A stretch of 64,000 nt of DNA, from the NCBI GenBank assembly GCA_026706025.1, contig JAPOZO010000007.1, positions 1 to 64,000 on the forward strand, given 5' to 3'. The position numbers were made by a program, and so were the translations under genes. The notes under the pieces were generated by a model. It saw nothing but the letters and a program-made list of their open reading frames with translations, was not told where the DNA came from and made no database searches. The first letter of the stretch is position 1; each line of letters begins with the position of its first letter. Of this stretch, positions 1-64,000 are shown one piece after another. The DNA is from Candidatus Poribacteria bacterium (GTDB taxonomy: Bacteria; Poribacteria; WGA-4E; WGA-3G).

Positions 1-2
1 TT

Positions 3-311
3 GAGGTTTTTGCCGGAACAGGATTTGAACGGCATCAACAATTTTTAGAGAATGTACAGCGTTACGCTCGTGAATATCGGGAATTCGTCGCGGATATGGA
101 TAGAGCAGATCCTGATAGTCTCCATATTATTGGAGTTCGTGAGGGGATGTCGAAGAAGCCTATCAGCCCAGAATCAATTCCGACCTTTGAAGATACGCTC
201 AACCTCGGTCGCGATTTCAACGCTGCGGCGATAGATTTGCTTTTGTCAGTTCTGTTTTTCGTTGTTCTTTCGTCTGTGGCATATCTTGTATTTGTACGCA
301 TTGAGGTGTAA
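3..311 (+). CDS. ABC-2 type transporter permease, C-terminal fragment
   Basis: The reading frame is open from the window edge to TAA at 309-311, about 102 residues. A charged, partly amphipathic stretch (FERHQQFLENVQRYAREYRE) is followed by a linker with PTFEDTLNLG and one strong C-terminal membrane segment (AIDLLLSVLFFVVLSSVAYL) ending FVRIEV. This end resembles DUF3526/ABC-2 permeases, which close with a last transmembrane helix and a short F-(L/V)-R-(Y/I)-(D/E)-V tail. The family call rests on that pattern only, because the N-terminal part and any ATPase partner lie outside the window. It converges on the phosphoesterase gene with 16 bp between the stops. Confidence 0.5.
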   Translation, partial: EVFAGTGFERHQQFLENVQRYAREYREFVADMDRADPDSLHIIGVREGMSKKPISPESIPTFEDTLNLGRDFNAAAIDLLLSVLFFVVLSSVAYLVFVRIEV

Positions 312-327
312 TGGAGAATATTAAGCG

Positions 328-1515
328 TTAAAAAGTCAACCATCGGTGAAGGAGAACACCCCTTCCTTCAGGTTCAACCACGCGCAACAAGATCTTCCCA
401 TCGGTGAAAAAATCCACCGCCATGAAACCTGTATGCTGATGCGCGAACAAGGTATTTTCCCCAGACAACACTGCTGTTACCTTTCGACTCGCGGCGGCCC
501 CGCTGACGAGGAGATAATCGACAGTATCACCTTTTAAGACCTGTAAAGAATGTTCATGTCCGGCGGCATAAATTAAAAGGGCTGTGCCTTCAGGCGGCGG
601 TTTGCGCGTGGAAAATACTCGGTTGAGTTGTGCTATCAAATTGTTGTATGGGGCACTGCCTATATCTTGATCAAATTTGTAAAAGTATTTCCTTGCATAC
701 GGATGCACTGAGCCAATTATCGGTATTGGAATCCAGAGCCATTCTCCTAAAGCTCTGGTAGGAAAAAGATGTGCCTTCCAGTCAAAATAGCCGCCGTGTG
801 GACCGTAACTTTGCAACGGGTGGTGCCCCAGAACGATAACCGGCAATTCTGTATCTAACAGTGCTATAAGTTCTTCTATAACCGTTTCAGGTGATTTTTC
901 TGGTTTTTCATGTTCATGGAGCCACCATTGTGTATCCAGTACAATAAGCCGGACGACGGGGTTAACTTTCGGCAGCTCAAGAACAACTGGACCGGGTGAA
1001 CCGCCAGATGGCAGGAAATTCTGTTCACCACCAAGTGCATCATTGATAAACTTCTCTTGTGCCAGAAGCGCACTATACCCTTCCGATCTTCCACTTGCCC
1101 AATCGTGGTTTCCGGGGATAAAGAGTCCGTGGGCACCCGCATCTTTAACAACTGTTAGTTGGGGTGTTAGACGCGTTGCTGCTTCATGTTTTTTCCGGGC
1201 TGTCATCCCCTCTGGGTACATATTGTCCCCTAAAAAGACGATACTCGTTTTCGCAGCGTCCTTTTGTGCCCATTCACCGAGGGTTTTCAAGACCGGTTCA
1301 TCCGGTCTCGGTGCGCCACCATCGCCGAGTAACAAAAGACGATAACGCAGTACGCCTTCTGTTTCACTTTCACGTCTTTCGATATCAGGTATCTCTGGAT
1401 GGTAATACGGCTTGGTATGACTGCACCCCGCACTTGTTAACTGTATCGCCTGAATAACGCAACAGAGCAGAATAATATAACGGGTGAAATTAGGGCGTTG
1501 ATAAAATCGTTTCAT
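328..1515 (-). CDS. Calcineurin-like metallophosphoesterase, exported or lipoprotein
   Basis: This 395-residue protein carries the metallophosphoesterase metal-binding signatures in order: GDGG (residues 64-67), GDNMYP (96-101), GNHDW (135-139), GHHP (230-233) and GHEH (319-322). These residues normally hold a two-metal centre that hydrolyses phosphoesters. Residues 10-31 form a hydrophobic export signal ending in Ala-Gly-Cys31, so lipoprotein anchoring is possible although the lipobox is imperfect. A GGAG ribosome site lies upstream of the ATG. It is the last gene of the minus-strand block hisZ-hisG-hisS and starts 47 bp after the hisS stop. The substrate cannot be read from the sequence; a purple acid phosphatase-like role is plausible. 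Confidence 0.85.
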   Translation of the reverse strand: MKRFYQRPNFTRYIILLCCVIQAIQLTSAGCSHTKPYYHPEIPDIERRESETEGVLRYRLLLLGDGGAPRPDEPVLKTLGEWAQKDAAKTSIVFLGDNMYPEGMTARKKHEAATRLTPQLTVVKDAGAHGLFIPGNHDWASGRSEGYSALLAQEKFINDALGGEQNFLPSGGSPGPVVLELPKVNPVVRLIVLDTQWWLHEHEKPEKSPETVIEELIALLDTELPVIVLGHHPLQSYGPHGGYFDWKAHLFPTRALGEWLWIPIPIIGSVHPYARKYFYKFDQDIGSAPYNNLIAQLNRVFSTRKPPPEGTALLIYAAGHEHSLQVLKGDTVDYLLVSGAAASRKVTAVLSGENTLFAHQHTGFMAVDFFTDGKILLRVVEPEGRGVLLHRWLTF

Positions 1516-1562
1516 TTTCTACAGAACTCCTATTGTTATTGGCAATATTCAACAGGCAATCT

Positions 1563-2894
1563 TTACAGACTTGTCCATTCTTGGATGTGTTCAGCAACTT
1601 CACCGCGTGGGACGATGTGCTGCGTTCTATTCGAGAGATCTCGGATTGCGACTGTGCCTGCCTCTACTTCATCCGAACCGAGGATAACAGCATACGGAAT
1701 GCCTTTGGTATCCGCATATTTTATCTGTGCGCTCATGCGCGCCGGGCGGGAGTAAACCTCTGCACGAATACCATTTTGACGCAGAAGCGTCGCGACTTTC
1801 AAGGATTCCTGCGCCAGATCGGCATCGAAAACAGTCACTAACACCTGCGTTACCGTTTTTCCGACTGCGGATGGGAACATATCAAATTCTTCCATCACGT
1901 CAATGATCCGCTCAATCCCGAAACTGGTACCGGTCGCGGGGTAACCCTGTTTGCTGAAACTGCCGATGAGTTCATCGTATCGACCGCCACCGGTGATACT
2001 CCCGATTTTCGGTTCTTCGACGACGGTCTCATAGATCGGACCGGTATAGTATTCCAAGCCGCGCACCATCGCAACGTTCACTTTATAAAATTCTTCGGGA
2101 ACACCGAGCGTTGTGAGATAACCGATCAGTTCCTCCAATTCCGAGATGCCCTCTCGCGCGGCTTCAGAATCACCGAGTTGCGCATTGAGCGCATTCAGTA
2201 CTGTCGCTGTATCGCCTTCAACCTCAAGCAAGGCAAGGAGTTTCTCAATAACAGGCTCCGGTATCTGGTTTTCCGCTAATTCGGTGCTAACCCCGGCTAA
2301 CCCAATCTTATCCAGTTTATCAATAGAGCGATAGAGACCCCCAAGTTGTTCAGTTGGCACGCCAGCGAATTGTCCGATGCCAGTGATGAGTTTCCGGTCA
2401 TTGATATTAATCTCAAATTGCTTAAAACCGAGACGTGTTAGCACCCGATAGACGAGCGTGACGTTTTCGGCATCAGCGAGCATACTCTCGCTGCCGACCG
2501 TATCTGCATCACACTGGAAGAATTGGCGGTAACGTCCCTTTTGTGGACGCTCGGCGCGCCAGACCGGATCAATCTGGTATCGCTTAAACGGTTTCGGGAG
2601 TTGTGGATACATAGCGATAAGTCGGCAAAGCGGCACCGAAAGATCATAGCGGAGGGAAATGTCCTCCTTGCCACCGACGTGTCCTGCCTGATAGATAAGC
2701 TTCTCCGCATCCGGTCCGTATTTGCCTGTGAGTACTTCCGATAATTCGAGGGCAGGGGTCTGCAAAGGTTCAAAACCAAATTCCTCAAACACGTCACGAA
2801 TGACACCTATAACGTACTGCCTACGGATCATCTGTTCAGGTAAGATGTCTCGCATCCCGCGCGGGACGCGCGGTTTAATGAATGGGGTTGCCAT
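1563..2894 (-). CDS. hisS: Histidyl-tRNA synthetase (HisRS)
   Basis: A 443-residue class II synthetase that charges tRNA-His. The N-terminal PRGMRDILP (residues 10-19) is typical of HisRS. Motif 2 is intact (RAERPQKGRYRQF, residues 113-125), as are the histidine-binding RGLEYYTG and motif 3 GTSFGIERI. A C-terminal anticodon-binding domain covers about the last 90 residues (VTQVLVTVFDADLAQESLKV onward). The adjacent hisZ is a paralogue, but this gene has the full set of synthetase motifs and is the better HisRS candidate. It lies downstream of hisZ-hisG, 128 bp after hisG, with a palindromic repeat in the gap. It is probably under the same histidine attenuator at 5695-5990. Confidence 0.95.
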   Translation of the reverse strand: MATPFIKPRVPRGMRDILPEQMIRRQYVIGVIRDVFEEFGFEPLQTPALELSEVLTGKYGPDAEKLIYQAGHVGGKEDISLRYDLSVPLCRLIAMYPQLPKPFKRYQIDPVWRAERPQKGRYRQFFQCDADTVGSESMLADAENVTLVYRVLTRLGFKQFEININDRKLITGIGQFAGVPTEQLGGLYRSIDKLDKIGLAGVSTELAENQIPEPVIEKLLALLEVEGDTATVLNALNAQLGDSEAAREGISELEELIGYLTTLGVPEEFYKVNVAMVRGLEYYTGPIYETVVEEPKIGSITGGGRYDELIGSFSKQGYPATGTSFGIERIIDVMEEFDMFPSAVGKTVTQVLVTVFDADLAQESLKVATLLRQNGIRAEVYSRPARMSAQIKYADTKGIPYAVILGSDEVEAGTVAIRDLSNRTQHIVPRGEVAEHIQEWTSL

Positions 2895-2950
2895 AAATTT
2901 ACTCCTTAATTATAGTAAAACTTAAAAATAAATAGACACTTCTGCAGTTC

Positions 2951-2981
2951 CCCGGTAGGCACGGTTTCCTAACCGTGCCGG
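2951..2981. repeat. REP-like palindrome, CCCGGTAGG family
   Basis: A palindrome reading CCCGGTAGGCACGGTTTCCT followed by its complementary arm AACCGTGCCGG. It sits between hisS and hisG. A near-identical unit (TGCGG in place of CACGG) occurs at 62245-62276, so this is a dispersed hairpin family and not a local terminator; no T tract follows on either strand. Confidence 0.7.
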
Positions 2982-3022
2982 TGCAAAGTGTCCCATTAAT
3001 TCTGGGATCCACTATAAGTGTG

Positions 3023-3802
3023 TTAAATGTGTCCGGGAAGTGCTTGGCTCCGTCGTCTCCGCAAACCTTTCTGGAGTGCCTGCTTGAATGCTTCAATCTT
3101 TTCCCGCTTCCATGCGTCCCTGAGTGCCTTCGGATTGGCAATAAGGGTAGATTCGGATTCGCGTAAGCGTTCAATCTCTTTGAGTGCATTCGCTTTGATT
3201 GTACGCCGTGATGCTGTCGAATTGTCGATGATAGCATCGGCTTCTTCAGGCGGTTTTCCCTCAGTTGCCCCAAAAGACAGCATGAGCGTGATGGGAGACT
3301 GGTAAGAGCCAGGCGTATTAAGCCGCTTCCACGGTGTTAAAATCGTCGGCGCAACCTTATTTTCTGTCTTTTCAAGGATATATTTCTCGGCGATATTCAA
3401 ATATTCCGTAGAAATGAGGATGTCTCCAACCGCGAGGTTTATCAAATCCTCAAATGTGTTGATATCTTCTCGTTCTTCACGAACAGCCAGAATAATATCG
3501 ATGTGTCCATATGCCAGAGGCAAAATCTCTTCAACGTCTGAATCCGTCTCTTCAACCCAATCTTGACCCGTAATCCCTAAATCATAGAAGTCATCCATGC
3601 CGACATAGACCGGGATCTCTTGTGGACGCGAAATCTTGATCTGAAATTCGTTATCATCGCGGAAGGTCGCGCGATAAGATCTGTCAGTTTCGGTGTAACC
3701 GTTGAGTTCGTAACCGGCACGCTGAAACAGTTCAAGGGTCTCTGATTGTAGGCTCCCTTTCGGTAAAAGTAGATTCAGCGTCCGTTGTGATTCCGTTTGC
3801 AT
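3023..3802 (-). CDS. hisG: ATP phosphoribosyltransferase catalytic subunit, short form
   Basis: Catalyses the first committed step of histidine synthesis, joining ATP and PRPP to phosphoribosyl-ATP. I start it at ATG 3802 (MQTESQ), which gives 259 residues and puts the family's opening LLLPKGSLQ near residue 11. The frame is open up to a GTG at 3871 directly after the hisZ stop, but the extra 23 residues look non-homologous, and a GGAG lies upstream of 3802. The PRPP-binding region is probably near DAIIDNSTASRRT. The protein ends soon after the ANPKAL helix and lacks the roughly 80-residue ACT-like regulatory domain of long-form HisG, so it should need HisZ, encoded immediately upstream. Confidence 0.9.
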   Translation of the reverse strand: MQTESQRTLNLLLPKGSLQSETLELFQRAGYELNGYTETDRSYRATFRDDNEFQIKISRPQEIPVYVGMDDFYDLGITGQDWVEETDSDVEEILPLAYGHIDIILAVREEREDINTFEDLINLAVGDILISTEYLNIAEKYILEKTENKVAPTILTPWKRLNTPGSYQSPITLMLSFGATEGKPPEEADAIIDNSTASRRTIKANALKEIERLRESESTLIANPKALRDAWKREKIEAFKQALQKGLRRRRSQALPGHI

Positions 3803-3871
3803 TTTTTTATTTGTGCTCCTTTTTCTCAAAGGTAATTGCATTCTTTTCCAGTTTTTGACGGGCAACAACAC

Positions 3872-5308
3872 CTAAAGGAGATCGGTAACAGTAGTTTTTT
3901 CTGTGTCGCCAGTTCTGAGGTGAATCAAGTACATTGAATCATCTGCAGTGAAGCGGAGCAGATAATCGTAATTCAATCGGTTGGCGTAATCCCGCTGGGC
4001 TTGGAAATCACGTTCCATTAAATCCACTTCCACGTTCTTACCTTCTCTTCGCAGGGTTTCAGCGAGGCGTTGCGCTTCCGAAGTCTGTTCCAAAGTTTCC
4101 GTTGCAATAAAATAGTCTCTTCTTCCGTTACCTGTTGCCTTTCCTGTGTCGGCAAACGCCTCTACAAGCGCGTCAAATTGGAACGCAAACCCAGCACCCG
4201 GTGTCGGTGGACCGCCAAAAGACGCGATGAGACCATCGTATCTCCCGCCACCACAGAGTGATAAACCTTTTTCAGACAATTCAATCTGGAAAACTGTGCC
4301 GGTATAGAAATCAAACCCGCGCGTGATACCCAAATTGATTTCAAAGTCTGTAATATCGTAGTTTTCTAAACAGTCGCAAAGTGCTATGAGTTCTTGACGT
4401 GCTGTTTTGGCAGTGTCGCCGAGAAGCGTCTCCCACGCTGCCATGACAGTTTTCTTATCACCACAAATCTTTGAAACATCTATACAACGCTGGGCAGTCT
4501 CTTCAGAAACATTGAAATAGCGGAGCCACCGTGCTTTATAGGTTTCCTCGGCAATTGCTGGTAGTTTTTCTGCATAAGTCGGCGCAGTATTTTCGGTCAG
4601 TTCTTGAACTTCGGAAACCTCTATTTTATAAGCACCTTGGTAGTCAGATCCTTGCGACCGACGCAGCATATTCAGCGCGTCTTGAAGCGTTTCCAGGTCC
4701 CATAGATAGCTCTCGTTACGGAGACGAACGAGGTGGTCAATGTCCCATATAATTTCACCGTGATCCTTAGTATCCAGCGCGACCTGTTTGAAAATCTCGC
4801 GGAAAACCCTTGTATTGCCGATTCTTAATTTTCTCTGTGAAATGTTGAGCTTCTCAAGGATTCGGATCGGAATCGCAATGATTTCAGCGTCTGCATGGGC
4901 GGAAGCCGGCCCAACGAGTTCAACCCCTGCCTGTCGGAATTCCCGCTTGACTTTGATGCCATCAGTGATCGGTTCCTGTCGGACACACTGCCCGATGTAG
5001 TAGAGTTTATACGGATAAGGAAGGTCTTTTAGGTCCCCATTGGCAATGAGTCGGCAGACAGGTGCCGTCAACTCAGGTCTTAAGGCATAATCTACCCGAT
5101 CCGAACCGACGAACGTAAACATTTTGTGACGGATCTCTTCGCCAACTTGTGCTGACAGAAGTGCGAAGGATTCAAACAGTGGAGTCTGAACCTGGGCGTA
5201 TCCGTAGGTTTCAAAGGTTTCGCGAACGATATTTTCAACGAAATTTCGCTGAGCCATCTGCTCGGGTAGAAAGTCATTCGTCCCGGCAGGTTTATCAAAT
5301 TTCTCCAT
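3872..5308 (-). CDS. hisZ: ATP phosphoribosyltransferase regulatory subunit (HisRS paralogue)
   Basis: HisZ is a catalytically inactive HisRS-like protein that forms the HisG/HisZ complex and gives histidine feedback. The 478-residue product opens KPAGTNDFLPEQ, like class II synthetase cores, and has HisZ-type motif 2 surroundings (RQEPITDGIKVKREFRQAGV) in place of the RAERPQKGRYRQF seen in hisS. It keeps an RGFDFYTGTVF motif. It is longer than usual HisZ (about 390 residues): an insert near residues 190-280 and about 90 C-terminal residues resemble a degenerate anticodon-binding domain. Next to short-form hisG, the HisZ role is the best reading; a divergent second HisRS is the alternative. 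The TAG stop abuts the hisG frame. Confidence 0.85.
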   Translation of the reverse strand: MEKFDKPAGTNDFLPEQMAQRNFVENIVRETFETYGYAQVQTPLFESFALLSAQVGEEIRHKMFTFVGSDRVDYALRPELTAPVCRLIANGDLKDLPYPYKLYYIGQCVRQEPITDGIKVKREFRQAGVELVGPASAHADAEIIAIPIRILEKLNISQRKLRIGNTRVFREIFKQVALDTKDHGEIIWDIDHLVRLRNESYLWDLETLQDALNMLRRSQGSDYQGAYKIEVSEVQELTENTAPTYAEKLPAIAEETYKARWLRYFNVSEETAQRCIDVSKICGDKKTVMAAWETLLGDTAKTARQELIALCDCLENYDITDFEINLGITRGFDFYTGTVFQIELSEKGLSLCGGGRYDGLIASFGGPPTPGAGFAFQFDALVEAFADTGKATGNGRRDYFIATETLEQTSEAQRLAETLRREGKNVEVDLMERDFQAQRDYANRLNYDYLLRFTADDSMYLIHLRTGDTEKTTVTDLL

Positions 5309-5315
5309 TTTTTTC

Positions 5316-5332
5316 TGTACCCCAAGGGTACA
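5316..5332. promoter_or_regulatory. Short palindrome at the hisZ ribosome-binding region
   Basis: TGTACCC and GGGTACA arms separated by CAA lie 8 bp upstream of the hisZ start codon, between a GGAGG-like sequence and the ATG. It could be a repressor site or an RNA hairpin affecting hisZ initiation. There is no independent support, and the attenuator further upstream is the better-supported control. Confidence 0.25.
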
Positions 5333-5447
5333 TCCTCCATCTATTGTTTATGAAAAACTCCAGTTTCAGTTTAGGGTAAAAGACTTAAAAATTCTCAATC
5401 CTGCCATGGTATAGTAGTCTGTCCAGTCTAAAATTGGGAGTAGCCCC

Positions 5448-5547
5448 GTTCGTAGTAGGGCAATTCTGCGGCGTACTCGCCCAAATGCGAAGTGCATTAT
5501 TGCCCGTTTCTGAGCGGAGACGTGCGATAAATCGCACTACTACGAAC
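5448..5547. repeat. GTTCGTAGTAG terminal-inverted-repeat element, copy 1
   Basis: A 100-bp element bounded by perfect 11-bp inverted ends, GTTCGTAGTAG and CTACTACGAAC. Its interior (GGGCAATTCTGCGG...GCATTATTGCCCGT...GCGATAAATCGC) recurs at 8924-9058 and, inverted, at 16165-16236. There is no coding capacity. It lies in the leader between the attenuator and hisZ, so it would be transcribed with the operon. Confidence 0.75.
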
Positions 5548-5591
5548 GAGTCCACCCACAATTCAAAGGTAGACATACTACTAGGCAGAAA

Positions 5592-5661
5592 CCCGTTTTT
5601 TTGACCAACAACTCGACTCGAAATATAATATAGAAAGGCACGAGTTGTTGGTCAAAACGGG
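5592..5661. repeat. Long inverted repeat in the his leader
   Basis: The arms CCCGTTTT-TTT-GACCAACAACTCG (5592-5615) and CGAGTTGTTGGTCAAAACGGG (5641-5661) are complementary apart from three extra T. They enclose an A/T-rich 25-nt loop. The unit lies just past the attenuator terminator on the minus strand. It could be a small mobile-element relic, or a hairpin protecting or pausing the read-through transcript. Confidence 0.6.
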
Positions 5662-5694
5662 AAAAACGGAGCGAAAACTTAGTAGTTAAAAAAT

Positions 5695-5775
5695 AAAAAA
5701 CCCAGTAAACAGTCGGCTCTTTTTCTCGCGCGTACCACTAACGCGGCACGGAGGAGAGCGGCTCGTTTACCAGGG
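5695..5775 (-). terminator. Attenuator terminator of the his operon leader
   Basis: Read on the minus strand, CCC (5775-5773) and GTAAAC (5770-5765) pair with GTTTAC (5710-5705) and GGG (5703-5701). Inside, GCTCT (5759-5755) pairs with AGAGC (5720-5716), and an apical CGCGT/ACGCG hairpin is also present. Six T follow directly at 5700-5695, then A and six more T. This is an intrinsic terminator about 390 bp before hisZ and downstream of the histidine-rich leader peptide. Confidence 0.75.
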
Positions 5776-5836
5776 TCCAAACAAGTTAAACTTGCTTCGT
5801 GTCAAAGATATTTATTCACATTCCCTCATCCGCTCT
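5755..5836 (-). promoter_or_regulatory. Predicted antiterminator pairing in the his leader
   Basis: AGAGCGG at 5836-5830, starting 2 nt after the leader-peptide stop, is exactly complementary to CCGCTCT at 5761-5755. That second segment contains the GCTCT arm needed by the terminator, so the two structures exclude each other. A ribosome stalled on the His codons would leave AGAGCGG free (read-through). One reaching the stop codon would cover it (termination). The pairing is seen directly; the mechanism is inferred by analogy with enterobacterial his attenuation. Confidence 0.65.
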
Positions 5837-5838
5837 AC

Positions 5839-5892
5839 TCAAAAGTGGACCGAATGATGGTGATGGATGTTGAATATAGTGGTGTTAAGCAT
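5839..5892 (-). CDS. Histidine-rich leader peptide (HisL-like)
   Basis: A 17-codon ORF, MLNTTIFNIHHHHSVHF, with five His codons (CAT CAC CAT CAT, then CAC) just before the TGA stop. It lies about 63 nt downstream of the predicted start of a consensus promoter and upstream of mutually exclusive RNA stems and a terminator. This is the arrangement of ribosome-mediated attenuation of histidine operons. No strong ribosome site is visible before the ATG; a GCAAGTT/AACTTGC hairpin (5908-5923) precedes it. It is too short for standard gene callers. The peptide itself is not expected to have a function; its translation is the sensor of charged tRNA-His. Confidence 0.75.
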   Translation of the reverse strand: MLNTTIFNIHHHHSVHF

Positions 5893-5961
5893 TTTTCAAT
5901 GTTATTCGCAAGTTGAAACTTGCTATCAAGAAAGTCAGTGATTTTAATTAAGTTTAATGAT

Positions 5962-5990
5962 ATTATACCCCGTTGAGAGGCGAATGTCAA
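5962..5990 (-). promoter_or_regulatory. Consensus sigma-70 promoter of the his operon
   Basis: On the minus strand, TTGACA (5990-5985) and TATAAT (5967-5962) are both perfect hexamers with a 17-bp spacer. The predicted start is near 5955, giving a leader of about 650 nt to hisZ that contains the leader peptide and attenuator. A perfect promoter followed by a conditional terminator is typical of attenuated biosynthetic operons. Confidence 0.8.
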
Positions 5991-6018
5991 ATTTTTTTAG
6001 AGGCTACCAGATAACACT

Positions 6019-7650
6019 ATGAAAATTAAACCTATTTTCATCATCGCAATACTCGGTGTACTGCTATCGGTACTCCTATGCGGCATCTATTTCCAGTTCT
6101 CCTACTTTGAACCAGACACTGTCTCGTATCTATTCCAAGCGAAGTTGTTCGCTGAGGGTAAACTCTCGGTGCCCGCGCCCCCGGAACACGGGTTCTCTTC
6201 TTCACCACATATCAATGTTCTCAACGGTAAATGGTATTCAAAATACCCGTTTGGAAACGCCTTGATGCTGATGTTCGGTGTATTTATTAACGCACCGTGG
6301 CTGATTCCTGCGCTCGCAACAGGTGGGGCATTGTTGTTCCTCTACCTTTTTGTCAAAGAGATATATGGGGACATTCATAACGGCATCGCACTCATCGCCG
6401 CGGTACTTGGGCTCATTTCGCCTGCAACACTCGGTATGGGGTCAACGTGGTTCAGTGAACCGGTCAGTCGTTTTTACCTTGCACTCTTCCTGTTTACGCT
6501 GCTTAGGACATTGAATTGCAAGAGCGATGCACCCCGCCTCGCGCGGATTGGCTACCCGCTGCTCTCAGGGTTTGCCTTGGGATATGCGTTCAATACGCGC
6601 CCACTCTCCGCTGTGGTCTTTGGCGTTGTTGGGGGAGGTTTAACTGTCTATCATCTGCTCACACAATGGCAACACCGACAAGTGTTATTCGCCACACTGA
6701 AACGCTTCGGATTTTTCTTTATTCCGTTTGTTGTGATGCTCGGCGTGTGTATGGCGTGGAACGCGCATTTCACAGAAGACCCGTTCATGTTCACGCACAC
6801 GGTTGCGCAGCCCTATGATAAAATCGGGTTCGGTCCTCGGACGGAAGGCTACGTACCCGATATTGAGGGGGCACGTATTTTCACACCCGCATGGGCAATC
6901 GAAAGAACATGGCGACACATCCTCCCGTGCATCAGTTTCAACGCGCTCGGTTGGGGGAGTTATCACCACCATTTGTTGAGGGATGCTACATTCTCATTGA
7001 CTTGGATTATTGCCTTTGTGCCTTTAATTCTGCCTTGGTGTTTGCTATTTATACCTTTCTTCCACCCTTCATGTAACAGATATGATGTATTTTGTCTGAC
7101 CCTGCTTGTTGCGAACCTGTTGCTTTACGCCTTTTTTTATTTTGAAGGTTCGACGTGGGGATATACACCAGTGAACGCTCGCTACTACACCGAATCGACA
7201 TTTCTCGGTTTTATTCCGTTAGTAGCGCGCGGGATGTTGATCTGTTATGAGCGGTTCAAACTACGTGAGAGGCGTGGGCTTGCGTTTGCTGTAGGAGCGT
7301 GTCTATTATTCTTGAGTGTTAACACGGTATGGAGTTATGTTCGCATCGGCGAAAGATACCAGAATTGGGGGCATGTCTACCAGAAGCTGCCACCGATGGT
7401 GGAAGAACAGGATATTCACAACGCCGTTATTTTTGTCTCTCGACACCGAGGCGCGCCGATTGGCGATTACCCGTTTAAGAGTCTCCAAGAAGCGGACATC
7501 GTCTATTTTAAACTCGGTCCCGCACCGCGCTGGAAACTCACAAACAGCGATTGGGAAAATGTATACGCCGAGTACTTCACAGGTAGAAGCGCGTATCTGT
7601 ATGTACCGGGTGAGAACAGTTTGACTCAGTTATCTTTTGAAGGGAAATAA
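6019..7650 (+). CDS. Multi-spanning membrane protein, GT39/ArnT-like glycosyltransferase candidate
   Basis: A 543-residue integral membrane protein with about ten hydrophobic segments. The first loop after helix 1 carries acidic residues (FEPDTVSYLFQAKLFAEGKL), the place where GT-C glycosyltransferases of the PMT/ArnT type keep their catalytic Asp. A YSKYPFGNALML segment also matches that fold. The last 90 residues form a soluble tail. If the fold is right, it would transfer a sugar from a polyprenyl-phosphate donor on the outer face of the inner membrane; donor and acceptor are unknown. It is divergent from the his promoter and 3 bp from the next gene, so the two are probably cotranscribed. 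No clear ribosome site was seen. Confidence 0.6.
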   Translation: MKIKPIFIIAILGVLLSVLLCGIYFQFSYFEPDTVSYLFQAKLFAEGKLSVPAPPEHGFSSSPHINVLNGKWYSKYPFGNALMLMFGVFINAPWLIPALATGGALLFLYLFVKEIYGDIHNGIALIAAVLGLISPATLGMGSTWFSEPVSRFYLALFLFTLLRTLNCKSDAPRLARIGYPLLSGFALGYAFNTRPLSAVVFGVVGGGLTVYHLLTQWQHRQVLFATLKRFGFFFIPFVVMLGVCMAWNAHFTEDPFMFTHTVAQPYDKIGFGPRTEGYVPDIEGARIFTPAWAIERTWRHILPCISFNALGWGSYHHHLLRDATFSLTWIIAFVPLILPWCLLFIPFFHPSCNRYDVFCLTLLVANLLLYAFFYFEGSTWGYTPVNARYYTESTFLGFIPLVARGMLICYERFKLRERRGLAFAVGACLLFLSVNTVWSYVRIGERYQNWGHVYQKLPPMVEEQDIHNAVIFVSRHRGAPIGDYPFKSLQEADIVYFKLGPAPRWKLTNSDWENVYAEYFTGRSAYLYVPGENSLTQLSFEGK

Positions 7651-7653
7651 TTT

Positions 7654-8886
7654 ATGAAACAGTTTTTCAGGAGGAATCTACTTTTTTTCTTCCTTGTGTT
7701 AGGGACGTGTCTAAGTTTTACAAAGATGGGTTACGGTCAGGCCCTCGTGTATGTAGGATTTGAACAAACTGAACCGCTTGCAGTTGGTGAGCAGGTAAAC
7801 GTGAATATTCAGATAATGGACGCTCAAGATGTTTCCGGGTACGAACTGACCGTGGGTTTTGATCCAACCGCGCTCCGTTATGTTGAAAGTATGAATGCGG
7901 ATTATCTGCCAGTGGATGTCTTTATTATCCCACCTATAGTTACTAATGAAGCAGTCCATCTCGTAGCGACATCGAAAGCAGGTGCTGCTTCCGAAAGCGA
8001 AGGTACACTTGCCACGTTAACTTTTGAGGTGGTTGAGGTCAAAGATTCTACTATTAAATTAGTGGATGTGATACTCTCCGATAGTGCAGGAATGCCATTG
8101 GCAATCGTAACTAAGAATGGACGCATTACGACAATTGAGTTACCTCCAATCGGAGATGTCAATGAAGATGGAAGAGTGAACATTCTGGATTTAACGTTGG
8201 TCGCAAGTAACCTCGCGGCAGAGGCACCAACGAATCCGCGCGTGGATGTCAATGAAGATGGAATTGTTAATATCTTAGACTTAGTGTTGGTGGCACAACA
8301 TCTTGATGCTATTAGAAGTAGTAGCGTGTCTGATGTCAGAGTTATTCCTGTTAGTCCTGAAGAGATTCCTATTGATTTTCCGGGAACTATCAACTTTTAT
8401 GCCGAAAAACAGGCGATTCAAGAAATCTACACTGAATTCTATAACGCCTTTAACGACTTTGATATCAAAGCCGTTCAAGAGACCTTTGATAGCGCGAACA
8501 TTGTCTTCGGAATCATCTTTGCCGGAAATGAACCCGTGCCTTTAGCCGTAGGCTGGAACGATGTCAAAACCAATATCTTAGGTTTATGGGTGGGCATCGG
8601 CACAAAAGGTGTCAAATGGGGACAGAATGATAGGCTGTCAGATTTTTGGATTCGCTATAAGGGGAGCAAGTTAGAAGCCAGTGCGATAGGCTACAACTGT
8701 TACAAAGGCTCATTCCCAGGGGAAACACACCTCTATTTGCTGAAAGATCCCGAAGATGGGTGGAAAATTCATGAGTTAGATAGCGTCACCGAAAACAATC
8801 TTGGCATATTCGGTTTTCACAAAGGCAACCCGCGGCTTAAGGATAAAGGTAATTTCTTTACGACAGAAAAGGACAAAGCCCCATAA
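7654..8886 (+). CDS. Secreted cohesin-dockerin protein with C-terminal NTF2/SnoaL-like domain
   Basis: The 410-residue protein has a signal peptide (to about residue 28, ending GYGQA). A cohesin-like beta domain follows, roughly 30-155 (YELTVGFDPTALRYVES, GTLATLTFEVV). Two dockerin-type calcium loops lie near 167-215 (DVNEDGRVNILDLTLVASNL and DVNEDGIVNILDLVLVAQHL). A C-terminal region, about 235-400, looks NTF2/SnoaL-like (AIQEIYTEFYNAFNDFDIKA). Cohesin and dockerin bind each other in cellulosomes and related assemblies; having both on one chain suggests self-association or internal packing. It begins 3 bp after the membrane-protein stop. The NTF2-like call is from pattern alone. Confidence 0.75.
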   Translation: MKQFFRRNLLFFFLVLGTCLSFTKMGYGQALVYVGFEQTEPLAVGEQVNVNIQIMDAQDVSGYELTVGFDPTALRYVESMNADYLPVDVFIIPPIVTNEAVHLVATSKAGAASESEGTLATLTFEVVEVKDSTIKLVDVILSDSAGMPLAIVTKNGRITTIELPPIGDVNEDGRVNILDLTLVASNLAAEAPTNPRVDVNEDGIVNILDLVLVAQHLDAIRSSSVSDVRVIPVSPEEIPIDFPGTINFYAEKQAIQEIYTEFYNAFNDFDIKAVQETFDSANIVFGIIFAGNEPVPLAVGWNDVKTNILGLWVGIGTKGVKWGQNDRLSDFWIRYKGSKLEASAIGYNCYKGSFPGETHLYLLKDPEDGWKIHELDSVTENNLGIFGFHKGNPRLKDKGNFFTTEKDKAP

Positions 8887-8923
8887 GTTCACTTTCAGCG
8901 CACATAGTAGTCGTTTAATGTTG

Positions 8924-9058
8924 AGTTTATAGGTAATCCTGTTTGTAGTAGGGCAATTCTGCGGTGTACTCACCCAAATGCGACGTGCATTATTGCCCGT
9001 TGCTTGCCTTTTCTCACTGCGAAGCAGTGCGATAAATCGCACTACTACGAACCTACCG
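8924..9058. repeat. GTTCGTAGTAG-family element, copy 2
   Basis: The core runs from GTTTGTAGTAGGGCAATTC (8941) to CACTACTACGAAC (about 9052). It shares interior sequence with copy 1 and, in addition, flanks AGTTTATAGGTAATCCT and AACCTACC with copy 3 at 16165. It follows the cohesin-dockerin gene and precedes the convergent propeller gene. Confidence 0.7.
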
Positions 9059-9130
9059 TCACATTCAAAGTTGAAAGACTAATAGTTGCTGAAAACTGCC
9101 CGTTTTTGTGTAGCATTCTATTCATATATT

Positions 9131-10249
9131 CTACATTACCTGCTCTAAAATAACGATGTCTCCAGGATTCCATGACTGTGCGATGATGTAGAGTTTGCCG
9201 TCAATCTTACGAATCACTGCGCCGTGCAGATGCTGGAAGGTCTCTACACCTAATTCCTCTTTTAGCATAACGGTTGAGACGAGGTTGTTTCCTTCCAGTA
9301 TATAGAGCGGCGCGCCTTTCTCTTTATTCGGTCCGAAGAGGCATGCAACGACAGCATATCCTGCCTCGTAATCAATGCTACACGGGAACGAACCTCTGAT
9401 CAACGGCAGCGTCTCCAAATAGGTACCGTCTGGTGAATAGCGTTCGATTTCCGCATTTGCCCGATCGGAAGCATCCAATCGGTTTGTACCATAAGGCACT
9501 GTGATGTGATGTCCCGTGCCGAATTGTCCGGGTTCATCGCCTTTGCCACCGAACGCCAGCGGATACCAACTCGCCTTAAGCGGTTCAAGACTCGTGAGCT
9601 TCGCACCCAAGATGTAATCTAAATCAGAGTAACCGGTCGTAACATAGAGCATGCCATCGACGTGTGTTACCCCCGTCGGGACAAACTTTCCACCTTCACT
9701 GAAATAGGTGTTGACCGCCTGATGCTTGAAATCCGTCATCGCGTCTGGAGCTTCCAATGTATGCACGAGTTTCCCATCCATCGTCGTCGTGAAGATTTTG
9801 CCGACATCGTTTGCGGGGAAAGAGAGGTAAGGGGTACCACCGGATGTTGTCCAGGCGGTTACATAGTGGGCGTTGGCTTTTTTCAATGCAGCTGGGGTCT
9901 CAATCAGCCGTGTCGTTTTCAGGTCGGCACTGATTTGGATGATACCGACTCCCGGTAGTGCGAAGTAGGTTTCGCCTTTCCCTTCCCGTCGATCCACGTC
10001 AAACCCACCGTGTGCGTTATCAATTGCAGCGACGACTTCCGCTGGAAAATGGTTGCGCGTATAGAGCACTTTGAACTTAAGCACGCCCTGTCCACTGGTA
10101 GGAGGGGTTTGTAACCCCGATTCAGCTGCCTCGTGATGCGCGACGAACTGAAACCCATCCTGCTCCGCCGGTGGATGTTCTGTCATGTGTGCAGAAGCCT
10201 GCCCGATTATAAAGGTAACAGCGAGAATTAAATAGAAAACCTGTCTCAT
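9131..10249 (-). CDS. Exported beta-propeller-like protein of unknown function
   Basis: A 372-residue protein with a clear signal peptide (LILAVTFIIGQASA, cleavage near residue 20). Repeated short strand segments are spaced like propeller blades (GKGETYFALPGVGIIQISAD, GKIFTTTMDGKLVHTLEA, HVDGMLYVTTGYSDLDYILG, AEIERYSPDGTYLETLPLIR, KIDGKLYIIAQSWNPGDIVI). This resembles NHL/SMP-30-type six-bladed propellers. I do not recognise a catalytic motif. It starts 15 bp after the sugar isomerase stop, at the end of a minus-strand run beginning with the SPASM protein, and may bind or process an extracellular substrate. Confidence 0.6.
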   Translation of the reverse strand: MRQVFYLILAVTFIIGQASAHMTEHPPAEQDGFQFVAHHEAAESGLQTPPTSGQGVLKFKVLYTRNHFPAEVVAAIDNAHGGFDVDRREGKGETYFALPGVGIIQISADLKTTRLIETPAALKKANAHYVTAWTTSGGTPYLSFPANDVGKIFTTTMDGKLVHTLEAPDAMTDFKHQAVNTYFSEGGKFVPTGVTHVDGMLYVTTGYSDLDYILGAKLTSLEPLKASWYPLAFGGKGDEPGQFGTGHHITVPYGTNRLDASDRANAEIERYSPDGTYLETLPLIRGSFPCSIDYEAGYAVVACLFGPNKEKGAPLYILEGNNLVSTVMLKEELGVETFQHLHGAVIRKIDGKLYIIAQSWNPGDIVILEQVM

Positions 10250-10264
10250 TCTTAAATTTCCTCT

Positions 10265-11038
10265 CTATGCTTGTATCATCGCTCGAAATCTTTGGGTAAA
10301 TTCGCAACTGCGCGCGATGCTCGCTATATCTTCCATCTTATATTGGACGACCAGCGGACCGGAAAAACCAATTTCTTTCAAGCCCCCTGCGAACGTCTCA
10401 AAATCAAAAACACCGCCACCGGGTTCACCACGGTTGCTTCCGGATACATGTACATCACCGAGGCATGCCTGCATCGCGTGTGCCGCTGCGTGTGGTTCCG
10501 CACCATCGTTGAAAAGGTGATACGTATCGCACGTCAAATAGACCGGTAATCCTGTGTCCTCAATGAATTGAATACCTTCGCGATAGTTATCAAGCGGGCA
10601 TCCCTTCTCAAACTCAAGCGCGATCTTCATTCCGTTTTCACGGCAGGGGTCTACCATCTGTGAGAGGTTATCGGCAAGTGCGTCCAGAGACGCTTCTCGG
10701 GACACACCTTCTGATGGGTTCACCCACACACCGATGACATCGGCGTTGAATCGACGGGCGACACCAAGCACTATCTCAAAATGTTGCAACGCCTCGGCTT
10801 TTCGGGCGGGTGTTGTCAAAATATGATTGCCGAAGCCAATTGTCGGCGCGACAAGCCCATGTTTTTCGGCAAGGTTCACCGCATCGTCTATTTCCGCCGT
10901 GGAAAGTTCACCCAGAAAACCGGAATGTACAGGAATATTGATACCTTCATAGCCTGCTTCGGCGACGAGATCAAAAATCTCGGCACGCGTAAACCTGCCT
11001 AATGTACCAGCGTAAGGATCGTAACAGACAGTTAACAT
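10265..11038 (-). CDS. Sugar phosphate isomerase/epimerase family TIM-barrel protein
   Basis: A 257-residue xylose-isomerase-like TIM barrel. Likely metal ligands occur in the usual order: Glu in MKIALEFEKG, Asp and His in YLTCDTYHLF, His in DVHVSGSNRGEP. The last ligand, usually Glu, falls in LVVQYKME, where Gln occupies the expected place. That could mean an altered metal site or a shifted ligand. The family isomerises or epimerises ketoses and includes inosose and hydroxypyruvate isomerases; the substrate is not deducible. The start overlaps the end of the small antitoxin-like gene by 7 bp. Confidence 0.8.
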   Translation of the reverse strand: MLTVCYDPYAGTLGRFTRAEIFDLVAEAGYEGINIPVHSGFLGELSTAEIDDAVNLAEKHGLVAPTIGFGNHILTTPARKAEALQHFEIVLGVARRFNADVIGVWVNPSEGVSREASLDALADNLSQMVDPCRENGMKIALEFEKGCPLDNYREGIQFIEDTGLPVYLTCDTYHLFNDGAEPHAAAHAMQACLGDVHVSGSNRGEPGGGVFDFETFAGGLKEIGFSGPLVVQYKMEDIASIARSCEFTQRFRAMIQA

Positions 11039-11259
11039 TTTTCCTCGCTTGAATCTGTTTCTTTTGATAGTGGATATGGATCTTCTTTCGTTAGTTCACC
11101 ATTAGGGAGTTCATAGTAGAGATGTCCGTTAAAATCATAGACATTCGGAATCCCTTTTTTGCGGTTTTCTTCTTGTGCTCTTTTCGCGGCACGATTGGCA
11201 ATCTGCAGCAACTTACGTGCTTGTTTATGGGTTTCAGGACTCAATTCATCTTGATACAT
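11032..11259 (-). CDS. Small protein, putative antitoxin of the zeta-like kinase
   Basis: A 75-residue hydrophilic protein. Its ATG overlaps the stop of the zeta-like gene as TAATG, indicating translational coupling. The sequence ANRAAKRAQEENRKKGIPNV followed by YDFNGHLYYELPNGEL resembles the small proteins often encoded next to stand-alone zeta-like kinases, which have a helical basic segment and then a short beta hairpin. The antitoxin role is inference from position and this pattern. The gene is intact although its neighbour is frameshifted. Confidence 0.5.
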   Translation of the reverse strand: MYQDELSPETHKQARKLLQIANRAAKRAQEENRKKGIPNVYDFNGHLYYELPNGELTKEDPYPLSKETDSSEEKC

Positions 11260-11886
11260 TATGTCCCTCCATTGGGAATGTCTTGCATAAACAGTTCAAA
11301 GAAGTCATTGTTTATTACCGTAACTTTGTCTCCTTCACCAGAAGCGACTTCCTGGGGATGTTCAGCAGAATTGTAGAATAGATGCCACTCATCTACGAGA
11401 TGTCTATAGGTATACCAAAAGTTGTGCTTGCTCCGATAAAACCGACGCACGACATCTTCCGTTGGTACATGGTGTCCACCTGCCTGCACACGATTCCGCA
11501 CACGAGCAACGCTTGTTTCAGGGGATTTAAGAAAAATAAAGACGATGGTGATCGTATAGCCAGCACGTTTTAATTCAGAAATAGTTCTTACAAATCCTTT
11601 TCCTGCAAGCGTCACCTCTACAATAAAATCTGTCCCCGCTTCAATCAGCGCGTGGATCTCTCTTATGAAGAGTCGTCCAGGCTTGAATTTTGACGCTGTC
11701 CATCTCCTCCGTACGGGATACCAATCTTTCGGCGATTGCATCGGCACCGATATATACAGTGACCTCTGAATTGCGGAGATATTCAGCTGCAAAAGTCGTT
11801 TTGCCGGACCCGTTTGGACCGGCAATAACCATCACATTTTTTGACAATGGGATGCCTTTTAACCTCGGTGCGGTTAGAAACTGCAC
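11259..11886 (-). pseudogene. Zeta-toxin-like kinase, interrupted by one frameshift
   Basis: The N-terminal frame (ATG 11886) carries the P-loop VIAGPNGSGKTTFAAEY and YIGADAIAERL. From about 11690 the family sequence continues in another frame (KFKPGRLFIREIHALIEAG, FIVEVTLAGKGF, VRNRVQAGGHHVPTEDVVRR). Removing one base from the A4 run at 11688-11691 (minus strand) rejoins the two into a protein of about 208 residues, the normal length. Zeta toxins and related kinases phosphorylate UDP-N-acetylglucosamine. Either the copy is inactivated, which is compatible with an otherwise toxic gene, or this is an assembly error; the intact second half favours a recent event. Confidence 0.7.
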
Positions 11887-11903
11887 CTACCGAGTTGCTT
11901 GGA

Positions 11904-13202
11904 TTACTTCTTGTTCAGACAACACTGCTTATATTTCCGACCACTACCACATGGACACGGTGAGTTCCGTCCGATTTTCTGTGAGGCTTGTGCGGTTATC
12001 GGCGTATTAACTTGTGCTTTTTCTTCCCGACGCTGCCGTAGGATAGGCATGATGCTGTTCGCCGGTCGTCCCGCTTGTAGTGCAGAAGCCATCATCTTCA
12101 TCGGTTCATCAATATGATTGAAAAACTGTTTATAGCCAGCGCAGAGATAGTTCAAACCATCTTCACCCGTAGGCGTTTTGATAAAACGGTTTTTCGGACA
12201 GCCGCCATTACAGACAAACTTCACTTCGCAGCTGCGGCAGTATTCAGGGAGCGTGTCCCGCTTATCCGTGCCGAATTTGCGTTGGAACGTTGAATCTACC
12301 ATCTCCGCGATAGTGTTCTCTTCAATGTTTCCGACGTGGTAGTCAGGCGTAACGAAATGGTCACAGGAGTAGAGGTCACCGTTATGTTCGATTGCGAGTG
12401 CGTCGCCGCAGGTTTCATTGAAGACACAGAGGCTTGGGTTATAGCCCAACCATGCCTCAAGCGCGACATCGAAAATCTGCACAAAAATTCTGCCGATGTC
12501 GTTTACCACCCACTCATCGAAAATCGCGCAGAGGAATTTACCGTACTGTCGTGCTGTGACAGAACGTGGGGACACGTTCTTTCCGCCGAAATTCTCAACT
12601 GCGGGGATAAACTGCATAAACTCCGCACCAAGCTCTTTGAAGTAACTATAGACTTCCTTCGGATACTCAGCGTTGTGTTTATTGACAACACACAGTATAT
12701 TATAGTCAACTTGGTGTTTCTGTAAGATGCGTAGGCCTCGGATGACCTGCTCGGACGACGGACGACCGCGTTTGTCGTAGCGATATTTATCATGAGTCTC
12801 TGGCGGTCCATCGATGCTCACGCCGATCAAGAATTTGTTACGTTTGAAAAATTCTCCCCATTCATCGTCAAGGAGTGTGGCGTTTGTCTGAAAGGAATTC
12901 TGGATCTGCATACCGGGACGGCGGTATTTCTGCTGGTATCGGATCGCTTGTCGGAAGAAGTCTACACCCATGAGTGTGGGTTCACCGCCTTGCCATGCGA
13001 ATGTAACCTCATTGACTTCTTGTGCTTCAATGTACTGTTTAACGTAATTCTCCAAGACCTCATCATCCATCCGAAAGGATCGCGTTTCTGGGTAGAGTTT
13101 TTCTTTATCAAGATAGAAGCAGTATTCGCAATCCAGATTGCATATCGGCCCGATGGGCTTTGTCATCACATGAAATGCGCGCGGTGTGCTGTGTTGAACC
13201 AT
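11904..13202 (-). CDS. Radical SAM SPASM protein, anaerobic sulfatase-maturase-like, with SEC-C tail
   Basis: A 432-residue protein with the radical SAM cluster CNLDCEYC (residues about 22-29) and the anSME-type context PIGPICNLDCEYCFYLDKE. It also has AWQGGEPTLMG, FQTNATLL and SIDGPPETHD, and SPASM cysteines near CVFNETCGDALAIE and YCRSCEVKFVCNGGCPKNRF. Such enzymes oxidise Cys or Ser to formylglycine in sulfatases. The last 25 residues (RNSPCPCGSGRKYKQCC) form a SEC-C zinc motif as in SecA tails, which could recruit substrate or partner proteins. No sulfatase gene is in the window, so it must act in trans or have another peptide target. Confidence 0.85.
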   Translation of the reverse strand: MVQHSTPRAFHVMTKPIGPICNLDCEYCFYLDKEKLYPETRSFRMDDEVLENYVKQYIEAQEVNEVTFAWQGGEPTLMGVDFFRQAIRYQQKYRRPGMQIQNSFQTNATLLDDEWGEFFKRNKFLIGVSIDGPPETHDKYRYDKRGRPSSEQVIRGLRILQKHQVDYNILCVVNKHNAEYPKEVYSYFKELGAEFMQFIPAVENFGGKNVSPRSVTARQYGKFLCAIFDEWVVNDIGRIFVQIFDVALEAWLGYNPSLCVFNETCGDALAIEHNGDLYSCDHFVTPDYHVGNIEENTIAEMVDSTFQRKFGTDKRDTLPEYCRSCEVKFVCNGGCPKNRFIKTPTGEDGLNYLCAGYKQFFNHIDEPMKMMASALQAGRPANSIMPILRQRREEKAQVNTPITAQASQKIGRNSPCPCGSGRKYKQCCLNKK

Positions 13203-13515
13203 TTGATTGTCCTCTTTTACCTGACCTCATAGCGTAGACTCCAAAGATGTCTTAAAGTTTAGCATATCTCACGCGAATCTACAAGAAAAATTTGATTACC
13301 AATCCATTACATCAGGACCATTCAATTTTAAGAAATTATTGGATTGGATGTCTTTTTTTGCAGGATCCGGTGCGAAATCTAGCGAAATCCAGCGAAAATT
13401 TCTGCGGTTTTTAAAAAAACATAACATATGTAAAGTATTAACACCTGGCCAAAAAACCTACAATTGAATGACCCTGTCCATTACATAGGAAATCCTTTTT
13501 GGAAAAAAAGAGATG
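13203..13515. other. A/T-rich intergenic region with short direct repeats
   Basis: No gene is visible. The only structure seen is three imperfect 11-bp direct repeats of the type GCGAAATCTAG at about 13372-13399, and several A/T runs. It separates the divergent SPASM and LamG genes and probably holds both promoters. Confidence 0.5.
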
Positions 13516-13524
13516 TGGTATAAT
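13516..13524 (+). promoter_or_regulatory. Extended -10 promoter of the LamG gene
   Basis: TGGTATAAT is an extended -10 element (TGn plus a perfect TATAAT). There is no good -35 at 17 bp, as is usual for extended -10 promoters. The predicted start near 13531 gives a 5' UTR of about 76 nt to the LamG ATG at 13607. Confidence 0.45.
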
Positions 13525-13606
13525 ATATCGCATGAACGGAGTATAGGGAAACCTGTTATATTGTTATTATTTGTTTCAAGAAAATTTTGAACATGGAGGC
13601 GTTAAA

Positions 13607-14377
13607 ATGAAATTACTAACCTCAAGCATTGTGTTACTCTTATGTCTTTGCGCCATTTCATTAGCATTGGAAGAGGATGATCCCGCGATTGTTGGGGTGT
13701 GGCTCTTTGAAGGCGATGTTAAAGATGCATCAGGCAACGGTAATGATGGAAAGATTGTCGGCAATTTTAAATTTGAGAACGGTAAATTTGGTAAGGCAGT
13801 CGTCGCAGGTGGCGGCGGCAGTATTGATGTCCAAGATTCAAAAAGCCTCCAAAGCGTCAGTGAAGAATTGACTGTGGCTGCTTGGTTCCGAGTCGATGCC
13901 GACTCAGATACTGGTGTCAGGAAAAATGGTGCTTATTTGCTGGAAGATCAGTCTGGTGGCGAACCAATACCTGACGGCTTCTCATTCAGAGTTTGGACAG
14001 CTAATGGGATTACACCCGGATTCTACGGCAAAACAGAACTGGAACAGGGAAAGTGGCACCATGTTGCTGGAACGTACGACGGCTTAAATGTTGAAATGTA
14101 CGTTGATGGTGAACCCGAAAGTAAAAAAGGCGCGTTGGATGCCGCCAAGGCAGATTGGAAACCGGAGTGGGGTGGCAAGGTCGCAGCGGGTCAGGTGCTC
14201 CAACTCAAATTCGGGCCAGAGTCCTTTACCGGTGGCATTGACGAGATTGTCATTCTCAGTCGCGCCCTTGAGGCAGATGAGATTCAGCAGCTCCTGAACG
14301 GTTGGGAAGATGCTTTCCCCGTTGAACCGGAAGGAAAATTGGCAACGACGTGGGGAAGAGTGAAAGCTGCCCGATAA
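13607..14377 (+). CDS. Secreted LamG/concanavalin-A-like domain protein
   Basis: A 256-residue protein starting at ATG 13607, chosen over an upstream in-frame start because GGAGG lies at 13595-13599 and a signal peptide follows at once (LLTSSIVLLLCLCAISLAL). The body is one LamG/ConA-like jelly roll: VGVWLFEGDVKDASGNGNDG, ELTVAAWFRVDAD, GKWHHVAGTYDGLNVEMYVD and GGIDEIVILSRALEADEI are the hallmark strands. The family binds carbohydrate or protein ligands outside the cell. It is a single gene with its own promoter; no operon partner is seen. Confidence 0.85.
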   Translation: MKLLTSSIVLLLCLCAISLALEEDDPAIVGVWLFEGDVKDASGNGNDGKIVGNFKFENGKFGKAVVAGGGGSIDVQDSKSLQSVSEELTVAAWFRVDADSDTGVRKNGAYLLEDQSGGEPIPDGFSFRVWTANGITPGFYGKTELEQGKWHHVAGTYDGLNVEMYVDGEPESKKGALDAAKADWKPEWGGKVAAGQVLQLKFGPESFTGGIDEIVILSRALEADEIQQLLNGWEDAFPVEPEGKLATTWGRVKAAR

Positions 14378-14410
14378 TCTAATGAGTGAAGCAAGTCCAT
14401 TGTCGCTATA

Positions 14411-14437
14411 CGAGGACACGCGCAAGTGCGGTCCTCG
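14411..14437. repeat. Hairpin downstream of the LamG gene
   Basis: CGAGGAC and GTCCTCG arms enclose a GC-rich loop with inner CGC/GCG pairing. No T tract follows on the plus strand, so it is a REP-like hairpin rather than a confident terminator. Confidence 0.35.
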
Positions 14438-14451
14438 CACAATATTTTAAG

Positions 14452-14542
14452 TAGAACTTATGTATTACCTCTTAAAGTCCCCCTGATAAGGGCGATTTAG
14501 GGGGTTAAATACAATTTCTCTGGTCAATTTGGGTGAGTCCTA
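14452..14542. repeat. Degenerate AGGACTTACGCA-family element
   Basis: The core AAAGTCCCCCTGATAAGG-GCGATTTAGGGGGTT matches the interior of the well-preserved element at 26170-26258. The ends AGAACTTATG and GAGTCCT are decayed versions of its inverted termini. Non-coding. Confidence 0.55.
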
Positions 14543-14562
14543 TTAAGCATATCTTTTCTTGT

Positions 14563-16050
14563 TCAGTCAAATGCCAAAATCTTCTTAATCTTACCCGGTT
14601 GTGCCCAATTGCACTTTCCTGCGCCATTGAGTTGCTGTAACAGCGTCGGAATCTCTGGATTCTCAAGCGCGATTTTGATTCGTTGTGCGTCATGCGCAGT
14701 CCAACACGGAATGAATGCGTGCATTGCCTGGTTCCCTTGCCACATCTGTCCCTCTACACTGCTCAACACTACCGGTGTAAAATCGCTTTTCCCGTACGCC
14801 TGCCAGATCACTTTGAAAGGCGCGAATGCATAAGGACCCACACCAAGCAGTGCCCACCAATTCCCTCTCTTCATAGCGGATCGGAGAAGCACCCCTTTAC
14901 GGGCTTTTAGTGCCTCTTGGGCATTCTGAAGGTGCTTTTTTAAGGTATCCCACTGTTCGATTTCTTCTAATATGAGCGGTTTTCCTGTCTGCTGATGATA
15001 CGGCAACAGGATCCATTTGCGCGGTAAAAGTGTGTTTTGTTGCCATATCTCTTTTGTTGCGAGTGGGTGTAGAAACTGTTCAGGGAGATGTGAAGGTTTG
15101 CGATCAAAGATAAAGACGCTATTTGCACCACAGGTATTCACACCCTGTCGTGGTTTTTGTTCTGGTGACAATCTAATTTCAAGCGTCGTGTCCATATTCA
15201 GTTCATCAAGATTTTGCACGACTCGCCACGGGTCTGTCGGATTTTTGAATGGCAGTGCCTTATGCGCAGCCCATTTTCCGTCTAACTCTCTAAAATACGA
15301 GACTGGGAAATCCTGTCGCGTGTCTCCGTGAAATTTCGCACAACAGTACGATGTGCCAACGCCGTCAAACACTTTTGTTGCTGTGAATTCATAGACGGTA
15401 TCTACGGCAAAATCCCTGCAGGAATCAACGCCGTTTCGCGAACCTCTGGCACTGTAATTCCGAAATCCGCTATGGGCACCGTCGCCGAAAAAGAGGGATG
15501 TTGGGAGATAGAAACACCCCATCCCATTCTTTTTCAGTAGTCTTCCGAGAGCCACCTTCAGCACCAGGGCCGCTATGTCAGTTCGGGAGGAACCGAGAAG
15601 TGTTTTCTGTCTATCTGGTACAAGTCCTTCTTCAAGGAAAAAGGGTTTTATGCGCGCTTTATACGCTGTCGGTAAGGTCCCGAAGTTTGCCCACGGTGGA
15701 TTCCCGACAAGAATATCATATTTCCTCTCATGTGCCTCTGTAATAACATCTTGGCAGAAAATTTGAGAGGCTGGAAAGTCAATACCAAACTCGTACTTGA
15801 CGTTTTCCCTAAACCGTTTAAGATGTGCGGGGGCTATCTCAATAAGCGTCAGACGTGACAGACGTTCCTTGGTAATAGGAACCCCTTTTTGTCTTGCGAT
15901 GTGGAGCATCGCAAGCGGGAATGCTCCCTCTCCTGCAGTCGGGTCGCAGATATGTGCACCTTCAAGCCATGCCTCAAAGATGCCCCATCTGTTGATGAGC
16001 CATTTTGCCCATTTCAAAGGTGTAAAAACCTGTCCAATCTGTTTTTTCAT
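14563..16050 (-). CDS. N6-adenine DNA methyltransferase, Eco57I/TaqI-like, orphan
   Basis: A 495-residue protein with an N-terminal QVFTPLKWAKWLI segment and SAM-binding motif I (HICDPTAGEGAFPLAML, residues about 34-50). The catalytic motif IV is NPPW in YDILVGNPPWANFG (about 115-118). The C-terminal half (from about 260) looks like a target-recognition region. This is the arrangement of gamma-class N6 methyltransferases related to type IIG enzymes, but no nuclease motif or separate restriction gene is seen nearby. It may be an orphan or regulatory methylase, or half of a system with distant parts. It is convergent with the LamG gene and flanked by repeat elements on both sides. Confidence 0.8.
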   Translation of the reverse strand: MKKQIGQVFTPLKWAKWLINRWGIFEAWLEGAHICDPTAGEGAFPLAMLHIARQKGVPITKERLSRLTLIEIAPAHLKRFRENVKYEFGIDFPASQIFCQDVITEAHERKYDILVGNPPWANFGTLPTAYKARIKPFFLEEGLVPDRQKTLLGSSRTDIAALVLKVALGRLLKKNGMGCFYLPTSLFFGDGAHSGFRNYSARGSRNGVDSCRDFAVDTVYEFTATKVFDGVGTSYCCAKFHGDTRQDFPVSYFRELDGKWAAHKALPFKNPTDPWRVVQNLDELNMDTTLEIRLSPEQKPRQGVNTCGANSVFIFDRKPSHLPEQFLHPLATKEIWQQNTLLPRKWILLPYHQQTGKPLILEEIEQWDTLKKHLQNAQEALKARKGVLLRSAMKRGNWWALLGVGPYAFAPFKVIWQAYGKSDFTPVVLSSVEGQMWQGNQAMHAFIPCWTAHDAQRIKIALENPEIPTLLQQLNGAGKCNWAQPGKIKKILAFD

Positions 16051-16164
16051 TTGATTAAAGGATACTCGTTATCTTGGATTTGTGCAACGATATTTAACTT
16101 GATAATAGACATAGAACACATTATAATTAAAATGGTACTTTCTCAACTTTGAACTTAAGGGTAG

Positions 16165-16236
16165 GTTCATAGTGGTGTGATTTATCGCACTGCCTTGCAG
16201 TGAGAGGAACGGGCAATGAATTGCCCTACTACAAAC
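16165..16236. repeat. GTTCGTAGTAG-family element, copy 3 (inverted)
   Basis: GTTCATAGTGGTGTGATTTA to CCCTACTACAAAC is the reverse complement of a shortened copy 2, including the shared flanks GGTAGG and AGGATTACCTATAAACT. It lies between the methyltransferase and the HicB-like gene. Confidence 0.7.
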
Positions 16237-16297
16237 AGGATTACCTATAAACTGAAACCTAACGAAATAGTAGTATCCTACCTATAACGGGTGAATT

Positions 16298-16516
16298 ATG
16301 AGGAAACTCCAATATCCATTTAATATAAGCAAATTGCCTGATGAAGAAGGGGGTGGCTACCTAATTGAATTTCCTGACTTGCCAGGTTGTATTTCTGATG
16401 GAGAAACAATTGACGAAGCGATAGCTAATGGAAAAGACGCGCTTTTCTGCTGGGTAGAAACAGCAAAACAATACGGCGATGAAGTGCCTCAGCCTTGCTC
16501 ACCCTTCGGACGATAA
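16298..16516 (+). CDS. Orphan HicB-like protein (N-terminal domain only)
   Basis: A 72-residue protein with the HicB signature EGGGYLIEFPDLPGCISDGETIDEAIANGKDAL. HicB is the antitoxin of the HicAB mRNA-interferase system. HicB proteins usually continue into a DNA-binding domain, but here the frame stops just after DEVPQP, and the following DNA does not encode a ribbon-helix-helix or HTH. No HicA toxin is adjacent. It may be a solitary regulatory domain or a truncated relic. A mobile-type repeat lies 60 bp upstream. Confidence 0.65.
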   Translation: MRKLQYPFNISKLPDEEGGGYLIEFPDLPGCISDGETIDEAIANGKDALFCWVETAKQYGDEVPQPCSPFGR

Positions 16517-16577
16517 ATAACGCCTCATGTAATGCCCAATAGTTTTGCCTAACAAGGCTTTGAACTCAAGCACGATT

Positions 16578-17525
16578 ATGACACAAAAAACAGGTTTCGC
16601 CTATCATCCAGACTACTTGAATCATGACACCGGTCCGGGACATCCTGAACGACCGGATCGGTTACGGGCAAGTTTGGCAGCACTTCAACAGAGCAGTGTA
16701 TGGGATCAATTGCACCAGATTGAACCGACCTCAGCAAGCGTTAAACAAATCGCTTACGCCCATAACCCTGCCTATAGTGAGCATATCCGACAACACTGTG
16801 AACGAGAAATCCCGCTCACTTACGACACCACCGTCGGATTTGAATCGTTTGATATTGCGTTGCTTTCAACAGGCGGTGTCCTACGTGCAGCAAATGCAGT
16901 CATAACAGGCACAGTCAAAAACGCTTTTGCGATGGTACGTCCGCCGGGCCACCACGCCACACCTGGGCAGAGTATGGGATTTTGTCTATTCAATAACATC
17001 GCGATTACGGCGCGCTATCTCCAACGGGAACACGGTATCGGGAAAGTCGCAATTGTTGATTGGGATGTCCATCACGGCAACGGCACACAGGACATTTTCT
17101 ATGAAGATGAATCCGTCTTCTTCTTTTCTATCCACCAATCGCCACTCTACCCGGGTACGGGTTCAAGTCGCGAGCGCGGTAGCGGAAAAGCACATGGTAC
17201 GACCCTAAACGTCCCAATGCCCGCTGGAAGTGGCGATGCCGAATACGTCAAAGTCTTTACGGATGTTCTCATCCCGGCACTCCGAGATTTCTCGCCAGAG
17301 GTGTTATTAATCTCAGCAGGTTTTGATGCACACTACCTCGATCCACTTGCTGGAACTGAACTCACAGCAGACGGATTCGCCACACTCACGGATTTGATGC
17401 TTGAACTTGCCGAGGAAACTGCATCGGGGAGCGTTGTTTCTGCGTTAGAAGGTGGATATAGTTTAGAAGGAGTATCCGAGTCCGTTGTGGCGCATGTCGA
17501 GCGATTAGCGAAGGAACAGGGTTGA
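16578..17525 (+). CDS. Histone deacetylase family (class II HDAC/acetylpolyamine-type) hydrolase
   Basis: A 315-residue zinc hydrolase that removes acetyl groups from amines. I start it at ATG 16578 (MTQKTGFAYHPDYL); an upstream TTG adds a non-conserved extension. The signatures are all present: GPGHPERPDRL, RPPGHHATPGQSMGFCLFNN, VAIVDWDVHHGNGTQDIFYE (the Asp and His zinc ligands), SAGFDAHYLDPLAG (third ligand Asp) and EGGYSLEGV. Bacterial members act on acetylpolyamines, acetoin-related targets or acetylated proteins. It is convergent with ubiE, 16 bp between stops. Confidence 0.9.
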   Translation: MTQKTGFAYHPDYLNHDTGPGHPERPDRLRASLAALQQSSVWDQLHQIEPTSASVKQIAYAHNPAYSEHIRQHCEREIPLTYDTTVGFESFDIALLSTGGVLRAANAVITGTVKNAFAMVRPPGHHATPGQSMGFCLFNNIAITARYLQREHGIGKVAIVDWDVHHGNGTQDIFYEDESVFFFSIHQSPLYPGTGSSRERGSGKAHGTTLNVPMPAGSGDAEYVKVFTDVLIPALRDFSPEVLLISAGFDAHYLDPLAGTELTADGFATLTDLMLELAEETASGSVVSALEGGYSLEGVSESVVAHVERLAKEQG

Positions 17526-17541
17526 AATCGCACGCATTAAG

Positions 17542-18252
17542 TCAAGCGATATTCCTCGGTTTCTTTCCAACGTGAATTGCGACGATACCAAACGTTTTCC
17601 GATAAAACCGCACATCTGTCAATCCGCACTGCTCCATCACCTGTTTCAAGGCATCGCAATTCGGAAATTTCATAACAGAACGCGGGAGATACCCGTAAGC
17701 ATCGTCTTTACTGCGGGAGATTAAGTTCCCGATGAAGGGTAAGATCTTCGTGAAATAGAAGTAGTAAAGACCCCGAAATAGCGGGTTTGTCGGTTGAGTA
17801 AACTCTAAGATAACGACCCTGCCACCCGGTGCAGCGACGCGCGTCATCTCGCGGATCCCCAACGCTAAATCTGAAACGTTCCGAATACCGAAACCGACGG
17901 AGACAACGTCAAAGGTATCGTCTAAAAATGGGAGAATGAGGGTGTCCGCTGCCAGAAAACTTGTGTTACTGCTACTATCCTTTTGCAACTTCTGATTGCC
18001 TATAACGAGCATCTCAAAGCAGAAATCTGAACCGATAACAAAGCCCTCTGCTGCAATCTTATCAGCGTATGCAAGCGCAAGTTCACCCGTACCTGTACAG
18101 ACATCTAACACCTTGCTCATCGGTTCGACATCACTCACATTGACCGTCTCCCGTCGCCACATCTTGTCACGCTTAAGGCTTAACAACGAGTTGAGAAAGT
18201 CGTAATAACGCGCGATGGCAGAAAATAGACTTTTTATGCGGTGTGCCTGCAT
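17542..18252 (-). CDS. ubiE: Demethylmenaquinone/ubiquinone-type C-methyltransferase
   Basis: A 236-residue class I SAM methyltransferase. Motif I is KVLDVCTGTGELALAYA, and the family-specific segments GFGIRNVSDLALGIREMTRV, GGRVVILEFTQP and DAYGYLPRSVMKFPN are all present. It methylates the quinone ring late in menaquinone (or ubiquinone) synthesis; which quinone is used cannot be told from this window. It starts 5 bp after the pheT stop and so is likely the last gene of the pheS-pheT transcript. Confidence 0.9.
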   Translation of the reverse strand: MQAHRIKSLFSAIARYYDFLNSLLSLKRDKMWRRETVNVSDVEPMSKVLDVCTGTGELALAYADKIAAEGFVIGSDFCFEMLVIGNQKLQKDSSSNTSFLAADTLILPFLDDTFDVVSVGFGIRNVSDLALGIREMTRVAAPGGRVVILEFTQPTNPLFRGLYYFYFTKILPFIGNLISRSKDDAYGYLPRSVMKFPNCDALKQVMEQCGLTDVRFYRKTFGIVAIHVGKKPRNIA

Positions 18253-18257
18253 AGTCT

Positions 18258-20657
18258 CTACATTCTCAATTCAGCACCAAGTTTTTGATTGAGGTGCTTG
18301 ACAACCTTGTCGTGAAGGGCATTGACCGCCTTGTCTGTCAAGGTTTCGGTCGCAGAGTGATACGTGATGGCGTAGGCGAGACTCTTTTTGCCTTCCGGGA
18401 CCTGTTCGCCTTCATAGACATCAAACAAGCGGACCGATTCGACTAATTCGCCACCCGTTGCGTAAATAAGTTCAGTCGGCATATCGGACAGGACCGCTGC
18501 ATCTACGACAATCGCAAGATCACGCTCAACCTTCGGATAGACAGGGATAGGTTCAAAACGTTTGGCGAATATCGCGCCCTCTACTAACGCTTCCAGGTCA
18601 AAATCAAAGAGATACGCCTTATACGGCAGATCGTAGTTTTCGAGCACCTCTGGATGTGCTTCACCGAACGTGCCGAGTTGTTTATCGTTCAATAATACCC
18701 CTGCGTTTCTGCCCGGATGAAAGGTTGAAGCGTCCGTTTTCTCCAATGTGTAATCAACAATACCGCAAACCTCAAGTATGCCTTCCACAAGCCCTTTGAT
18801 ATCGTAGAAATCCGGTTCTCGGTACGGATTGCTATACACACCATCCCCGACCTGTCCAGCGAGGGTGCCCGTAACCCGTTCCGGTTCTTTCTGTGCTCCA
18901 TTACCAATGAAGACGCTGCCTATTTCAAAGAGCGCGATGGTGTCTATCTGGTGGTTACGGTTATGCTGCGCGTTTTCGAGTAGTCCGGGTAACAGGGTCG
19001 TACGTAGCACTGACATTTCTGGACTCAACGGATTTCGCAACTTCAAGGCATCGCGACGTGGATCATCAGCCGTGAAACGGATCTTGTCAAAGCAGTTCGG
19101 ATCACAAAAACTATAATTGATCGCTTCCATCATTCCGGCGGCGAGGAGAAAATGCTTTATACGTTTTCGAACCTCTGTGCTCGGATTCGGGGCGGGGACC
19201 GGAATATCACCCTTAGGCAACGTTGTCGGAATATTATCGTAGCCGTAGACGCGCGCAATCTCTTCAATAAGGTCGATTTCGCGGGTAAGGTCGGACCTGA
19301 ACGTCGGCACCGTGACTTGATAGTTTCCAGTTCCATCTGCTTTGATCTCAAAACCGAGGTTGCTCAAAATCTCTGCCATCTCTGTTGCTTCAATTGCTGT
19401 TCCCAGTATGAAATTGACACGTTCTGGGCGGAATTGAATCTGATGCAGGGGCTGCTCACCCGGATAGACATCGACGATGCCTTTACAGATGCTACCGCCT
19501 GCTAATTCGGCGATGAGTTGTGTGGCACGGTCAAGTGCAGCAAGGACTGCGCCTGGGTCGGCACCACGCTCAAATCTGTAAGAGGCTTCTGTGCTAATTC
19601 CGAGTGTTTTGGCGGTCGCACGGATACTTGACGGATTGAAATAGGCACTCTCCAACAACACATCAGCGGTACTCTCTGTGATCTCAGAATCATATCCGCC
19701 CATAATCCCAGCGAGCGCGACAGGTTTTTTCGCATCCGCAATAACAAGCATATCAGGCGTGAGATCGCGTTCAACTTCATCAAGCGTTGTTATATTTTCA
19801 TTCTCCGCTGCGCGGCGCACAACAATACGATTTTCTGTGAGTTTGTGATAATCGAAAGCGTGAAGCGGCTGCCCGTATTCCATCAGGACGAAGTTCGTAA
19901 TATCGACAATGTTGTTAATAACGCCAACACCAACGGATTCAAGTCGTTGCTGTAACCATGCAGGAGACTGTCCTACTTTAACCCCTCGGATAACACGTGC
20001 CGCATAACGCGGACAAAGATCGGGTGCTTCAATTGTCACAGATGTCGTCTCTTGAATATCGGTTTCGTCTTCCTTGAGATCAACGTGTGGCAGTTTTAAA
20101 GCATTTCCTGTCTCCGCACGGATTTCACGGGCAACACCGATCAGGCTCAGACAATCTGGGCGGTTCGGCGTAATTTCCAGCTCAAACACGATATCGTCTA
20201 ATCCGAGTGCTTCTGAAAGTGGGGTACCAACGGGTGTTTCTGTAGGTAATTCCATTAAACCCGCGGCATCTTCAGAGAGTCCTAACTCTTTTTCGGAGCA
20301 GAGCATACCGTGTGAAGTTTCGCCGCGCAGTTTCGCGCGTTTGATGGTCAGACCGATAGGCAGCGTTGCACCGATTGTGGCAACGGGTGCGCGCATGCCT
20401 TCTCGGACATTCGGTGCCCCACAAACAATCTGGAGTTCTTCCGTCTCACCGACATCTACCTGACACAGGACGAGTTTGTCGGCATTCGGATGTGGTCGGA
20501 TAGCGGTGACACTACCGACGACTATACCCTTGAGTTCAGCACCAAGCTCCTTAACGGATTCAACTTCAATGCCTAACATCGTTAGCCGGTCAGCGAGTTC
20601 GCTTGGAGATAATTCAAAGTCGATATAGTTTTTTAGCCAATTTAAAGTTACATTCAT
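18258..20657 (-). CDS. pheT: Phenylalanyl-tRNA synthetase beta subunit
   Basis: A 799-residue protein of normal length. The N-terminal [20 protein letters not shown] is followed by a tRNA-binding EMAP-like domain (residues about 40-150, [27 protein letters not shown]). B3/B4 editing domains, B5 (about 400-475) and the inactive synthetase core ([16 protein letters not shown]) come next. It ends with an FDX-anticodon-binding domain ([36 protein letters not shown]). It pairs with PheS into the alpha2-beta2 enzyme. The gap after pheS holds a GATAACTGA-type repeat. Confidence 0.96.
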
Positions 20658-20703
20658 TTATCAAAACCTTTGATAATTATGGGGTGTCAGAGTGAAGCGT
20701 CAT

Positions 20704-20790
20704 CAGTTTTCGGTGGTCAGTTAGGGAGCATTGTGGTTGGAGCCATTACGCTGCCAGCCATAAGTCTTTCTACTGATAACTGATAACTAT
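20704..20790. repeat. GATAACTGA-type repeat between pheS and pheT
   Basis: CAGTTTTCGGTGGTCAGTTA at one side and ACTGATAACTGATAACTA at the other form imperfect inverted ends. Similar strings occur at 61245-61397 and as a trace near 42893-42910. A small non-coding dispersed element within the operon. Confidence 0.5.
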
Positions 20791-20791
20791 T

Positions 20792-21808
20792 TCAAAACTG
20801 ACGCAAGAAGCGGAGGTCGTTCTCGTAGAAGGTGCGGATATCTGGGATCCGAAATTGGAGGTTCGCAATCCGTTCCACCCCCATACCGAAGGCAAACCCG
20901 GTAACTTCATCTGGATCATAGTTCACCGCTTCAAATACGGCTGGGTCAACGGCACCAGCCCCCAGGATTTCGACCCATCCCGTGCCACCACAACTCCGAC
21001 ACCCTTTTCCTTGACAGACAGTGCAAGAGATATCCACCTCCGCACTCGGTTCCGTGAACGGGAAGAAATGCGGACGGAAGCGCATCTGCGTCTGGTCGCC
21101 GAACATCTGTCGAGCGAAGGAGGTCAAAATCCCTTTTAATTCGCTGAAAGTGGCATGCTTGTCTACAAGCAAACCTTCTACCTGATGGAACATCGGTGTG
21201 TGCGAGACATCGTAATCCACCCGATAGCATTTTCCAGGCACGATAATGCGGACCGGTGGTTTCTGACGCTCCATCGCGCGGATCTGAACCGGCGATGTAT
21301 GTGTGCGCAAGAGGTGTCCATCTGTGAGGTAAAAGGTATCGTGTAAGTCGCGAGCCGGATGATCGGCTGGCGTATTCAACGCATCAAAGTTGTAATACTC
21401 CGTCTCAATATCCGGTCCAGTCACCACTTCAAACCCCATTTGAGAGAAAATTGCCTCAATGCGTTCTAAGATTTGCATCACAGGATGCGCTTTCCCGTAA
21501 GCCGGTTTTCGTCCTGGAAGCGTGATATCAACGGCTTCTACCTCAAGTTGGTGTCCCTGTTGTTGATGATGCAGGGCTTGGGTTGCTGTTTCAAACGCTT
21601 GCGTTAGCGTGGCACGCACTTCATTGGCGAGTCTTCCAATCTCCGGACGCTCCTCCTGGGAGAGGTTCCCCATGCCTTTCATGGCATCCGTCAATTTTCC
21701 CTTGCGTCCAAAATAGGTAATCCTGAGCGATTCAAGCGCGTCTAATGTTTCCACCGATTTTAATGCTGCGAGTGCTTCCACCTGAATCGCTTGCAATTCT
21801 GCTTTCAT
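20792..21808 (-). CDS. pheS: Phenylalanyl-tRNA synthetase alpha subunit
   Basis: A 338-residue catalytic subunit. The start at ATG 21808 (MKAELQAIQVEAL) is chosen because GAGGGA precedes it and the family coiled coil begins here; the longer open frame upstream runs through the T-box leader. Class II motifs are present: GHPARDLHDTFYL-like (ADHPARDLHDTFYLTDGHLL), HTSPVQIRAM, RVDYDVSHTPMFHQVEGLLV, RFRPHFFPFTEPSAEVDISC and GFAFGMGVERIANL. The CXXCXGXGC-type segment CTVCQGKGCRSCGGTGW is typical. Expression is probably set by charging of tRNA-Phe through the leader at 21840-22105. Confidence 0.96.
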   Translation of the reverse strand: MKAELQAIQVEALAALKSVETLDALESLRITYFGRKGKLTDAMKGMGNLSQEERPEIGRLANEVRATLTQAFETATQALHHQQQGHQLEVEAVDITLPGRKPAYGKAHPVMQILERIEAIFSQMGFEVVTGPDIETEYYNFDALNTPADHPARDLHDTFYLTDGHLLRTHTSPVQIRAMERQKPPVRIIVPGKCYRVDYDVSHTPMFHQVEGLLVDKHATFSELKGILTSFARQMFGDQTQMRFRPHFFPFTEPSAEVDISCTVCQGKGCRSCGGTGWVEILGAGAVDPAVFEAVNYDPDEVTGFAFGMGVERIANLQFRIPDIRTFYENDLRFLRQF

Positions 21809-21839
21809 AGTCCCTCTTAAAAAGAAACACCTATCACTC

Positions 21840-22105
21840 TGCCCCGTAACTTCAAGTTTATGGTTGAAGTTATTATGGGGACGAAAGCGACAGGCATCTA
21901 CTTCCGCGGTACCACCCCGCTTGGTGGATTGTCGCGACTCGGAAGTCGTTCCTACAAATCTACCCGCTTCATTTTCTAATTGCGTAGCTCCAGGATGAAA
22001 TTCGGCTGTTGCTCTCAAAACCGCGCTTCCAACCGATGACGCGGTCTCTCTATTTGGGAGGTCTCAACAGCTTACGTATGTCCCTTCATAGCTGTTTGAT
22101 ATGTT
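21840..22105 (-). promoter_or_regulatory. T-box riboswitch leader of pheS-pheT
   Basis: The T-box core on the minus strand is GGGGTGGTACCGCGG (about 21918-21904), followed 22 nt later by CGTCCCC, the conserved antiterminator layout. Upstream, GCTGTTG and CAACAGC close Stem I, which contains AGAGAG. The 3' side of the specifier loop reads GAAT-TTC-A, placing the Phe codon UUC at 21999-21997. After the core, CCCC-(ATAA)-TAACTTCAA pairs with TTGAAGTTA-C-GGGG, a stem that competes with the antiterminator. The next T-rich stretch is some 14 nt beyond it, so whether control is by termination or initiation is open. Confidence 0.88.
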
Positions 22106-22147
22106 AATTTTTCTTTAAATGTGCAAATTCACGGTGCGTCCGCGAGC

Positions 22148-22495
22148 CTAACCCTTTGCGAGGGCGACAAGCTGCCCAAAACCGGCTTCGTCATTGATAG
22201 CCATGTCGGCGAGGACCTTCCTATCCAATTCGATGCCAGCAGTCTTAAGCCCATGTATGAACCGGCTGTAAGAGAGTCCGTGCAATCTGGCGGCGGCGTT
22301 AATTCTGGCAATCCAAAGTCGTCTAAAATCGCGTTTACGGGCGCGACGGTGTGCGTAAGCGTGATTCCAACCCTTCTCTACCGCTTCCATAGCGGTACGC
22401 TTAAGATTGTTCCGCCCACCGCGGTAACCTTTAGAATGCTTGAGCATCCGATTACGCCGTTTGCGTCGGACATTCCCTGTTTTTACTCGTGCCAT
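22148..22495 (-). CDS. rplT: Large ribosomal subunit protein bL20
   Basis: A 115-residue basic protein with the bL20 sequence [60 protein letters not shown] and [19 protein letters not shown]. It binds 23S rRNA early in 50S assembly. It sits between rpmI (96 bp gap) and the pheS T-box, in the widely conserved order infC-rpmI-rplT-pheS-pheT. In some bacteria bL20 also represses its own operon, but I could not identify such a site. Confidence 0.97.
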
Positions 22496-22591
22496 CTAAT
22501 ACTCCTATCGCGACCCGCAAGGCGATCCGCGATTACTTCCACTATTTCGCCCGGAACGCGTTATTGCGTTGTCTATTCGGGCATTCAACTT

Positions 22592-22786
22592 CTACTGATG
22601 AATGAGGCGTTTCAAACGTTTCTCATTACTCGGGTGAACAAGGGTCGCTTGCCGCAATCTACGTTTCTGCTTCGACGACTTAGAGATAAATAAGTGCCCG
22701 GCATAAGCGCGATTGCGACGAATTTTACCTTTAGCCGTGAATTTGAAACGTTTTGCTGCGCCTTTATGCGTTTTCATTTTCGGCAT
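22592..22786 (-). CDS. rpmI: Large ribosomal subunit protein bL35
   Basis: A 64-residue basic protein starting at ATG 22786 ([20 protein letters not shown]). The in-frame ATG 24 bp upstream would add eight atypical residues. The sequence [20 protein letters not shown] followed by [11 protein letters not shown] matches bL35, which binds 23S rRNA in the 50S subunit. It lies between infC and rplT; the gap to infC contains GC-rich palindromes. Confidence 0.96.
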
Positions 22787-22829
22787 TAGAATATCCTTAC
22801 CAGCAAGCATCCGCTTGCAAGTGCCATTC

Positions 22830-22925
22830 GTTTTCAGGACGCGACCGCCGGCCGCGCCTATAAGAAGAAATATATCGCGACCAAGGTCCCACCTGTTACT
22901 CGGAAGGGAAGGTCGCGCCTACAGA
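22830..22925. repeat. GC-rich palindromic repeats between infC and rpmI
   Basis: Two units, GGACGCGACCGCCGGCCGCG and GGTCGCGCCTACAG, belong to the GTAGGCGCGACC type of short palindromes. They stay untranslated between two ribosomal genes. They could act as mRNA processing or stabilising hairpins. Confidence 0.4.
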
Positions 22926-22946
22926 AAGCGTACAACGGACAAAACA

Positions 22947-23492
22947 TTACACAGATTTTGGTGTAAGGATCATCGACATGATGCGCGTTTCCATACGTGG
23001 GGGTTGTTCGACCTCAGCAATTTCTTCGAGGTCATCTTTGAGCCGTGAAAGGAGATTGCTACCAAGATCGGTATGAAGCATCTCGCGCCCTCGGAATCGG
23101 ACGGTTGCACGGACCTTCCACCCATTTTTCAGGAAATCCTCAACATGCCGTTTTTTGAACTGATAGTCGTGTTCCGCGGTATCTGGTCGGAACTGCATCC
23201 CTTTTAAGACTACCTTCGTCTGCTTTTTTCGAGCCTCACGCGCACGCTTGTTTTTCTCGTACTGATACTTCCCGTAGTCCATGATCTTACAAACGGGGGG
23301 CTTAGCGTTCGGTGAAACCTCTACTAAATCCAATCCAACTTCTTCAGCACGGTTCATAGCGTCACGTGTTGAAATAACGCCAACCTGTTTGTTGTCCTGA
23401 TCAATTAACAAGACCTCTCGGGCCCGAATCTGATAGTTTGAACGACTCTGCCTTTCCTTCGTTCTCTGATTACGTTTGCCTCTGTAGTGTAT
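22947..23492 (-). CDS. infC: Translation initiation factor IF-3, probable AUA start
   Basis: IF-3 keeps subunits apart and rejects wrong start codons. The first ATG in frame (23411) would remove the conserved N-terminus: the codons upstream encode NYQIRAREVLLID, the standard IF-3 opening. The frame is open to a TGA just beyond 23495 and has no ATG, GTG or TTG in a suitable place. It does have ATA at 23492-23490, 6 nt after a GGGGGTG ribosome site. That start gives 181 residues, the usual length. Known infC genes often use rare AUU/AUA/AUC starts, which lets IF-3 limit its own synthesis. The rest (DLVEVSPNAKPPVCKIMDYG, RGREMLHTDLG) is unmistakable. Confidence 0.9.
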   Translation of the reverse strand: MHYRGKRNQRTKERQSRSNYQIRAREVLLIDQDNKQVGVISTRDAMNRAEEVGLDLVEVSPNAKPPVCKIMDYGKYQYEKNKRAREARKKQTKVVLKGMQFRPDTAEHDYQFKKRHVEDFLKNGWKVRATVRFRGREMLHTDLGSNLLSRLKDDLEEIAEVEQPPRMETRIMSMILTPKSV

Positions 23493-23672
23493 TTTTCACA
23501 CCCCCAAGTAAGGCGCTACAACGCGCCGCTTACAAGTTCATATAACCCATAGTGCCCGCTTGTGTGTCATATTAAAACAAAATTGACAGACCTATGGTTG
23601 CACTACGGTATGTGAGTACTCTATCTACAAAACGTTTTGCATTGACTCGGACGTTACGAAACGTGCCACTTA

Positions 23673-23701
23673 GCGTAAGAACAGCGAAACTGAATGTCAA
23701 C
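23673..23701 (-). promoter_or_regulatory. Weak candidate promoter of the infC operon
   Basis: On the minus strand TTGACA (23701-23696), a 17-bp spacer and TACGCT (23678-23673). The -35 is perfect and the -10 poor (three of six). It lies about 180 bp upstream of the infC start in a gap of 281 bp with no other visible features. Confidence 0.3.
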
Positions 23702-23773
23702 GCATCTGTGGTTAGAACCGGGCATCCGAATCACGATTAACTAATTATACCATATAGGTAACACAAATGCAAG

Positions 23774-24151
23774 TTAAAAAAATCCGATTGTCCATAACGT
23801 GCGTAAAATAATCAAACCGCCTGCTAAACCTCCGAAAACGACGATTAAACTGATACTGACTGCAAGCGCGAGCCGAATAATCCGATTACCAAGTTCAGGT
23901 TGTTCGATTGCCCAAGCACGTGCTAACCAGAAGGTTAACGCAACACTTACTAAGCTCAGGATACACGCCCCCAGGACCGACAACAGGATCCCCTGAAAAT
24001 CTACCATTTGTATCGTTTCTGGGATCGACCCGTATTGAGAGTAGTTCAGGATAACACCAATTAAAACCGCTCCCAAAATCACAATAAAACAGATAAAAAC
24101 GATTAATGCTTTTTTAAATGCTGTTCCCATTTCTACTAAAACTTTCTCCAA
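23774..24151 (-). CDS. Small integral membrane protein, unknown function
   Basis: A 125-residue protein with three clear hydrophobic helices (ALIVFICFIVILGAVLIGVI; LLSVLGACILSLVSVALTFW; LALAVSISLIVVFGGLAGGL) and short charged loops. I do not recognise a family. It stands alone between the infC leader and a divergent plus-strand gene, with coding character typical of real membrane proteins. Confidence 0.6.
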   Translation of the reverse strand: MEKVLVEMGTAFKKALIVFICFIVILGAVLIGVILNYSQYGSIPETIQMVDFQGILLSVLGACILSLVSVALTFWLARAWAIEQPELGNRIIRLALAVSISLIVVFGGLAGGLIILRTLWTIGFF

Positions 24152-24280
24152 ACTTGCAAGTCGCTTTTTGGTAATTGTAACACATTAGCAGAGACAATAG
24201 CAAAATTTATTGTTACACCCACGAAAAATCCAGAGCCATTCAGTTTTAAATATTTACTTTATCTATGTGAATATGCTTTC

Positions 24281-24345
24281 CAGTAGGAGCGAGCTGTGCT
24301 CGCGATCTTCCGCCAGTAGGAGCGAGCTGCGCTCGCGATCTTCCG
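24281..24345. repeat. Tandem pair of REP-like hairpins
   Basis: Two 32-bp units, each beginning CAGTAGGAGCGAGCTG and ending CTCGCGATCTTCCG, are separated by one base and differ at a single position (TGTGCTC versus TGCGCTC). Each holds a GCGAGC/GCTCGC palindrome. REP-type intergenic element. Confidence 0.7.
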
Positions 24346-24426
24346 TAAGAAAACGTCAACTCATGTAAACGAAAATGAAAATAAAAACCGCAAACTAAAT
24401 AATCCTGGGCTGGTAACCGAAAACGC

Positions 24427-24455
24427 TTGATATATTCAGCAAAAGATGCTAAACT
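24427..24455 (+). promoter_or_regulatory. Promoter candidate for the 24495 gene
   Basis: TTGATA (24427-24432), 17-bp spacer, TAAACT (24450-24455); predicted start near 24462, giving a 33-nt UTR with AAGGAG before the ATG. Upstream, from 24152, the gap holds only A/T-rich DNA and the REP-like pair. Confidence 0.45.
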
Positions 24456-24494
24456 AAATTTCAACTGACCAATTTGACTACTAAGGAGTTTTCC

Positions 24495-25085
24495 ATGGAT
24501 GTAACATACACACCGGCAATCGCCGAAGTTATCGAAAAGTTAGAAACGGGTAATCCGCTTCCAACACTGGTTCCACAGAAGGCGTGGAACACTGAATTGA
24601 CGGATGCGCTGGAATCGGCATCGCTTGATGAACTTTTTCAGGGGGAATCTCTGAAAAATTCCACGTTTGGTGATGCCATCAAGAGCGGCCTGCTTTTGTG
24701 GAACGATGCACTGGATGAGTCGCATAATATTTCACAGGAACTCTCGAATCAGACGGGCAGCTACTGGCACGGCATTATGCACCGTCGTGAGCCGGACTAC
24801 AGCAACGCCAAGTATTGGTTCGGCAGAGTCGGAACGCACCCAATTTTTCCCCAGCTCCGCGAACGGGCACTCGCGATATTGAATGAGGTGTCGAGTCCAT
24901 CAGACGCGTTGACATATATTGCACAGACGATTGAAGCAGAAGAGAATTGGGATACCTCTCAGTTTATTGATTGGTGCCAAGCAGCCGAAAATGGGTCTGA
25001 TGCTGATGTAACCCGTTTCTTGCAACAGGTACAGGCGGAAGAAATTAAGTTGTTACTGGCGTATTCCTATCGAAACGCTGTTTAA
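24495..25085 (+). CDS. Conserved hypothetical protein with HRREPDY motif
   Basis: A 196-residue soluble protein, start at ATG 24495 behind AAGGAG (an upstream TTG in frame has no ribosome site). The central segment SYWHGIMHRREPDYSNAKYW followed by FGRVGTHPIF is a strongly conserved-looking core with several His, Arg and Asp that could bind a ligand. I recall similar sequences as hypothetical proteins from Planctomycetes and related bacteria but no established function. There is no signal peptide. It is followed after 30 bp by the TPR-thioredoxin gene and may share its transcript. Confidence 0.65.
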   Translation: MDVTYTPAIAEVIEKLETGNPLPTLVPQKAWNTELTDALESASLDELFQGESLKNSTFGDAIKSGLLLWNDALDESHNISQELSNQTGSYWHGIMHRREPDYSNAKYWFGRVGTHPIFPQLRERALAILNEVSSPSDALTYIAQTIEAEENWDTSQFIDWCQAAENGSDADVTRFLQQVQAEEIKLLLAYSYRNAV

Positions 25086-25115
25086 GGCACGCCAATTGGC
25101 CTGAAGGAGACTGAA

Positions 25116-26126
25116 ATGCTTATCCGAAATGAAACCACCAGAGCGAACCAGTGGTATTGGCTTGTTATCGTTTTGATGGGATCGGTAGTGTTCAGTTCTT
25201 GTGTGAGTTCGACGCTTAACACGACCGGTTCTACTTCTTCAATGACGGATAACGAGGCATACGCCGAAATCAAAGCTATTGCTGGAAAACTTGAAAATAG
25301 CGGCGATCCGGCTGCTTATGAAGCCCTAATTGAGAAATCAAAGGTTTTTATTAAGGCGCACCCCAAATATAAGCGCGTGGATGAGATATACGCCCTTCTC
25401 GGAGCCAGTTTAGTCCAGATCAATCGTACCGACGAAGGAATTGAGATTCTTGAAGAACTCATTCGGTACTACCCAACTGCTGATTATGTTGAACCGAGTT
25501 TGTTGGTATTGGGATTGGCTTATGACAAAGTCGGTAAGCACGATAAGGCGGATCCGCTTTACGAAAAACTGGTAAATCATACAAAGTACCGTGGCCGTAA
25601 GTACGCCGAAACCGCACAGCAGCTCCTTGAACAGGATTGGGAGGCAAGAACAGGCGAATTCGCCAACGTCCCTGCAACGAACACAAGTCCAAGTCCGAAC
25701 CAATTTATTAATAAACCTGCGTTAGATTTTCAGGTGACAGGTTTGAAGGGTGAACCGCTCTCACTGTCACAATATCGTGGACAGGTCGTGCTGCTCGATT
25801 TCTGGGCGACGTGGTGTCCGCCTTGCATCGCTGAGATGCCGAACGTTAAAAGGACTTACGCAAAGTACAAAAATCAGAAGTTTGAAATTATCGGTATCAG
25901 TTTAGATCAGTCAACAGCACCGCTTGAAGCATACATCGCGAGTGAAGGCCTCATGTGGCGGCAATATTGGGATAGCGGCAGCAGGATTAGCAGTATGTAC
26001 AACGTTCGCGCAATTCCATCAACGTTTCTGATTGATGGTGCGGGCATTATCCGCCGAGTGAATCTCCGTGGCGGTGCGCTTGAGATGGCTGTGGCTGAAC
26101 TCGTGCGCGAAAATCTGGATAATTAA
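25116..26126 (+). CDS. TPR and thioredoxin (TlpA/ResA-like) lipoprotein
   Basis: A 336-residue protein with an export signal ending in a lipobox-like VFSSC (Cys near residue 29). Two or three TPR-like helices follow (DEIYALLGASLVQINRTDEG, VEPSLLVLGLAYDKVGKHDK), then a thioredoxin fold from about residue 195. The active site WCPPC (about 232-236) sits in FWATWCPPCIAEMP, and the cis-Pro region reads IPSTFLIDG. TlpA/ResA-like proteins reduce disulfides outside the cytoplasm, for example in cytochrome c maturation. A GGAG site precedes the ATG. It is a close paralogue of the next gene. Confidence 0.85.
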   Translation: MLIRNETTRANQWYWLVIVLMGSVVFSSCVSSTLNTTGSTSSMTDNEAYAEIKAIAGKLENSGDPAAYEALIEKSKVFIKAHPKYKRVDEIYALLGASLVQINRTDEGIEILEELIRYYPTADYVEPSLLVLGLAYDKVGKHDKADPLYEKLVNHTKYRGRKYAETAQQLLEQDWEARTGEFANVPATNTSPSPNQFINKPALDFQVTGLKGEPLSLSQYRGQVVLLDFWATWCPPCIAEMPNVKRTYAKYKNQKFEIIGISLDQSTAPLEAYIASEGLMWRQYWDSGSRISSMYNVRAIPSTFLIDGAGIIRRVNLRGGALEMAVAELVRENLDN

Positions 26127-26169
26127 ATGCCAAAATTCGCTGGCAAGGTTCTCATCAAATGTTTCTATT

Positions 26170-26258
26170 AGGACTTACGCATTCCGCTTTAAAGTCCCCC
26201 TGATAAGGGGGATTTAGGGGGTTTAAAGGACGGAAATTCCAACTTTTGCGTAAGTCCT
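26170..26258. mobile_element. MITE-like element with AGGACTTACGCA inverted ends
   Basis: An 89-bp non-coding element with perfect 12-bp terminal inverted repeats, AGGACTTACGCA (26170-26181) and TGCGTAAGTCCT (26247-26258). The interior holds a second palindrome, AGTCCCCCTGATAAGGGGGA. The same termini bound the element at 59705-59901. It separates the two thioredoxin paralogues. Confidence 0.75.
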
Positions 26259-26314
26259 GTCTATAAACAAAAAAATTCAAACAGGTAGATTCAACAGAAC
26301 TGAGGAGGTTTAAA

Positions 26315-28615
26315 ATGTTCTCCCGAAATAAAATAGGTTCACAAGAAAAAGAAAACAGAAGCTTCCGTAGTGTTCTCATCGGTGTGTTCGCGAGCCTTGT
26401 ACTGATCGGTTTTTGTGTTAACCTCGCTGGTGCCTATTCAGTGAAACCCGCTGACGAATATAAGGAAATTAAGGCGATCTATAAACGTCTCAGAGAGCAG
26501 CACAGATCTGAAGATTTAGAGAAATTAATTGAGAAATCCAGAGATTTTGTTGCAGCACATCCAGCGTACAACCGCGTGGACGAGGTTTATTATTTGCTTG
26601 GTAATGCTTTAGTTCAGTTAGAGCGTGTTGACGAAGGCATTAAAGTCTTTGAAGAACTTATTGAGGACCATCCAAACGCCCGTTACGTTCAAAATTGCCT
26701 GTTAGAATTGGGGTTGGTGTATGATCAACTCGGCGAGCACGACAAAGCAGACAATGCTTATCAGAAATTGGTAAACCACCCAAAATATGGGAAGCGATCA
26801 CAAGCGAAACGTGCGAGGCAAATTCTCGAACAGGATAGAACTGAGCGAACGGGTGAATTATCGAAACCCTCCGGGGCGAATCCGTCACTCGGAATGAATC
26901 CGAGCGAGTGGATTGGCACACCGGCATTGGATTTTCAGGTGACAGATTTGAAGGGTGAAGCACTCTCCTTAGAACAATACCGTGGACAAGTTGTACTGCT
27001 CGACTTCTGGGCGACATGGTGCCCGCCTTGTATCGCAGAGATACCGAATGTTAAGAAGACTTATGAAACATACAAAGATCAGAAATTCCAAATCGTCGGT
27101 ATCAGCCTCGACAGGTCGAGGGAACCACTTGAGGCATACATTGAGAAAGAAAACCTCACATGGCTACACTATTGGGACAACATCGGCAAGGTCAGCAATC
27201 TTTACAAGGTACAGACGATTCCATCGACCTTTTTGATTGACGGTGAAGGTGTTATCCGCAAAACAAACCTCCGAGGCTATCGGCTTGAGACTGCTGTCGC
27301 TGAATTAGTGAAAGAAAATCTCGCGAAACCTACCGATACTCCCACGAAAACACCTGAATCCGATTCGCGATTACAGTCGATACCTGCAACAAAGATTCTT
27401 AAACAGGAGACAACCCCTGAGAAAGAAGAATCGCAGAAACCTCTTAGAACAGATCCGAGTGAGTGGGTCGGTAAACCGGCACCAGATTTTCAGGTAACCG
27501 ATCTGAACGGTGAAGCACTCTCTTTGAAAGACTATCGTGGACAGGTTGTACTTCTTGATTTTTGGGCGACATGGTGTGGACCCTGCATTGCCGAGATGCC
27601 AAAAGTTAAGAAGACTTATGAAACATACAAAGACCAGAAGTTTCAGATTATCGGTATCAGTTTGGATCGGTCAGAGGAACTACTTGCGGCTTATATTGAG
27701 AAAGAAGGACTTGTATGGGTTCACTATTGGGATGACAGCCGCGACGTAAGGAATTTGTATAAGGTGTGGGGAATTCCAACGGCATTTTTGATTGACGGTG
27801 AAGGAATTATCCGAAAGGCGAGCCTCGGCGGTTTTGATGTTGAGACGGCTGTTGCTGAATTGGTGGAAAAAAATCTTGCCCGACCCGCCGATCCCCCCGC
27901 AAGTCCAGCGTTCGACTCATCTGAAGGCACACAAAATATGGAGCCGAATGTCAGAGAAATCATCGATGCTGCTATCGCTGCGCACGGTGGACTTCAGAGA
28001 CTACAAGCCGTGAAAAACATCGTGATAGAATCTCACAGCTTTGAACACTTTCCTGACGGGGATGTGCAGGATGAGGGGCGTTCTAAAGCCTACTTTTATC
28101 CTGACAAATTCCGTAGCGATTGGGATGTAGACGGGGACAGAGGTGGTTTAATCTTTGATGGTGATTCTTTATTTCGGTTAACGGATGGAGAGGCAAAACC
28201 TGTTCCTTCTCAGGAGGTAGTGTCTTATCTTATCTTCTTCAAAGATAGCCTTTTCCGAGAACCGATTTGGCTTTTACCAGCACTCGCAAAAGGCGATATT
28301 CCTGTTCAATACATCGGAGCAGAGGAAGTAAAGGGCATTTCGACATCCGTTCTCCGCGTTACGCAGCCTTCTGGAAAAAAGTTAAAAGTCTTCATTAGTA
28401 AAGAAACGCACTACATAGTCCAGTTTAGTTATGAAGTTGGGATAGGCGGAGGGGCGGAAAACGTGACAGCGTTCTTTGAGGATTATCGGGATGTGGATGG
28501 CGTTAAAGTCGCGCATCATCGTGCCACAAAGAACGGGGAATATCGGCAGATTTTGGTTACCGACATCGAATTGAACGCTGAAGTTGACGAGGCACTGTTT
28601 CGTCCAGCAGAATAA
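26315..28615 (+). CDS. TPR protein with two thioredoxin domains and a C-terminal LolA-like domain
   Basis: A 766-residue exported protein: signal or membrane anchor at residues 23-45, TPR-like helices about 50-170, thioredoxin domain 1 about 190-335 with WCPPC near residue 235, a Pro/Thr-rich linker, thioredoxin domain 2 about 380-520 with WCGPC near 421, then about 220 residues starting NVREIIDAAIAAHGGLQRLQ. This last part looks like the LolA/LolB-like outer-membrane-lipoprotein-carrier fold. The two thioredoxin domains are near-identical at the nucleotide level in places, indicating recent duplication. GGAGG precedes the ATG. Redox work in the periplasm is likely; the LolA-like part may bind a lipid or report on substrate. 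Confidence 0.8.
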   Translation: MFSRNKIGSQEKENRSFRSVLIGVFASLVLIGFCVNLAGAYSVKPADEYKEIKAIYKRLREQHRSEDLEKLIEKSRDFVAAHPAYNRVDEVYYLLGNALVQLERVDEGIKVFEELIEDHPNARYVQNCLLELGLVYDQLGEHDKADNAYQKLVNHPKYGKRSQAKRARQILEQDRTERTGELSKPSGANPSLGMNPSEWIGTPALDFQVTDLKGEALSLEQYRGQVVLLDFWATWCPPCIAEIPNVKKTYETYKDQKFQIVGISLDRSREPLEAYIEKENLTWLHYWDNIGKVSNLYKVQTIPSTFLIDGEGVIRKTNLRGYRLETAVAELVKENLAKPTDTPTKTPESDSRLQSIPATKILKQETTPEKEESQKPLRTDPSEWVGKPAPDFQVTDLNGEALSLKDYRGQVVLLDFWATWCGPCIAEMPKVKKTYETYKDQKFQIIGISLDRSEELLAAYIEKEGLVWVHYWDDSRDVRNLYKVWGIPTAFLIDGEGIIRKASLGGFDVETAVAELVEKNLARPADPPASPAFDSSEGTQNMEPNVREIIDAAIAAHGGLQRLQAVKNIVIESHSFEHFPDGDVQDEGRSKAYFYPDKFRSDWDVDGDRGGLIFDGDSLFRLTDGEAKPVPSQEVVSYLIFFKDSLFREPIWLLPALAKGDIPVQYIGAEEVKGISTSVLRVTQPSGKKLKVFISKETHYIVQFSYEVGIGGGAENVTAFFEDYRDVDGVKVAHHRATKNGEYRQILVTDIELNAEVDEALFRPAE

Positions 28616-28649
28616 AACAACAGATGTAATGCTCCCTTTGTACTTTTTT

Positions 28650-28710
28650 GTAGCATAGGCTGTCAGCCTGTGGCAGTATAACACGCGACTTCACAGTTCG
28701 CGCTACCATA
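28650..28710. repeat. Short palindromes upstream of the ABC ATPase gene
   Basis: TAGGCTGTCAGCCTG and CGCGACTTCACAGTTCGCG are two small hairpins in the 112-bp gap. They look like members of the local REP-type families; no terminator T tract follows. Confidence 0.3.
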
Positions 28711-28727
28711 CGAGTGTATAAGTAATT

Positions 28728-29816
28728 ATGGCACAGGTCACCTTGAAAGATGTCACCAAAATTTACGATGGTGATGTCCTCGCAGTTGAACAGGCGGATT
28801 TCCAGATTCCAGATGAGTCATTTACCGTACTCGTCGGTCCGTCAGGATGCGGCAAATCGACGATGTTACGGATGATTGCCGGGTTGGAAGAGATTACCGA
28901 AGGCGACATCTATATCGATGATGAACGCATCAATGACACGCCGCCTAAAGATAGGGACATCGCTATGGTCTTCCAAAACTATGCGCTCTATCCACACATG
29001 ACGGTGTATAAGAACATGGCGTTCGGGTTGAAACTTCGCAAATATCCGAAAGCGGAAATTGAACAGCGCGTCAACGAAGCGGCGGAAATTTTGAGCATTT
29101 CGCACCTCTTGAACCGCAAACCGAAGCATCTCTCCGGTGGTGAACGCCAACGCGTCGCTGTTGGTAGGGCAATCGTGCGACATCCGAAGGTGTTCCTATT
29201 CGATGAACCGTTGAGCAACCTTGACGCGAAGCTGCGTGTGCAAATGCGGATGGAGATCAGTCGGCTGCACGACCGACTCAACGCCACTATTGTCTACGTT
29301 ACCCACGACCAAGTTGAAGCGATGACGATGGGGGACCAGATAGTCGTTCTCAATGAGGGGAAAATCCAACAGATTGCCGATCCCGGAACGCTTTACCACA
29401 AACCCGCGAACCAATTCGTCGGCGGCTTCATCGGTACACCACCGATGAATTTTATAGAGACGCAGATTGTGAGTAATGGCGGCACCCCGACACTCCGATT
29501 TGAGAGCTTTGAGGTGGAACTGAATAGCCAGCTCCAGTCGGCACTCATCAAACTTTCGGGAGACGCAGTAACGCTCGGTATCCGACCAGAGGATATTCAC
29601 CTCGGTGAAAGTGAGAGGAACAGTGTTGATACACAAGTGGAACTGGTTGAGCCGCTCGGAAATCATGCACTTTTATATTTGCGGACCGAGAAAAACAACT
29701 TTGTTGCACAATCGGATCTTATCAATATGCCGCAACACAATACGCCGTTGACAGTTAACTTCAACATGAACAAGGCGCATCTGTTCCACCCAGAAACAGG
29801 TGATTCACTTTTTTAA
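28728..29816 (+). CDS. ABC transporter ATPase, MalK/UgpC/MsmX type
   Basis: A 362-residue sugar-import-type ATPase. Walker A is GPSGCGKST (residues about 37-45), the Q-loop lies in MVFQNYALYPHMTV, the signature is LSGGERQRVAVGRAIVR, Walker B is FLFDEPLSNLDAKLR and the H-loop is YVTHDQVEAMTMGD. From about residue 240 a TOBE-type regulatory domain follows (PPMNFIETQI, LGIRPEDIHLGESE, VELVEPLGNHALLYL). No permease or binding-protein gene is beside it, so it probably serves several distant importers, as MsmX and UgpC homologues can. Confidence 0.92.
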   Translation: MAQVTLKDVTKIYDGDVLAVEQADFQIPDESFTVLVGPSGCGKSTMLRMIAGLEEITEGDIYIDDERINDTPPKDRDIAMVFQNYALYPHMTVYKNMAFGLKLRKYPKAEIEQRVNEAAEILSISHLLNRKPKHLSGGERQRVAVGRAIVRHPKVFLFDEPLSNLDAKLRVQMRMEISRLHDRLNATIVYVTHDQVEAMTMGDQIVVLNEGKIQQIADPGTLYHKPANQFVGGFIGTPPMNFIETQIVSNGGTPTLRFESFEVELNSQLQSALIKLSGDAVTLGIRPEDIHLGESERNSVDTQVELVEPLGNHALLYLRTEKNNFVAQSDLINMPQHNTPLTVNFNMNKAHLFHPETGDSLF

Positions 29817-29948
29817 CTTTCCTTGCGGGTAAATGACGTAGGTTTAGACGTTAACGTGCCTTTCTCGAAATCCGCCCTCCATTACATTACGGGCTACGGT
29901 TTTAGTATACAAAAGAGAACCACTGAATTAAACTCACGTTAATTTAAT

Positions 29949-30968
29949 TTACAGAGCCTGAATTTGTGCCCATGTTTCTGCCTCTATCGGAATACCTTCC
30001 CGTTCCCGTTTGCGTTGTTCCTTCCAACTGCGTTCCCCCGGCATCCGAATTGCGTCAACACCAGCAGCGCGTTTCGCTGATTTGAGATACGCTATAAAAC
30101 GCTCTATCTCGGCACTGAACCCCGGAAACCCTCTAAAACTCGCAACGTTGATTGCAAGCACAAACAACCCATTACCGACGCGGGCATCCGCACCTTGGCT
30201 ACACCCAGCACCTGTGAGTGTGCCTGCCAGAATATCAACAATTACGCTTAGACCAAATCCTTTGTGGGCAGCAATCCCGCCGAACGGTAATAAAGCAGCA
30301 GGTGGCGTGCTGTAGAAGTCGTCCGCATTTGTCGTTGACTCACCTTCTGCGTCAATCAACCAGCCGTGTGGAAGCACCTCGTCCTGATGCTGTCTAACCC
30401 GAATCTTCCCCGATGCAACAACACTCGTAGACATATCCAATACAATCGGATCTTGCCCTTCAATCGGCACAGCACACGCGATCGGATTGGTAGAGAGTCT
30501 GCCCTCAACGCCGCCGTGCGGTGCAACACACGTGCCACCGCCGTGGTCATTTGCCATCAGTAGTGCAATCATTTCCGCATCTACTGCAAGGCATGCATAT
30601 CCACCCAATCGACCGACCTCATTACACCGTGAGACAGCAACGGAACTGATGTCCGTCTGTTTTGCCTTTGCAATCGCCAATTCAACAGCGCGCGTCGCAA
30701 TCACGGGACCGAACCCCCAGTTCCCATCTAACACCGCAATCGACGCGGATTCGTGTAAGGTCTCTGTTAGAGCACCCGGTTGAATTAATCCTGCCTCCAG
30801 TTCGCGTACATATTTTGCGAGATGAATAACGCCGTGTGAATCGTGTCCGACGCGGTTGGCATCCACCATAGAACGGGTTACGATTTCCGCTTCCGCTTCA
30901 GATATATTTAATTTTTGGAAGACGTTGAGGCAAATAGCAGTGAGTTCTTCTGCTGTAAAGTTCGGCAT
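29949..30968 (-). CDS. Malate/lactate/ureidoglycolate dehydrogenase family (Ldh2-type) oxidoreductase
   Basis: A 339-residue NAD(P)-dependent dehydrogenase of the Ldh_2 fold. Hallmarks are AEIVTRSMVDANRVGHDSHG (about residues 21-40), DGNWGFGPVIATRAVELAIA, the substrate-site SRCNEVGRLGGYACLA, LSTNPIACAVPI, and the conserved LPFGGIAAHKGFGLSVIVDI. Members reduce 2-keto acids or oxidise ureidoglycolate, sulfolactate or similar. The substrate is not deducible; the neighbouring sugar-type ATPase is divergent in role and convergent in orientation. Downstream 29817-29948 holds nothing obvious. Confidence 0.88.
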   Translation of the reverse strand: MPNFTAEELTAICLNVFQKLNISEAEAEIVTRSMVDANRVGHDSHGVIHLAKYVRELEAGLIQPGALTETLHESASIAVLDGNWGFGPVIATRAVELAIAKAKQTDISSVAVSRCNEVGRLGGYACLAVDAEMIALLMANDHGGGTCVAPHGGVEGRLSTNPIACAVPIEGQDPIVLDMSTSVVASGKIRVRQHQDEVLPHGWLIDAEGESTTNADDFYSTPPAALLPFGGIAAHKGFGLSVIVDILAGTLTGAGCSQGADARVGNGLFVLAINVASFRGFPGFSAEIERFIAYLKSAKRAAGVDAIRMPGERSWKEQRKREREGIPIEAETWAQIQAL

Positions 30969-31081
30969 CGCAGGCTCCTTGTATGAGGTCCCGCTATTTT
31001 ACAAGTCTTCGTCGGTGTTGTCAAGCGGAAACAAAAAAAATTTGCCCGTTGTGAGATTTTCCGACGAAATCCGCATTCATG

Positions 31082-31123
31082 TCTTATGAAATCTTATGAA
31101 ATCTTGTGAAATCTTGTGAAATC
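31082..31123. repeat. Four tandem 10-bp repeats upstream of the sigma-factor gene
   Basis: Units of TCTTATGAAA and TCTTGTGAAA, two of each, lie about 75-115 bp before the proposed start. They might be protein-binding sites or slippage products; the sequence alone does not decide. Confidence 0.5.
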
Positions 31124-31195
31124 ACAAAAACTCCTCATTTTTACTTTGAGGTTTATCTTATACTGCTTTCAATTGGAGGACTTCATTCATGTCAG

Positions 31196-31825
31196 GTGAC
31201 CGATGAGCAAAGGCGAGATGCAAGACTTGTTCACAGGATCCTATCTGGAGACGAGACTGCTCTTGCAGAACTCAATGCGCTATACAAGCACCGTATCTGT
31301 GAATTTATCGCAAGTAAAATAGGCGACTGGCACTATGCGGAGGAGCTAACCCAGGACACGTTCCTCAAAGTGAAGCAACATCTACAAACGTTGAGGGAAC
31401 CCGAGAAGGTTTTGAATTGGATGTTCCGCATTGCTGATCAACTGGTTGCCGGATGGCATAGAAAAAACCAGAAACGTATCCAGATGGAATCTTTTGCTGA
31501 GGTTTCCGGGACTGATATGGAAAGCGCAGCTGCCAACGCATACCAATTAGCGGAAACGGACGCGTTGAACGAGGGTCGATATATAAATCTCTTTGCGGCG
31601 ATCGCGCAACTGCCTGAATTAGAGCAGAAGATATTTCGCCTGCAACTCCAAAACAAGAGTTATGAAGAGATTGCTGAAATATGCGAAGTCTCTATGTCCT
31701 CCGTGAGGAATCGGTTGTCTCGTGCAAAGCAAAAACTCAAAGCCTGGGCAGCAGCTTGGGAAGAAGCAAATGCTGAAGGCCGAGACTTGGATTTCTCAGA
31801 GTTTAACAAGGGGAAGGGTAAATAG
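31196..31825 (+). CDS. RNA polymerase sigma factor, ECF-like
   Basis: A roughly 209-residue two-domain sigma factor. Region 2 covers LNALYKHRICEFIASKIGDW, YAEELTQDTFLKVKQHLQTL and VLNWMFRIADQLVAGWHRKN. Region 4 covers FAAIAQLPELEQKIFRLQLQ and the helix-turn-helix NKSYEEIAEICEVSMSSVRN. The start is uncertain: I use GTG 31196 (VTDEQRRDARLV), but the best ribosome site GGAGGA (31175-31180) fits an out-of-frame ATG at 31189 that encodes only MSGDR. A minileader or frameshift is possible. Two coiled-coil envelope genes follow; no typical zinc anti-sigma factor is seen. Confidence 0.8.
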   Translation: MTDEQRRDARLVHRILSGDETALAELNALYKHRICEFIASKIGDWHYAEELTQDTFLKVKQHLQTLREPEKVLNWMFRIADQLVAGWHRKNQKRIQMESFAEVSGTDMESAAANAYQLAETDALNEGRYINLFAAIAQLPELEQKIFRLQLQNKSYEEIAEICEVSMSSVRNRLSRAKQKLKAWAAAWEEANAEGRDLDFSEFNKGKGK

Positions 31826-31999
31826 CATTTACTTTTTCTGGAGTAGCACCGCTGGTTTGTTTGTGTAGAGTCGCTGTTATTAATTCGGTATTTCCCGTTC
31901 TGCCCTTGAAAGGCGTGCGAAGCGTGTGATAACACAAATGTCAAAATTTATTCTTGATATCAATTTCTAAACCTTATATAATTATTAGGAGAAGAGGAT

Positions 32000-32767
32000 A
32001 TGTTTTTACGCAAATACTGCGTACCAATCACGGTTTTTGTCGTGGCAATGTGTGTTGTCACATTTACAATAGCACAGAATCCAAATAGAGCAAAAGCGAT
32101 AACAGATGCGCTCCGGGCTATGAATGAAGCCCAATCGGGTATCCAAGGAATTGAGAGCATCATTCAAGACCTTAAGAGAGAATTAGATGAGATAGAAGTA
32201 GATCTGAGTGCAGCGAAATCCGTTTTTACACCTTTCGCAGAACTTTGGGCAACCGCTACGAGCAATTTAGAAGACGCTGAAGATGAATTTAACGCTGCAT
32301 TTGACGCTTACGAGGCAGCCGGTAATCGGGTAGATGCTACCGAGTCACACATAGCAGGCTTAGAGGCAGATCTCCAGTATTCCAGAGATATGCTTTTCAA
32401 TTTGGATTCTGATAATCCGAGCTCTGGGAGTCAATCCGATTATTGGAGGCAGAAAATATCAGATTTGCAAGCCGATTTAGCGATGGCACGATCCGAGCTT
32501 GAATCCGCAAGAGCGGAGCGGAATCGCACCCGAAGTGCCATGAGAAGGGCCGCAAGACAATTACCGTACCTTCGAGATGAGGAAAGGCGAGCTGAGGAAC
32601 TGGCCGACAAGGCTTACAAACAGGTCGGCAGGCTTGAGGGTGAGAAATCAGCCAAACTCGCTGAAATCGAAGCGAAAGAAGCAGAGAAGGCCATAGCGGA
32701 ACAAAAGTATCGAGAGGCAGAAGCTAAATACCTCGAATTGAAAGCAGAGCAAGAAGGAGATGGATAA
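32000..32767 (+). CDS. Exported coiled-coil protein of unknown function
   Basis: A 255-residue protein with a signal peptide (VFVVAMCVVTFTIA, cleavage near residue 26). Almost the whole rest is heptad-rich helix (residues about 40-120 and 160-250) rich in Glu, Ala, Lys and Arg, interrupted near 130-150 by a Gly/Ser-rich turn (DSDNPSSGSQSD). AGGAG lies before the ATG. It is joined head to tail with the next gene (stop TAA 32765-32767, next ATG 32768) and lies 174 bp after the sigma-factor gene. It may form a periplasmic helical rod or filament; no family was recognised. Confidence 0.65.
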   Translation: MFLRKYCVPITVFVVAMCVVTFTIAQNPNRAKAITDALRAMNEAQSGIQGIESIIQDLKRELDEIEVDLSAAKSVFTPFAELWATATSNLEDAEDEFNAAFDAYEAAGNRVDATESHIAGLEADLQYSRDMLFNLDSDNPSSGSQSDYWRQKISDLQADLAMARSELESARAERNRTRSAMRRAARQLPYLRDEERRAEELADKAYKQVGRLEGEKSAKLAEIEAKEAEKAIAEQKYREAEAKYLELKAEQEGDG

Positions 32768-33838
32768 ATGTTAAATCAGTGCCTATATCGAAAGCGTTAT
32801 TTCATCCTTGCAGTCGTTGTGGTGATAATGACATGTTCCTCTGCACTTCTATACCTGTCAAAAATGCGGCAGACGCAGCACGCGCGGATGCCGAAAATGA
32901 CGCATCAACCTCCTTTGACGCTGCGCGACCTTCAAAAAAACAACCTTCTCTTCAAAAACGACGCGCAATTAGCAGCAGCGTTACCCGAAGAAAAGGAGCA
33001 AGCGGCAACTGAATTTTTGGAAGCACTTGCTTTTTTACCAGACGATGATATTTTCACGCTCAAGGAAGAAAGGCAGCGCGCCTTAAAAATTCAGCAGCAA
33101 GAACGAGAAAGGCGGCGCGTAAAACTCGCCTTATACCAAAATCTCATCGCGAAATGGCAAGATGAAGAAACACGAGAAATAAAACAAGAGGCATGGCAAA
33201 CGAAATTCGCAGTGGATCGAAAAAGGGCTGCAGCTTTTCTTCAGAAAGCAAAGGAATTCCTTGAGAGCCAAGCGATCTTTGATGAATACGGCGATGTCAG
33301 GGCAATAAACGTAAATGGCACTTTTGTTCCGATAGAAAGCCTTTATGAAAACGCTGAAATTGGTGGGCAATCCGAGGGCTTTTTTTCCTCACCAAGTTCT
33401 TCCGTAGAACCCGTCGAAAACTCAGACGTTGCCAATGACAATCCAAAAGACGTCTTTACGCAGCAACAGGAGGTTTCCGAAGACCCAGATATCACGGTAA
33501 TCGAATCAGAAACATTCACACCCGGTATCTTCCGCGAAACGATCACCTTGCAGGTATCCATATGGTCGGCAGACATTGACGGGCAGTATCTAGATGTTAT
33601 CCTGACACCGTACCTTACCGAGACGGAGTTTGAAGAATTCTTTCCAACTGAAGAATCACAGCAGATGCTTCAAGCACGTAAACAGCAAATGCAAGCCGAC
33701 ATCACCGAGCGTGTTGAAAGGTTTTTGGTAGAGGATACCCACGGAAACCGAGATCAGAAACTCTCTATTATTAGGGAGACACTTTCCCAAAACTGGGGTG
33801 AGGAGATTGCAAACAACGTTGTAAAAGACTTGCAATAG
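32768..33838 (+). CDS. Membrane-anchored protein with coiled coil, unknown function
   Basis: A 356-residue protein with one N-terminal transmembrane helix (FILAVVVVIMTCSSALLYL, residues 12-30), a long charged helical segment (about 75-170, with EERQRALKIQQQERERRRVK), a low-complexity Ser/Glu linker (about 190-225) and a C-terminal helical domain. Its ATG follows the previous stop directly, so the two are surely cotranscribed and probably interact. A good intrinsic terminator follows at 33907. I do not recognise a family. An atypical anti-sigma or stress-sensing partner of the upstream sigma factor is possible but unsupported. Confidence 0.6.
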   Translation: MLNQCLYRKRYFILAVVVVIMTCSSALLYLSKMRQTQHARMPKMTHQPPLTLRDLQKNNLLFKNDAQLAAALPEEKEQAATEFLEALAFLPDDDIFTLKEERQRALKIQQQERERRRVKLALYQNLIAKWQDEETREIKQEAWQTKFAVDRKRAAAFLQKAKEFLESQAIFDEYGDVRAINVNGTFVPIESLYENAEIGGQSEGFFSSPSSSVEPVENSDVANDNPKDVFTQQQEVSEDPDITVIESETFTPGIFRETITLQVSIWSADIDGQYLDVILTPYLTETEFEEFFPTEESQQMLQARKQQMQADITERVERFLVEDTHGNRDQKLSIIRETLSQNWGEEIANNVVKDLQ

Positions 33839-33906
33839 GCGAACACAAGTTGACAATGCTGAAGTACCAGTTCTTGGGAGAGTAACTTTTCTTCAACGGA
33901 TGTTTC

Positions 33907-33950
33907 AAAAGCCGCCTCTGTGATTTACACACATGGCGGCTTTCTTTGTT
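33907..33950 (+). terminator. Intrinsic terminator after the coiled-coil gene pair
   Basis: AAAGCCGCC and GGCGGCTTT arms with an 18-nt loop, followed by TTTCTTTGTT. It lies about 70 bp past the stop of the 32768-33838 gene. The remaining gap to 34566 is A/T-rich and holds two promoters and a palindrome listed separately. Confidence 0.75.
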
Positions 33951-34181
33951 GTTTGGATAGGACGTTAAAGTCAACTGATATTTCTCACAATTGCTCGGAA
34001 ACCCATATAAAAAATAAGTGCAAATGAAACTTTTTACCCCTATGACCATTGACTTCGTGAAAACAAACGCACACATATTTTACATGAGTGAAAGTTTTCT
34101 AATTCCTCTAAACCTAATAACATCAATACGAAATACCTATAAAAAACCCATTTAATGGACGATTTCATATTCTATTTTGTT

Positions 34182-34210
34182 TTGAAAACAAGGTGCTTTT
34201 TTCATATAAT
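34182..34210 (+). promoter_or_regulatory. Strong sigma-70 promoter candidate
   Basis: TTGAAA (34182-34187), a 17-bp spacer and a perfect TATAAT (34205-34210). The predicted start is near 34217, leaving about 350 nt before the next ATG. Two 14-bp direct repeats (AATGTAGGTCTATT/C) follow at once. Confidence 0.55.
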
Positions 34211-34344
34211 GTAGGTCTATTAATGTAGGTCTATCAATGAGCATTTTTAGCATTTTCATAACCGCGTATTGAGAGAACGTTGATAGGTAGTGGCTTCTGA
34301 GTGCTTTTGAGAAATCCCAGTTTTGTTAATTTTTCGTCTTTAAC

Positions 34345-34372
34345 TTGACAAAATCCAAAAATAGAGTAAACT
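34345..34372 (+). promoter_or_regulatory. Second promoter candidate for the small membrane gene
   Basis: TTGACA (34345-34350), a 16-bp spacer and TAAACT (34367-34372). It is followed 17 bp later by the palindrome at 34389-34413, a natural place for an operator. Confidence 0.4.
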
Positions 34373-34388
34373 CATGGAATTGAGGGTG

Positions 34389-34413
34389 ATCAATTTTGTG
34401 TTACAAAATTGAT
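34389..34413. promoter_or_regulatory. Perfect 11-bp palindrome, operator or hairpin
   Basis: ATCAATTTTGT, loop GTT, ACAAAATTGAT. It is perfect over 11 bp and A/T-rich, placed just past the second promoter. No T tract follows, so an operator or RNA hairpin is more likely than a terminator. Confidence 0.4.
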
Positions 34414-34566
34414 TGTAGGGTAACTTTTATAAGTCGAAGCATTGGCTGCTATCATTGCAAGCAAAAGGATGGACTGCCAAGAACACAAAACGCTTTGATG
34501 GAAATTATCTGTTCCTTTTGCCCTTGAAAATCAATGTACAAAATTAGAAGCGATTGGAGATTTACT

Positions 34567-35090
34567 ATGTTCATCATAAGAAATTGGTATTGGACACTCG
34601 CTATACTCGTTGTTCTCAGCATCGGGGGATTTCTGCTCTTAAGACCCTCCACACCAACGCCCGCGCTAGGACCGAGACATCCACCTCTGAAGACGGTGAG
34701 AGCCCCTATCAAATGACCCAAGGTGGACTGGATCAATTCATACAAACAACCGCACCCAGCATCAAGATACTCACTTCGGAAGATGGTCAAAGAGTCTATC
34801 AAATGACCCAGGGTGAACTGGATCAACTCATACAAACAGCCCGTGAGAAAGCTAAGGAAGCAGCTCAACTCCTCTTTGGAACAAAGACGGCAGAACTACT
34901 TGAAAAAAAAGAAACTTTACACACTGCAAAGGCTGCACGTGAACGGCGATTGTCTGAAATCTTCGATCGTGTTGCCGCACTCCCGAAACCCATCCGAGAT
35001 CCGGTTCTGGAACTTTTACCAGGGCGATTTAGCACACCTGAAATTGAGGCTTATGTTCTTGCTGAAATTAACAGCCGCATCAAAGACTAA
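34567..35090 (+). pseudogene. Small membrane-anchored protein, frameshifted
   Basis: ATG 34567, behind GGAG, opens a frame with a clean transmembrane anchor (YWTLAILVVLSIGGFLLL) that stops at 34716. The remainder continues in the minus-one frame from about 34660 (RTETSTSEDGESPYQMTQGG) to the stop at 35090. That part encodes two copies of a 30-residue unit (SEDG...YQMTQG.LDQ.IQT) and a helical tail (AREKAKEAAQLLFGTKTAEL, VLELLPGRFSTPEIEAYVLA). Restoring one base near 34660-34690 gives one protein of about 174 residues. Mutation, assembly error or programmed shift cannot be told apart here. No known family was recognised. Confidence 0.5.
34689..34868 (+). repeat. Tandem 90-bp duplication inside the small membrane gene
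   Basis: Two copies with a period of exactly 90 bp (start GAAGACGGT / GAAGATGGT) share TATCAAATGACCCA and CTGGATCAA. The period keeps the reading frame at 30 residues per copy. Confidence 0.65.
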
Positions 35091-35103
35091 GAAAAAATGC
35101 GCT

Positions 35104-35271
35104 ATGTTCCCTAAAATTCCAAAGCAAGTGGTATTCTACACCGCAATTTTCGGAAGGCAAATCAATATCGGGACTATACCTTTTTTGGCACTGATGAAGA
35201 TGTGGATGCTCGGTGGGATTATTATAACGCTAAATATACTGATCCGCCAATCGGTCAGCAAAACTGATTAA
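35104..35271 (+). pseudogene. Short gene fragment with frameshift, glycosyltransferase-like start
   Basis: ATG 35104 encodes PKIPKQVVFYTAIFG, a beta strand resembling the first strand of some nucleotide-sugar transferases (for example DUF616: VYTAIFGGYD). After about 35150 a protein-like sequence continues in another frame: NQYRDYTFFGTDEDVDARWD then YYNAKYTDPPIG, ending at TGA 35269-35271. The two halves together look like the first 55 residues of a degraded gene. The evidence is weak because the piece is short. Confidence 0.3.
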
Positions 35272-35322
35272 TAGTGGGCTGCTCACGGTAACTCTTCCTG
35301 AGTAATTCATTTCATATTCAAA

Positions 35323-35364
35323 AAGCGGGTTTCCATGGATCAAAAGTAATACAGAAACCCGCTT
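35323..35364. terminator. Hairpin before the WG-repeat gene
   Basis: AAGCGGGTTTC and GAAACCCGCTT, 11 perfect base pairs with a 20-nt loop. A T-rich tail (TTTTTG) follows only on the minus strand, where no gene ends, so its role as a terminator is doubtful. A similar hairpin flanks the gene on the other side. Confidence 0.4.
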
Positions 35365-35387
35365 AACTCATAAGATGAGTATTAAAA

Positions 35388-36293
35388 ATGCCAATACTTG
35401 GTTCCAAATTTGGTTACATTGATAAAAGTGGGCATTTTGTCATCCCTCCCCAGTTTGACCGTTGCTACGATTATACCGATGGATTAGCGACTGTGGAAAT
35501 TGAAGGGAAATACGGATTTATTGACAAAAACGGACATTTTGCCATCCCGCCGCAATTTGAGTGGGCACTCGGATTTTCAGAAGGGATCGCCGCTGTTTTC
35601 ATAAATGGAAAGTATGGTTACATTGACAAGTCCGCTACAACAGTAATACCTCCGACGTTTGAGGAGGTAAACGACTTTTCTGACGGACTTGCCTATGTAC
35701 GAACCAACACACAAAAAGGTTATATTAACCACACGGGAGCATGGGAACTTATTCCACCGTCTTATTACGATTGCTGGGCTCCCTTTTGTGATGGGTTGGC
35801 TGTCGCGGGGGTCTGTCGAGAAGATGAGATGAACAGCCGCGGTTACACTGCTGATTGGGAATGCACAGGTGAAGGATATATTGATAAAACCGGGGCGATA
35901 GTCATCCCACCTCAATTTAGAGAGGTAGACGACTTCTCCGAAGGACTCGCTCATGTCGAAATAGAAACGGGTGAACACGTCTTCATTGATATGATGGGAG
36001 ACGTAGCCGTGAAATTTGATTTTGATTATGCTTCCTATTACCCCTACTTTTCTGAAGGATTGATTAACGTAAAAATAGATGGAAAATATGGGTTTGCTGA
36101 TAAAATGGGGCGTGTCGTCGTTGAGCCGCAGTTTAAAGAAGCTTATAGATTCTCTGAAGGCCTTGCAGCTGCTCGCGTTAAAGAACGGTGGGGATACATT
36201 GATAAAACGGGAGAGTGGATGATTGAACCCAAGTATCTGGAGGCGCATAACTTTTCAGATGGGTTGGCACTGGTACTGGAAGTGCTTAACTGA
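35388..36293 (+). CDS. WG-repeat (KWG) protein
   Basis: A 301-residue protein made of eight repeats of about 34-38 residues with the pattern (Y/W/F)-G-(Y/F)-I-D-K-x-G...I-P-P-x-F...F-(S/T)-(D/E)-G-L-A, for example KYGYIDKSATTVIPPTFEEV and RWGYIDKTGEWMIEPKYLEA. Such WG repeats form an all-beta superstructure, often used for protein binding. There is no signal peptide or membrane segment, unlike many WG proteins, so it may be cytoplasmic. The ATG 35388 has no clear ribosome site. It is followed by a terminator and flanked by hairpins on both sides as a stand-alone cassette. Confidence 0.85.
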   Translation: MPILGSKFGYIDKSGHFVIPPQFDRCYDYTDGLATVEIEGKYGFIDKNGHFAIPPQFEWALGFSEGIAAVFINGKYGYIDKSATTVIPPTFEEVNDFSDGLAYVRTNTQKGYINHTGAWELIPPSYYDCWAPFCDGLAVAGVCREDEMNSRGYTADWECTGEGYIDKTGAIVIPPQFREVDDFSEGLAHVEIETGEHVFIDMMGDVAVKFDFDYASYYPYFSEGLINVKIDGKYGFADKMGRVVVEPQFKEAYRFSEGLAAARVKERWGYIDKTGEWMIEPKYLEAHNFSDGLALVLEVLN

Positions 36294-36336
36294 AGGAGCC
36301 GTCCATAGAGTAATCAGTCTCTTGAACCGATACCTC

Positions 36337-36377
36337 AAAAGTCTCCATTTTGATTTATACATCCGGAGGCTTTTTCT
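36337..36377. terminator. Bidirectional terminator between WG gene and SDR gene
   Basis: AAAAGTCTCC and GGAGGCTTTTT pair with an 18-nt loop. T tracts lie on both strands, fitting the convergent plus-strand WG gene and the long minus-strand run ending at 36403. Confidence 0.7.
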
Positions 36378-36402
36378 TCGGATGGACATTAAAACCGTTT
36401 TA

Positions 36403-37236
36403 CTACGTCTCTTTTGCTTGCTCTAACAATTCTGCTAACCGCTCAGCAAAACGGAGTTGACTGTCGTCTTCTGGCGCATAACCTATCACTTTCCGGGCGT
36501 TGGCAATACTCCAGAACTTATGCGAATTATCGCTGATACCGTAGAATATCTGGAACGGAATACCGTTTTCGTCCTCTATGTTCTCTGTCTCAATGCTTTT
36601 GACGAAGAGTTGCACCTGATCTCGGACGCTCAAGTATGCACCGAGTCCGCGGCGCATCGCCTTCAAATCGTCCGCTGAGGAATTCGCCATATCTGTCTCC
36701 CGTGGTCCTCCGATCCGTAATTGGACGTTCTGAAGTTTCTTACCGTCAACATGTCCAGTCGCAAAGACAAAGCCGAGATGTTCGTAAGCCTCTTTTGCCC
36801 AGCCGTAGAAGTTATCGGAGAGTGGACGCATCTCTGGTGTTACCACGTCCCACTTATCTGCCCAGATGAGCCGTTCATAGTAGTCAGCGGCGTGATTAGA
36901 ACTGCAGACAACGACGCGTCGGACATCGGTTTCAACACAGGTTTGATAGAGATTGTATGCCATCTGAACGTTGGCGAGTTCGTTTTCAAAATTGCCACCT
37001 TTGAAGGCACAATGGACGACTGCGTCAACGCCTTCAAAATGGTGTCTGTATGCATCTCTGACCGGGTCAGTGAGTTCAGCGATTTGGATCCCTTCGACCT
37101 CTTCGCCCTGCCGATTGGTGGTTCTCACGTCTAAGAGTATGAGTTCATAACGTTCACGAAACTCTGGGAGCATCCGTCCGGCAACATAGCCTGAGGCTCC
37201 GGTGATAAGAACTTTTCTACGGTTTGGCATTTTCAA
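36403..37236 (-). CDS. NAD(P)-dependent epimerase/dehydratase, extended SDR
   Basis: A 277-residue Rossmann-fold enzyme. The nucleotide loop is VLITGASGYVAGRMLPEF (residues about 8-25), followed by ILLDVR with an acidic strand end that suggests NAD. The catalytic Tyr and Lys fall in NFYGWAKEAYEHLG (YxxxK pattern), and VVCSSNHAADYY supplies the Ser. It is similar to uronate dehydrogenase and UDP-sugar epimerase-like SDRs. It is last in a minus-strand run after the PARIS-like pair (33 bp gap), but nothing indicates a defence role. Confidence 0.85.
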   Translation of the reverse strand: MKMPNRRKVLITGASGYVAGRMLPEFRERYELILLDVRTTNRQGEEVEGIQIAELTDPVRDAYRHHFEGVDAVVHCAFKGGNFENELANVQMAYNLYQTCVETDVRRVVVCSSNHAADYYERLIWADKWDVVTPEMRPLSDNFYGWAKEAYEHLGFVFATGHVDGKKLQNVQLRIGGPRETDMANSSADDLKAMRRGLGAYLSVRDQVQLFVKSIETENIEDENGIPFQIFYGISDNSHKFWSIANARKVIGYAPEDDSQLRFAERLAELLEQAKET

Positions 37237-37269
37237 GTGTCTCCATCTGTTGTTCTTTTGGAGGTGTTA

Positions 37270-38097
37270 TCAGGAAGTTGATATTTGTGATGTGATTTTT
37301 TGTTGTTGCTCGTTCAGTTTTTCTCTTACTTCATCTTCTAAACGAGAAAATAGTAAATCTGACTCAGGAACCGTAATTGCATCGTTGTACAGACCATGGT
37401 AGCTAACTGTAGCGTCCCGAAAGCCCTGCTTGGGTTTATTTAAAAAGCGGACGAGTAACTGAAAAAGAAGTTTTCCGCGGAGTTGAAGATGATATGTGCT
37501 CCTGACCTCCCTAACCCTTTCATGGTTTGAAGGCAGGAACTCCAAATCAGGTGCCAGAGTAGTCTTTTCAGGTGGAACAACCCGATTTAAATGATATGCC
37601 ACATCCACATGTTCCTCATCTCGAATAGATTCAAAGGTTTTTTCTCGTGGGTTCTTCTCTAAATATTCTTCCACTTTATGGGCAAACCACATGCTAATTG
37701 CGTCTAAGATTTGATCGTATTCTGCCTCATTTCCTATTCGATCCCTTAACTTGACGTATGAATACAAATCGTTCTCAATGCTATAACCTTCTGTCCAAAT
37801 AATGTCGTCATATTGATCTGGAATGCCCCTGAACAACCACATATCACGGTCAGCAATAAAAGCGACAGGGACATGCCTGAAGTCCCCCGCATTTTCATAT
37901 TCAGCAAGTTCCTCATAAAGATGAAGTAGAGTATCTTTGGAACCGGCACTGAAAAAACCGACATCAAATCTTCCTAAACGCTTCACTAATGTTCCATAGA
38001 TGATTTCATCATCTTGACCTTCAACAACAATGTTTGGCTTGTTAGAAAGACGCAGAGCATCAACTAAATTCTCTAAAGTAGGATCGGGCAATGACAT
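37270..38097 (-). CDS. DUF4435/TOPRIM-like protein, AriB-type partner of an ABC ATPase
   Basis: A 275-residue protein. IVVEGQDDEIIYGTLVKRLG (residues about 23-42) holds the TOPRIM-type Glu, VAFIADRDMWLF the DxD-type acidic pair, and WTEGYSIENDLYS a further conserved acidic patch. This matches DUF4435, the fold of the AriB effector in PARIS anti-phage systems. There the ATPase AriA holds AriB until a phage anti-restriction protein releases it. It begins 24 bp after the ATPase stop, in the AriA-AriB order. The call as a PARIS member is inference from fold, order and partner; other ATPase+DUF4435 pairs exist. Confidence 0.65.
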   Translation of the reverse strand: MSLPDPTLENLVDALRLSNKPNIVVEGQDDEIIYGTLVKRLGRFDVGFFSAGSKDTLLHLYEELAEYENAGDFRHVPVAFIADRDMWLFRGIPDQYDDIIWTEGYSIENDLYSYVKLRDRIGNEAEYDQILDAISMWFAHKVEEYLEKNPREKTFESIRDEEHVDVAYHLNRVVPPEKTTLAPDLEFLPSNHERVREVRSTYHLQLRGKLLFQLLVRFLNKPKQGFRDATVSYHGLYNDAITVPESDLLFSRLEDEVREKLNEQQQKITSQISTS

Positions 38098-38121
38098 TCA
38101 GATATCTCTTTCTTTATTTGC

Positions 38122-39282
38122 TCAATTACTTTCCAGTGGAATCTCTTTATGCCGATATCCAGTAAAAATAAAAGGTGAATGTGTTGCAATGAAAAACTGG
38201 TTACCAGTACTTTGATCAAGGAGCGTTGGTAGAAGCAGCCTTTGCCAATCAATGTGCAGGCTTAACTCCGGTTCATCAATGAAGATCGCTGTATCTTGGC
38301 GAAAGGCGTTGTAACACAGAAAACTGAACATCTGCTTTTCACCAGAAGAGAGTTTGTCAGAAGATATAGCATCTTTTGCTTCGCCAACAGTAATTCCATC
38401 TCTTCCTTCTATCAAAGTAACTCCGTCGGTCATTTCTCCACGAATAGTTTGCCCGGGAACATGTATCGCGTCATACCGTAGAATCTTCCGAGACAACTCA
38501 GATAACACAGAAAATGGTTTGCTCAACCGTTCTCGTTCCTCATTAACTTTTTCAATAGCATTCAGAATAGCCGAGGAATCTTGAGGAATCCCAGAAACTT
38601 TATCCTTATCTGGATTGTTTTGTATCTCTTTTGAAATGTTTTCTAATACCTGCGACTGACGGGTGGTGATATCTTCATAAATATCGGCGTATTTCTGTGT
38701 GAGCAGTTCACCGAGATCCGCTGTTGAAATTGAAGCAATGAACTTGTGTCCGTTGATTGACACCTCACCAGATAATCTCGACATTGAAACTTGAAGCATT
38801 TCCGGAGCGGCGGCGCGAAACCTCATCGTTGAGTCGTCGGCATCTGTCCTAATTCTCGAAAAACCGCCTTCCATTCTTCTAAAAGTTGGGAAGAATAGAC
38901 TCCGTTTGGTCGTTTGAGCAATCCGTTTTTCAAGCGAATTCACTCTATCCATATCTGTCGAGTTGACCCTTTCGGTTTCTTCATCTATGGCAATAGGTTC
39001 GTACACGTTATCTTCTTTACCGAATCTGTAACCACATATAATTTCGTCGGGCCTAACGCGTTCCATGCTCAAAGCGAACATATCCGTTTGAATTGCAATG
39101 GAATGAAGCGGAATTTGAGCAAGGATTTGATTAAGATTCCCACTAATGAGATACCATATCAGTTTCAGTAAAGTCGTCTTACCTGAGCCATTTGCGCCAG
39201 TAAAAATATTTAGGTCTTCATTAAACTCAAATTCACCATCAAGCCGCTTATTGAGTCCCTTAACTTTAAGATATTGTATCAT
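38122..39282 (-). CDS. ABC-type/AAA15-like ATPase, AriA-type
   Basis: A 386-residue ATPase of the RecF/OLD-like class. Walker A is FTGANGSGKTTLLKLIWYLI (residues about 28-47), the ABC signature is DKLSSGEKQMFSFLCYN, Walker B is TAIFIDEPELSLHIDWQRLL and the switch His is FFIATHSPFIF. The middle (about 130-280) is charged helical. Together with the DUF4435 gene 24 bp downstream it matches the two-gene architecture of PARIS. It has no endonuclease domain of its own, unlike OLD nucleases, consistent with the nuclease being in the partner. Confidence 0.8.
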   Translation of the reverse strand: MIQYLKVKGLNKRLDGEFEFNEDLNIFTGANGSGKTTLLKLIWYLISGNLNQILAQIPLHSIAIQTDMFALSMERVRPDEIICGYRFGKEDNVYEPIAIDEETERVNSTDMDRVNSLEKRIAQTTKRSLFFPTFRRMEGGFSRIRTDADDSTMRFRAAAPEMLQVSMSRLSGEVSINGHKFIASISTADLGELLTQKYADIYEDITTRQSQVLENISKEIQNNPDKDKVSGIPQDSSAILNAIEKVNEERERLSKPFSVLSELSRKILRYDAIHVPGQTIRGEMTDGVTLIEGRDGITVGEAKDAISSDKLSSGEKQMFSFLCYNAFRQDTAIFIDEPELSLHIDWQRLLLPTLLDQSTGNQFFIATHSPFIFTGYRHKEIPLESN

Positions 39283-39327
39283 CTATTTTACCTCACAGAG
39301 ATAGTTTCCAACGTAAGATCTGAACGC

Positions 39328-41016
39328 CTATGGAATCTCCAGTTTTTCTTTACAATGCTGCGCAAGGATTTTCATTTCCGAGATAACTTGTGCCTCGGTT
39401 TTAATCAGATGGTTAAAGAGTGGTGGTGTCGGCTGCCGATTAAAAAGTTTGTCAAAGAAGCTGCGCTGTGCGTGTGCTGGTATCTGGAAATGCGAAGTGT
39501 CGTTACGCGACGGTTCTACTCCCAAGTATTCAATTGAAAGATAATGTGCAACATCCTCTTGGGTAATGTTCCCTTCATGAATGCTTCCTGTATTTCTGCG
39601 TCCGTAACTGATGGCATAGACTCTGCCACTCATTTGGCTGAGCACCGTATAACCACCGACATCAACATTTTCGTTCCAACACTTCTCAAAACCGTTTTTC
39701 GGCAGACGTTCACGGAGTTCTTCGGCAGAACGCACCACAAATCTGTTCTGATGCGGCGTTTTGATAATAAGGAAACCTTCATCTTGTACCTCTAACGGTA
39801 GCTGCCCCGTGAGTAGTTCAACAGAATCCAAGGTCCAGATAATGCCGTTTCGGATACCCTTTGCCATGTTATGGTGTCTCTCAACAAATTCGCCGTTCAG
39901 CGGATGCAGACGATAGGCACCACCGCCATTGAAAGTTTCCCGCAATTTTCGACGGTGTTCTATCACAGGGAACCGTTTTTTAGGAACCGGTATCTCTAAC
40001 CGCAGTGTATATCCGGTCTGTAAATCGGTTGTGAGGTTCAGCTGGGATTGGCGAAGTTCGGCTAATCGGGTCAAGGCGGTTTGACTTTTGGATAAGACGC
40101 GCCCAATTAGATACTCGCGACGAAGCCCTGGGATTTCTGTAGCGAGGCGTTCACGGGTTGGCGCATCCATCTGTTCCAACATAATCTTATGTTCCCATCG
40201 TGTCCCGCGTTCATGCATCAAAATTTGGAACTGCTGCATATCACCAGCAGTACGGATATAACCGAGGGCAGTCCAAGGATCAAAGGTTGCGCGGTAGTTC
40301 CCACTGGTTTCAGCATCACCACTCGCCAAGACGCAATCTCGCCGTTCATATCGCGAATAAAGCCCGAATTGAAATTCAAAATCTTCGTAAGGTGATAACG
40401 CCTCTCGCAAATCGCGTGCGAACTCGCTGCCCCGTGCGAATTGCTTGAAAATTTGCTCCGTACGCTGTGGTTGGTTGAGGGCATCAAGGAACGTTCCAAT
40501 CGGGATACCACCTTCTTCCACGCCTTCATCTTCGCTTTTGCCAAAGACCTTGGTTTTGGTTTTGAAGGGCGGGTTCCGGAGGGAGACATCGCGTTGTGAA
40601 ACGAGTTGCAATGCTGGATCATCTGCAACATCCTTGAGCGCAGGCGCGTCCCCGAGGATCTCTGCGAGTTTCACATCATCAATCTTTTCCGTCAAGTCAA
40701 CACCACGTTTCAGCTCAGCGAAATGGATGATGTCGTCGAGACTATACCGGATTGGTGCGCTTGAAGAGAGGTTATCGTAGTTAGAACGATGGAAGCGGAT
40801 GCGCGGCTTGATGCGAAAGACCGGGGTGAGACCATAATCCTTCAGTAACACATACAACGTGACGGTATAAGAATCCACATGGACCTTCTGTGCAAGGATT
40901 CCATCGCGCGCTGCGTCATTTTCGACGATTAACCGATCTTGGACAAGACTGCTATCGTTACCGAAAATCATCATCCGATGTTCTTCTCTATTATCATCAA
41001 CTAACATGGGATGCAT
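39328..41016 (-). CDS. Large hypothetical protein, 562 residues
   Basis: A soluble-looking protein with no signal peptide or membrane helix. Strand-rich segments alternate with charged helices: PVFRIKPRIRFHRSNYDNLS, FEFQFGLYSRYERRDCVLAS, ILMHERGTRWEHKIMLEQM, RVYAISYGRRNTGSIHEGNI. The Arg/Lys/Glu-rich strands vaguely recall triphosphate-tunnel (VTC/CYTH) proteins, which would suit the CHAD genes upstream, but I cannot trace the motifs and do not assign a function. It lies 45 bp before the PARIS-like ATPase gene and is separated from ROK by a tandem-repeat array. Confidence 0.6.
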   Translation of the reverse strand: MHPMLVDDNREEHRMMIFGNDSSLVQDRLIVENDAARDGILAQKVHVDSYTVTLYVLLKDYGLTPVFRIKPRIRFHRSNYDNLSSSAPIRYSLDDIIHFAELKRGVDLTEKIDDVKLAEILGDAPALKDVADDPALQLVSQRDVSLRNPPFKTKTKVFGKSEDEGVEEGGIPIGTFLDALNQPQRTEQIFKQFARGSEFARDLREALSPYEDFEFQFGLYSRYERRDCVLASGDAETSGNYRATFDPWTALGYIRTAGDMQQFQILMHERGTRWEHKIMLEQMDAPTRERLATEIPGLRREYLIGRVLSKSQTALTRLAELRQSQLNLTTDLQTGYTLRLEIPVPKKRFPVIEHRRKLRETFNGGGAYRLHPLNGEFVERHHNMAKGIRNGIIWTLDSVELLTGQLPLEVQDEGFLIIKTPHQNRFVVRSAEELRERLPKNGFEKCWNENVDVGGYTVLSQMSGRVYAISYGRRNTGSIHEGNITQEDVAHYLSIEYLGVEPSRNDTSHFQIPAHAQRSFFDKLFNRQPTPPLFNHLIKTEAQVISEMKILAQHCKEKLEIP

Positions 41017-41030
41017 CCTCCCTCAATTTT

Positions 41031-41209
41031 GGCGTAGCTTGCAAGCCAAAACTTGCTATAGAGATGTGGCGTAGCTTGCAAGCCAAAACTTGCTATAGAG
41101 ATGTGGCGTAGCTTGCAAGCCAAAACTTGCTATAGAGATGTGGCGTAGCTTGCAAGCCAAAACTTGCTATAGAGATGTGGCGTAGCTTGCAAGCCAAAAC
41201 TTGCTATAC
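41031..41209. repeat. Five tandem 37-bp hairpin repeats
   Basis: The unit ATGTGGCGTAGCTTGCAAGC + CAAAACTTGCTATAGAG is repeated with a 37-bp period (GGCGTAGC at 41031, 41068, 41105, 41142 and 41179), essentially without differences between copies. Each unit can form a GCAAG/CTTGC hairpin with loop CCAAAA. There are no spacers, so it is not a CRISPR. It fills the gap upstream of the 562-residue gene. Confidence 0.9.
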
Positions 41210-41241
41210 AAAAGTAACGATGCCGCCGCGTCTCGGTTACC

Positions 41242-42216
41242 CTATCCTGTTCCTGATCGCTGTCGTGCCAGTGCTGCTGCACCGAGAATACCTGAATTGT
41301 CACCGAGTTTCGCTTGCACAATCTGGACCCCGTCTAACGTATTCGGGAGCGCGTATTTTTCCGCCGCTGCACGGATATCGTCCAAGAACGTATCGTCGAG
41401 TGCTTCAACAACGCCACCACCTAACACAATCATCTCTGGATTTAAGAAATTCACGATGGAACCGATGCCGATGCCGAGGTATTTCGTCACTTTTTTGAAA
41501 ACTTTCAGGGTTAATTTATCGTTTGCGCGAATCGCCTTTGCTAAAACGCCACTCCGAATGGCACTCAAGTCGCCATCGGTGAGTTTGGAGAGCACACTTT
41601 TCTTTCCTTTTTTTAGAATTGCGTTCTGGAACTGTTTGGTCATGGCGGTTCGGCTTGCGAGTGCTTCCAGACAGCCACGCGTGCCGCATCCGCATTTCGG
41701 TCCACCGGCTTTGACGACGATATGCCCGATTTCGCCAGCTGTCTTGCTTGCACCATGGAACAATTCGCCTTGCAGGATGATACCGCCACCGATGCCAGTG
41801 CCTACAAAAATCCCGACGACGTTTTCTACCCCTTGTCCAGCCCCGAACACGTGTTCGCCGAGTGTTCCAACGTTCACATCGTTATCAACGAACGTCGGAA
41901 TGCCGATGCGTGCTTCAAGTTCTGCCTTCAGTGGAACGTCTCGCCAACCGAGGTTCGGCGCGAAAATGACAACGCCTGTCTCTGGATCAAGCGGTCCCGG
42001 CGCGCCAATCCCGACGGCTTCAATTGACGCTTCGTTAACGCCTGATTTGCCAATAGCCTTTTGGATAGCGTCGGCGATCCGATCGATAACAACAGATGTG
42101 CCTTCGTCCGCTTTCGTTGGAACTTTGGCTGTACTTAAAATATTGCCTTCAGCGTCAATGACAGCGGACAGAATCTTGGTGCCCCCCATATCGACACCGA
42201 CAACGTTACTACGCAT
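41242..42216 (-). CDS. ROK-family sugar kinase (glucokinase-like)
   Basis: A 324-residue ROK kinase that phosphorylates a hexose with ATP. The phosphate loop is VGVDMGGTKILSAVID (residues 6-21), the catalytic Asp lies in TFVDNDVNVGTLGEHVFGAG, the second ATP motif is GIFVGTGIGGGIIL, and the zinc-binding CGCGTRGCLEALASR is complete with His in GEIGHIVV. There is no N-terminal helix-turn-helix, so it is an enzyme rather than a ROK repressor. Glucose is the likeliest substrate by similarity. It follows the split CHAD genes in the same run. Confidence 0.92.
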   Translation of the reverse strand: MRSNVVGVDMGGTKILSAVIDAEGNILSTAKVPTKADEGTSVVIDRIADAIQKAIGKSGVNEASIEAVGIGAPGPLDPETGVVIFAPNLGWRDVPLKAELEARIGIPTFVDNDVNVGTLGEHVFGAGQGVENVVGIFVGTGIGGGIILQGELFHGASKTAGEIGHIVVKAGGPKCGCGTRGCLEALASRTAMTKQFQNAILKKGKKSVLSKLTDGDLSAIRSGVLAKAIRANDKLTLKVFKKVTKYLGIGIGSIVNFLNPEMIVLGGGVVEALDDTFLDDIRAAAEKYALPNTLDGVQIVQAKLGDNSGILGAAALARQRSGTG

Positions 42217-42286
42217 TGCGATTATCTCCTGTCGGCACGTGTTCCACGTGTCTTTTTGCGGTTGACTTGATTATGATGCCAACTTT

Positions 42287-42820
42287 TTAATAGCAGGTTT
42301 TCGGTTTACGAGCGGCACCGAAAAAGGATAACAGTTGGTGTTTGAAGTTTGCTGCTGATAGTTGTTCCCATTTTTCCAAAAATGTTTTGTAATCCGCGTT
42401 TCGGGTCTCTCTTGCCTGAGTAATGAGTTTAGCAATACCGGGTGTTACAGTCCCCTGCTCTGATTGTGTCCCATAATCGGTTAGAATCTCTAAGACGACA
42501 TCACAGTCGTGGATATCGCCGAGTATTTCTTGCAGATCAACAATCACCTTGAGAAATTCAGTAAAACGTTTGTTATCTGCCATAGTAACTTCTCCGGAAT
42601 GCATTTTCGGAGGCCCGTAAACTAAACGAAAGAGTTCCATGGTATACCGAAGACGTTTAATCGAAATTCGCATATTATGGAGTTCTTCACGCCTCGCTGC
42701 GTCGTGAATAAACGGTTCCCACGTGTAGACCTCTTCAACCTTCTGCGGAAGAATAATACGTGCGTTTTCGCGATAGCTGCGCAGCGGCTTAACACCGGTA
42801 ATTTTATGCGCTTTCGCCAT
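42287..42820 (-). CDS. CHAD-domain protein, C-terminal half of the domain
   Basis: A 177-residue helical protein. I start it at ATG 42820 (MAKAHKITGVKPL), with GGAG 8 nt before. It carries the second CHAD signature ELHNMRISIKRLRYTMELFR and LQEILGDIHDCDVVLEIL, which in normal CHAD proteins belong to the C-terminal four-helix bundle. The first half is encoded by the separate upstream gene. CHAD domains bind polyphosphate through these His, Arg and Lys residues. The two products probably assemble into one domain. Confidence 0.8.
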   Translation of the reverse strand: MAKAHKITGVKPLRSYRENARIILPQKVEEVYTWEPFIHDAARREELHNMRISIKRLRYTMELFRLVYGPPKMHSGEVTMADNKRFTEFLKVIVDLQEILGDIHDCDVVLEILTDYGTQSEQGTVTPGIAKLITQARETRNADYKTFLEKWEQLSAANFKHQLLSFFGAARKPKTCY

Positions 42821-42915
42821 TTCTGTTCTCCTAACAGTCGGTAGTGCATTTGGCATTTACAAAGGTTTGTCCTTCCACGAAAACCTCTTACTAACCGCTG
42901 ATAACCGATAGCCAA

Positions 42916-43386
42916 TCATCTGCTGAAGAATTTTAGAAATTCCGTCTCAAAGCCCGCCTCTTCAAGTTTCGCGAAGAGTTTTAGCATCGGTTTTCGAGTG
43001 TCCTCGCGTTCCCGCTGTAGATGTTCTATTAACCTACGGATATCTGCTTGTTCGGCTTCAGATAAAGTGTCTAATTCTTTTTCAAACCGGGCGATGAGGA
43101 CATCCAAATCACGTACAGCTCCTAACGTTCGAGTTATCGATTTTACCTTTTTGTAGTGTTTATTAAATGCCTTCTCAGGAAAACAGTCAAGAAAATTGTC
43201 CATTGCGGTGCGCAAACGACGCGAGGTAACTCGCATCTCGTGGACAAATTCAATATCGTTACCCGCCTTGGCACCTTCTTTATAGGACATCATTTGATGA
43301 AAATAGTTAACGATGATCTGCCTCGCGCAGGCCTCCAGCGTTTCGTCAGGTGAGATCCCTCTAATTTTCGGTGCTGTGGTTTCCAT
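42916..43386 (-). CDS. CHAD-domain protein, N-terminal half of the domain
   Basis: A 156-residue helical protein with the first CHAD signature FVHEMRVTSRRLRTAMDNFL followed by ITRTLGAVRDLDVLIARFE, the N-terminal bundle of the fold. It ends at LKFFSR with a normal stop. The next gene starts 95 bp later with its own ribosome site and supplies the other half. CHAD proteins bind inorganic polyphosphate. The 95-bp gap contains a CGCTGATAACCGATAG trace of the GATAACTGA repeat, so a repeat insertion may have split an ancestral gene. Confidence 0.8.
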   Translation of the reverse strand: METTAPKIRGISPDETLEACARQIIVNYFHQMMSYKEGAKAGNDIEFVHEMRVTSRRLRTAMDNFLDCFPEKAFNKHYKKVKSITRTLGAVRDLDVLIARFEKELDTLSEAEQADIRRLIEHLQREREDTRKPMLKLFAKLEEAGFETEFLKFFSR

Positions 43387-43409
43387 TGTCGTATTTTTCC
43401 CCTAATCTA

Positions 43410-44789
43410 CTAAAAAAGGAGAGTCTTTGCCAACAAAAAATAGGTGAAAATACCGGCGACATCAATCGCAGTTGTAACGAACGGTCCCGTTGCGACTGCC
43501 GGATCAACATGAATCCGCCTGAAAATCATTGGTATCAGTGTGCCGACAGTTGCCGCAATGATCATATTCACAAAAATAGCGAGTGCGACAACAAGCGGTA
43601 GTTTCCAAGCATGTTCTCGGAAGTGAGGGACAAGGCTTGCGAAACCGCCAAGCAGTAGCCCATAAGCCGTTCCAAGTAAAGCACCTGTGCTGAATTCACG
43701 CCACAATACCCGCCAAGTGTCCTTAATGCTAATTTCCCCGATGGCGATACTGCGGACGATGATTGTAGAGGATTGCGTGCCGATATTACCCCCCATCCCC
43801 ATGATGATTGGAATAAACGCAGCCAAAGCGGCGATCTCTTTCAATTGGGATTCAAAGATCCCGATGACATAGACAGCGAGCAGTCCGCCCGCGAAACTTG
43901 CCAACAGCCACGGCAACCGCGCTCGTGTGTTACGGAAGATAGAACGGGAGGTGATGTCCACTGCTCCGGTGCCTGCCATCTTCAACATATCTTCCGTATT
44001 TTCTTCTCGAATGACATCGACAACGTCGTCAATCGTAACAATACCCACCAGCTGCCCAATACTGTTGATGACCGGAATAGCGAGCAAATTGTAGCGTGCC
44101 ACCGCACGCGCCACCGCCTCCTGTAGCATATCCGTGTGAACGGTGTAAAGATGCGAAGTCATCAAATCTTTGAGAGGCGTGTCAGGCTTTGTTGCCACCA
44201 ATTGGCGTAACGATATTACCCCTTTCAGTTTATTTTCTTCATCAACAACATAGACGTAAAAAACCATCTCAACGTCAGCGAGTTCACGGATACGTTCTGT
44301 GGCTGCAGCGGCTGTTGTCTCTTCGGGCAATGCGAAGAAGTTCGGTGTCATGATGGACCCTGCGGTTTTTTCCTCATATTCGAGCAGGCGTTCAACATCC
44401 GCGGAAGTCGCGCCCTCAATGTGCTCAAGCAGCACTGCCTTTTTCTCTTCAGGCAGGTCAGAGAGAATCCGCGTTACATCATCAGCAGGCATTGTGTGCA
44501 AAATGGTTGCGACAACAGATGGCTCTGTTTCTTCAACAAATTCGCTGATATCCGCACTGTTCAGGTCCCGCAGCACCTCTCCCATCCGTTTTTCTTCAAC
44601 CAGGATCTTGGAAAGGCTGCTTTTCGCTTCCGTGCGAAGCCGTGGAAACCAGCGAGCGATGTCGGCTGAATGTGTTTTGGCGATGATATTCCGAAGGTTC
44701 GGGAAAGCGCGCCGTTGAATCAACCGAACAATCGTAGAAATAAACAGTTCATCGACATCGTGTGTGGTTATAATTGTTTGCCCCTGCAT
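43410..44789 (-). CDS. mgtE: Magnesium transporter MgtE
   Basis: A 459-residue Mg2+ channel with gating domain. I start it at ATG 44789 ([16 protein letters not shown]), which overlaps the aroC stop as TAATG; the longer frame runs inside aroC. An N-terminal superhelical domain (LRDLNSADISEFVEETEPSV, LSDLPEEKKAVLLEHIEGAT) is followed by two CBS motifs (about 135-255, MTPNFFALPEE, LLAIPVINSIGQLVGIVTID). Five membrane helices follow with the conserved PIIMGMGGNIGTQSSTIIVR and HVDPAVATGPFVTTAIDVAG. The CBS and N domains close the pore when internal Mg2+ is high. Confidence 0.94.
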   Translation of the reverse strand: MQGQTIITTHDVDELFISTIVRLIQRRAFPNLRNIIAKTHSADIARWFPRLRTEAKSSLSKILVEEKRMGEVLRDLNSADISEFVEETEPSVVATILHTMPADDVTRILSDLPEEKKAVLLEHIEGATSADVERLLEYEEKTAGSIMTPNFFALPEETTAAAATERIRELADVEMVFYVYVVDEENKLKGVISLRQLVATKPDTPLKDLMTSHLYTVHTDMLQEAVARAVARYNLLAIPVINSIGQLVGIVTIDDVVDVIREENTEDMLKMAGTGAVDITSRSIFRNTRARLPWLLASFAGGLLAVYVIGIFESQLKEIAALAAFIPIIMGMGGNIGTQSSTIIVRSIAIGEISIKDTWRVLWREFSTGALLGTAYGLLLGGFASLVPHFREHAWKLPLVVALAIFVNMIIAATVGTLIPMIFRRIHVDPAVATGPFVTTAIDVAGIFTYFLLAKTLLF

Positions 44790-45874
44790 TAAGATTTCGC
44801 ACGTTGGCGGAGCAGGTGATCTGTGAGGACAAGTGCCGCCATCGCCTCCACAATCGCAGGTGCCCGCACTAATACACACGGATCGTGTCGTCCGCTTGCC
44901 TCCAACGTTACCTCGTTTCCGTCTATATCAACCGTCTGTTGTGGCTTGCCGATAGTTGCCGTCGGTTTGAACGCAACTTGGAAGACAATATTTTCGCCGT
45001 TTGAAATACCGCCTTGTGTGCCACCGGAATTGTTTGTACGGGTCCGAATCTGTTCTCCCGCGTCGTTTTTTTTCAGATAAAAAGCATCGTTGTGCTCGGA
45101 ACCCGTCATCGTGATGCTGTCAAAGCCCGATCCGATTTGGAAACCCATCGTTGCGGGGAGGGACATCATCGCTTTCGCCAAATCCGCCTTGAGTTTGTCG
45201 AAAACCGGTTCACCGAGTCCAACAGGGACGTTACGCACAACAGACTCAATGATACCACCGAGAGAATCTCGGTCGCGTCGTGCCTGATCAATGCGTTCCG
45301 CCATTTTTGGGCTGGCAATCGGGTCAGGACACCGCACAGGACTCTCTTCTATCTGTTCAAGCGTTACTGTGTCCGTATCTACTTCAGCTGCGAGTGTATG
45401 AATCTGTTTGACATAAGCGAGCGTTTCGGTTTCAGCGTTATCACGCAAGATTTGCTTCGCGATTGCCCCCGCAGCGACGCGACCGATTGTTTCTCGCGCA
45501 CTTGCTCTTCCGCCGCCTTGCCAGTTTCGGATGCCGTACTTCTGTTGATACGTGAAATCGGCATGTGAGGGACGATAAAGGTCTTTGAGGTGTTCGTAGG
45601 CTGAAGGACGCGCGTCTTTATTCCATACCAGCATGGAGATAGGCGTTCCGAGCGTTTTTCCCTCAAAGACACCCGAAAGGATTTCAACAGTATCGCTTTC
45701 TTGACGCTGTGTCGTGAGACGGCTTTGTCCTGGTTTTCGCCGGTCGAGTTCAAATTGTATTGTGGAGATATCTACCTCAATTTGCGGTGGACATCCATCA
45801 ATGACAACCCCAACAGCACCGCCATGCGACTCGCCCCAAGTCGTAATCCGAAAAAGATGACCGAACGTATTCAT
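44789..45874 (-). CDS. aroC: Chorismate synthase
   Basis: A 361-residue enzyme making chorismate from 5-enolpyruvylshikimate 3-phosphate, using reduced FMN. The family signatures are [20 protein letters not shown] (residues about 15-34), the Arg-rich [40 protein letters not shown] (about 128-147) and [20 protein letters not shown], and the end [19 protein letters not shown]. Translationally coupled to mgtE downstream through TAATG. This is an unusual pairing with no metabolic link that I can see. Confidence 0.96.
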
Positions 45875-45944
45875 TTTTAATTACATAGGCACTTTGGAAG
45901 CGCGCCCTTTGCTTTTAGAATTGTATATTTTAGACATCTTGTGA

Positions 45945-45950
45945 TATACT
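45945..45950 (+). promoter_or_regulatory. Promoter candidate for the M50-like gene
   Basis: TATACT with an upstream TG (TGATATACT, extended -10) and TTGTAT 18 bp before. The predicted start near 45957 gives a UTR of about 36 nt to the ATG at 45993. Confidence 0.4.
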
Positions 45951-45992
45951 ATAGCAGATGCTGTCCTAAAATGCAAGGAATTTAAGAGTCTT

Positions 45993-46685
45993 ATGGTATC
46001 ACTTTTTAAACGCTATATTGCCCTGCTTCTGATTTTTATAGGTATCGTGTTTCTGTGGAATACGCTGTTTGTGTACCCGCTGAAAATCTTCGTTGTGTTC
46101 ATGCATGAGGTGAGCCACGGGCTTGCCGCAATGGTGACTGGGGGTAGGATCGTCGAAATTCAGATTAACCCACAGCAGGGTGGGCATGCGCTTACGCAAG
46201 GCGGTTCACGGTTCTGGACATTGACTGCAGGCTACCTCGGCAGCTTACTATGGGGTGGACTTATCCTGCTTTTGGCAGCGCGGACGCATTTTGATAAGGC
46301 GATTAGCGTTCTTATCGGTTTGGGTATGGTGGCGATCTCTATCGGCTTCGGCGAAAGCACATTTACCTATCTGTTCGGCATCGGCTTCGGGGTCGTGTTG
46401 CTCGCGGTCGGGTTTTTTCTTCCAGAGGTTGTCAACGATTGGATTCTACGCGTCATCGGCGTGACAAGTTGCCTTTACGCGATCCTTGACATCAAGAGTG
46501 ATATCCTTGACAGATCTCATCTGCGTTCGGATGCACGGATGCTCTCGGAGGAGACAGGTATTCCGACTGAAGTTTGGGGAGGGGTGTGGATACTCATCGC
46601 AATCGGTCTCACACTATGGTTCCTCTATCTGGCAGGTAAACCTACCACGGATGCCCAACCAACTGCTACTGAGGAAGATCTCTAA
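45993..46685 (+). CDS. M50-like membrane metallopeptidase
   Basis: A 230-residue integral membrane protein with about six helices. Helix 2 carries the zinc motif HEVSH (in VFMHEVSHGLAAMVTGGRIV, residues about 36-55), the HExxH of site-2-protease-type M50B families. A GRIVEIQINPQQGGHALTQG beta hairpin follows, as in the M50 group PF13398. The later LDG/NPD-type third zinc ligand may be Asp in LYAILDIKSDIL. It may cut membrane-embedded substrates, or be an inactive relative; a substrate cannot be named. Confidence 0.75.
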   Translation: MVSLFKRYIALLLIFIGIVFLWNTLFVYPLKIFVVFMHEVSHGLAAMVTGGRIVEIQINPQQGGHALTQGGSRFWTLTAGYLGSLLWGGLILLLAARTHFDKAISVLIGLGMVAISIGFGESTFTYLFGIGFGVVLLAVGFFLPEVVNDWILRVIGVTSCLYAILDIKSDILDRSHLRSDARMLSEETGIPTEVWGGVWILIAIGLTLWFLYLAGKPTTDAQPTATEEDL

Positions 46686-46724
46686 TTTGCTAAAATACTA
46701 TAATAGCATCCACGCGTCTGTTCT

Positions 46725-46946
46725 TTAACCAAATGGGCTAAATTGTCCCGACGATATTCCGCTAAAGTAGAGAAACCACACGCCGAGACCTATTAGAAAA
46801 AGTGGAAGGCAGATAAGTGCGATGAGAATGAAGCATCCCCACATCCATGAACCTTTGGATTTGGCAGCTGTTCCCAAGCGTGCGAGTAACATGCCCCCAC
46901 ATATCATAATTATAACGACGAGACCGAATACCACCATTGTCAGCAT
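46725..46946 (-). CDS. Small membrane protein with two helices
   Basis: 73 residues: helix 1 VVFGLVVIIMICGGMLLARL, a short basic loop KSKGSW, helix 2 CFILIALICLPLFLIGLGVW. GGAG lies about 10 nt before the ATG. I do not recognise a family. Divergent from the DUF6785-type gene, 46 bp between starts. Confidence 0.5.
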   Translation of the reverse strand: MLTMVVFGLVVIIMICGGMLLARLGTAAKSKGSWMWGCFILIALICLPLFLIGLGVWFLYFSGISSGQFSPFG

Positions 46947-46992
46947 TTCTTGTTATCTCCTTCCAAGCGTGTAACTTACAACTCTCGCTAAT

Positions 46993-48984
46993 ATGAGACA
47001 CCCTTCAAAAAGCTCCATCACCCTACGCGCAACGCTCATCGGCATCGTCCTCATTCCATTTAATAGTTACTGGGTACTACATCTCAGTTATATCTGGGAT
47101 TCCAACCGTCCCACGAGTTTGGCGTTGCTGTTCAATGTGTTGTTTACGTTGCTTCTGCTTATTGGAATCGGTGCGATACTACGGCGTTTGCGTCCAGCAT
47201 TGGCGTTTACGCAGGCAGAATTGTTAACGATCTATGCGATGCTGTGCCAAGCCTCCGTTTTCGCTGGACGCGATATGTTACAAGTCTTGGTACCATTGAT
47301 AGGCAACGGCTTTTGGTACGCGACAACCGAAAACGAATGGGCACAACTCTTTCATCAGCATCTCCCCGAATGGCTTGTTGTAGGGAAGCAAGAGGTATTA
47401 CGCGGTTTCTATGAAGGCGAATCCACATTCTATCTTCAGGCACACATACACGCATGGCTGCTGCCGACGCTGCTTTGGGTCGGTTTCTGTCTCGTCATCG
47501 GCGTAACAATGCTCTGCCTCAATGTGCTTTTACGCAAACAGTGGCAGGAGCACGAGCGGCTTACCTATCCAATTGCGCAACTCCCTTATGAAATCACGCG
47601 CGCAGCATTAAATACGGGCAATCTCCGAACCACACCGCATCTGTTTTTTAATCGGCGGATGATGGTTGTCGGTTTAAGCATCGCCGCTATCCTAAACTTG
47701 CTCTATAGTTTACACCAGATTGACCCTGTTTTTCCAACAATTCCACTCTATCGTGGGTTTCGGCTTCCTGATAAACCGTGGAGTGCAATGAATAATCCCG
47801 GCTTCCGTATCAGTTTCTTCCCATTTGCTATCGGTGTCGGTTTCCTAATACCGCTCGATTTGGGATTCTCTTGCTGGTTTTTTCATCTGTTTTGGCACTT
47901 TCAGAGGATTGTTGGTGAGAGCTTCGGGTGGCGAGGAGCTATCGGATTTCCGAAAGAGATGGCGCAAATTCGGGGTGTATGGATGGCTCTATTTCTCTGG
48001 ACATTATGGATGGGACGCGCACACGTCAAGGTCGTGCTGCAAACCGTTTTCGTAGGGGCGAGGTTACCTCGTCCGCGTGGGCAGGGAAACCCTGAAGAAA
48101 CACCCAAGCAAAAACCCCCTACGAATGACGACGGTGAAGCGTTGCGTTATAGGACAGCAGCGATTGCGGTGATCATCGGATTTATCTTGATTCTGGCGTT
48201 CTGCATCAAGGCAGGGATGTCGCTCTGGTTTGCGACCTTATTTTTCGCCCTCTATTTCGCGATGTCGGTGACGATTACCCGTATCCGTGCTGAACTCGGT
48301 CCGCCCGCACATGACCTTTACAATGCGGGGCCAGACCTACTCTTGACAGATGCACTCGGCACGCGACGTATCGGCAGTCGCAATCTTTCAGTGATGTCGC
48401 TCTTCTTTTGGCTAAACCATCTCTCTTACCGTGCACATCCGATGCCGCATCAGTTGGAGGGGTTGAAACTCGCACATCAAACCCGTTTCAATCCGTCCCA
48501 ATTGCTCTGGGTATTGGCGATCGCTATTTTCGTAGGGGCACTCTCCGCTGCGTGGGGACATTTACATCTCTCCTACCAAGTCGGTTTAGAGCAGGCGCGT
48601 TCGTGGTATGCCCGCGCCGCTTTCAACAGGCTTGCAGGGTGGCTCTATAATCCGAGCGAAACGAGCATCAGCGGTATGCTCTACACCGCCGGTGGATTTG
48701 GTTTTGCTGTCAGTCTCTTACTCTTGCGATGGCGGTTCATTCAGTGGCCCCTACATCCTGTCGGGTATGTCGTCTCAAGCTGGTGGACCTTTACTGGGCT
48801 TTGGTTTCCACTCTTAATTAGTTGGACGGTCAAGCGAATACTGCTCTCGACTGGGGGCGTTCGATTATATAGGCGTTCAATTCCGTTTTTCATCGGCTTG
48901 GTTATCGGTGATGTGATCGTCGCATCCATAATAAGCATTCTGGGATTGATTTTCGATTTTCGCGTGGTCTATTTGAGTTGGTAA
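46993..48984 (+). CDS. Large polytopic membrane protein, DUF6785/DUF6784-like
   Basis: A 663-residue protein with about 13-14 membrane helices. It contains the segments RLRPALAFTQAELLTIYAML, MLQVLVPLIGNGFWYATTEN, LLRKQWQEHERLTYPIAQLP and TRIRAELGPPAHDLYNAGPD that I associate with the DUF6785 N-terminal and DUF6784 C-terminal domains of Planctomycetes and Poribacteria. The fold may resemble oligopeptide transporters, but function is unknown. Around residues 353-367 the chain contains a peptide (FVGARLPRPRGQGNP) encoded by a REP-like palindrome, probably inserted in frame in a cytoplasmic loop. Confidence 0.75.
   Translation: MRHPSKSSITLRATLIGIVLIPFNSYWVLHLSYIWDSNRPTSLALLFNVLFTLLLLIGIGAILRRLRPALAFTQAELLTIYAMLCQASVFAGRDMLQVLVPLIGNGFWYATTENEWAQLFHQHLPEWLVVGKQEVLRGFYEGESTFYLQAHIHAWLLPTLLWVGFCLVIGVTMLCLNVLLRKQWQEHERLTYPIAQLPYEITRAALNTGNLRTTPHLFFNRRMMVVGLSIAAILNLLYSLHQIDPVFPTIPLYRGFRLPDKPWSAMNNPGFRISFFPFAIGVGFLIPLDLGFSCWFFHLFWHFQRIVGESFGWRGAIGFPKEMAQIRGVWMALFLWTLWMGRAHVKVVLQTVFVGARLPRPRGQGNPEETPKQKPPTNDDGEALRYRTAAIAVIIGFILILAFCIKAGMSLWFATLFFALYFAMSVTITRIRAELGPPAHDLYNAGPDLLLTDALGTRRIGSRNLSVMSLFFWLNHLSYRAHPMPHQLEGLKLAHQTRFNPSQLLWVLAIAIFVGALSAAWGHLHLSYQVGLEQARSWYARAAFNRLAGWLYNPSETSISGMLYTAGGFGFAVSLLLLRWRFIQWPLHPVGYVVSSWWTFTGLWFPLLISWTVKRILLSTGGVRLYRRSIPFFIGLVIGDVIVASIISILGLIFDFRVVYLSW
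48051..48093. repeat. REP-like palindrome inside a coding sequence
   Basis: CGTAGGGGCGAGGTTACCTC followed by GTCCGCGTGGGCAGGGAAACCCT contains GAGGTTACCTC and AGGGAAACCCT palindromes of the intergenic type seen elsewhere in this genome. Here it lies in frame within the DUF6785-like gene and adds about 14 residues rich in Pro, Arg and Gly. Confidence 0.6.
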
Positions 48985-49114
48985 ATCTATTTCCAAGGGA
49001 ACGCGAAAAATTGTTTGACATCCAAGATGTATTGGTGCTAAACTTTTCGTGCAGAACCGGAGTGTTAATTTTAAAACATGCTTCAAAAACATATCATCTA
49101 TAGGAACATACACT

Positions 49115-49366
49115 ATGAAACGACACCAGATTGTTGGTATTATCGCCCGGATATGTGGGATAGGTTTCACAGTACGCAGTGCCCTTTCAGGAAATATCAT
49201 TGATGCACTCATCGACTTCACCCTATTCTCTATTGTAGCAGTTTCAACTTTTTTTAACGACAAATTACCTCCGAAATGGTCCCAACCGGTATTACCATGG
49301 TGGATACCCATTGTTTTAGTTTGCATTGCAGGGCTTGCGTGGCTTTTTCTTAATTATCTTCGTTAG
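49115..49366 (+). CDS. Small membrane protein, 83 residues
   Basis: Starts at ATG 49115 (MKRHQIVGIIARICGIG); the frame is open further upstream but the extension looks non-coding. Two hydrophobic stretches (ALIDFTLFSIVAVSTFF and WWIPIVLVCIAGLAWLFLNY) and a Lys/Pro turn. Weak ribosome site (GGA). No family recognised. It ends 29 bp before pyrD in the same direction. Confidence 0.45.
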   Translation: MKRHQIVGIIARICGIGFTVRSALSGNIIDALIDFTLFSIVAVSTFFNDKLPPKWSQPVLPWWIPIVLVCIAGLAWLFLNYLR

Positions 49367-49395
49367 AATATCAAAACCACCCTCATTTACATAAA

Positions 49396-50325
49396 ATGGA
49401 CACAGCAGACTTGTCACTCAGTGTGAATATCGGCGGAATCCGGATGCGGAACCCCGTCATGACGGCATCTGGCACATTCGGCTACGGCTCCGAATACGCC
49501 GATTTCGTGGACCTGAACCGGCTCGGCGCGGTGGTTGTTAAAGGCGTTACGAGTGTACCGTGGCCCGGCAATCCGATGCAGCGCATCATGGAAACGCCTT
49601 CCGGCATGCTCAATGCGATTGGGTTGCAGAATGTCGGCGTAGACGGTTTTATCTCGGAGAAGCTGCCCTACTTACGCGATTTTGATGTGCCAGTGATTGT
49701 TAACGTCTGCGGCAAGACAGTCGAAGAATACCTGACAGTAGTCGAGAAGTTAAACACCGCAGACGGGGTCGCTGGTGTAGAACTCAATATCTCCTGCCCG
49801 AATTTGGATTGCGGCGGTATGAGTTTCGGTGTTGACGCGACGTTGGCACATCAACTCGTCACAGAAGTTCGCTCAAAGACACACCTACCCTTATTGGTGA
49901 AACTATCCCCGAACGTCACAGATATTACTGTCATCGCACGCGCCGTTGAGGATGCGGGGGCGGACGCGCTCTCTGCCGTTAATACGCTTCTCGGTATGGC
50001 GATTGATGCCGAAACGCGAAAACCGGAACTCGCAAACGTTACAGGTGGTCTCTCTGGTCCTGCAATAAAGCCTGTAGCATTGCGATTGGTCTGGGAGGTT
50101 TACAAAAGCGTCTCCATTCCAATCGTTGGGATGGGCGGCATTATGACCGCGACAGATGCTGTGGAATTTTGCATCGCGGGTGCGTCTGCCGTGGCGGTCG
50201 GGACTGCGAACTTCGTCAATCCACAAGCGTCAATGGAAGTCGTAAAAGGCATACATGCCTATCTCAATCAAGCGAATATGAGGTCGGTTAAGGAACTGAT
50301 CGGAAGCCTGAAGGTCGATTCGTAA
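49396..50325 (+). CDS. pyrD: Dihydroorotate dehydrogenase, class 1B
   Basis: A 309-residue FMN enzyme oxidising dihydroorotate in pyrimidine synthesis. It opens LSVNIGGIRMRNPVMTASGT, with KGVTSVPWPGNPMQRIMETP and GMLNAIGLQNVGVDGF. The catalytic Cys, in VELNISCPNLDCGGMSFG (about residue 134), marks a class 1 enzyme. IPIVGMGGIMTATDAVEFCI and AVAVGTANF form the FMN phosphate site. Class 1B enzymes need a PyrK iron-sulfur subunit for NAD; no pyrK is in the window. pyrB follows, but an Rpn gene with its own promoter lies between them. Confidence 0.95.
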   Translation: MDTADLSLSVNIGGIRMRNPVMTASGTFGYGSEYADFVDLNRLGAVVVKGVTSVPWPGNPMQRIMETPSGMLNAIGLQNVGVDGFISEKLPYLRDFDVPVIVNVCGKTVEEYLTVVEKLNTADGVAGVELNISCPNLDCGGMSFGVDATLAHQLVTEVRSKTHLPLLVKLSPNVTDITVIARAVEDAGADALSAVNTLLGMAIDAETRKPELANVTGGLSGPAIKPVALRLVWEVYKSVSIPIVGMGGIMTATDAVEFCIAGASAVAVGTANFVNPQASMEVVKGIHAYLNQANMRSVKELIGSLKVDS

Positions 50326-50339
50326 TTGCTTTGAAAAGA

Positions 50340-50368
50340 TTGTATTTCCTGCAAACTTCGTGTATAAT
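50340..50368 (+). promoter_or_regulatory. Promoter giving a leaderless Rpn mRNA
   Basis: TTGTAT (50340-50345), a 17-bp spacer and perfect TATAAT (50363-50368). The start would fall at about 50375, the A of the ATG, and no ribosome site exists, so the transcript is probably leaderless. Confidence 0.6.
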
Positions 50369-50374
50369 AACAGT

Positions 50375-51331
50375 ATGGCACAGCACTATGACAATCCAGC
50401 GAAATACATTATGCTGGAATACTCACAAGAATTCGCAGAATTTATGGTCGGACATTCAGACATAACAGTTCTGGAGAGACTTGAAACCGAAGAACCGACA
50501 TTCAAGACGCACCAAAATGACAGCACGTTGAAGGTACAGTTCGGCAATGAAACAGTGATACTGCACACCGAAGTGCAAACGGATGACAGTAGAAAGCCGA
50601 TGTGGTCCCGCATTGTAGGATATAACGGTTTTCTCGTGAATTTACATGAGATACCGGTCTATTCCAACGTCCTTTATCTGCACCCTAAGGCAGGCAGGGA
50701 CGATAAAGGCTATTATGCTTACAAAGGACACGGTTATGAATATGTCTTACGCTATAAGGTACTTAGGTTGATCGAGATAGACGGACAATCGATTTTGGAA
50801 ATGCAGGCACCAGGGTTATTGCCTTTCACACCGCTGATGAAACCGCCAGAAGGGATAAATTCAAATCGTTGGTTGGAGAAATGTGTTAATGTAACAGCGA
50901 CAGCACGCACAGACCAGCATACACGAGATACCTTATTGGCAGCATTAGGTGTTTTTAGCGGTTTGGTTTACGAACCGCAGCTAATTAAACAACTTTTACC
51001 GGAGGGCATCATGCAAGAATCTCCTTTTTTTCAACATTACATCCAAGAGGCAAAAGCAGAGGCTAAAGAAGAAGGTCTCAAAGAAGGTCTCAAAGAAGGC
51101 ATTGAACAAGGCATTGAACAAGGCATTGAACAAGGCATTGAACAAGGTGAGAGAAGAGGCATGATCGAAAGCATCATCACATTGCTTGGGGTACAATTCA
51201 AGACTGATGCTGTTCATGCTTTAAAGCCAGCTCTTGAATCTATAGACGATATGCAGGATCTCAAACAAGTGCTACTTACAGTTCCGGAATCTGACAGTCT
51301 TGAAGCGTTCATGCAATCTCTCAATAGGTAG
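50375..51331 (+). CDS. Rpn family recombination-promoting nuclease / PD-(D/E)XK
   Basis: A 318-residue protein starting at ATG 50375 (MAQHYDNPAKYIMLEYSQEF). The N-terminal 250 residues match the Rpn/YhgA-like PD-(D/E)XK nuclease family: VILHTEVQTDDSRKPMWSRI holds the E-x-Q active-site strand, followed by VYSNVLYLHPKAG and EYVLRYKVLRLIEIDGQSIL. A helix with tandem repeats (GLKEGLKEGIEQGIEQGIEQ, in a run of about seven four-residue units) connects to a C-terminal helical tail (LEAFMQSLNR). These proteins cut DNA and raise recombination. Variable repeat number is a known source of Rpn variants. Confidence 0.8.
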   Translation: MAQHYDNPAKYIMLEYSQEFAEFMVGHSDITVLERLETEEPTFKTHQNDSTLKVQFGNETVILHTEVQTDDSRKPMWSRIVGYNGFLVNLHEIPVYSNVLYLHPKAGRDDKGYYAYKGHGYEYVLRYKVLRLIEIDGQSILEMQAPGLLPFTPLMKPPEGINSNRWLEKCVNVTATARTDQHTRDTLLAALGVFSGLVYEPQLIKQLLPEGIMQESPFFQHYIQEAKAEAKEEGLKEGLKEGIEQGIEQGIEQGIEQGERRGMIESIITLLGVQFKTDAVHALKPALESIDDMQDLKQVLLTVPESDSLEAFMQSLNR

Positions 51332-51381
51332 AAATCTAAGCAATTAACGGGTATACTTACAAAATGTTCCAGGGGAGGAAA

Positions 51382-52461
51382 ATGCGGCATCTGGTAACAC
51401 TCGACGATTTGTCGAATTTTGAGATTGAACAGATATTTCGACTCGCAGCGGGAATGCAGTCGCAACAGGAAACATGGGCAGGCATCTGCCGCGGGAAATT
51501 GCTCGCAACGCTCTTCTATGAACCGAGCACACGCACCCGGCTCTCTTTTGAGAGTGCTATGGAACGCCTTAACGGTAGAACCCTCGGTTTCTCTGATCCG
51601 CGTGCCACCTCCACTGCTAAAGGCGAAACGCTTGCCGATACTGCACGGATGGTGACAAATTACGCCGACCTCATCGTCGTGCGACATAACTGGGCGGGTT
51701 CGGCACGTGTTATTGCACAGCACGCACATGTTCCAGTCATCAACGGTGGTGACGGCAGTCACACACACCCAACACAGGCACTCGCGGATCTCTATACGAT
51801 TATGCGCCGGAAATCGCAAATACAAGGGTTAACCGTCGGTATCTGTGGGGATCTTCAATTTGGGCGGGCAGCACACTCTTTTGCTCTTGCAGTCGCTCGC
51901 TTCGGCGGGAACCTGATTCACATCGCGCCGAAACCGCTACAGATGCCGCCGTGGGTACTCGCGCAACTCGAACAGTGTCACGGACAAAAACCGCTTGAGG
52001 TAGAAAGCGTAATAGAGGTAATTGATAAACTTGATGTCATCTACGTCAATCGACTTCAAGAGGAACGACTCCCAGCGAATATGGATGCTGCAACCGTCCG
52101 AGGCAGTTATCTGCTGAATGCCGCGGTCATGAAAAACGCTAAGTCTGACGCGATGATTATGCACCCGCTCCCCCGCGTCAACGAACTTGCCTATGAGTTG
52201 GATGACGACCCGCGTGCCGCCTATTTCGAGCAATCGGCGAACGCAGTGCCGGTTCGGATGGCATTGATCGCCAGCCTCATGGGACTGGAACAACTCATTT
52301 TGACACAACCCCCCGAGCGAGACATTGTAGCTTCTGCGAAAGTGTGTAAAAACCCGAATTGTGTCACTAACCACGAGACGTATCTAACCTCAGAGCGGGA
52401 AACGTTTAACGGTGATGCCAAATTAGAGGCTTGTGCGTATTGCGGAAACCTACTTTTGTAA
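51382..52461 (+). CDS. pyrB: Aspartate carbamoyltransferase with fused PyrI-like zinc tail
   Basis: A 359-residue enzyme making carbamoyl-aspartate. Carbamoyl-phosphate sites are FYEPSTRTRLSFESAMERL (near residue 50) and HPTQALADLYTI; the aspartate loop is MHPLPRVNELAYELDDDPRA. After the usual end (MALIASLMGLEQ) come about 50 residues with CKNPNCVTNHETYL and CAYCGNLLL: four cysteines spaced like the zinc domain of the regulatory chain PyrI. I start at ATG 51382 (MRHLVTLDDLSNFEIEQ); an ATG at 51364 is in frame, and GGGGAGG lies between them. The PyrI allosteric domain is absent. Confidence 0.88.
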   Translation: MRHLVTLDDLSNFEIEQIFRLAAGMQSQQETWAGICRGKLLATLFYEPSTRTRLSFESAMERLNGRTLGFSDPRATSTAKGETLADTARMVTNYADLIVVRHNWAGSARVIAQHAHVPVINGGDGSHTHPTQALADLYTIMRRKSQIQGLTVGICGDLQFGRAAHSFALAVARFGGNLIHIAPKPLQMPPWVLAQLEQCHGQKPLEVESVIEVIDKLDVIYVNRLQEERLPANMDAATVRGSYLLNAAVMKNAKSDAMIMHPLPRVNELAYELDDDPRAAYFEQSANAVPVRMALIASLMGLEQLILTQPPERDIVASAKVCKNPNCVTNHETYLTSERETFNGDAKLEACAYCGNLLL

Positions 52462-52605
52462 AGCGACCACACCTAATCATACGCTTTAGTGCCGCTATTA
52501 TCATTTACTGGGGTGGCCCCGACAACTTCAAAATTAGATTTTCGCGGCGTTCTCCGACCTTGAGTACAAACTTCTCCGACGTTGCGGAAAGCCCTTTATC
52601 AACTA

Positions 52606-53826
52606 TTATTCTTCCTCGGTGGGGGAGTTATCAGACACATCTGTCTTTTCAAGGATCGCCATCTCTGTCATACGCCAGAGTAGGTCACCAGGACCGACAG
52701 CATGCCATTGTCCATTTATAAACGTCATGATAGCAGAATCTTTCTTTTCCGGTGGGAGGGTGCTGCGAGGAAAACTGTGCTTGGCTCCCCAATTCTCATA
52801 GGTGAGCGGTTCACCGTTCTGCCAGACCCATTCCCCTTCTTTTTCGGCATCGCTGAGTCCGATCCAATAGAGATGATTCCTAAAGAGTCCTGATAGCCAT
52901 TTCTGTTCTGCTTTGTCGTTAATTGTAACCAGATACGCGCCTGCCGCGGTGGCTATGTCTTTTGCCTCGTCAAGACTCCGGCACCAAACCTCCGTATAGG
53001 CGTGTCCATTTGTGGGATTGACTACCCAGGCATATTTCTTCTTCGGCGCAGGTGTTGATTGCGTTGGTGCGGCAGCAGGTGGTGCCACGCCATCAAGCGT
53101 CAAAATCAAGTTGTCATAGCGCATACCTTCTTTAATCTCAAACGGTTCCGATTTCGCTGACAGTCCCTTATACCTTACTGAGAGTTCGCAGGTTGAGAAC
53201 ACATCAAAGTTATCAATATACTGCACAAAATATCCTTCGGAATCCGTGGTGACGCCTCCGCTTGACATGCCGCCCGTCTTGATGACCCTGACAATAGAGG
53301 TATTAGTTAACGGTTTGCCATCTTTAAAAACAACTCGCGCTATTATCCGGACCCGCGGACGGACAGTGACGACTACATTTTTGATATGGCTGCCCGGTTT
53401 AATACTAAACCTAATATTGTCGAAAGGCGGCGGCCTGTCCTGATAAAGCGTTATCCCTTCCATTTTGATTGAGACAATCTCATCGTCTGGTTCAAAACGG
53501 GATGTCGGTTTTTTATTTCCCCTGGGCGGCTGCACTGGAATCAGGATTTGAATCGGTTCCGCGGGAACATTGGTGAATGTGAAGGCTCCGTTCTCATCAG
53601 TTTTTAATTTCTCTAACTTTAATTTTTCTAAAGGAGATGCTGAAAGAAAAGGAGCTGCTGAAAGAACAACCATAAATCCGGGAATCGGCTTTCCGTCCAT
53701 ATCAAGGATAACACCGGAGAGGGTTCCTGCGTCCTCTTCTGCGATACAAGGGATTAAGGTAATTAGCGGGAGTGATACTGCAATTCCGATGAGGCATACA
53801 ACACGTATAGAACGCAACCGATGCAT
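52606..53826 (-). CDS. Secreted regulatory-like plus C-type-lectin domain protein, paralogue 1
   Basis: A 406-residue protein. It starts at ATG 53826 behind GGAG; an earlier in-frame start has no ribosome site. Signal peptide at residues 8-28, a CarboxypepD_reg-like beta sandwich (about 36-100, GTLSGVILDMDGKPIPGFMV), a second one (about 165-235, RVVFKDGKPLTNTSIVRVIK), a Pro/Ala linker, then a C-type-lectin-like domain (about 275-390). The lectin part has [40 protein letters not shown] and EPLTYENW. The Ca2+/sugar EPN or QPD triplet and the paired cysteines of animal lectins are not seen, so ligand type is open. Last gene of the five-gene operon. Confidence 0.85.
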   Translation of the reverse strand: MHRLRSIRVVCLIGIAVSLPLITLIPCIAEEDAGTLSGVILDMDGKPIPGFMVVLSAAPFLSASPLEKLKLEKLKTDENGAFTFTNVPAEPIQILIPVQPPRGNKKPTSRFEPDDEIVSIKMEGITLYQDRPPPFDNIRFSIKPGSHIKNVVVTVRPRVRIIARVVFKDGKPLTNTSIVRVIKTGGMSSGGVTTDSEGYFVQYIDNFDVFSTCELSVRYKGLSAKSEPFEIKEGMRYDNLILTLDGVAPPAAAPTQSTPAPKKKYAWVVNPTNGHAYTEVWCRSLDEAKDIATAAGAYLVTINDKAEQKWLSGLFRNHLYWIGLSDAEKEGEWVWQNGEPLTYENWGAKHSFPRSTLPPEKKDSAIMTFINGQWHAVGPGDLLWRMTEMAILEKTDVSDNSPTEEE

Positions 53827-53934
53827 GGTAAGTTCTCCTGTAAAGTCGTGGTATTTTGTTATGGTATTCCTTTGGATGCGTTCGGAAATAAAAATGCCTG
53901 TATAGACGTAGGTAGACGTAGGTGCCATAAGCTG

Positions 53935-55161
53935 CTAATTCCGCTCAGAGGGTGTTATCACTGGCATATCTGCCCTCTCGATTATTGCTTCAATGACGTT
54001 TATATCTCCCTCAGCAACGATCTGCCATCTACCAGCTGCGGAGATAATGTAGTCTTTCACCTCAGTGTTTTTACCCGCTAATTCGGGGTTGTCCAACCAA
54101 TTGGTATAGGTAATCGGTTCCCCACTGTGCCATTGCCACTGTCCCTCTTTTTCAGCATCACTGAGTCCGATCCAAAAATTCTCTCGCCCAAAAGTTTCTC
54201 TTACCCATTCATTTTCTGCTGGGTCGTTAATGGAAACAAGATAAGCATTTTCTGCGGCGGCTTGGTCCATTGCGTCCGCTATATCGTAGCAATAAATCCT
54301 TTTGTAAGCGTGCCCGTTTGTCGGATTAACCACCCACATTGTTGGTGGATCAAGAAACGCTGCTAATGCAGTGGTCATCTGTTCTGGCGAACGTTCATCA
54401 GGCGGAATCGGATTGTCGTTGAGCGTCAAGAGAAGGTGTGTTTGTGATTGTCCCTTGTGCAAGATGAAAGCAGGAGTCTTCGCGAAAAGTCCCTCATACG
54501 CAATACCGAGCACATAGAATTGCGGTTGGTTATCCATCATAAGGTCTTTCACAAAATATCCCTCCGCATCGGTTTGTTCTGTGCTGTCTGCACTTCCATA
54601 ACCACTTCTGCCCAGACTCCAACGCAGCATACGGGTATGAATTTGAGCGTTGGTAACCGGCCTCCCATCAGCAAAAACGACGCGTACACGAGCCTGCGGC
54701 CGGATATCCGTCTTTACCGTGATAATCGAGTTTTCGATTTTCGTTCCTCCGTCCAAGGAAAACCTGATGACATCAAAATACATAGCGTCTCTCGGATAAA
54801 GCGTTAGTTTGCCCGTTTCAATAGAAAGGATTTGTTCTTCTGTCTTGTCACCTTTCTTTTCACCCTTTACGGCAAATCTAACGGCTTTCGCTGGGATAAT
54901 GTTCATGATGGAAAAACGCCCCTCTGCATCCGTCTGCTTTTGCCAACCTCCGGCACCCCCTCTTTCTACTATACCACCAGCGAAGACATCATATAACTGG
55001 AGCTCTACTGATATACCGGCAATCGGGTCCCTAAACTCATTAACAACAAACCCAGAAACCGACGGCCATTCTTGTGCAAAAGCGGATGAGGATACCAAAA
55101 CCCAAAACATCGCAATCCAGACGAGAAATCCGGGATTTTTTCTGAAACTTTGAAAATTCAT
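53935..55161 (-). CDS. Secreted regulatory-like plus C-type-lectin domain protein, paralogue 2
   Basis: 408 residues: signal peptide to about 30 ([10 protein letters not shown]), CarboxypepD_reg-like domain ([20 protein letters not shown], about 35-100), second beta sandwich ([20 protein letters not shown], about 165-235), and a C-type-lectin-like domain from about 285. The lectin part has [48 protein letters not shown] and [12 protein letters not shown]. It differs from its paralogues most in the linker. 108 bp precede paralogue 1; upstream lies the remnant copy. Confidence 0.85.
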
Positions 55162-55194
55162 ATTAAAGATCCTTTTTTCAATGTTGGTAAACTA

Positions 55195-55353
55195 TCATTC
55201 CGCTCCAGTGTGAGAATTGTTAAACACATCTGTCTTTTCAAGGATCGTCATCGCAGTCATACGCAAAAGCACACTTTTAGGACTGACGGCATACCATTTC
55301 CCATCTGTGAAGGTCGGGACGGCGTAGTCTCTTTCCGGTGGCATCAGAAGATT
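55195..55353 (-). pseudogene. Remnant of a sixth lectin-type paralogue (C-terminal end only)
   Basis: The minus strand between paralogues 3 and 2 encodes MPPERDYAVPTFTDGKWYAV followed by SPKSVLLRMTAMTILEKTD and a stop at 55195. That is the last 50 or so residues of the lectin domain plus the shared RMT..AILEK tail. A TGA lies just upstream in this frame and no start or signal peptide exists. It is clear evidence that the array once had another member, lost by deletion. Confidence 0.8.
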
Positions 55354-55390
55354 CGAAAAAAGAAATCATCGGGTAACCAGTTTTATTTTT

Positions 55391-56707
55391 TTATTCCGAT
55401 GCGCCAGCAATGAAATTTTCTTTTTCCAGAATCGCTTTCTCGATTAGATCCACAACGGGACTCCCTTGACGCACCATCTGCCATTTTCCTGTTCTTCCAA
55501 TGAGGACAGTGTAGTACTGATGCGCATCGCCGTTTTGACTGTGGGCAGTGTCTTCAACAATCTTCTGTGGAGAACTCCAGTTGGTATAAGTGAGTGGTTC
55601 TCCGTTATCCCAGTATAAGTTGTCTTCTTTTGTCTTGTCAGTCAGTCCAATCCAATGACTTTCTCGGCTAAAGGCTTTTAAGTTCCATGCTTGCTCTGTT
55701 TCATCGTTCAAGAGGCTTTTTTGCCCGAAGACTTCAAGGAGCCAATGTTGTTCTGCTGCGTCATTGATCGCGACAAGGTACGCGCCTTGCGCTGTTGCTT
55801 TCGCTTTTGCCGCCTCGCGGGTCTTGCAATGAATCACTTTGTAAGCGTGTCGGTTGTCAGGGTTGATTGCCCACATCCCTTCACGCTCCCGTTTCCGCGC
55901 AGCTTCAGCACTTTGTGGATCGTAGGCACGAGGCGGTATCACTTCTTTCGGTTTGACTGGCGGTTTGGGTGCGGCTAATACAGCCGGTCTAAACACCGGT
56001 TTCACCATGGCTTTTGAAGAGGGCTGCGCATGGGGATCATCGCTAAGGGTCAAAACGAGTCCATCCAGCCGCTGCCCTTCTTCAAGTAAAATTTTCTTCG
56101 ATTCTGCAAACTGTCCTTGATACGCTACGGTGACGGTGTAGAAAGCCGGTTCCGCCACGTATTCAACAAAGTAACCCTCGGCATCAAGGTTTCTTGGACC
56201 ACTGCTGCTTCTTGTGTGTCTACCGTTTGCGCTACGTTGGTTTATCTCAAACTGAACCTCAGCATTGCGAAGTGGGGTTCCATCCGCCGAAAGAACGCGC
56301 CCACGGATACGCATCCGAAGCCGCACTGTTATCTCTACATCTTTAACATCTGCCCCCGGCTCAATCGCAATAGGGAATCTATTGTCGGACCAATGGTGAT
56401 ACTGTTCACAGTAGAAGGTTACGCCCTCAATTTCAACGGCGCGGATTTCATAATCTACCTGAAGTACAGGCAATAACATCAGGTTCCTAACGGAAGATGG
56501 AGCAACGTCGGTCATCGAAAAAGTACCTGTTTCATCCGTCTCGGAGAGTTGCGGTAGAAGTGCCACGGTGACACCTGAGACAGGTACTCCCGCTTCATCA
56601 ATCACTCTACCTGAAAAACTTGTCGCTACGCTCGGCAAAGATGTCACAAGAAAAAGCGCAACACTACCAACAGAAACTAAAATCAGCGCGAAGTAAGAAC
56701 GGTGCAT
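55391..56707 (-). CDS. Secreted regulatory-like plus C-type-lectin domain protein, paralogue 3
   Basis: 438 residues: signal peptide (LILVSVGSVALFLVTSLPSV, cleaved near 29), CarboxypepD_reg-like domain (FSGRVIDEAGVPVSGVTVAL, about 31-90), second sandwich (MRIRGRVLSADGTPLRNAEV, about 130-205), a basic Pro-rich linker (KPPVKPKEVIPPRAYDPQ), then the lectin-like domain (about 285-415). The lectin part has HAYKVIHCKTREAAKAKATA, an insert (LLNDETEQAWNLKAFSRE) that repeats part of the domain, SHWIGLTDKTKEDNLYWDNG and EPLTYTNW. Closest to paralogue 5, with near-identical N-terminal domains. Confidence 0.85.
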   Translation of the reverse strand: MHRSYFALILVSVGSVALFLVTSLPSVATSFSGRVIDEAGVPVSGVTVALLPQLSETDETGTFSMTDVAPSSVRNLMLLPVLQVDYEIRAVEIEGVTFYCEQYHHWSDNRFPIAIEPGADVKDVEITVRLRMRIRGRVLSADGTPLRNAEVQFEINQRSANGRHTRSSSGPRNLDAEGYFVEYVAEPAFYTVTVAYQGQFAESKKILLEEGQRLDGLVLTLSDDPHAQPSSKAMVKPVFRPAVLAAPKPPVKPKEVIPPRAYDPQSAEAARKREREGMWAINPDNRHAYKVIHCKTREAAKAKATAQGAYLVAINDAAEQHWLLEVFGQKSLLNDETEQAWNLKAFSRESHWIGLTDKTKEDNLYWDNGEPLTYTNWSSPQKIVEDTAHSQNGDAHQYYTVLIGRTGKWQMVRQGSPVVDLIEKAILEKENFIAGASE

Positions 56708-56763
56708 TGGGATGCCTCCTTTTGTGCGGTATGTCAGAAACGTTAGGAAGATGTAAAACGTCC

Positions 56764-58263
56764 CTACTCTTCATCAGAAGTTTCCACAACAGGCGCGGTA
56801 GACACTAAACCATCCTTTTCAATAATTGCTTCTCGTGCCATTCGCCAGAAATGGCTTTCCGGACTGATGGACTGCCACTCACCATCTCTAAAAGTCATCA
56901 CAACATAGTCTTTTTCGGTCTCTGGCTGTCCGTCAGGGAAAACGGGTTGGGCTGCCCAGTTGGTGTAGGTAACAGGTTCACCGCTATCCCACTGCCAGGT
57001 CCCCTCTTTTTCTACATCGGTAAGCCCAATCCATGTGGAGTGGCTCCGAAAGATTACCTGCAGCCAGTGCTGTTCGTCTTCGTCGTTGATGGAGACGAGA
57101 TGCGCACCTTCTTCAACAGCCTTCTGTTGCGCGTCATGCCAGTCCTGACACTGAATTTTTTTGTAGGCATGTCCGTTTGCGGGGTTAATGACCCACACAC
57201 TTTTCGGTGGTTTTGGTGCTTGCGGTGGGACAACTGCGCGGGCGACGACTTTAGGCGGGACTTCGACCTCTTCAACAACAATGTTTCCGGCATCAACACG
57301 GACTTTACCCTCTTCAATCGGACCACCGACACCCACTTTCTGAGCGGTTGCTCCTTCAACATCAGGAGGGTTACCGTCAAGTGTTATAACCAGATTCTCT
57401 GGTGCCACACCATCTTTGAGCAGGAAAGGACCTGCGCCTCCAGAGAGACCACTGTATTCCACAGAGAGCGTGTAAAACCCGGGTTCATCTCTATATTGTG
57501 TAAAATAACCATCAGCATCGGTAAAACAGTCAGTACCGTGGGTGCCTCCACTATTCGGATTGTGCTCATCGCGCTGCCGCATACTGAGATCTGCTTGAGC
57601 ATTGGCGAGAGGTGTGCCATCTGCATAAATGATTCGAGCGCGGATCCGCAGTCGCGACTTAACAGTAATCTTGAGATTTTCAAGCGTCACACCAGGTTTC
57701 AGCGCAAACGTGAGGCCTCTCATGAAATCAGGAACGTGCCTCTCACTTTTACTAAAAAAGGTGACTTTCCCGATTTGAATAGAGAGAATCTCCATATCTG
57801 GCTCAAGTCTGTCAAACCGCATCAATTCTTGCGGAATCTGCGCGCCTTGTCGAATTTTCTCAGGGTCAAACTTTTCAATTGCATCCAATGTAGCACTCGA
57901 AACAGCGTTTAATTGGACAAGCCCGGGTTGGATGTTGGTAGCAGTGAAGGTCCCGTCTGCATCGGTTTTCACCTGACTCGTGGTCCGTGGCATTCCCGGA
58001 CCTTCCATACCTTCAAGAGGCACCTGAAATTGGCGAAAACCGCCTTCTGGTTGTAAATGCCCATCGCGGAACCGCATAGGTTGAATCGCAAATGTGAACC
58101 CCGCAACAGGGTTTCCTTCTGCATCAATGACTTTGCCCGACATGCCACTCGGTGGTTGTAACGCTGGATGCTCAGGATCTTGTGCCGCTGCAACGCATAT
58201 TACGGTGAACAAAAGTGTCAATGCTAATACTGCGAGTTTTTGTGTAGTGTAGGGACGATCCAT
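56764..58263 (-). CDS. Secreted regulatory-like plus C-type-lectin domain protein, paralogue 4
   Basis: 499 residues, the longest member. It starts at ATG 58263 (MDRPYTTQKLAVLALTLL) behind GGAG. The longer frame would overlap paralogue 5. Signal peptide to about 29 (ICVAAAQ), CarboxypepD_reg-like domain (MSGKVIDAEGNPVAGFTFAI) with a long insert, second sandwich (LRIRARIIYADGTPLANAQA), linker with VEVPPKVVARAVVPPQAPKP. The lectin-like domain, from about 365, has HAYKKIQCQDWHDAQQKAVE, STWIGLTDVEKEGTWQWDSG, EPVTYTNW and FRDGEWQSISPES. The same tail ends it (RMAREAIIEKDG). Confidence 0.85.
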   Translation of the reverse strand: MDRPYTTQKLAVLALTLLFTVICVAAAQDPEHPALQPPSGMSGKVIDAEGNPVAGFTFAIQPMRFRDGHLQPEGGFRQFQVPLEGMEGPGMPRTTSQVKTDADGTFTATNIQPGLVQLNAVSSATLDAIEKFDPEKIRQGAQIPQELMRFDRLEPDMEILSIQIGKVTFFSKSERHVPDFMRGLTFALKPGVTLENLKITVKSRLRIRARIIYADGTPLANAQADLSMRQRDEHNPNSGGTHGTDCFTDADGYFTQYRDEPGFYTLSVEYSGLSGGAGPFLLKDGVAPENLVITLDGNPPDVEGATAQKVGVGGPIEEGKVRVDAGNIVVEEVEVPPKVVARAVVPPQAPKPPKSVWVINPANGHAYKKIQCQDWHDAQQKAVEEGAHLVSINDEDEQHWLQVIFRSHSTWIGLTDVEKEGTWQWDSGEPVTYTNWAAQPVFPDGQPETEKDYVVMTFRDGEWQSISPESHFWRMAREAIIEKDGLVSTAPVVETSDEE

Positions 58264-58291
58264 TTCTCTATCTCCTTGTGTGTTGATGTGC

Positions 58292-59578
58292 TCAACGCTT
58301 TTCGACCTCACCTTCTGGCACAGGCGCGCCGATGATGAAATTCTCTTTTTCCAGAATTGCTCGCTCCGTCATACGTAGAAGCGGGCTGCCCGGACGTGCC
58401 ACCTGCCATTTTCCTGTCATTCCGACGAGGACAACGTAATTCGGGTTCGCATCGTTGCCTTGAACGGATTTGGTGATTTCGGTAGTCTCCTGTGGCGAGA
58501 TCCAGTTTGTATAGGTGATCGGTTCGCCATTGTCCCACTGTTGTTTCCCTGCTTTTGAACCAGCAGTCAGTCCAATCCAGAAGTTTTCTCGTTTTCCAAA
58601 GACTTCGAGGAGCCATTCTTGTTCGGTTTTGTCATTAATAGTAAGGAGGTGTGCACCTTGAGCGGCTGCTCGCTCCTGTGCTTCTTCACGGGTTTCACAA
58701 CGGATCATTTTGTAGGCGTGTCGATTGTCAGGGTTGATTGCCCACATCCCTTCGCGTTCGCGTTTTCGCGCCGCCTCAAAACGTGCGGGATCATGGACGC
58801 GAGGGGGAGGTGCTACAACGACTCGCTCGGGTTTAGCCTGTTCAGGTTCACCGCCAAGTTTCAAAACGAGTCCATCCATTCGTTGCCCTTCCTCAAGCAG
58901 AATCTCTTCAGATTCCACGGTTTGCCCTTGGTATGTCACGATAACAGTATAATAGGCAGCACCGTCATCTACGTAGTCCACGAAGTAACCATCGGCATCA
59001 AGCGTTCTCGTGCCGCCACCACTACCGCTGCCTCTGCCATCTATATCGCGATGTTTGACCATAAGATTAACGCTTGCATTGTGGAGCGGCGTGCCGTCCG
59101 CGGAAAGAACGCGTCCACGAATACGCATCCGAAGACGCACGGTTATCTCCGCGTTTTTAATATCTGTCTCCGGTGCTATGGCGAAATTGAAGCCACCAAA
59201 ATGCTGCTGGTGTTGATCGAGGTAGAAGGCTATCCCTTCAATCTCAACAGAGCGGATTTCATAATCTGAGTTGCGTTCAGGGAACAGTCTTAATCGACTC
59301 ACTGAAGGTGTAACAATATTCTTAATTGAAAACATACCTGTCACGTCTGTCTCGCTGGGTTGTGCGGGTGGAAACATGCCTTGAAATCGCTGGTGTTGAT
59401 GTGGCGGTGTGTTACCTGGGAATGACGGGAGGGCTATGATGAGGCCTTCAACAGGTTGCCCCGCCTCGTCAACAACTCTGCCTGAGAAACTTGCCGCTAC
59501 GCTCGGCAGAGCCGTCGCAAGTAAAAGCACGACGCTCCCCACGAAAACTAAAAAATGCGTGGTGTAAGGACGTTTCAT
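58292..59578 (-). CDS. Secreted regulatory-like plus C-type-lectin domain protein, paralogue 5
   Basis: 428 residues and first in the operon: AAGGAG before the ATG and a promoter 60 bp upstream. Signal peptide (FVGSVVLLLATALPSVAA, cleavage near 28), CarboxypepD_reg-like domain (FSGRVVDEAGQPVEGLIIAL), second sandwich (MRIRGRVLSADGTPLHNASV), linker RVVVAPPPRVHDPARFEAAR, lectin-like domain from about 285. The lectin part has [48 protein letters not shown] and MTGKWQVARPGSP. It ends in the family tail RMTERAILEKENF. The beta-sandwich domains often act as stalks, which would display the lectin head at the cell surface or in the medium. Confidence 0.85.
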   Translation of the reverse strand: MKRPYTTHFLVFVGSVVLLLATALPSVAASFSGRVVDEAGQPVEGLIIALPSFPGNTPPHQHQRFQGMFPPAQPSETDVTGMFSIKNIVTPSVSRLRLFPERNSDYEIRSVEIEGIAFYLDQHQQHFGGFNFAIAPETDIKNAEITVRLRMRIRGRVLSADGTPLHNASVNLMVKHRDIDGRGSGSGGGTRTLDADGYFVDYVDDGAAYYTVIVTYQGQTVESEEILLEEGQRMDGLVLKLGGEPEQAKPERVVVAPPPRVHDPARFEAARKREREGMWAINPDNRHAYKMIRCETREEAQERAAAQGAHLLTINDKTEQEWLLEVFGKRENFWIGLTAGSKAGKQQWDNGEPITYTNWISPQETTEITKSVQGNDANPNYVVLVGMTGKWQVARPGSPLLRMTERAILEKENFIIGAPVPEGEVEKR

Positions 59579-59626
59579 TGTGAGTCTCCTTTTTAGATAT
59601 AGTAGAAAGGTTGGAGTGTATGTGCG

Positions 59627-59654
59627 TCACACAAATATTGTAACATTTGTGTGA
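59627..59654. promoter_or_regulatory. 28-bp dyad operator over the lectin-operon promoter
   Basis: TCACACAAAT (59627-59636) and ATTTGTGTGA (59645-59654) are perfect 10-bp inverted repeats around ATTGTAAC. The centre contains the -10 hexamer of the minus-strand promoter. A bound dimeric repressor here would block transcription. It is not the CRP consensus, whose half-sites have the opposite order. Confidence 0.6.
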
Positions 59655-59665
59655 GCTATTGACAA
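59637..59665 (-). promoter_or_regulatory. Promoter of the lectin-type operon
   Basis: Minus strand: TTGTCA (59665-59660), 17-bp spacer, TACAAT (59642-59637), five of six matches in each hexamer. The start near 59630 gives a 5' UTR of about 50 nt to paralogue 5. A further palindrome, AATCATTAATGATT (59670-59683), lies just upstream of the -35. Confidence 0.65.
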
Positions 59666-59704
59666 CATTAATCATTAATGATTGCGCTATATTTCTTCTA
59701 TGAT

Positions 59705-59901
59705 AGGACTTACGCAGAGCACTCTTTTGTAGCATGATGCACGTCGCATCTGGGGTGTTTTTGATAGGGTATTTCTGCGTATTGCTGGGGTGTTTCTTCA
59801 AGTACGCCGCAAACCTGTTAGGTTGTGCCCTGAAACCGACTGCGTTTTTTACAGGGGCCTCCTCTCACAGAGTCTGCAATGAACAAAATTGCGTAAGTCC
59901 T
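59705..59901. mobile_element. MITE-like element with AGGACTTACGCA inverted ends, second copy
   Basis: A 197-bp non-coding element bounded by AGGACTTACGCA (59705-59716) and TGCGTAAGTCCT (59890-59901), the same 12-bp termini as the 26170 element but with a different interior. Sharing only the ends suggests mobilisation by one transposase not present in this window. The rest of the 59579-60134 gap holds promoters. Confidence 0.75.
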
Positions 59902-60030
59902 GTATGAATGAAGTTCCACTTATTACTATAGAGACAATTTGTGGACGAAAAAGGTGCATAATCTCAGTACCTACTGACAACTGTTCCTTTGACTGTTGAA
60001 ACTGAATCCTTTACACAACTATTAATTCTA

Positions 60031-60059
60031 TTGACAGAATTCAGGCAGAATGGTAACAT
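60031..60059 (+). promoter_or_regulatory. Promoter of the DgoD-like gene
   Basis: TTGACA (60031-60036), 17-bp spacer, TAACAT (60054-60059). The predicted start near 60066 gives a UTR of about 69 nt to the ATG at 60135. Confidence 0.55.
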
Positions 60060-60134
60060 AACATTCAAAGTTCACGAAAATCCGTTTCGGGCTGCAGGCT
60101 GCTGCTTGCAAGCCATATTCTTTTGAGGGACTCG

Positions 60135-61238
60135 ATGAAGATAACAAAATTGGAAACATTTCTGGTACAACCGCGCTGGCTTTTCCTTAAAATCCATACA
60201 GATGAAGGGTTAGTAGGACTCGGTGAACCCATTTTGGAAGGTCGTGCGAAAACGTGTGCCCAAGCCGTTGACGAACTCGCACCATACCTCATCGGCGAAG
60301 ATCCGAGACGTGTTGTTCACCACTGGCAAGCGATGTATCGCCATGCATTCTACCGTGGCGGCCCCATTCTCACAAGCGCACTCAGCGGCGTAGAACAGGC
60401 ACTCTGGGATCTCGCAGGAAAATCGCTCGGCGTTCCTGTCTATCAACTCTTCGGCGGACCGACGCGCGACCGCATCCGACTCTACAAAGGCGGTGGTGAT
60501 CCAGACGGTATCAAAGAGTGGATTGATAAAGGTTTTACCGCCTTTAAAACAGGTGTTGCAGGCGGCAGACCCGCGCGTATCATTGAAAACAAAGCGTTCG
60601 TCGACAGAGCCGTCGATCACTTCGCAGCACTCCGCGAAGCCGCTGGCACAGAAGTTGACCTCGCTATTGACTTTCACGGGGCTGTCAGCCCGCAAACCGC
60701 AAAAGTCTTAATCAAGGCATTAGAGCCATATCAACCGATGTTCGTTGAGGAACCGATTCAGTGCCAAAATGTGGACACACTCGCCGAAATTGCGCGGGGC
60801 ACCCATCTCCCAATTGCGACTGGTGAACGGATTTTCACAAAATGGGGGTTCCGAGAAATTCTGGAGAAACAGGCAGCGTCCATCCTCCAACCCGATCTCT
60901 GTCACGCGGGTGGCATCAATGAAGTGCGTATTATCGCAGGCATGGCGGAGGCTTACTACGGCGGTATCGCACCGCACAATCCGCTCGGTCCCATTTCCTT
61001 AGCGGCGTGTATCCAATTAGATGCCTCCATCCCGAATTTCGTGATGCAGGAACATACGACGCTCGGTGAAGGGTATCTCAAGAACCCCTTCGTCTTCAAA
61101 GACGGATTCGTTGAACTGCCGACCGGTCCCGGACTCGGTATAGAACTTGATGAGGACGCTCTCGAAGATAAGATCGACCACGATTGGCAGAACCCAACGT
61201 CCTATCACCCCGACGACGGCTCCGTCGTCGATTGGTAA
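60135..61238 (+). CDS. Enolase-superfamily dehydratase, D-galactonate dehydratase-like
   Basis: A 367-residue enzyme of the mandelate racemase/muconate-lactonising group, start at ATG 60135 (MKITKLETFLVQPRWLFLKI). The N-terminal capping domain is typical of DgoD (GLGEPILEGRAKTCAQAVDE, ALWDLAGKSLGVPVYQLFGG). Metal ligands are Asp in LAIDFHGAV, Glu in PMFVEEPIQ and Glu in ATGERIFTKWG. The catalytic His occurs in IAPHNPLGPISLAA, and a second His candidate in DFHGAVS. DgoD dehydrates galactonate to 2-keto-3-deoxygalactonate; other aldonates are possible. Two sugar isomerase genes follow, suggesting a sugar-acid catabolic group. Confidence 0.85.
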   Translation: MKITKLETFLVQPRWLFLKIHTDEGLVGLGEPILEGRAKTCAQAVDELAPYLIGEDPRRVVHHWQAMYRHAFYRGGPILTSALSGVEQALWDLAGKSLGVPVYQLFGGPTRDRIRLYKGGGDPDGIKEWIDKGFTAFKTGVAGGRPARIIENKAFVDRAVDHFAALREAAGTEVDLAIDFHGAVSPQTAKVLIKALEPYQPMFVEEPIQCQNVDTLAEIARGTHLPIATGERIFTKWGFREILEKQAASILQPDLCHAGGINEVRIIAGMAEAYYGGIAPHNPLGPISLAACIQLDASIPNFVMQEHTTLGEGYLKNPFVFKDGFVELPTGPGLGIELDEDALEDKIDHDWQNPTSYHPDDGSVVDW

Positions 61239-61244
61239 AACATA

Positions 61245-61397
61245 GTTATCAGTCGTCAGTACGATTTTTTTCTACGAAAAAATCTTTCAGTTTGCTTCGC
61301 AGTGAGAAAAAAAGGCGTTCGGATTGTCAAAAACCTCTTTTAACTGATAACTGAAAACCGATAACTGAAAACTATTCTTACTGACAACTGGAAACTA
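61245..61397. repeat. GATAACTGA-type repeat region
   Basis: TTATCAGTCGTCAGT at one end and AACTGATAACTGAAAACCGA plus TAACTGAAAACTATT at the other, around an interior with TTTGCTTCGCAGTGAG. Related strings occur at 20704-20790. No coding potential. Confidence 0.5.
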
Positions 61398-61405
61398 ATA
61401 AAACT

Positions 61406-62206
61406 ATGAAATTTATCATGTTCACAAAACATCTGGAAGGATTAGAAATTCCAGAGATTATCACCGCCTTACAATCAGTAGGCGTAAGTGGCGCGGATCT
61501 ATGTGTCCGCCCCGGCTATCCGGTAAACCCAGAAAATGCCACAGAAGCGTTACCCGCCGCCGCTAAGCAACTTGCCGATGCAGGGCTATCAATCCCCCTT
61601 ATTACAACACCTGGCGATTTTCTTGACCCGGCACAGGAAGAGACACGTCGTGTCTACGCCGCTGCAGGCGAAGCAGGTGTCGAAAATATCAAATTAGGAT
61701 ACTGGCATTGGCACGCCGAAGATGGCGGCTATTGGGCGCAAGTCGATCTTATCCGATCACAGTTGGAAGGATTCGCAAAGCTCGCCGAACAATACGGACC
61801 CCGGACGTGCATCCATAACCATTCTGGTACTTCCATGGGGCTGAATTCGTGTGCAGTGATGAACCTTGTCAAGGGTTTCAACCCGCAACACGTCGGCGTT
61901 TTTGCCGATACGGGGCATCTCTCCATCGTCGGGGAACCGATCAACATGGCACTCGATATCGTCAAATCGCACCTCGCGGTTATAGCGTTTAAGGACTTGG
62001 CGCGGGCCCCTGGTGCACGTGGCGGCAGCGTTGTCCGAATGGGTAAAGGCTTCGTTGACTGGGAGACGACAGTGAATACATTACAGACCATCGGCTATTC
62101 AGGTCCGGTGAGTTTCCATAGCGAATACAGCGGAGAACCCGTAGACACTGTCATTGATCTTGCCCGTGTAGATGTCCGTTTCATTACAGGTTTATTGGAG
62201 AAATAA
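61406..62206 (+). CDS. Sugar phosphate isomerase/epimerase family protein
   Basis: A 266-residue xylose-isomerase-like TIM barrel. Candidate metal ligands are His in RTCIHNHSGTS, Asp and His in VGVFADTGHLSIVGE, and Glu in PVSFHSEYSG. The usual second-strand Glu is replaced by the IHNH motif, as in some uncharacterised subgroups. It follows the DgoD-like gene after a repeat-filled gap of 167 bp. Substrate unknown; by context a keto-sugar or sugar acid. Confidence 0.78.
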   Translation: MKFIMFTKHLEGLEIPEIITALQSVGVSGADLCVRPGYPVNPENATEALPAAAKQLADAGLSIPLITTPGDFLDPAQEETRRVYAAAGEAGVENIKLGYWHWHAEDGGYWAQVDLIRSQLEGFAKLAEQYGPRTCIHNHSGTSMGLNSCAVMNLVKGFNPQHVGVFADTGHLSIVGEPINMALDIVKSHLAVIAFKDLARAPGARGGSVVRMGKGFVDWETTVNTLQTIGYSGPVSFHSEYSGEPVDTVIDLARVDVRFITGLLEK

Positions 62207-62244
62207 GGAAAAATAATAGAACGTCAATTTAGCGGTCCCCCGGG

Positions 62245-62276
62245 CCCGGTAGGTGCGGTTTCCTAACCGCACCGGG
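62245..62276. repeat. REP-like palindrome, CCCGGTAGG family, second copy
   Basis: CCCGGTAGGTGCGGTTTCCT and AACCGCACCGGG form a near-perfect hairpin, the same unit as at 2951-2981 with compensatory changes in both arms (CACGG/CCGTG becomes TGCGG/CCGCA). Confidence 0.7.
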
Positions 62277-62382
62277 TCCGGCAAGAAAACTGGAAATTAT
62301 CCGATTAAATTCTTAATCTTCATTAGGAGTGCTATGTCTATAGATAGGTAGCCAGCCTTAAAAAAGTAGTAAAGGAAGATAA

Positions 62383-63195
62383 ATGTCACAATTTCAGTTA
62401 GGCTTAAATACAAGTACAATCCGCCCTGCCGGGTTAATGGATAAAATTAGAATCGCTGCCGAAACCGGCTATTCAGCGATTGAGCTGTGGAACGACGATT
62501 TAACAGCTCACGAAGAACAAGGCGGTTCACTTTCTGATGTCAAAAAAGTGCTTGACGACTATGGGCTTTCAGTGCCTACCGTTATCGCTTTACACGGTTG
62601 GCTCAATACCACAGGAACCGAACATCAGGAAGCGATTGAAGAAGCGAAACGGAGGATGGCACAAGCCGCTGCTGTCGGTTCGACCTATATCATTTCAAGC
62701 CCACCGCGTGAAGTTGCAGATCTCCAATTAGGCGGTGAGAACTACCGCGAACTCCTTGAGCTTGGACGCGAATTCGGCGTTAAACCCGCTATGGAATTCC
62801 TCGGTTTCGTAGATGGTGTCAACCAAGTCAAGCATGCCTTGGAAGTCATGGAAGTGGCAGATCACCTGGATAGCACGATTGTGCTTGACCCGTTCCATAT
62901 CTATCGTGGTGGTGGAGAGATAGAAGATATGGAAGGCATCCCCGGCGAAAAAATAGCAGTTTTCCACTTCAATGACGCACCTGCCGAACCTGCACGTGCG
63001 GAACAATCCGATGCAGACAGGGTGTATCCCGGCGACGGCGTTCTCGACCTCGGAAAGATGATCTCTATTCTGAAAGACGCTGGTTATGCAGGAGTCATCT
63101 CGTTGGAACTGTTCAACCCAAACTATTGGGAGGAAGACCCTGCAGAAGTCGCACGCATCGGCTTGGAAAAGATGCAGGCTGTCCTAGCCGACTAG
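62383..63195 (+). CDS. Sugar phosphate isomerase/epimerase (tagatose-epimerase/hydroxypyruvate-isomerase-like)
   Basis: A 270-residue TIM barrel with the four standard metal ligands in order: Glu in KPAMEFLGFV, Asp in IVLDPFHIYRGG, His in IAVFHFNDAP and Glu in GVISLELFNPNYW. That complete set suggests an active Mn2+-type isomerase or epimerase. The YPGDGVLDLGKMISILKDAG segment is common in the inosose/hydroxypyruvate groups. With the DgoD-like gene and the preceding isomerase it likely belongs to a sugar or polyol pathway. 23 bp before the DUF262 gene. Confidence 0.85.
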   Translation: MSQFQLGLNTSTIRPAGLMDKIRIAAETGYSAIELWNDDLTAHEEQGGSLSDVKKVLDDYGLSVPTVIALHGWLNTTGTEHQEAIEEAKRRMAQAAAVGSTYIISSPPREVADLQLGGENYRELLELGREFGVKPAMEFLGFVDGVNQVKHALEVMEVADHLDSTIVLDPFHIYRGGGEIEDMEGIPGEKIAVFHFNDAPAEPARAEQSDADRVYPGDGVLDLGKMISILKDAGYAGVISLELFNPNYWEEDPAEVARIGLEKMQAVLAD

Positions 63196-63218
63196 AACAG
63201 GTAATAAGGAGGTAACAA

Positions 63219-64000
63219 TTGCAAGACGGGCAGAAAACAATTAAAGCTTTATTTGATAGTAGTACAATTTTCAATATCCCCAAATATCAACGTGCTTATG
63301 CCTGGGAAGAAGAACAACTTGATGCTTTTATTGAGGATCTGGAAAATCAGAATTCCAACAAAGATCACTTCTTTGGTACAATTTTGCTTCAGAAACAAGA
63401 ACCAGAGGGGGAATTTAACATAATAGACATTGTTGATGGCCAACAGCGGATTACAACGATTATTATCTTTATGAAACTGCTTTTGACACAACATAAAAGT
63501 AAGGGTAACGATGTTAAACGGCTAAGACGGACTTATATTAAGGATGATAGATATAAACTCCGCGTTTTGGACCTTGATAACGATTTTTTTGAATCTTATA
63601 TCTTGGAGGATAATGGGTCTGGCGATAATGAGGCGGAAACACCATACCAATACCGATTGCTCAAAGCGAAGGAGTTCCTCGCTGAATGGATAGGAAGACA
63701 TCCTGATAGGGCTAAGGAATTCATAGATAAAATTGGAGACATGAAGGTTTTAACCTATTCGGTGGATGATAACTCCGAGGCGGCCCTAATTTTCGAGACA
63801 ACCAATAACCGGGGCAAATCGCTGACCAGTTTGGAGAAAGTCAAAAGTTTTTTGATGCACAAAACTTACCTTGCCTCAAACAGTCCTGAAATTGCGGAAG
63901 ATGGATTGAAAAGACTCCAAAATAGATTCAGTACAATTTATCGAGTTTATGAGGAAATTGAGGATTCCGGAAAAATTAGAGGTGAATTCGGTAAAACTGA
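63219..64000 (+). CDS. DUF262 (GmrSD-type N-terminal) protein, 3' end outside the window
   Basis: The frame starts at TTG 63219 behind a perfect AAGGAGGT and stays open to the window edge (260 codons). The DUF262 signature is present: FNIPKYQRAYAWEEEQLDAF, DHFFGTILLQKQ, and the active DGQQR motif in IDIVDGQQRITTIIIF, then IFETTNNRGKSLTSLEKVKS. This fold, related to ParB/Srx, is found in GmrS of the type IV restriction enzyme GmrSD and in stand-alone defence-type genes, and uses NTP hydrolysis with the C-terminal nuclease DUF1524. Whether that nuclease half exists lies beyond the window. Confidence 0.88.
   Translation, partial: MQDGQKTIKALFDSSTIFNIPKYQRAYAWEEEQLDAFIEDLENQNSNKDHFFGTILLQKQEPEGEFNIIDIVDGQQRITTIIIFMKLLLTQHKSKGNDVKRLRRTYIKDDRYKLRVLDLDNDFFESYILEDNGSGDNEAETPYQYRLLKAKEFLAEWIGRHPDRAKEFIDKIGDMKVLTYSVDDNSEAALIFETTNNRGKSLTSLEKVKSFLMHKTYLASNSPEIAEDGLKRLQNRFSTIYRVYEEIEDSGKIRGEFGKT

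Follow-up and report, generated by a model that had tools for sequence, protein, structure and literature searches.

Organization of the Locus

The DNA studied here is a 64,000-nt stretch of the Candidatus Poribacteria contig JAPOZO010000007.1, below called the window. On its minus strand a leader region (5990-5695) is found ahead of three genes, hisZ, hisG, and hisS, and the positions of all features are collected in Table 1. The hisZ product matches both TIGR00443 and TIGR00442, in both cases under the cut-off. HisZ is nevertheless the better name, since the closest solved relative is an ATP-PRT regulatory subunit and since the gene abuts a hisG whose product is without the C-terminal regulatory domain; a domain search did not find the HisG C-terminal domain in this product. 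An earlier interpretation made from the DNA alone (the sequence-only reading) had named the genes behind the leader as hisZ-hisG-hisS, and these identities are backed by the TIGR and Pfam matches and by 3od1.

Table 1. Features of the his leader and the genes downstream of it; positions are those of the window.
Feature	Position	Strand	Remarks
Promoter TTGACA-17-TATAAT	5962-5990	-	TTGACA 5990-5985, 17-nt spacer, TATAAT 5967-5962; 12/12 consensus matches
Leader peptide ORF, MLNTTIFNIHHHHSVHF, 17 codons	5839-5892	-	ATG at 5892, TGA 5841-5839; conserved in 45/45 relatives
Regulatory His codons, CATCACCATCAT and CAC	5845-5865	-	Four consecutive (5865-5854) plus one (5847-5845); double as 5' strand of the 1:2 hairpin
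1:2 hairpin core, UCAUUCG/CGGAUGA	5826-5857	-	Sequesters segment 2; predicted in 45/45 loci; stop codon in the apical part
Segment 2, AGAGCGG, antiterminator 5' strand	5830-5836	-	GRGCGG in 45/45 loci
Small hairpin between segments 2 and 3, AGCAAGTTTAACTTG	5782-5796	-	Conserved; alignment and consensus fold
Segment 3, CCGCTCT, within terminator 5' arm	5755-5761	-	CCGCTC kept in 44/45 loci; ribosome-constrained folding
Intrinsic terminator (3:4)	5695-5775	-	Stem 5775-5701, T6 tail 5700-5695
hisZ, ATP phosphoribosyltransferase regulatory subunit, HisRS paralogue	3872-5308	-	Best solved relative 3od1 (ATP-PRT regulatory subunit)
hisG, short form	3023-3871	-	TIGR00070 above cut-off; PF01634 only; true start may lie further in
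hisS, histidyl-tRNA synthetase	1563-2894	-	TIGR00442 above cut-off

The same reading had described a perfect promoter, an ORF of 17 codons with five His codons, four of them consecutive, the segment AGAGCGG right after its stop, and the complement CCGCTCT inside the 5' arm of a terminator ending in T6. All of these were found on the minus strand, and the differences from the coordinates first given are small and immaterial. The promoter, the ORF, the complement, and the T6 tail are as described, while AGAGCGG is found two bases past the TGA and does not immediately adjoin it.

There is also a hairpin, GCAAGTT..AACTTGC (5923-5907), 5' of the ORF. Its arms are shared with the small conserved hairpin at 5796-5782, which would allow the two hairpins to pair with one another. 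Several relatives (loci L008-L011 and L015) are without the upstream hairpin, and it has been omitted from the mechanism below because it is not conserved across all relatives.

Conservation of the Leader

The features of the leader were confirmed to exceed chance. In simulated 64-kb windows, a short ATG-initiated ORF that contains HHHH and has a stop close by arises at a rate of 0.01 per window, and across the 6.27-Mb genome only two sites match the five-His pattern. The leader RNA has a better fold than its dinucleotide shuffles (200 of them; z = -4.1). The genomes of the relatives that have the same hisZ gene are all labelled Poribacteria, and the layout is common to all 45 hisZ loci with sufficient upstream DNA. 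TTGACA-17-TATAAT is found in nearly all relatives, with a spacer that varies in sequence.

Every one of the 45 loci has three to four consecutive His codons, and the encoded peptide contains HHHH-SVH or HHH-S(I/V)H, the final position being Tyr or Asp in a few. The near-clade peptide terminates in HHHHSVHF, with four invariant His, while that of the far clade has HHHS(I/V)HS or similar, with one further His (or Tyr) besides the run of three. The leader stop is at its usual position in 44 loci. In the remaining one, L016, TGG replaces TGA, and translation would run nine codons on, through AGAGCGG. The antiterminator core GRGCGG:CCGCTC is intact in 44/45 loci. Conservation of the His codons and of the pairing among relatives was a check proposed in the sequence-only reading, and the 45 hisZ loci passed it, as the leader did the proposed folding with a ribosome in place (see below).

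Predicted Mutually Exclusive RNA Structures

Three pairings that exclude each other are predicted for the leader RNA: 1:2, 2:3 (the antiterminator), and 3:4, the last being the intrinsic terminator. For the near clade, the 1:2 hairpin is predicted to form between UCAUUCG and CGGAUGA. The far clade has a shifted register, with predicted pairing of AUUC and AUCC to GAAU and GGAU. The helix of segment 2 with segment 3 is 97.4% paired. Across the alignment the antiterminator is paired in 93.6% of cells, as against 25-58% when one strand is slid one to three columns, and the terminator is paired in 93.5% of cells, as against 22-42% in the slid control. Seven terminator pairs are altered on both sides, in a total of 20 cells, and none of 500 shuffles scored as high, although such shuffle counts are not probabilities when the sequences are related; the slid control preserves this relatedness. 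The core of the antiterminator is nearly invariant, and covariation therefore says little about it; here the support is conservation. Compensatory changes, which the sequence-only reading had proposed to look for in AGAGCGG/CCGCTCT, were found in the terminator, while the core pairing is supported by conservation and the 1:2 hairpin has been kept through a shifted register.

Folding with the ribosome-covered bases masked was performed for the 45 loci on RNA cut before the 3' arm of the terminator. The median probability of the 2:3 pairing was 0.99 when the ribosome occupied the first or the second His codon, as against 0.00 both for RNA without a ribosome and for a ribosome at the stop. It was above 0.5 in 3/45 loci when no ribosome was present, in 40/45 when the stall was at the first His codon, and in 0/45 when the ribosome was at the stop. 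The spacing is thus predicted to be such that a ribosome on the regulatory codons frees segment 2 while a ribosome at the stop covers it, which is the switch expected from the earlier proposal that stalling would free AGAGCGG. The exceptions are L066, whose antiterminator core contains a mismatch, and three loci with a weak predicted antiterminator (L071, L020, and L027). For full-length RNA, equilibrium folding often favours the terminator even when a ribosome is stalled (median probability of 3:4, 0.96). The switch must therefore be kinetic and decided before the 3' arm emerges, as in known attenuators.

Constraint on the Leader Reading Frame

The changes seen among the 45 loci largely respect the reading frame. 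Three loci have an in-frame deletion of 3 nt, and two have a 1-nt deletion that in each case gives a TAG one codon later. The stops swap between TGA and TAA among the relatives, and the ATG is invariant (30/30 counted in the near clade). For the codons F-N-I just before the His run pS is 1.01 and pN 0.11 in the near clade, values that come from few codons and related sequences; no comparable contrast is seen when this region is read out of frame. The F-N-I codons (within 5892-5866) show in the near clade strong purifying selection at the amino-acid level (pN/pS 0.11), while F-F is common in the far clade. The His codons themselves are nearly constant in the near clade, third positions included. 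Such scarcity of synonymous change fits codons that also serve as the 5' strand of the 1:2 hairpin.

The near fixation of these third positions is a constraint at the level of RNA, and would also be expected if the terminator were constitutive and the conserved RNA element served an RNA-binding protein, the His codons then resulting from RNA pairing and not from translation. This explanation is very unlikely, as the codons immediately 5' of the His run vary almost only synonymously, the indels either leave the frame intact or are followed directly by a new stop, the ATG does not vary, and the far clade retains HHH..H despite its shifted hairpin register. Judged from these substitution and indel patterns, the leader reading frame is under constraint.

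None of the 45 leader ORFs is preceded by a Shine-Dalgarno-like motif. Among 40 long ORFs of the window, 23 have one and 17 have none. Initiation at the leader ORFs must therefore be independent of that motif.

Proposed Mechanism

The leader combines a short ORF that is constrained in frame and has clustered codons for the amino acid of the operon (45/45 loci), alternative pairings of which one is an intrinsic terminator, and downstream genes (hisZ, hisG, and hisS) belonging to the histidine pathway. Very probably, as judged from sequence comparison and modelled folds, this is classical ribosome-mediated attenuation of transcription, with charged tRNA-His as the signal sensed and hisZ-hisG, probably together with hisS, as the genes under control. 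The sequence-only reading, which proposed a peptide-based his attenuator, is supported as essentially right by the conserved codons and pairing together with the ribosome-constrained folding.

RNA polymerase would start just downstream of 5962, with a ribosome trailing it through the leader ORF. When His-tRNA is ample, the ribosome would reach the stop and cover AGAGCGG, so that the terminator with its U6 tract forms and the transcript ends near 5695. When His-tRNA is scarce, the ribosome would stall on CATCACCATCAT and cover segment 1, thereby freeing AGAGCGG, which could then pair with CCGCTCT before the 3' arm of the terminator has been made, and transcription would continue. With no translating ribosome the 1:2 hairpin would hold AGAGCGG, making termination the default. 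Transcription of the leader, translation of its ORF, stalling, and read-through are what we infer from this arrangement, and read-through would depend on both the level of charged tRNA and the translation of the leader.

Uncharged tRNA-His could in principle also bind the leader RNA directly and stabilize an antiterminator, as in a T-box riboswitch, the His-rich ORF then being incidental. T-boxes do control his and hisS genes in Firmicutes, with a terminator of the same kind (PMC9413887). However, no match to the T-box in Rfam was obtained, even at E-values up to 10, both the reading frame and the stop of the leader are conserved, and the UGG (5772-5770) that might be part of a T-box UGGN is not conserved, L029 and L031 having CCCAGTAAAC. 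A T-box is thus extremely improbable here.

Probable Extent of the Regulated Transcript

The distance from the terminator to hisZ is 386 nt in this genome, while the relatives, with one exception, have 22-216 nt. Two inverted repeats are found in the gap, one with perfect arms of 17 nt (5599-5615/5641-5657) and one with imperfect arms of 54 nt (5412-5465/5530-5583). These repeats (5412-5657), which lengthen the gap, look like inserted intergenic elements. Within the inner inverted repeat each strand has promoter-like sites, with 10-11 of 12 matches. A promoter-like site at 5655-5627, weaker than that of the leader (10/12 matches), is located between the terminator and hisZ and could bypass the control exerted by the attenuator.

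The leader might work as proposed and hisS still be transcribed separately, in which case the loop would cover only HisZ-HisG. The 128-nt gap between hisG and hisS is compatible with this, as is a weak promoter-like site at 3026-2999, although with 9/12 matches it is no better than expected by chance. Against it, no terminator-like site was found on the minus strand of this gap in the window, and 32 of 33 same-genus genomes have the three genes in the order hisZ-hisG-hisS, the hisS match starting about 0.85-1.3 kb past hisZ. Separate transcription of hisS has some probability but is the less likely arrangement, and hisS is inferred to be on the same transcript as hisZ-hisG.

Distribution within Poribacteria

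A covariance model of the leader found the element in 56 of the 73 genomes of the order. All belong to one family (56/59) and represent four genera, while the element was found in none of the 14 genomes of three sister families. In the three members of the family that are without it (G022, G023, and G032), hisZ is missing or truncated by a contig edge. The G025 leader stands at the end of one contig and hisZ on another, as would be expected from an assembly break. A second copy in G024 (L084, contig 200) was rejected as probable binning contamination; it is near-identical to the leader of G029, lies near a contig end, and the genome has an estimated contamination of 6%.

Most of the sister-family genomes examined encode a full-scoring long HisG and no hisZ. 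No His-run ORF was found near the long hisG in 22 loci of these families, and no leader upstream of hisS in 12 loci, where two weak ORFs with scattered His were seen. In the genomes examined the attenuator thus goes with the HisG plus HisZ form of the enzyme. The short HisG with HisZ seen here, compared with the long HisG without HisZ in the sister families (L105-L125), amounts to a replacement of enzyme form within the phylum.

It may be speculated that the leader peptide has been selected for its own sequence (F-N-I, and no Shine-Dalgarno motif), with the nascent chain or slow initiation, and not the His codons alone, tuning the stall, and that the family acquired hisZ and a short hisG in place of the long HisG together with, or before, a newly arisen His attenuator. 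This combined scenario is rather improbable.

Comparison with Known Attenuators

The hisL peptide has seven His codons. The Poribacteria leader differs from hisL in having four plus one His codons and no Shine-Dalgarno motif, and would control hisZ-hisG-hisS instead of a full his operon. The enterobacterial his leader has a short ORF with a His run, 1:2, 2:3, and 3:4 hairpins, an intrinsic terminator, and histidine genes downstream (PMC9413887), and the leader described here has the same parts. The Rfam family His_leader, which is gammaproteobacterial, gave no match, either at the gathering threshold or at E-values up to 10, and no other Rfam family matched the leader. The Poribacteria leader would accordingly work like the enterobacterial one, but is not a sequence member of this family.

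The sequence-only reading called peptide-based his attenuation well described in Proteobacteria. It is not restricted to them, having been reported in Firmicutes as well (PMC2965389, PMC9413887). In Bacillus, His leader peptides are reported to precede hisZ and a hisS paralogue (Naville and Gautheret, 2010, PMC2965389), so that there is precedent for an attenuator in front of hisZ and a paralogue of His-tRNA synthetase. As compared by description, these leaders of another phylum have the same His-rich ORF and terminator upstream of the genes (PMC2965389). The his attenuators of Firmicutes occur in three lineages, the B. cereus group, Peptostreptococcaceae and others, and Erysipelotrichales; these too belong to another phylum and, again compared by description, have runs of three to five His codons, an antiterminator, and a terminator, as here (PMC9413887).

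The enzyme that charges the sensed tRNA is inside the loop in several attenuators of aminoacyl-tRNA synthetase genes, as it would be here. One of these is the leader-peptide attenuator of pheST in E. coli. Leader-peptide attenuators likewise control leuS and trpS in Streptomyces (PMC1262725). These systems sense other amino acids and have the synthetase gene first, whereas in Poribacteria the synthetase gene is the third.

No earlier report of leader-peptide attenuation in Poribacteria was found in the openly readable literature. As far as the literature searched shows, the mechanism is ordinary, being classical leader-peptide attenuation as in E. coli, while the lineage is new. The finding extends this form of regulation, with strong comparative support, to an uncultured, sponge-associated phylum, and such an attenuator would imply that transcription and translation are coupled in Poribacteria. 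As the sister families with a long HisG were without such a leader in the stretches checked, the family may furthermore offer a case that can be dated, in which an attenuator arose together with a change of pathway enzyme or after it.
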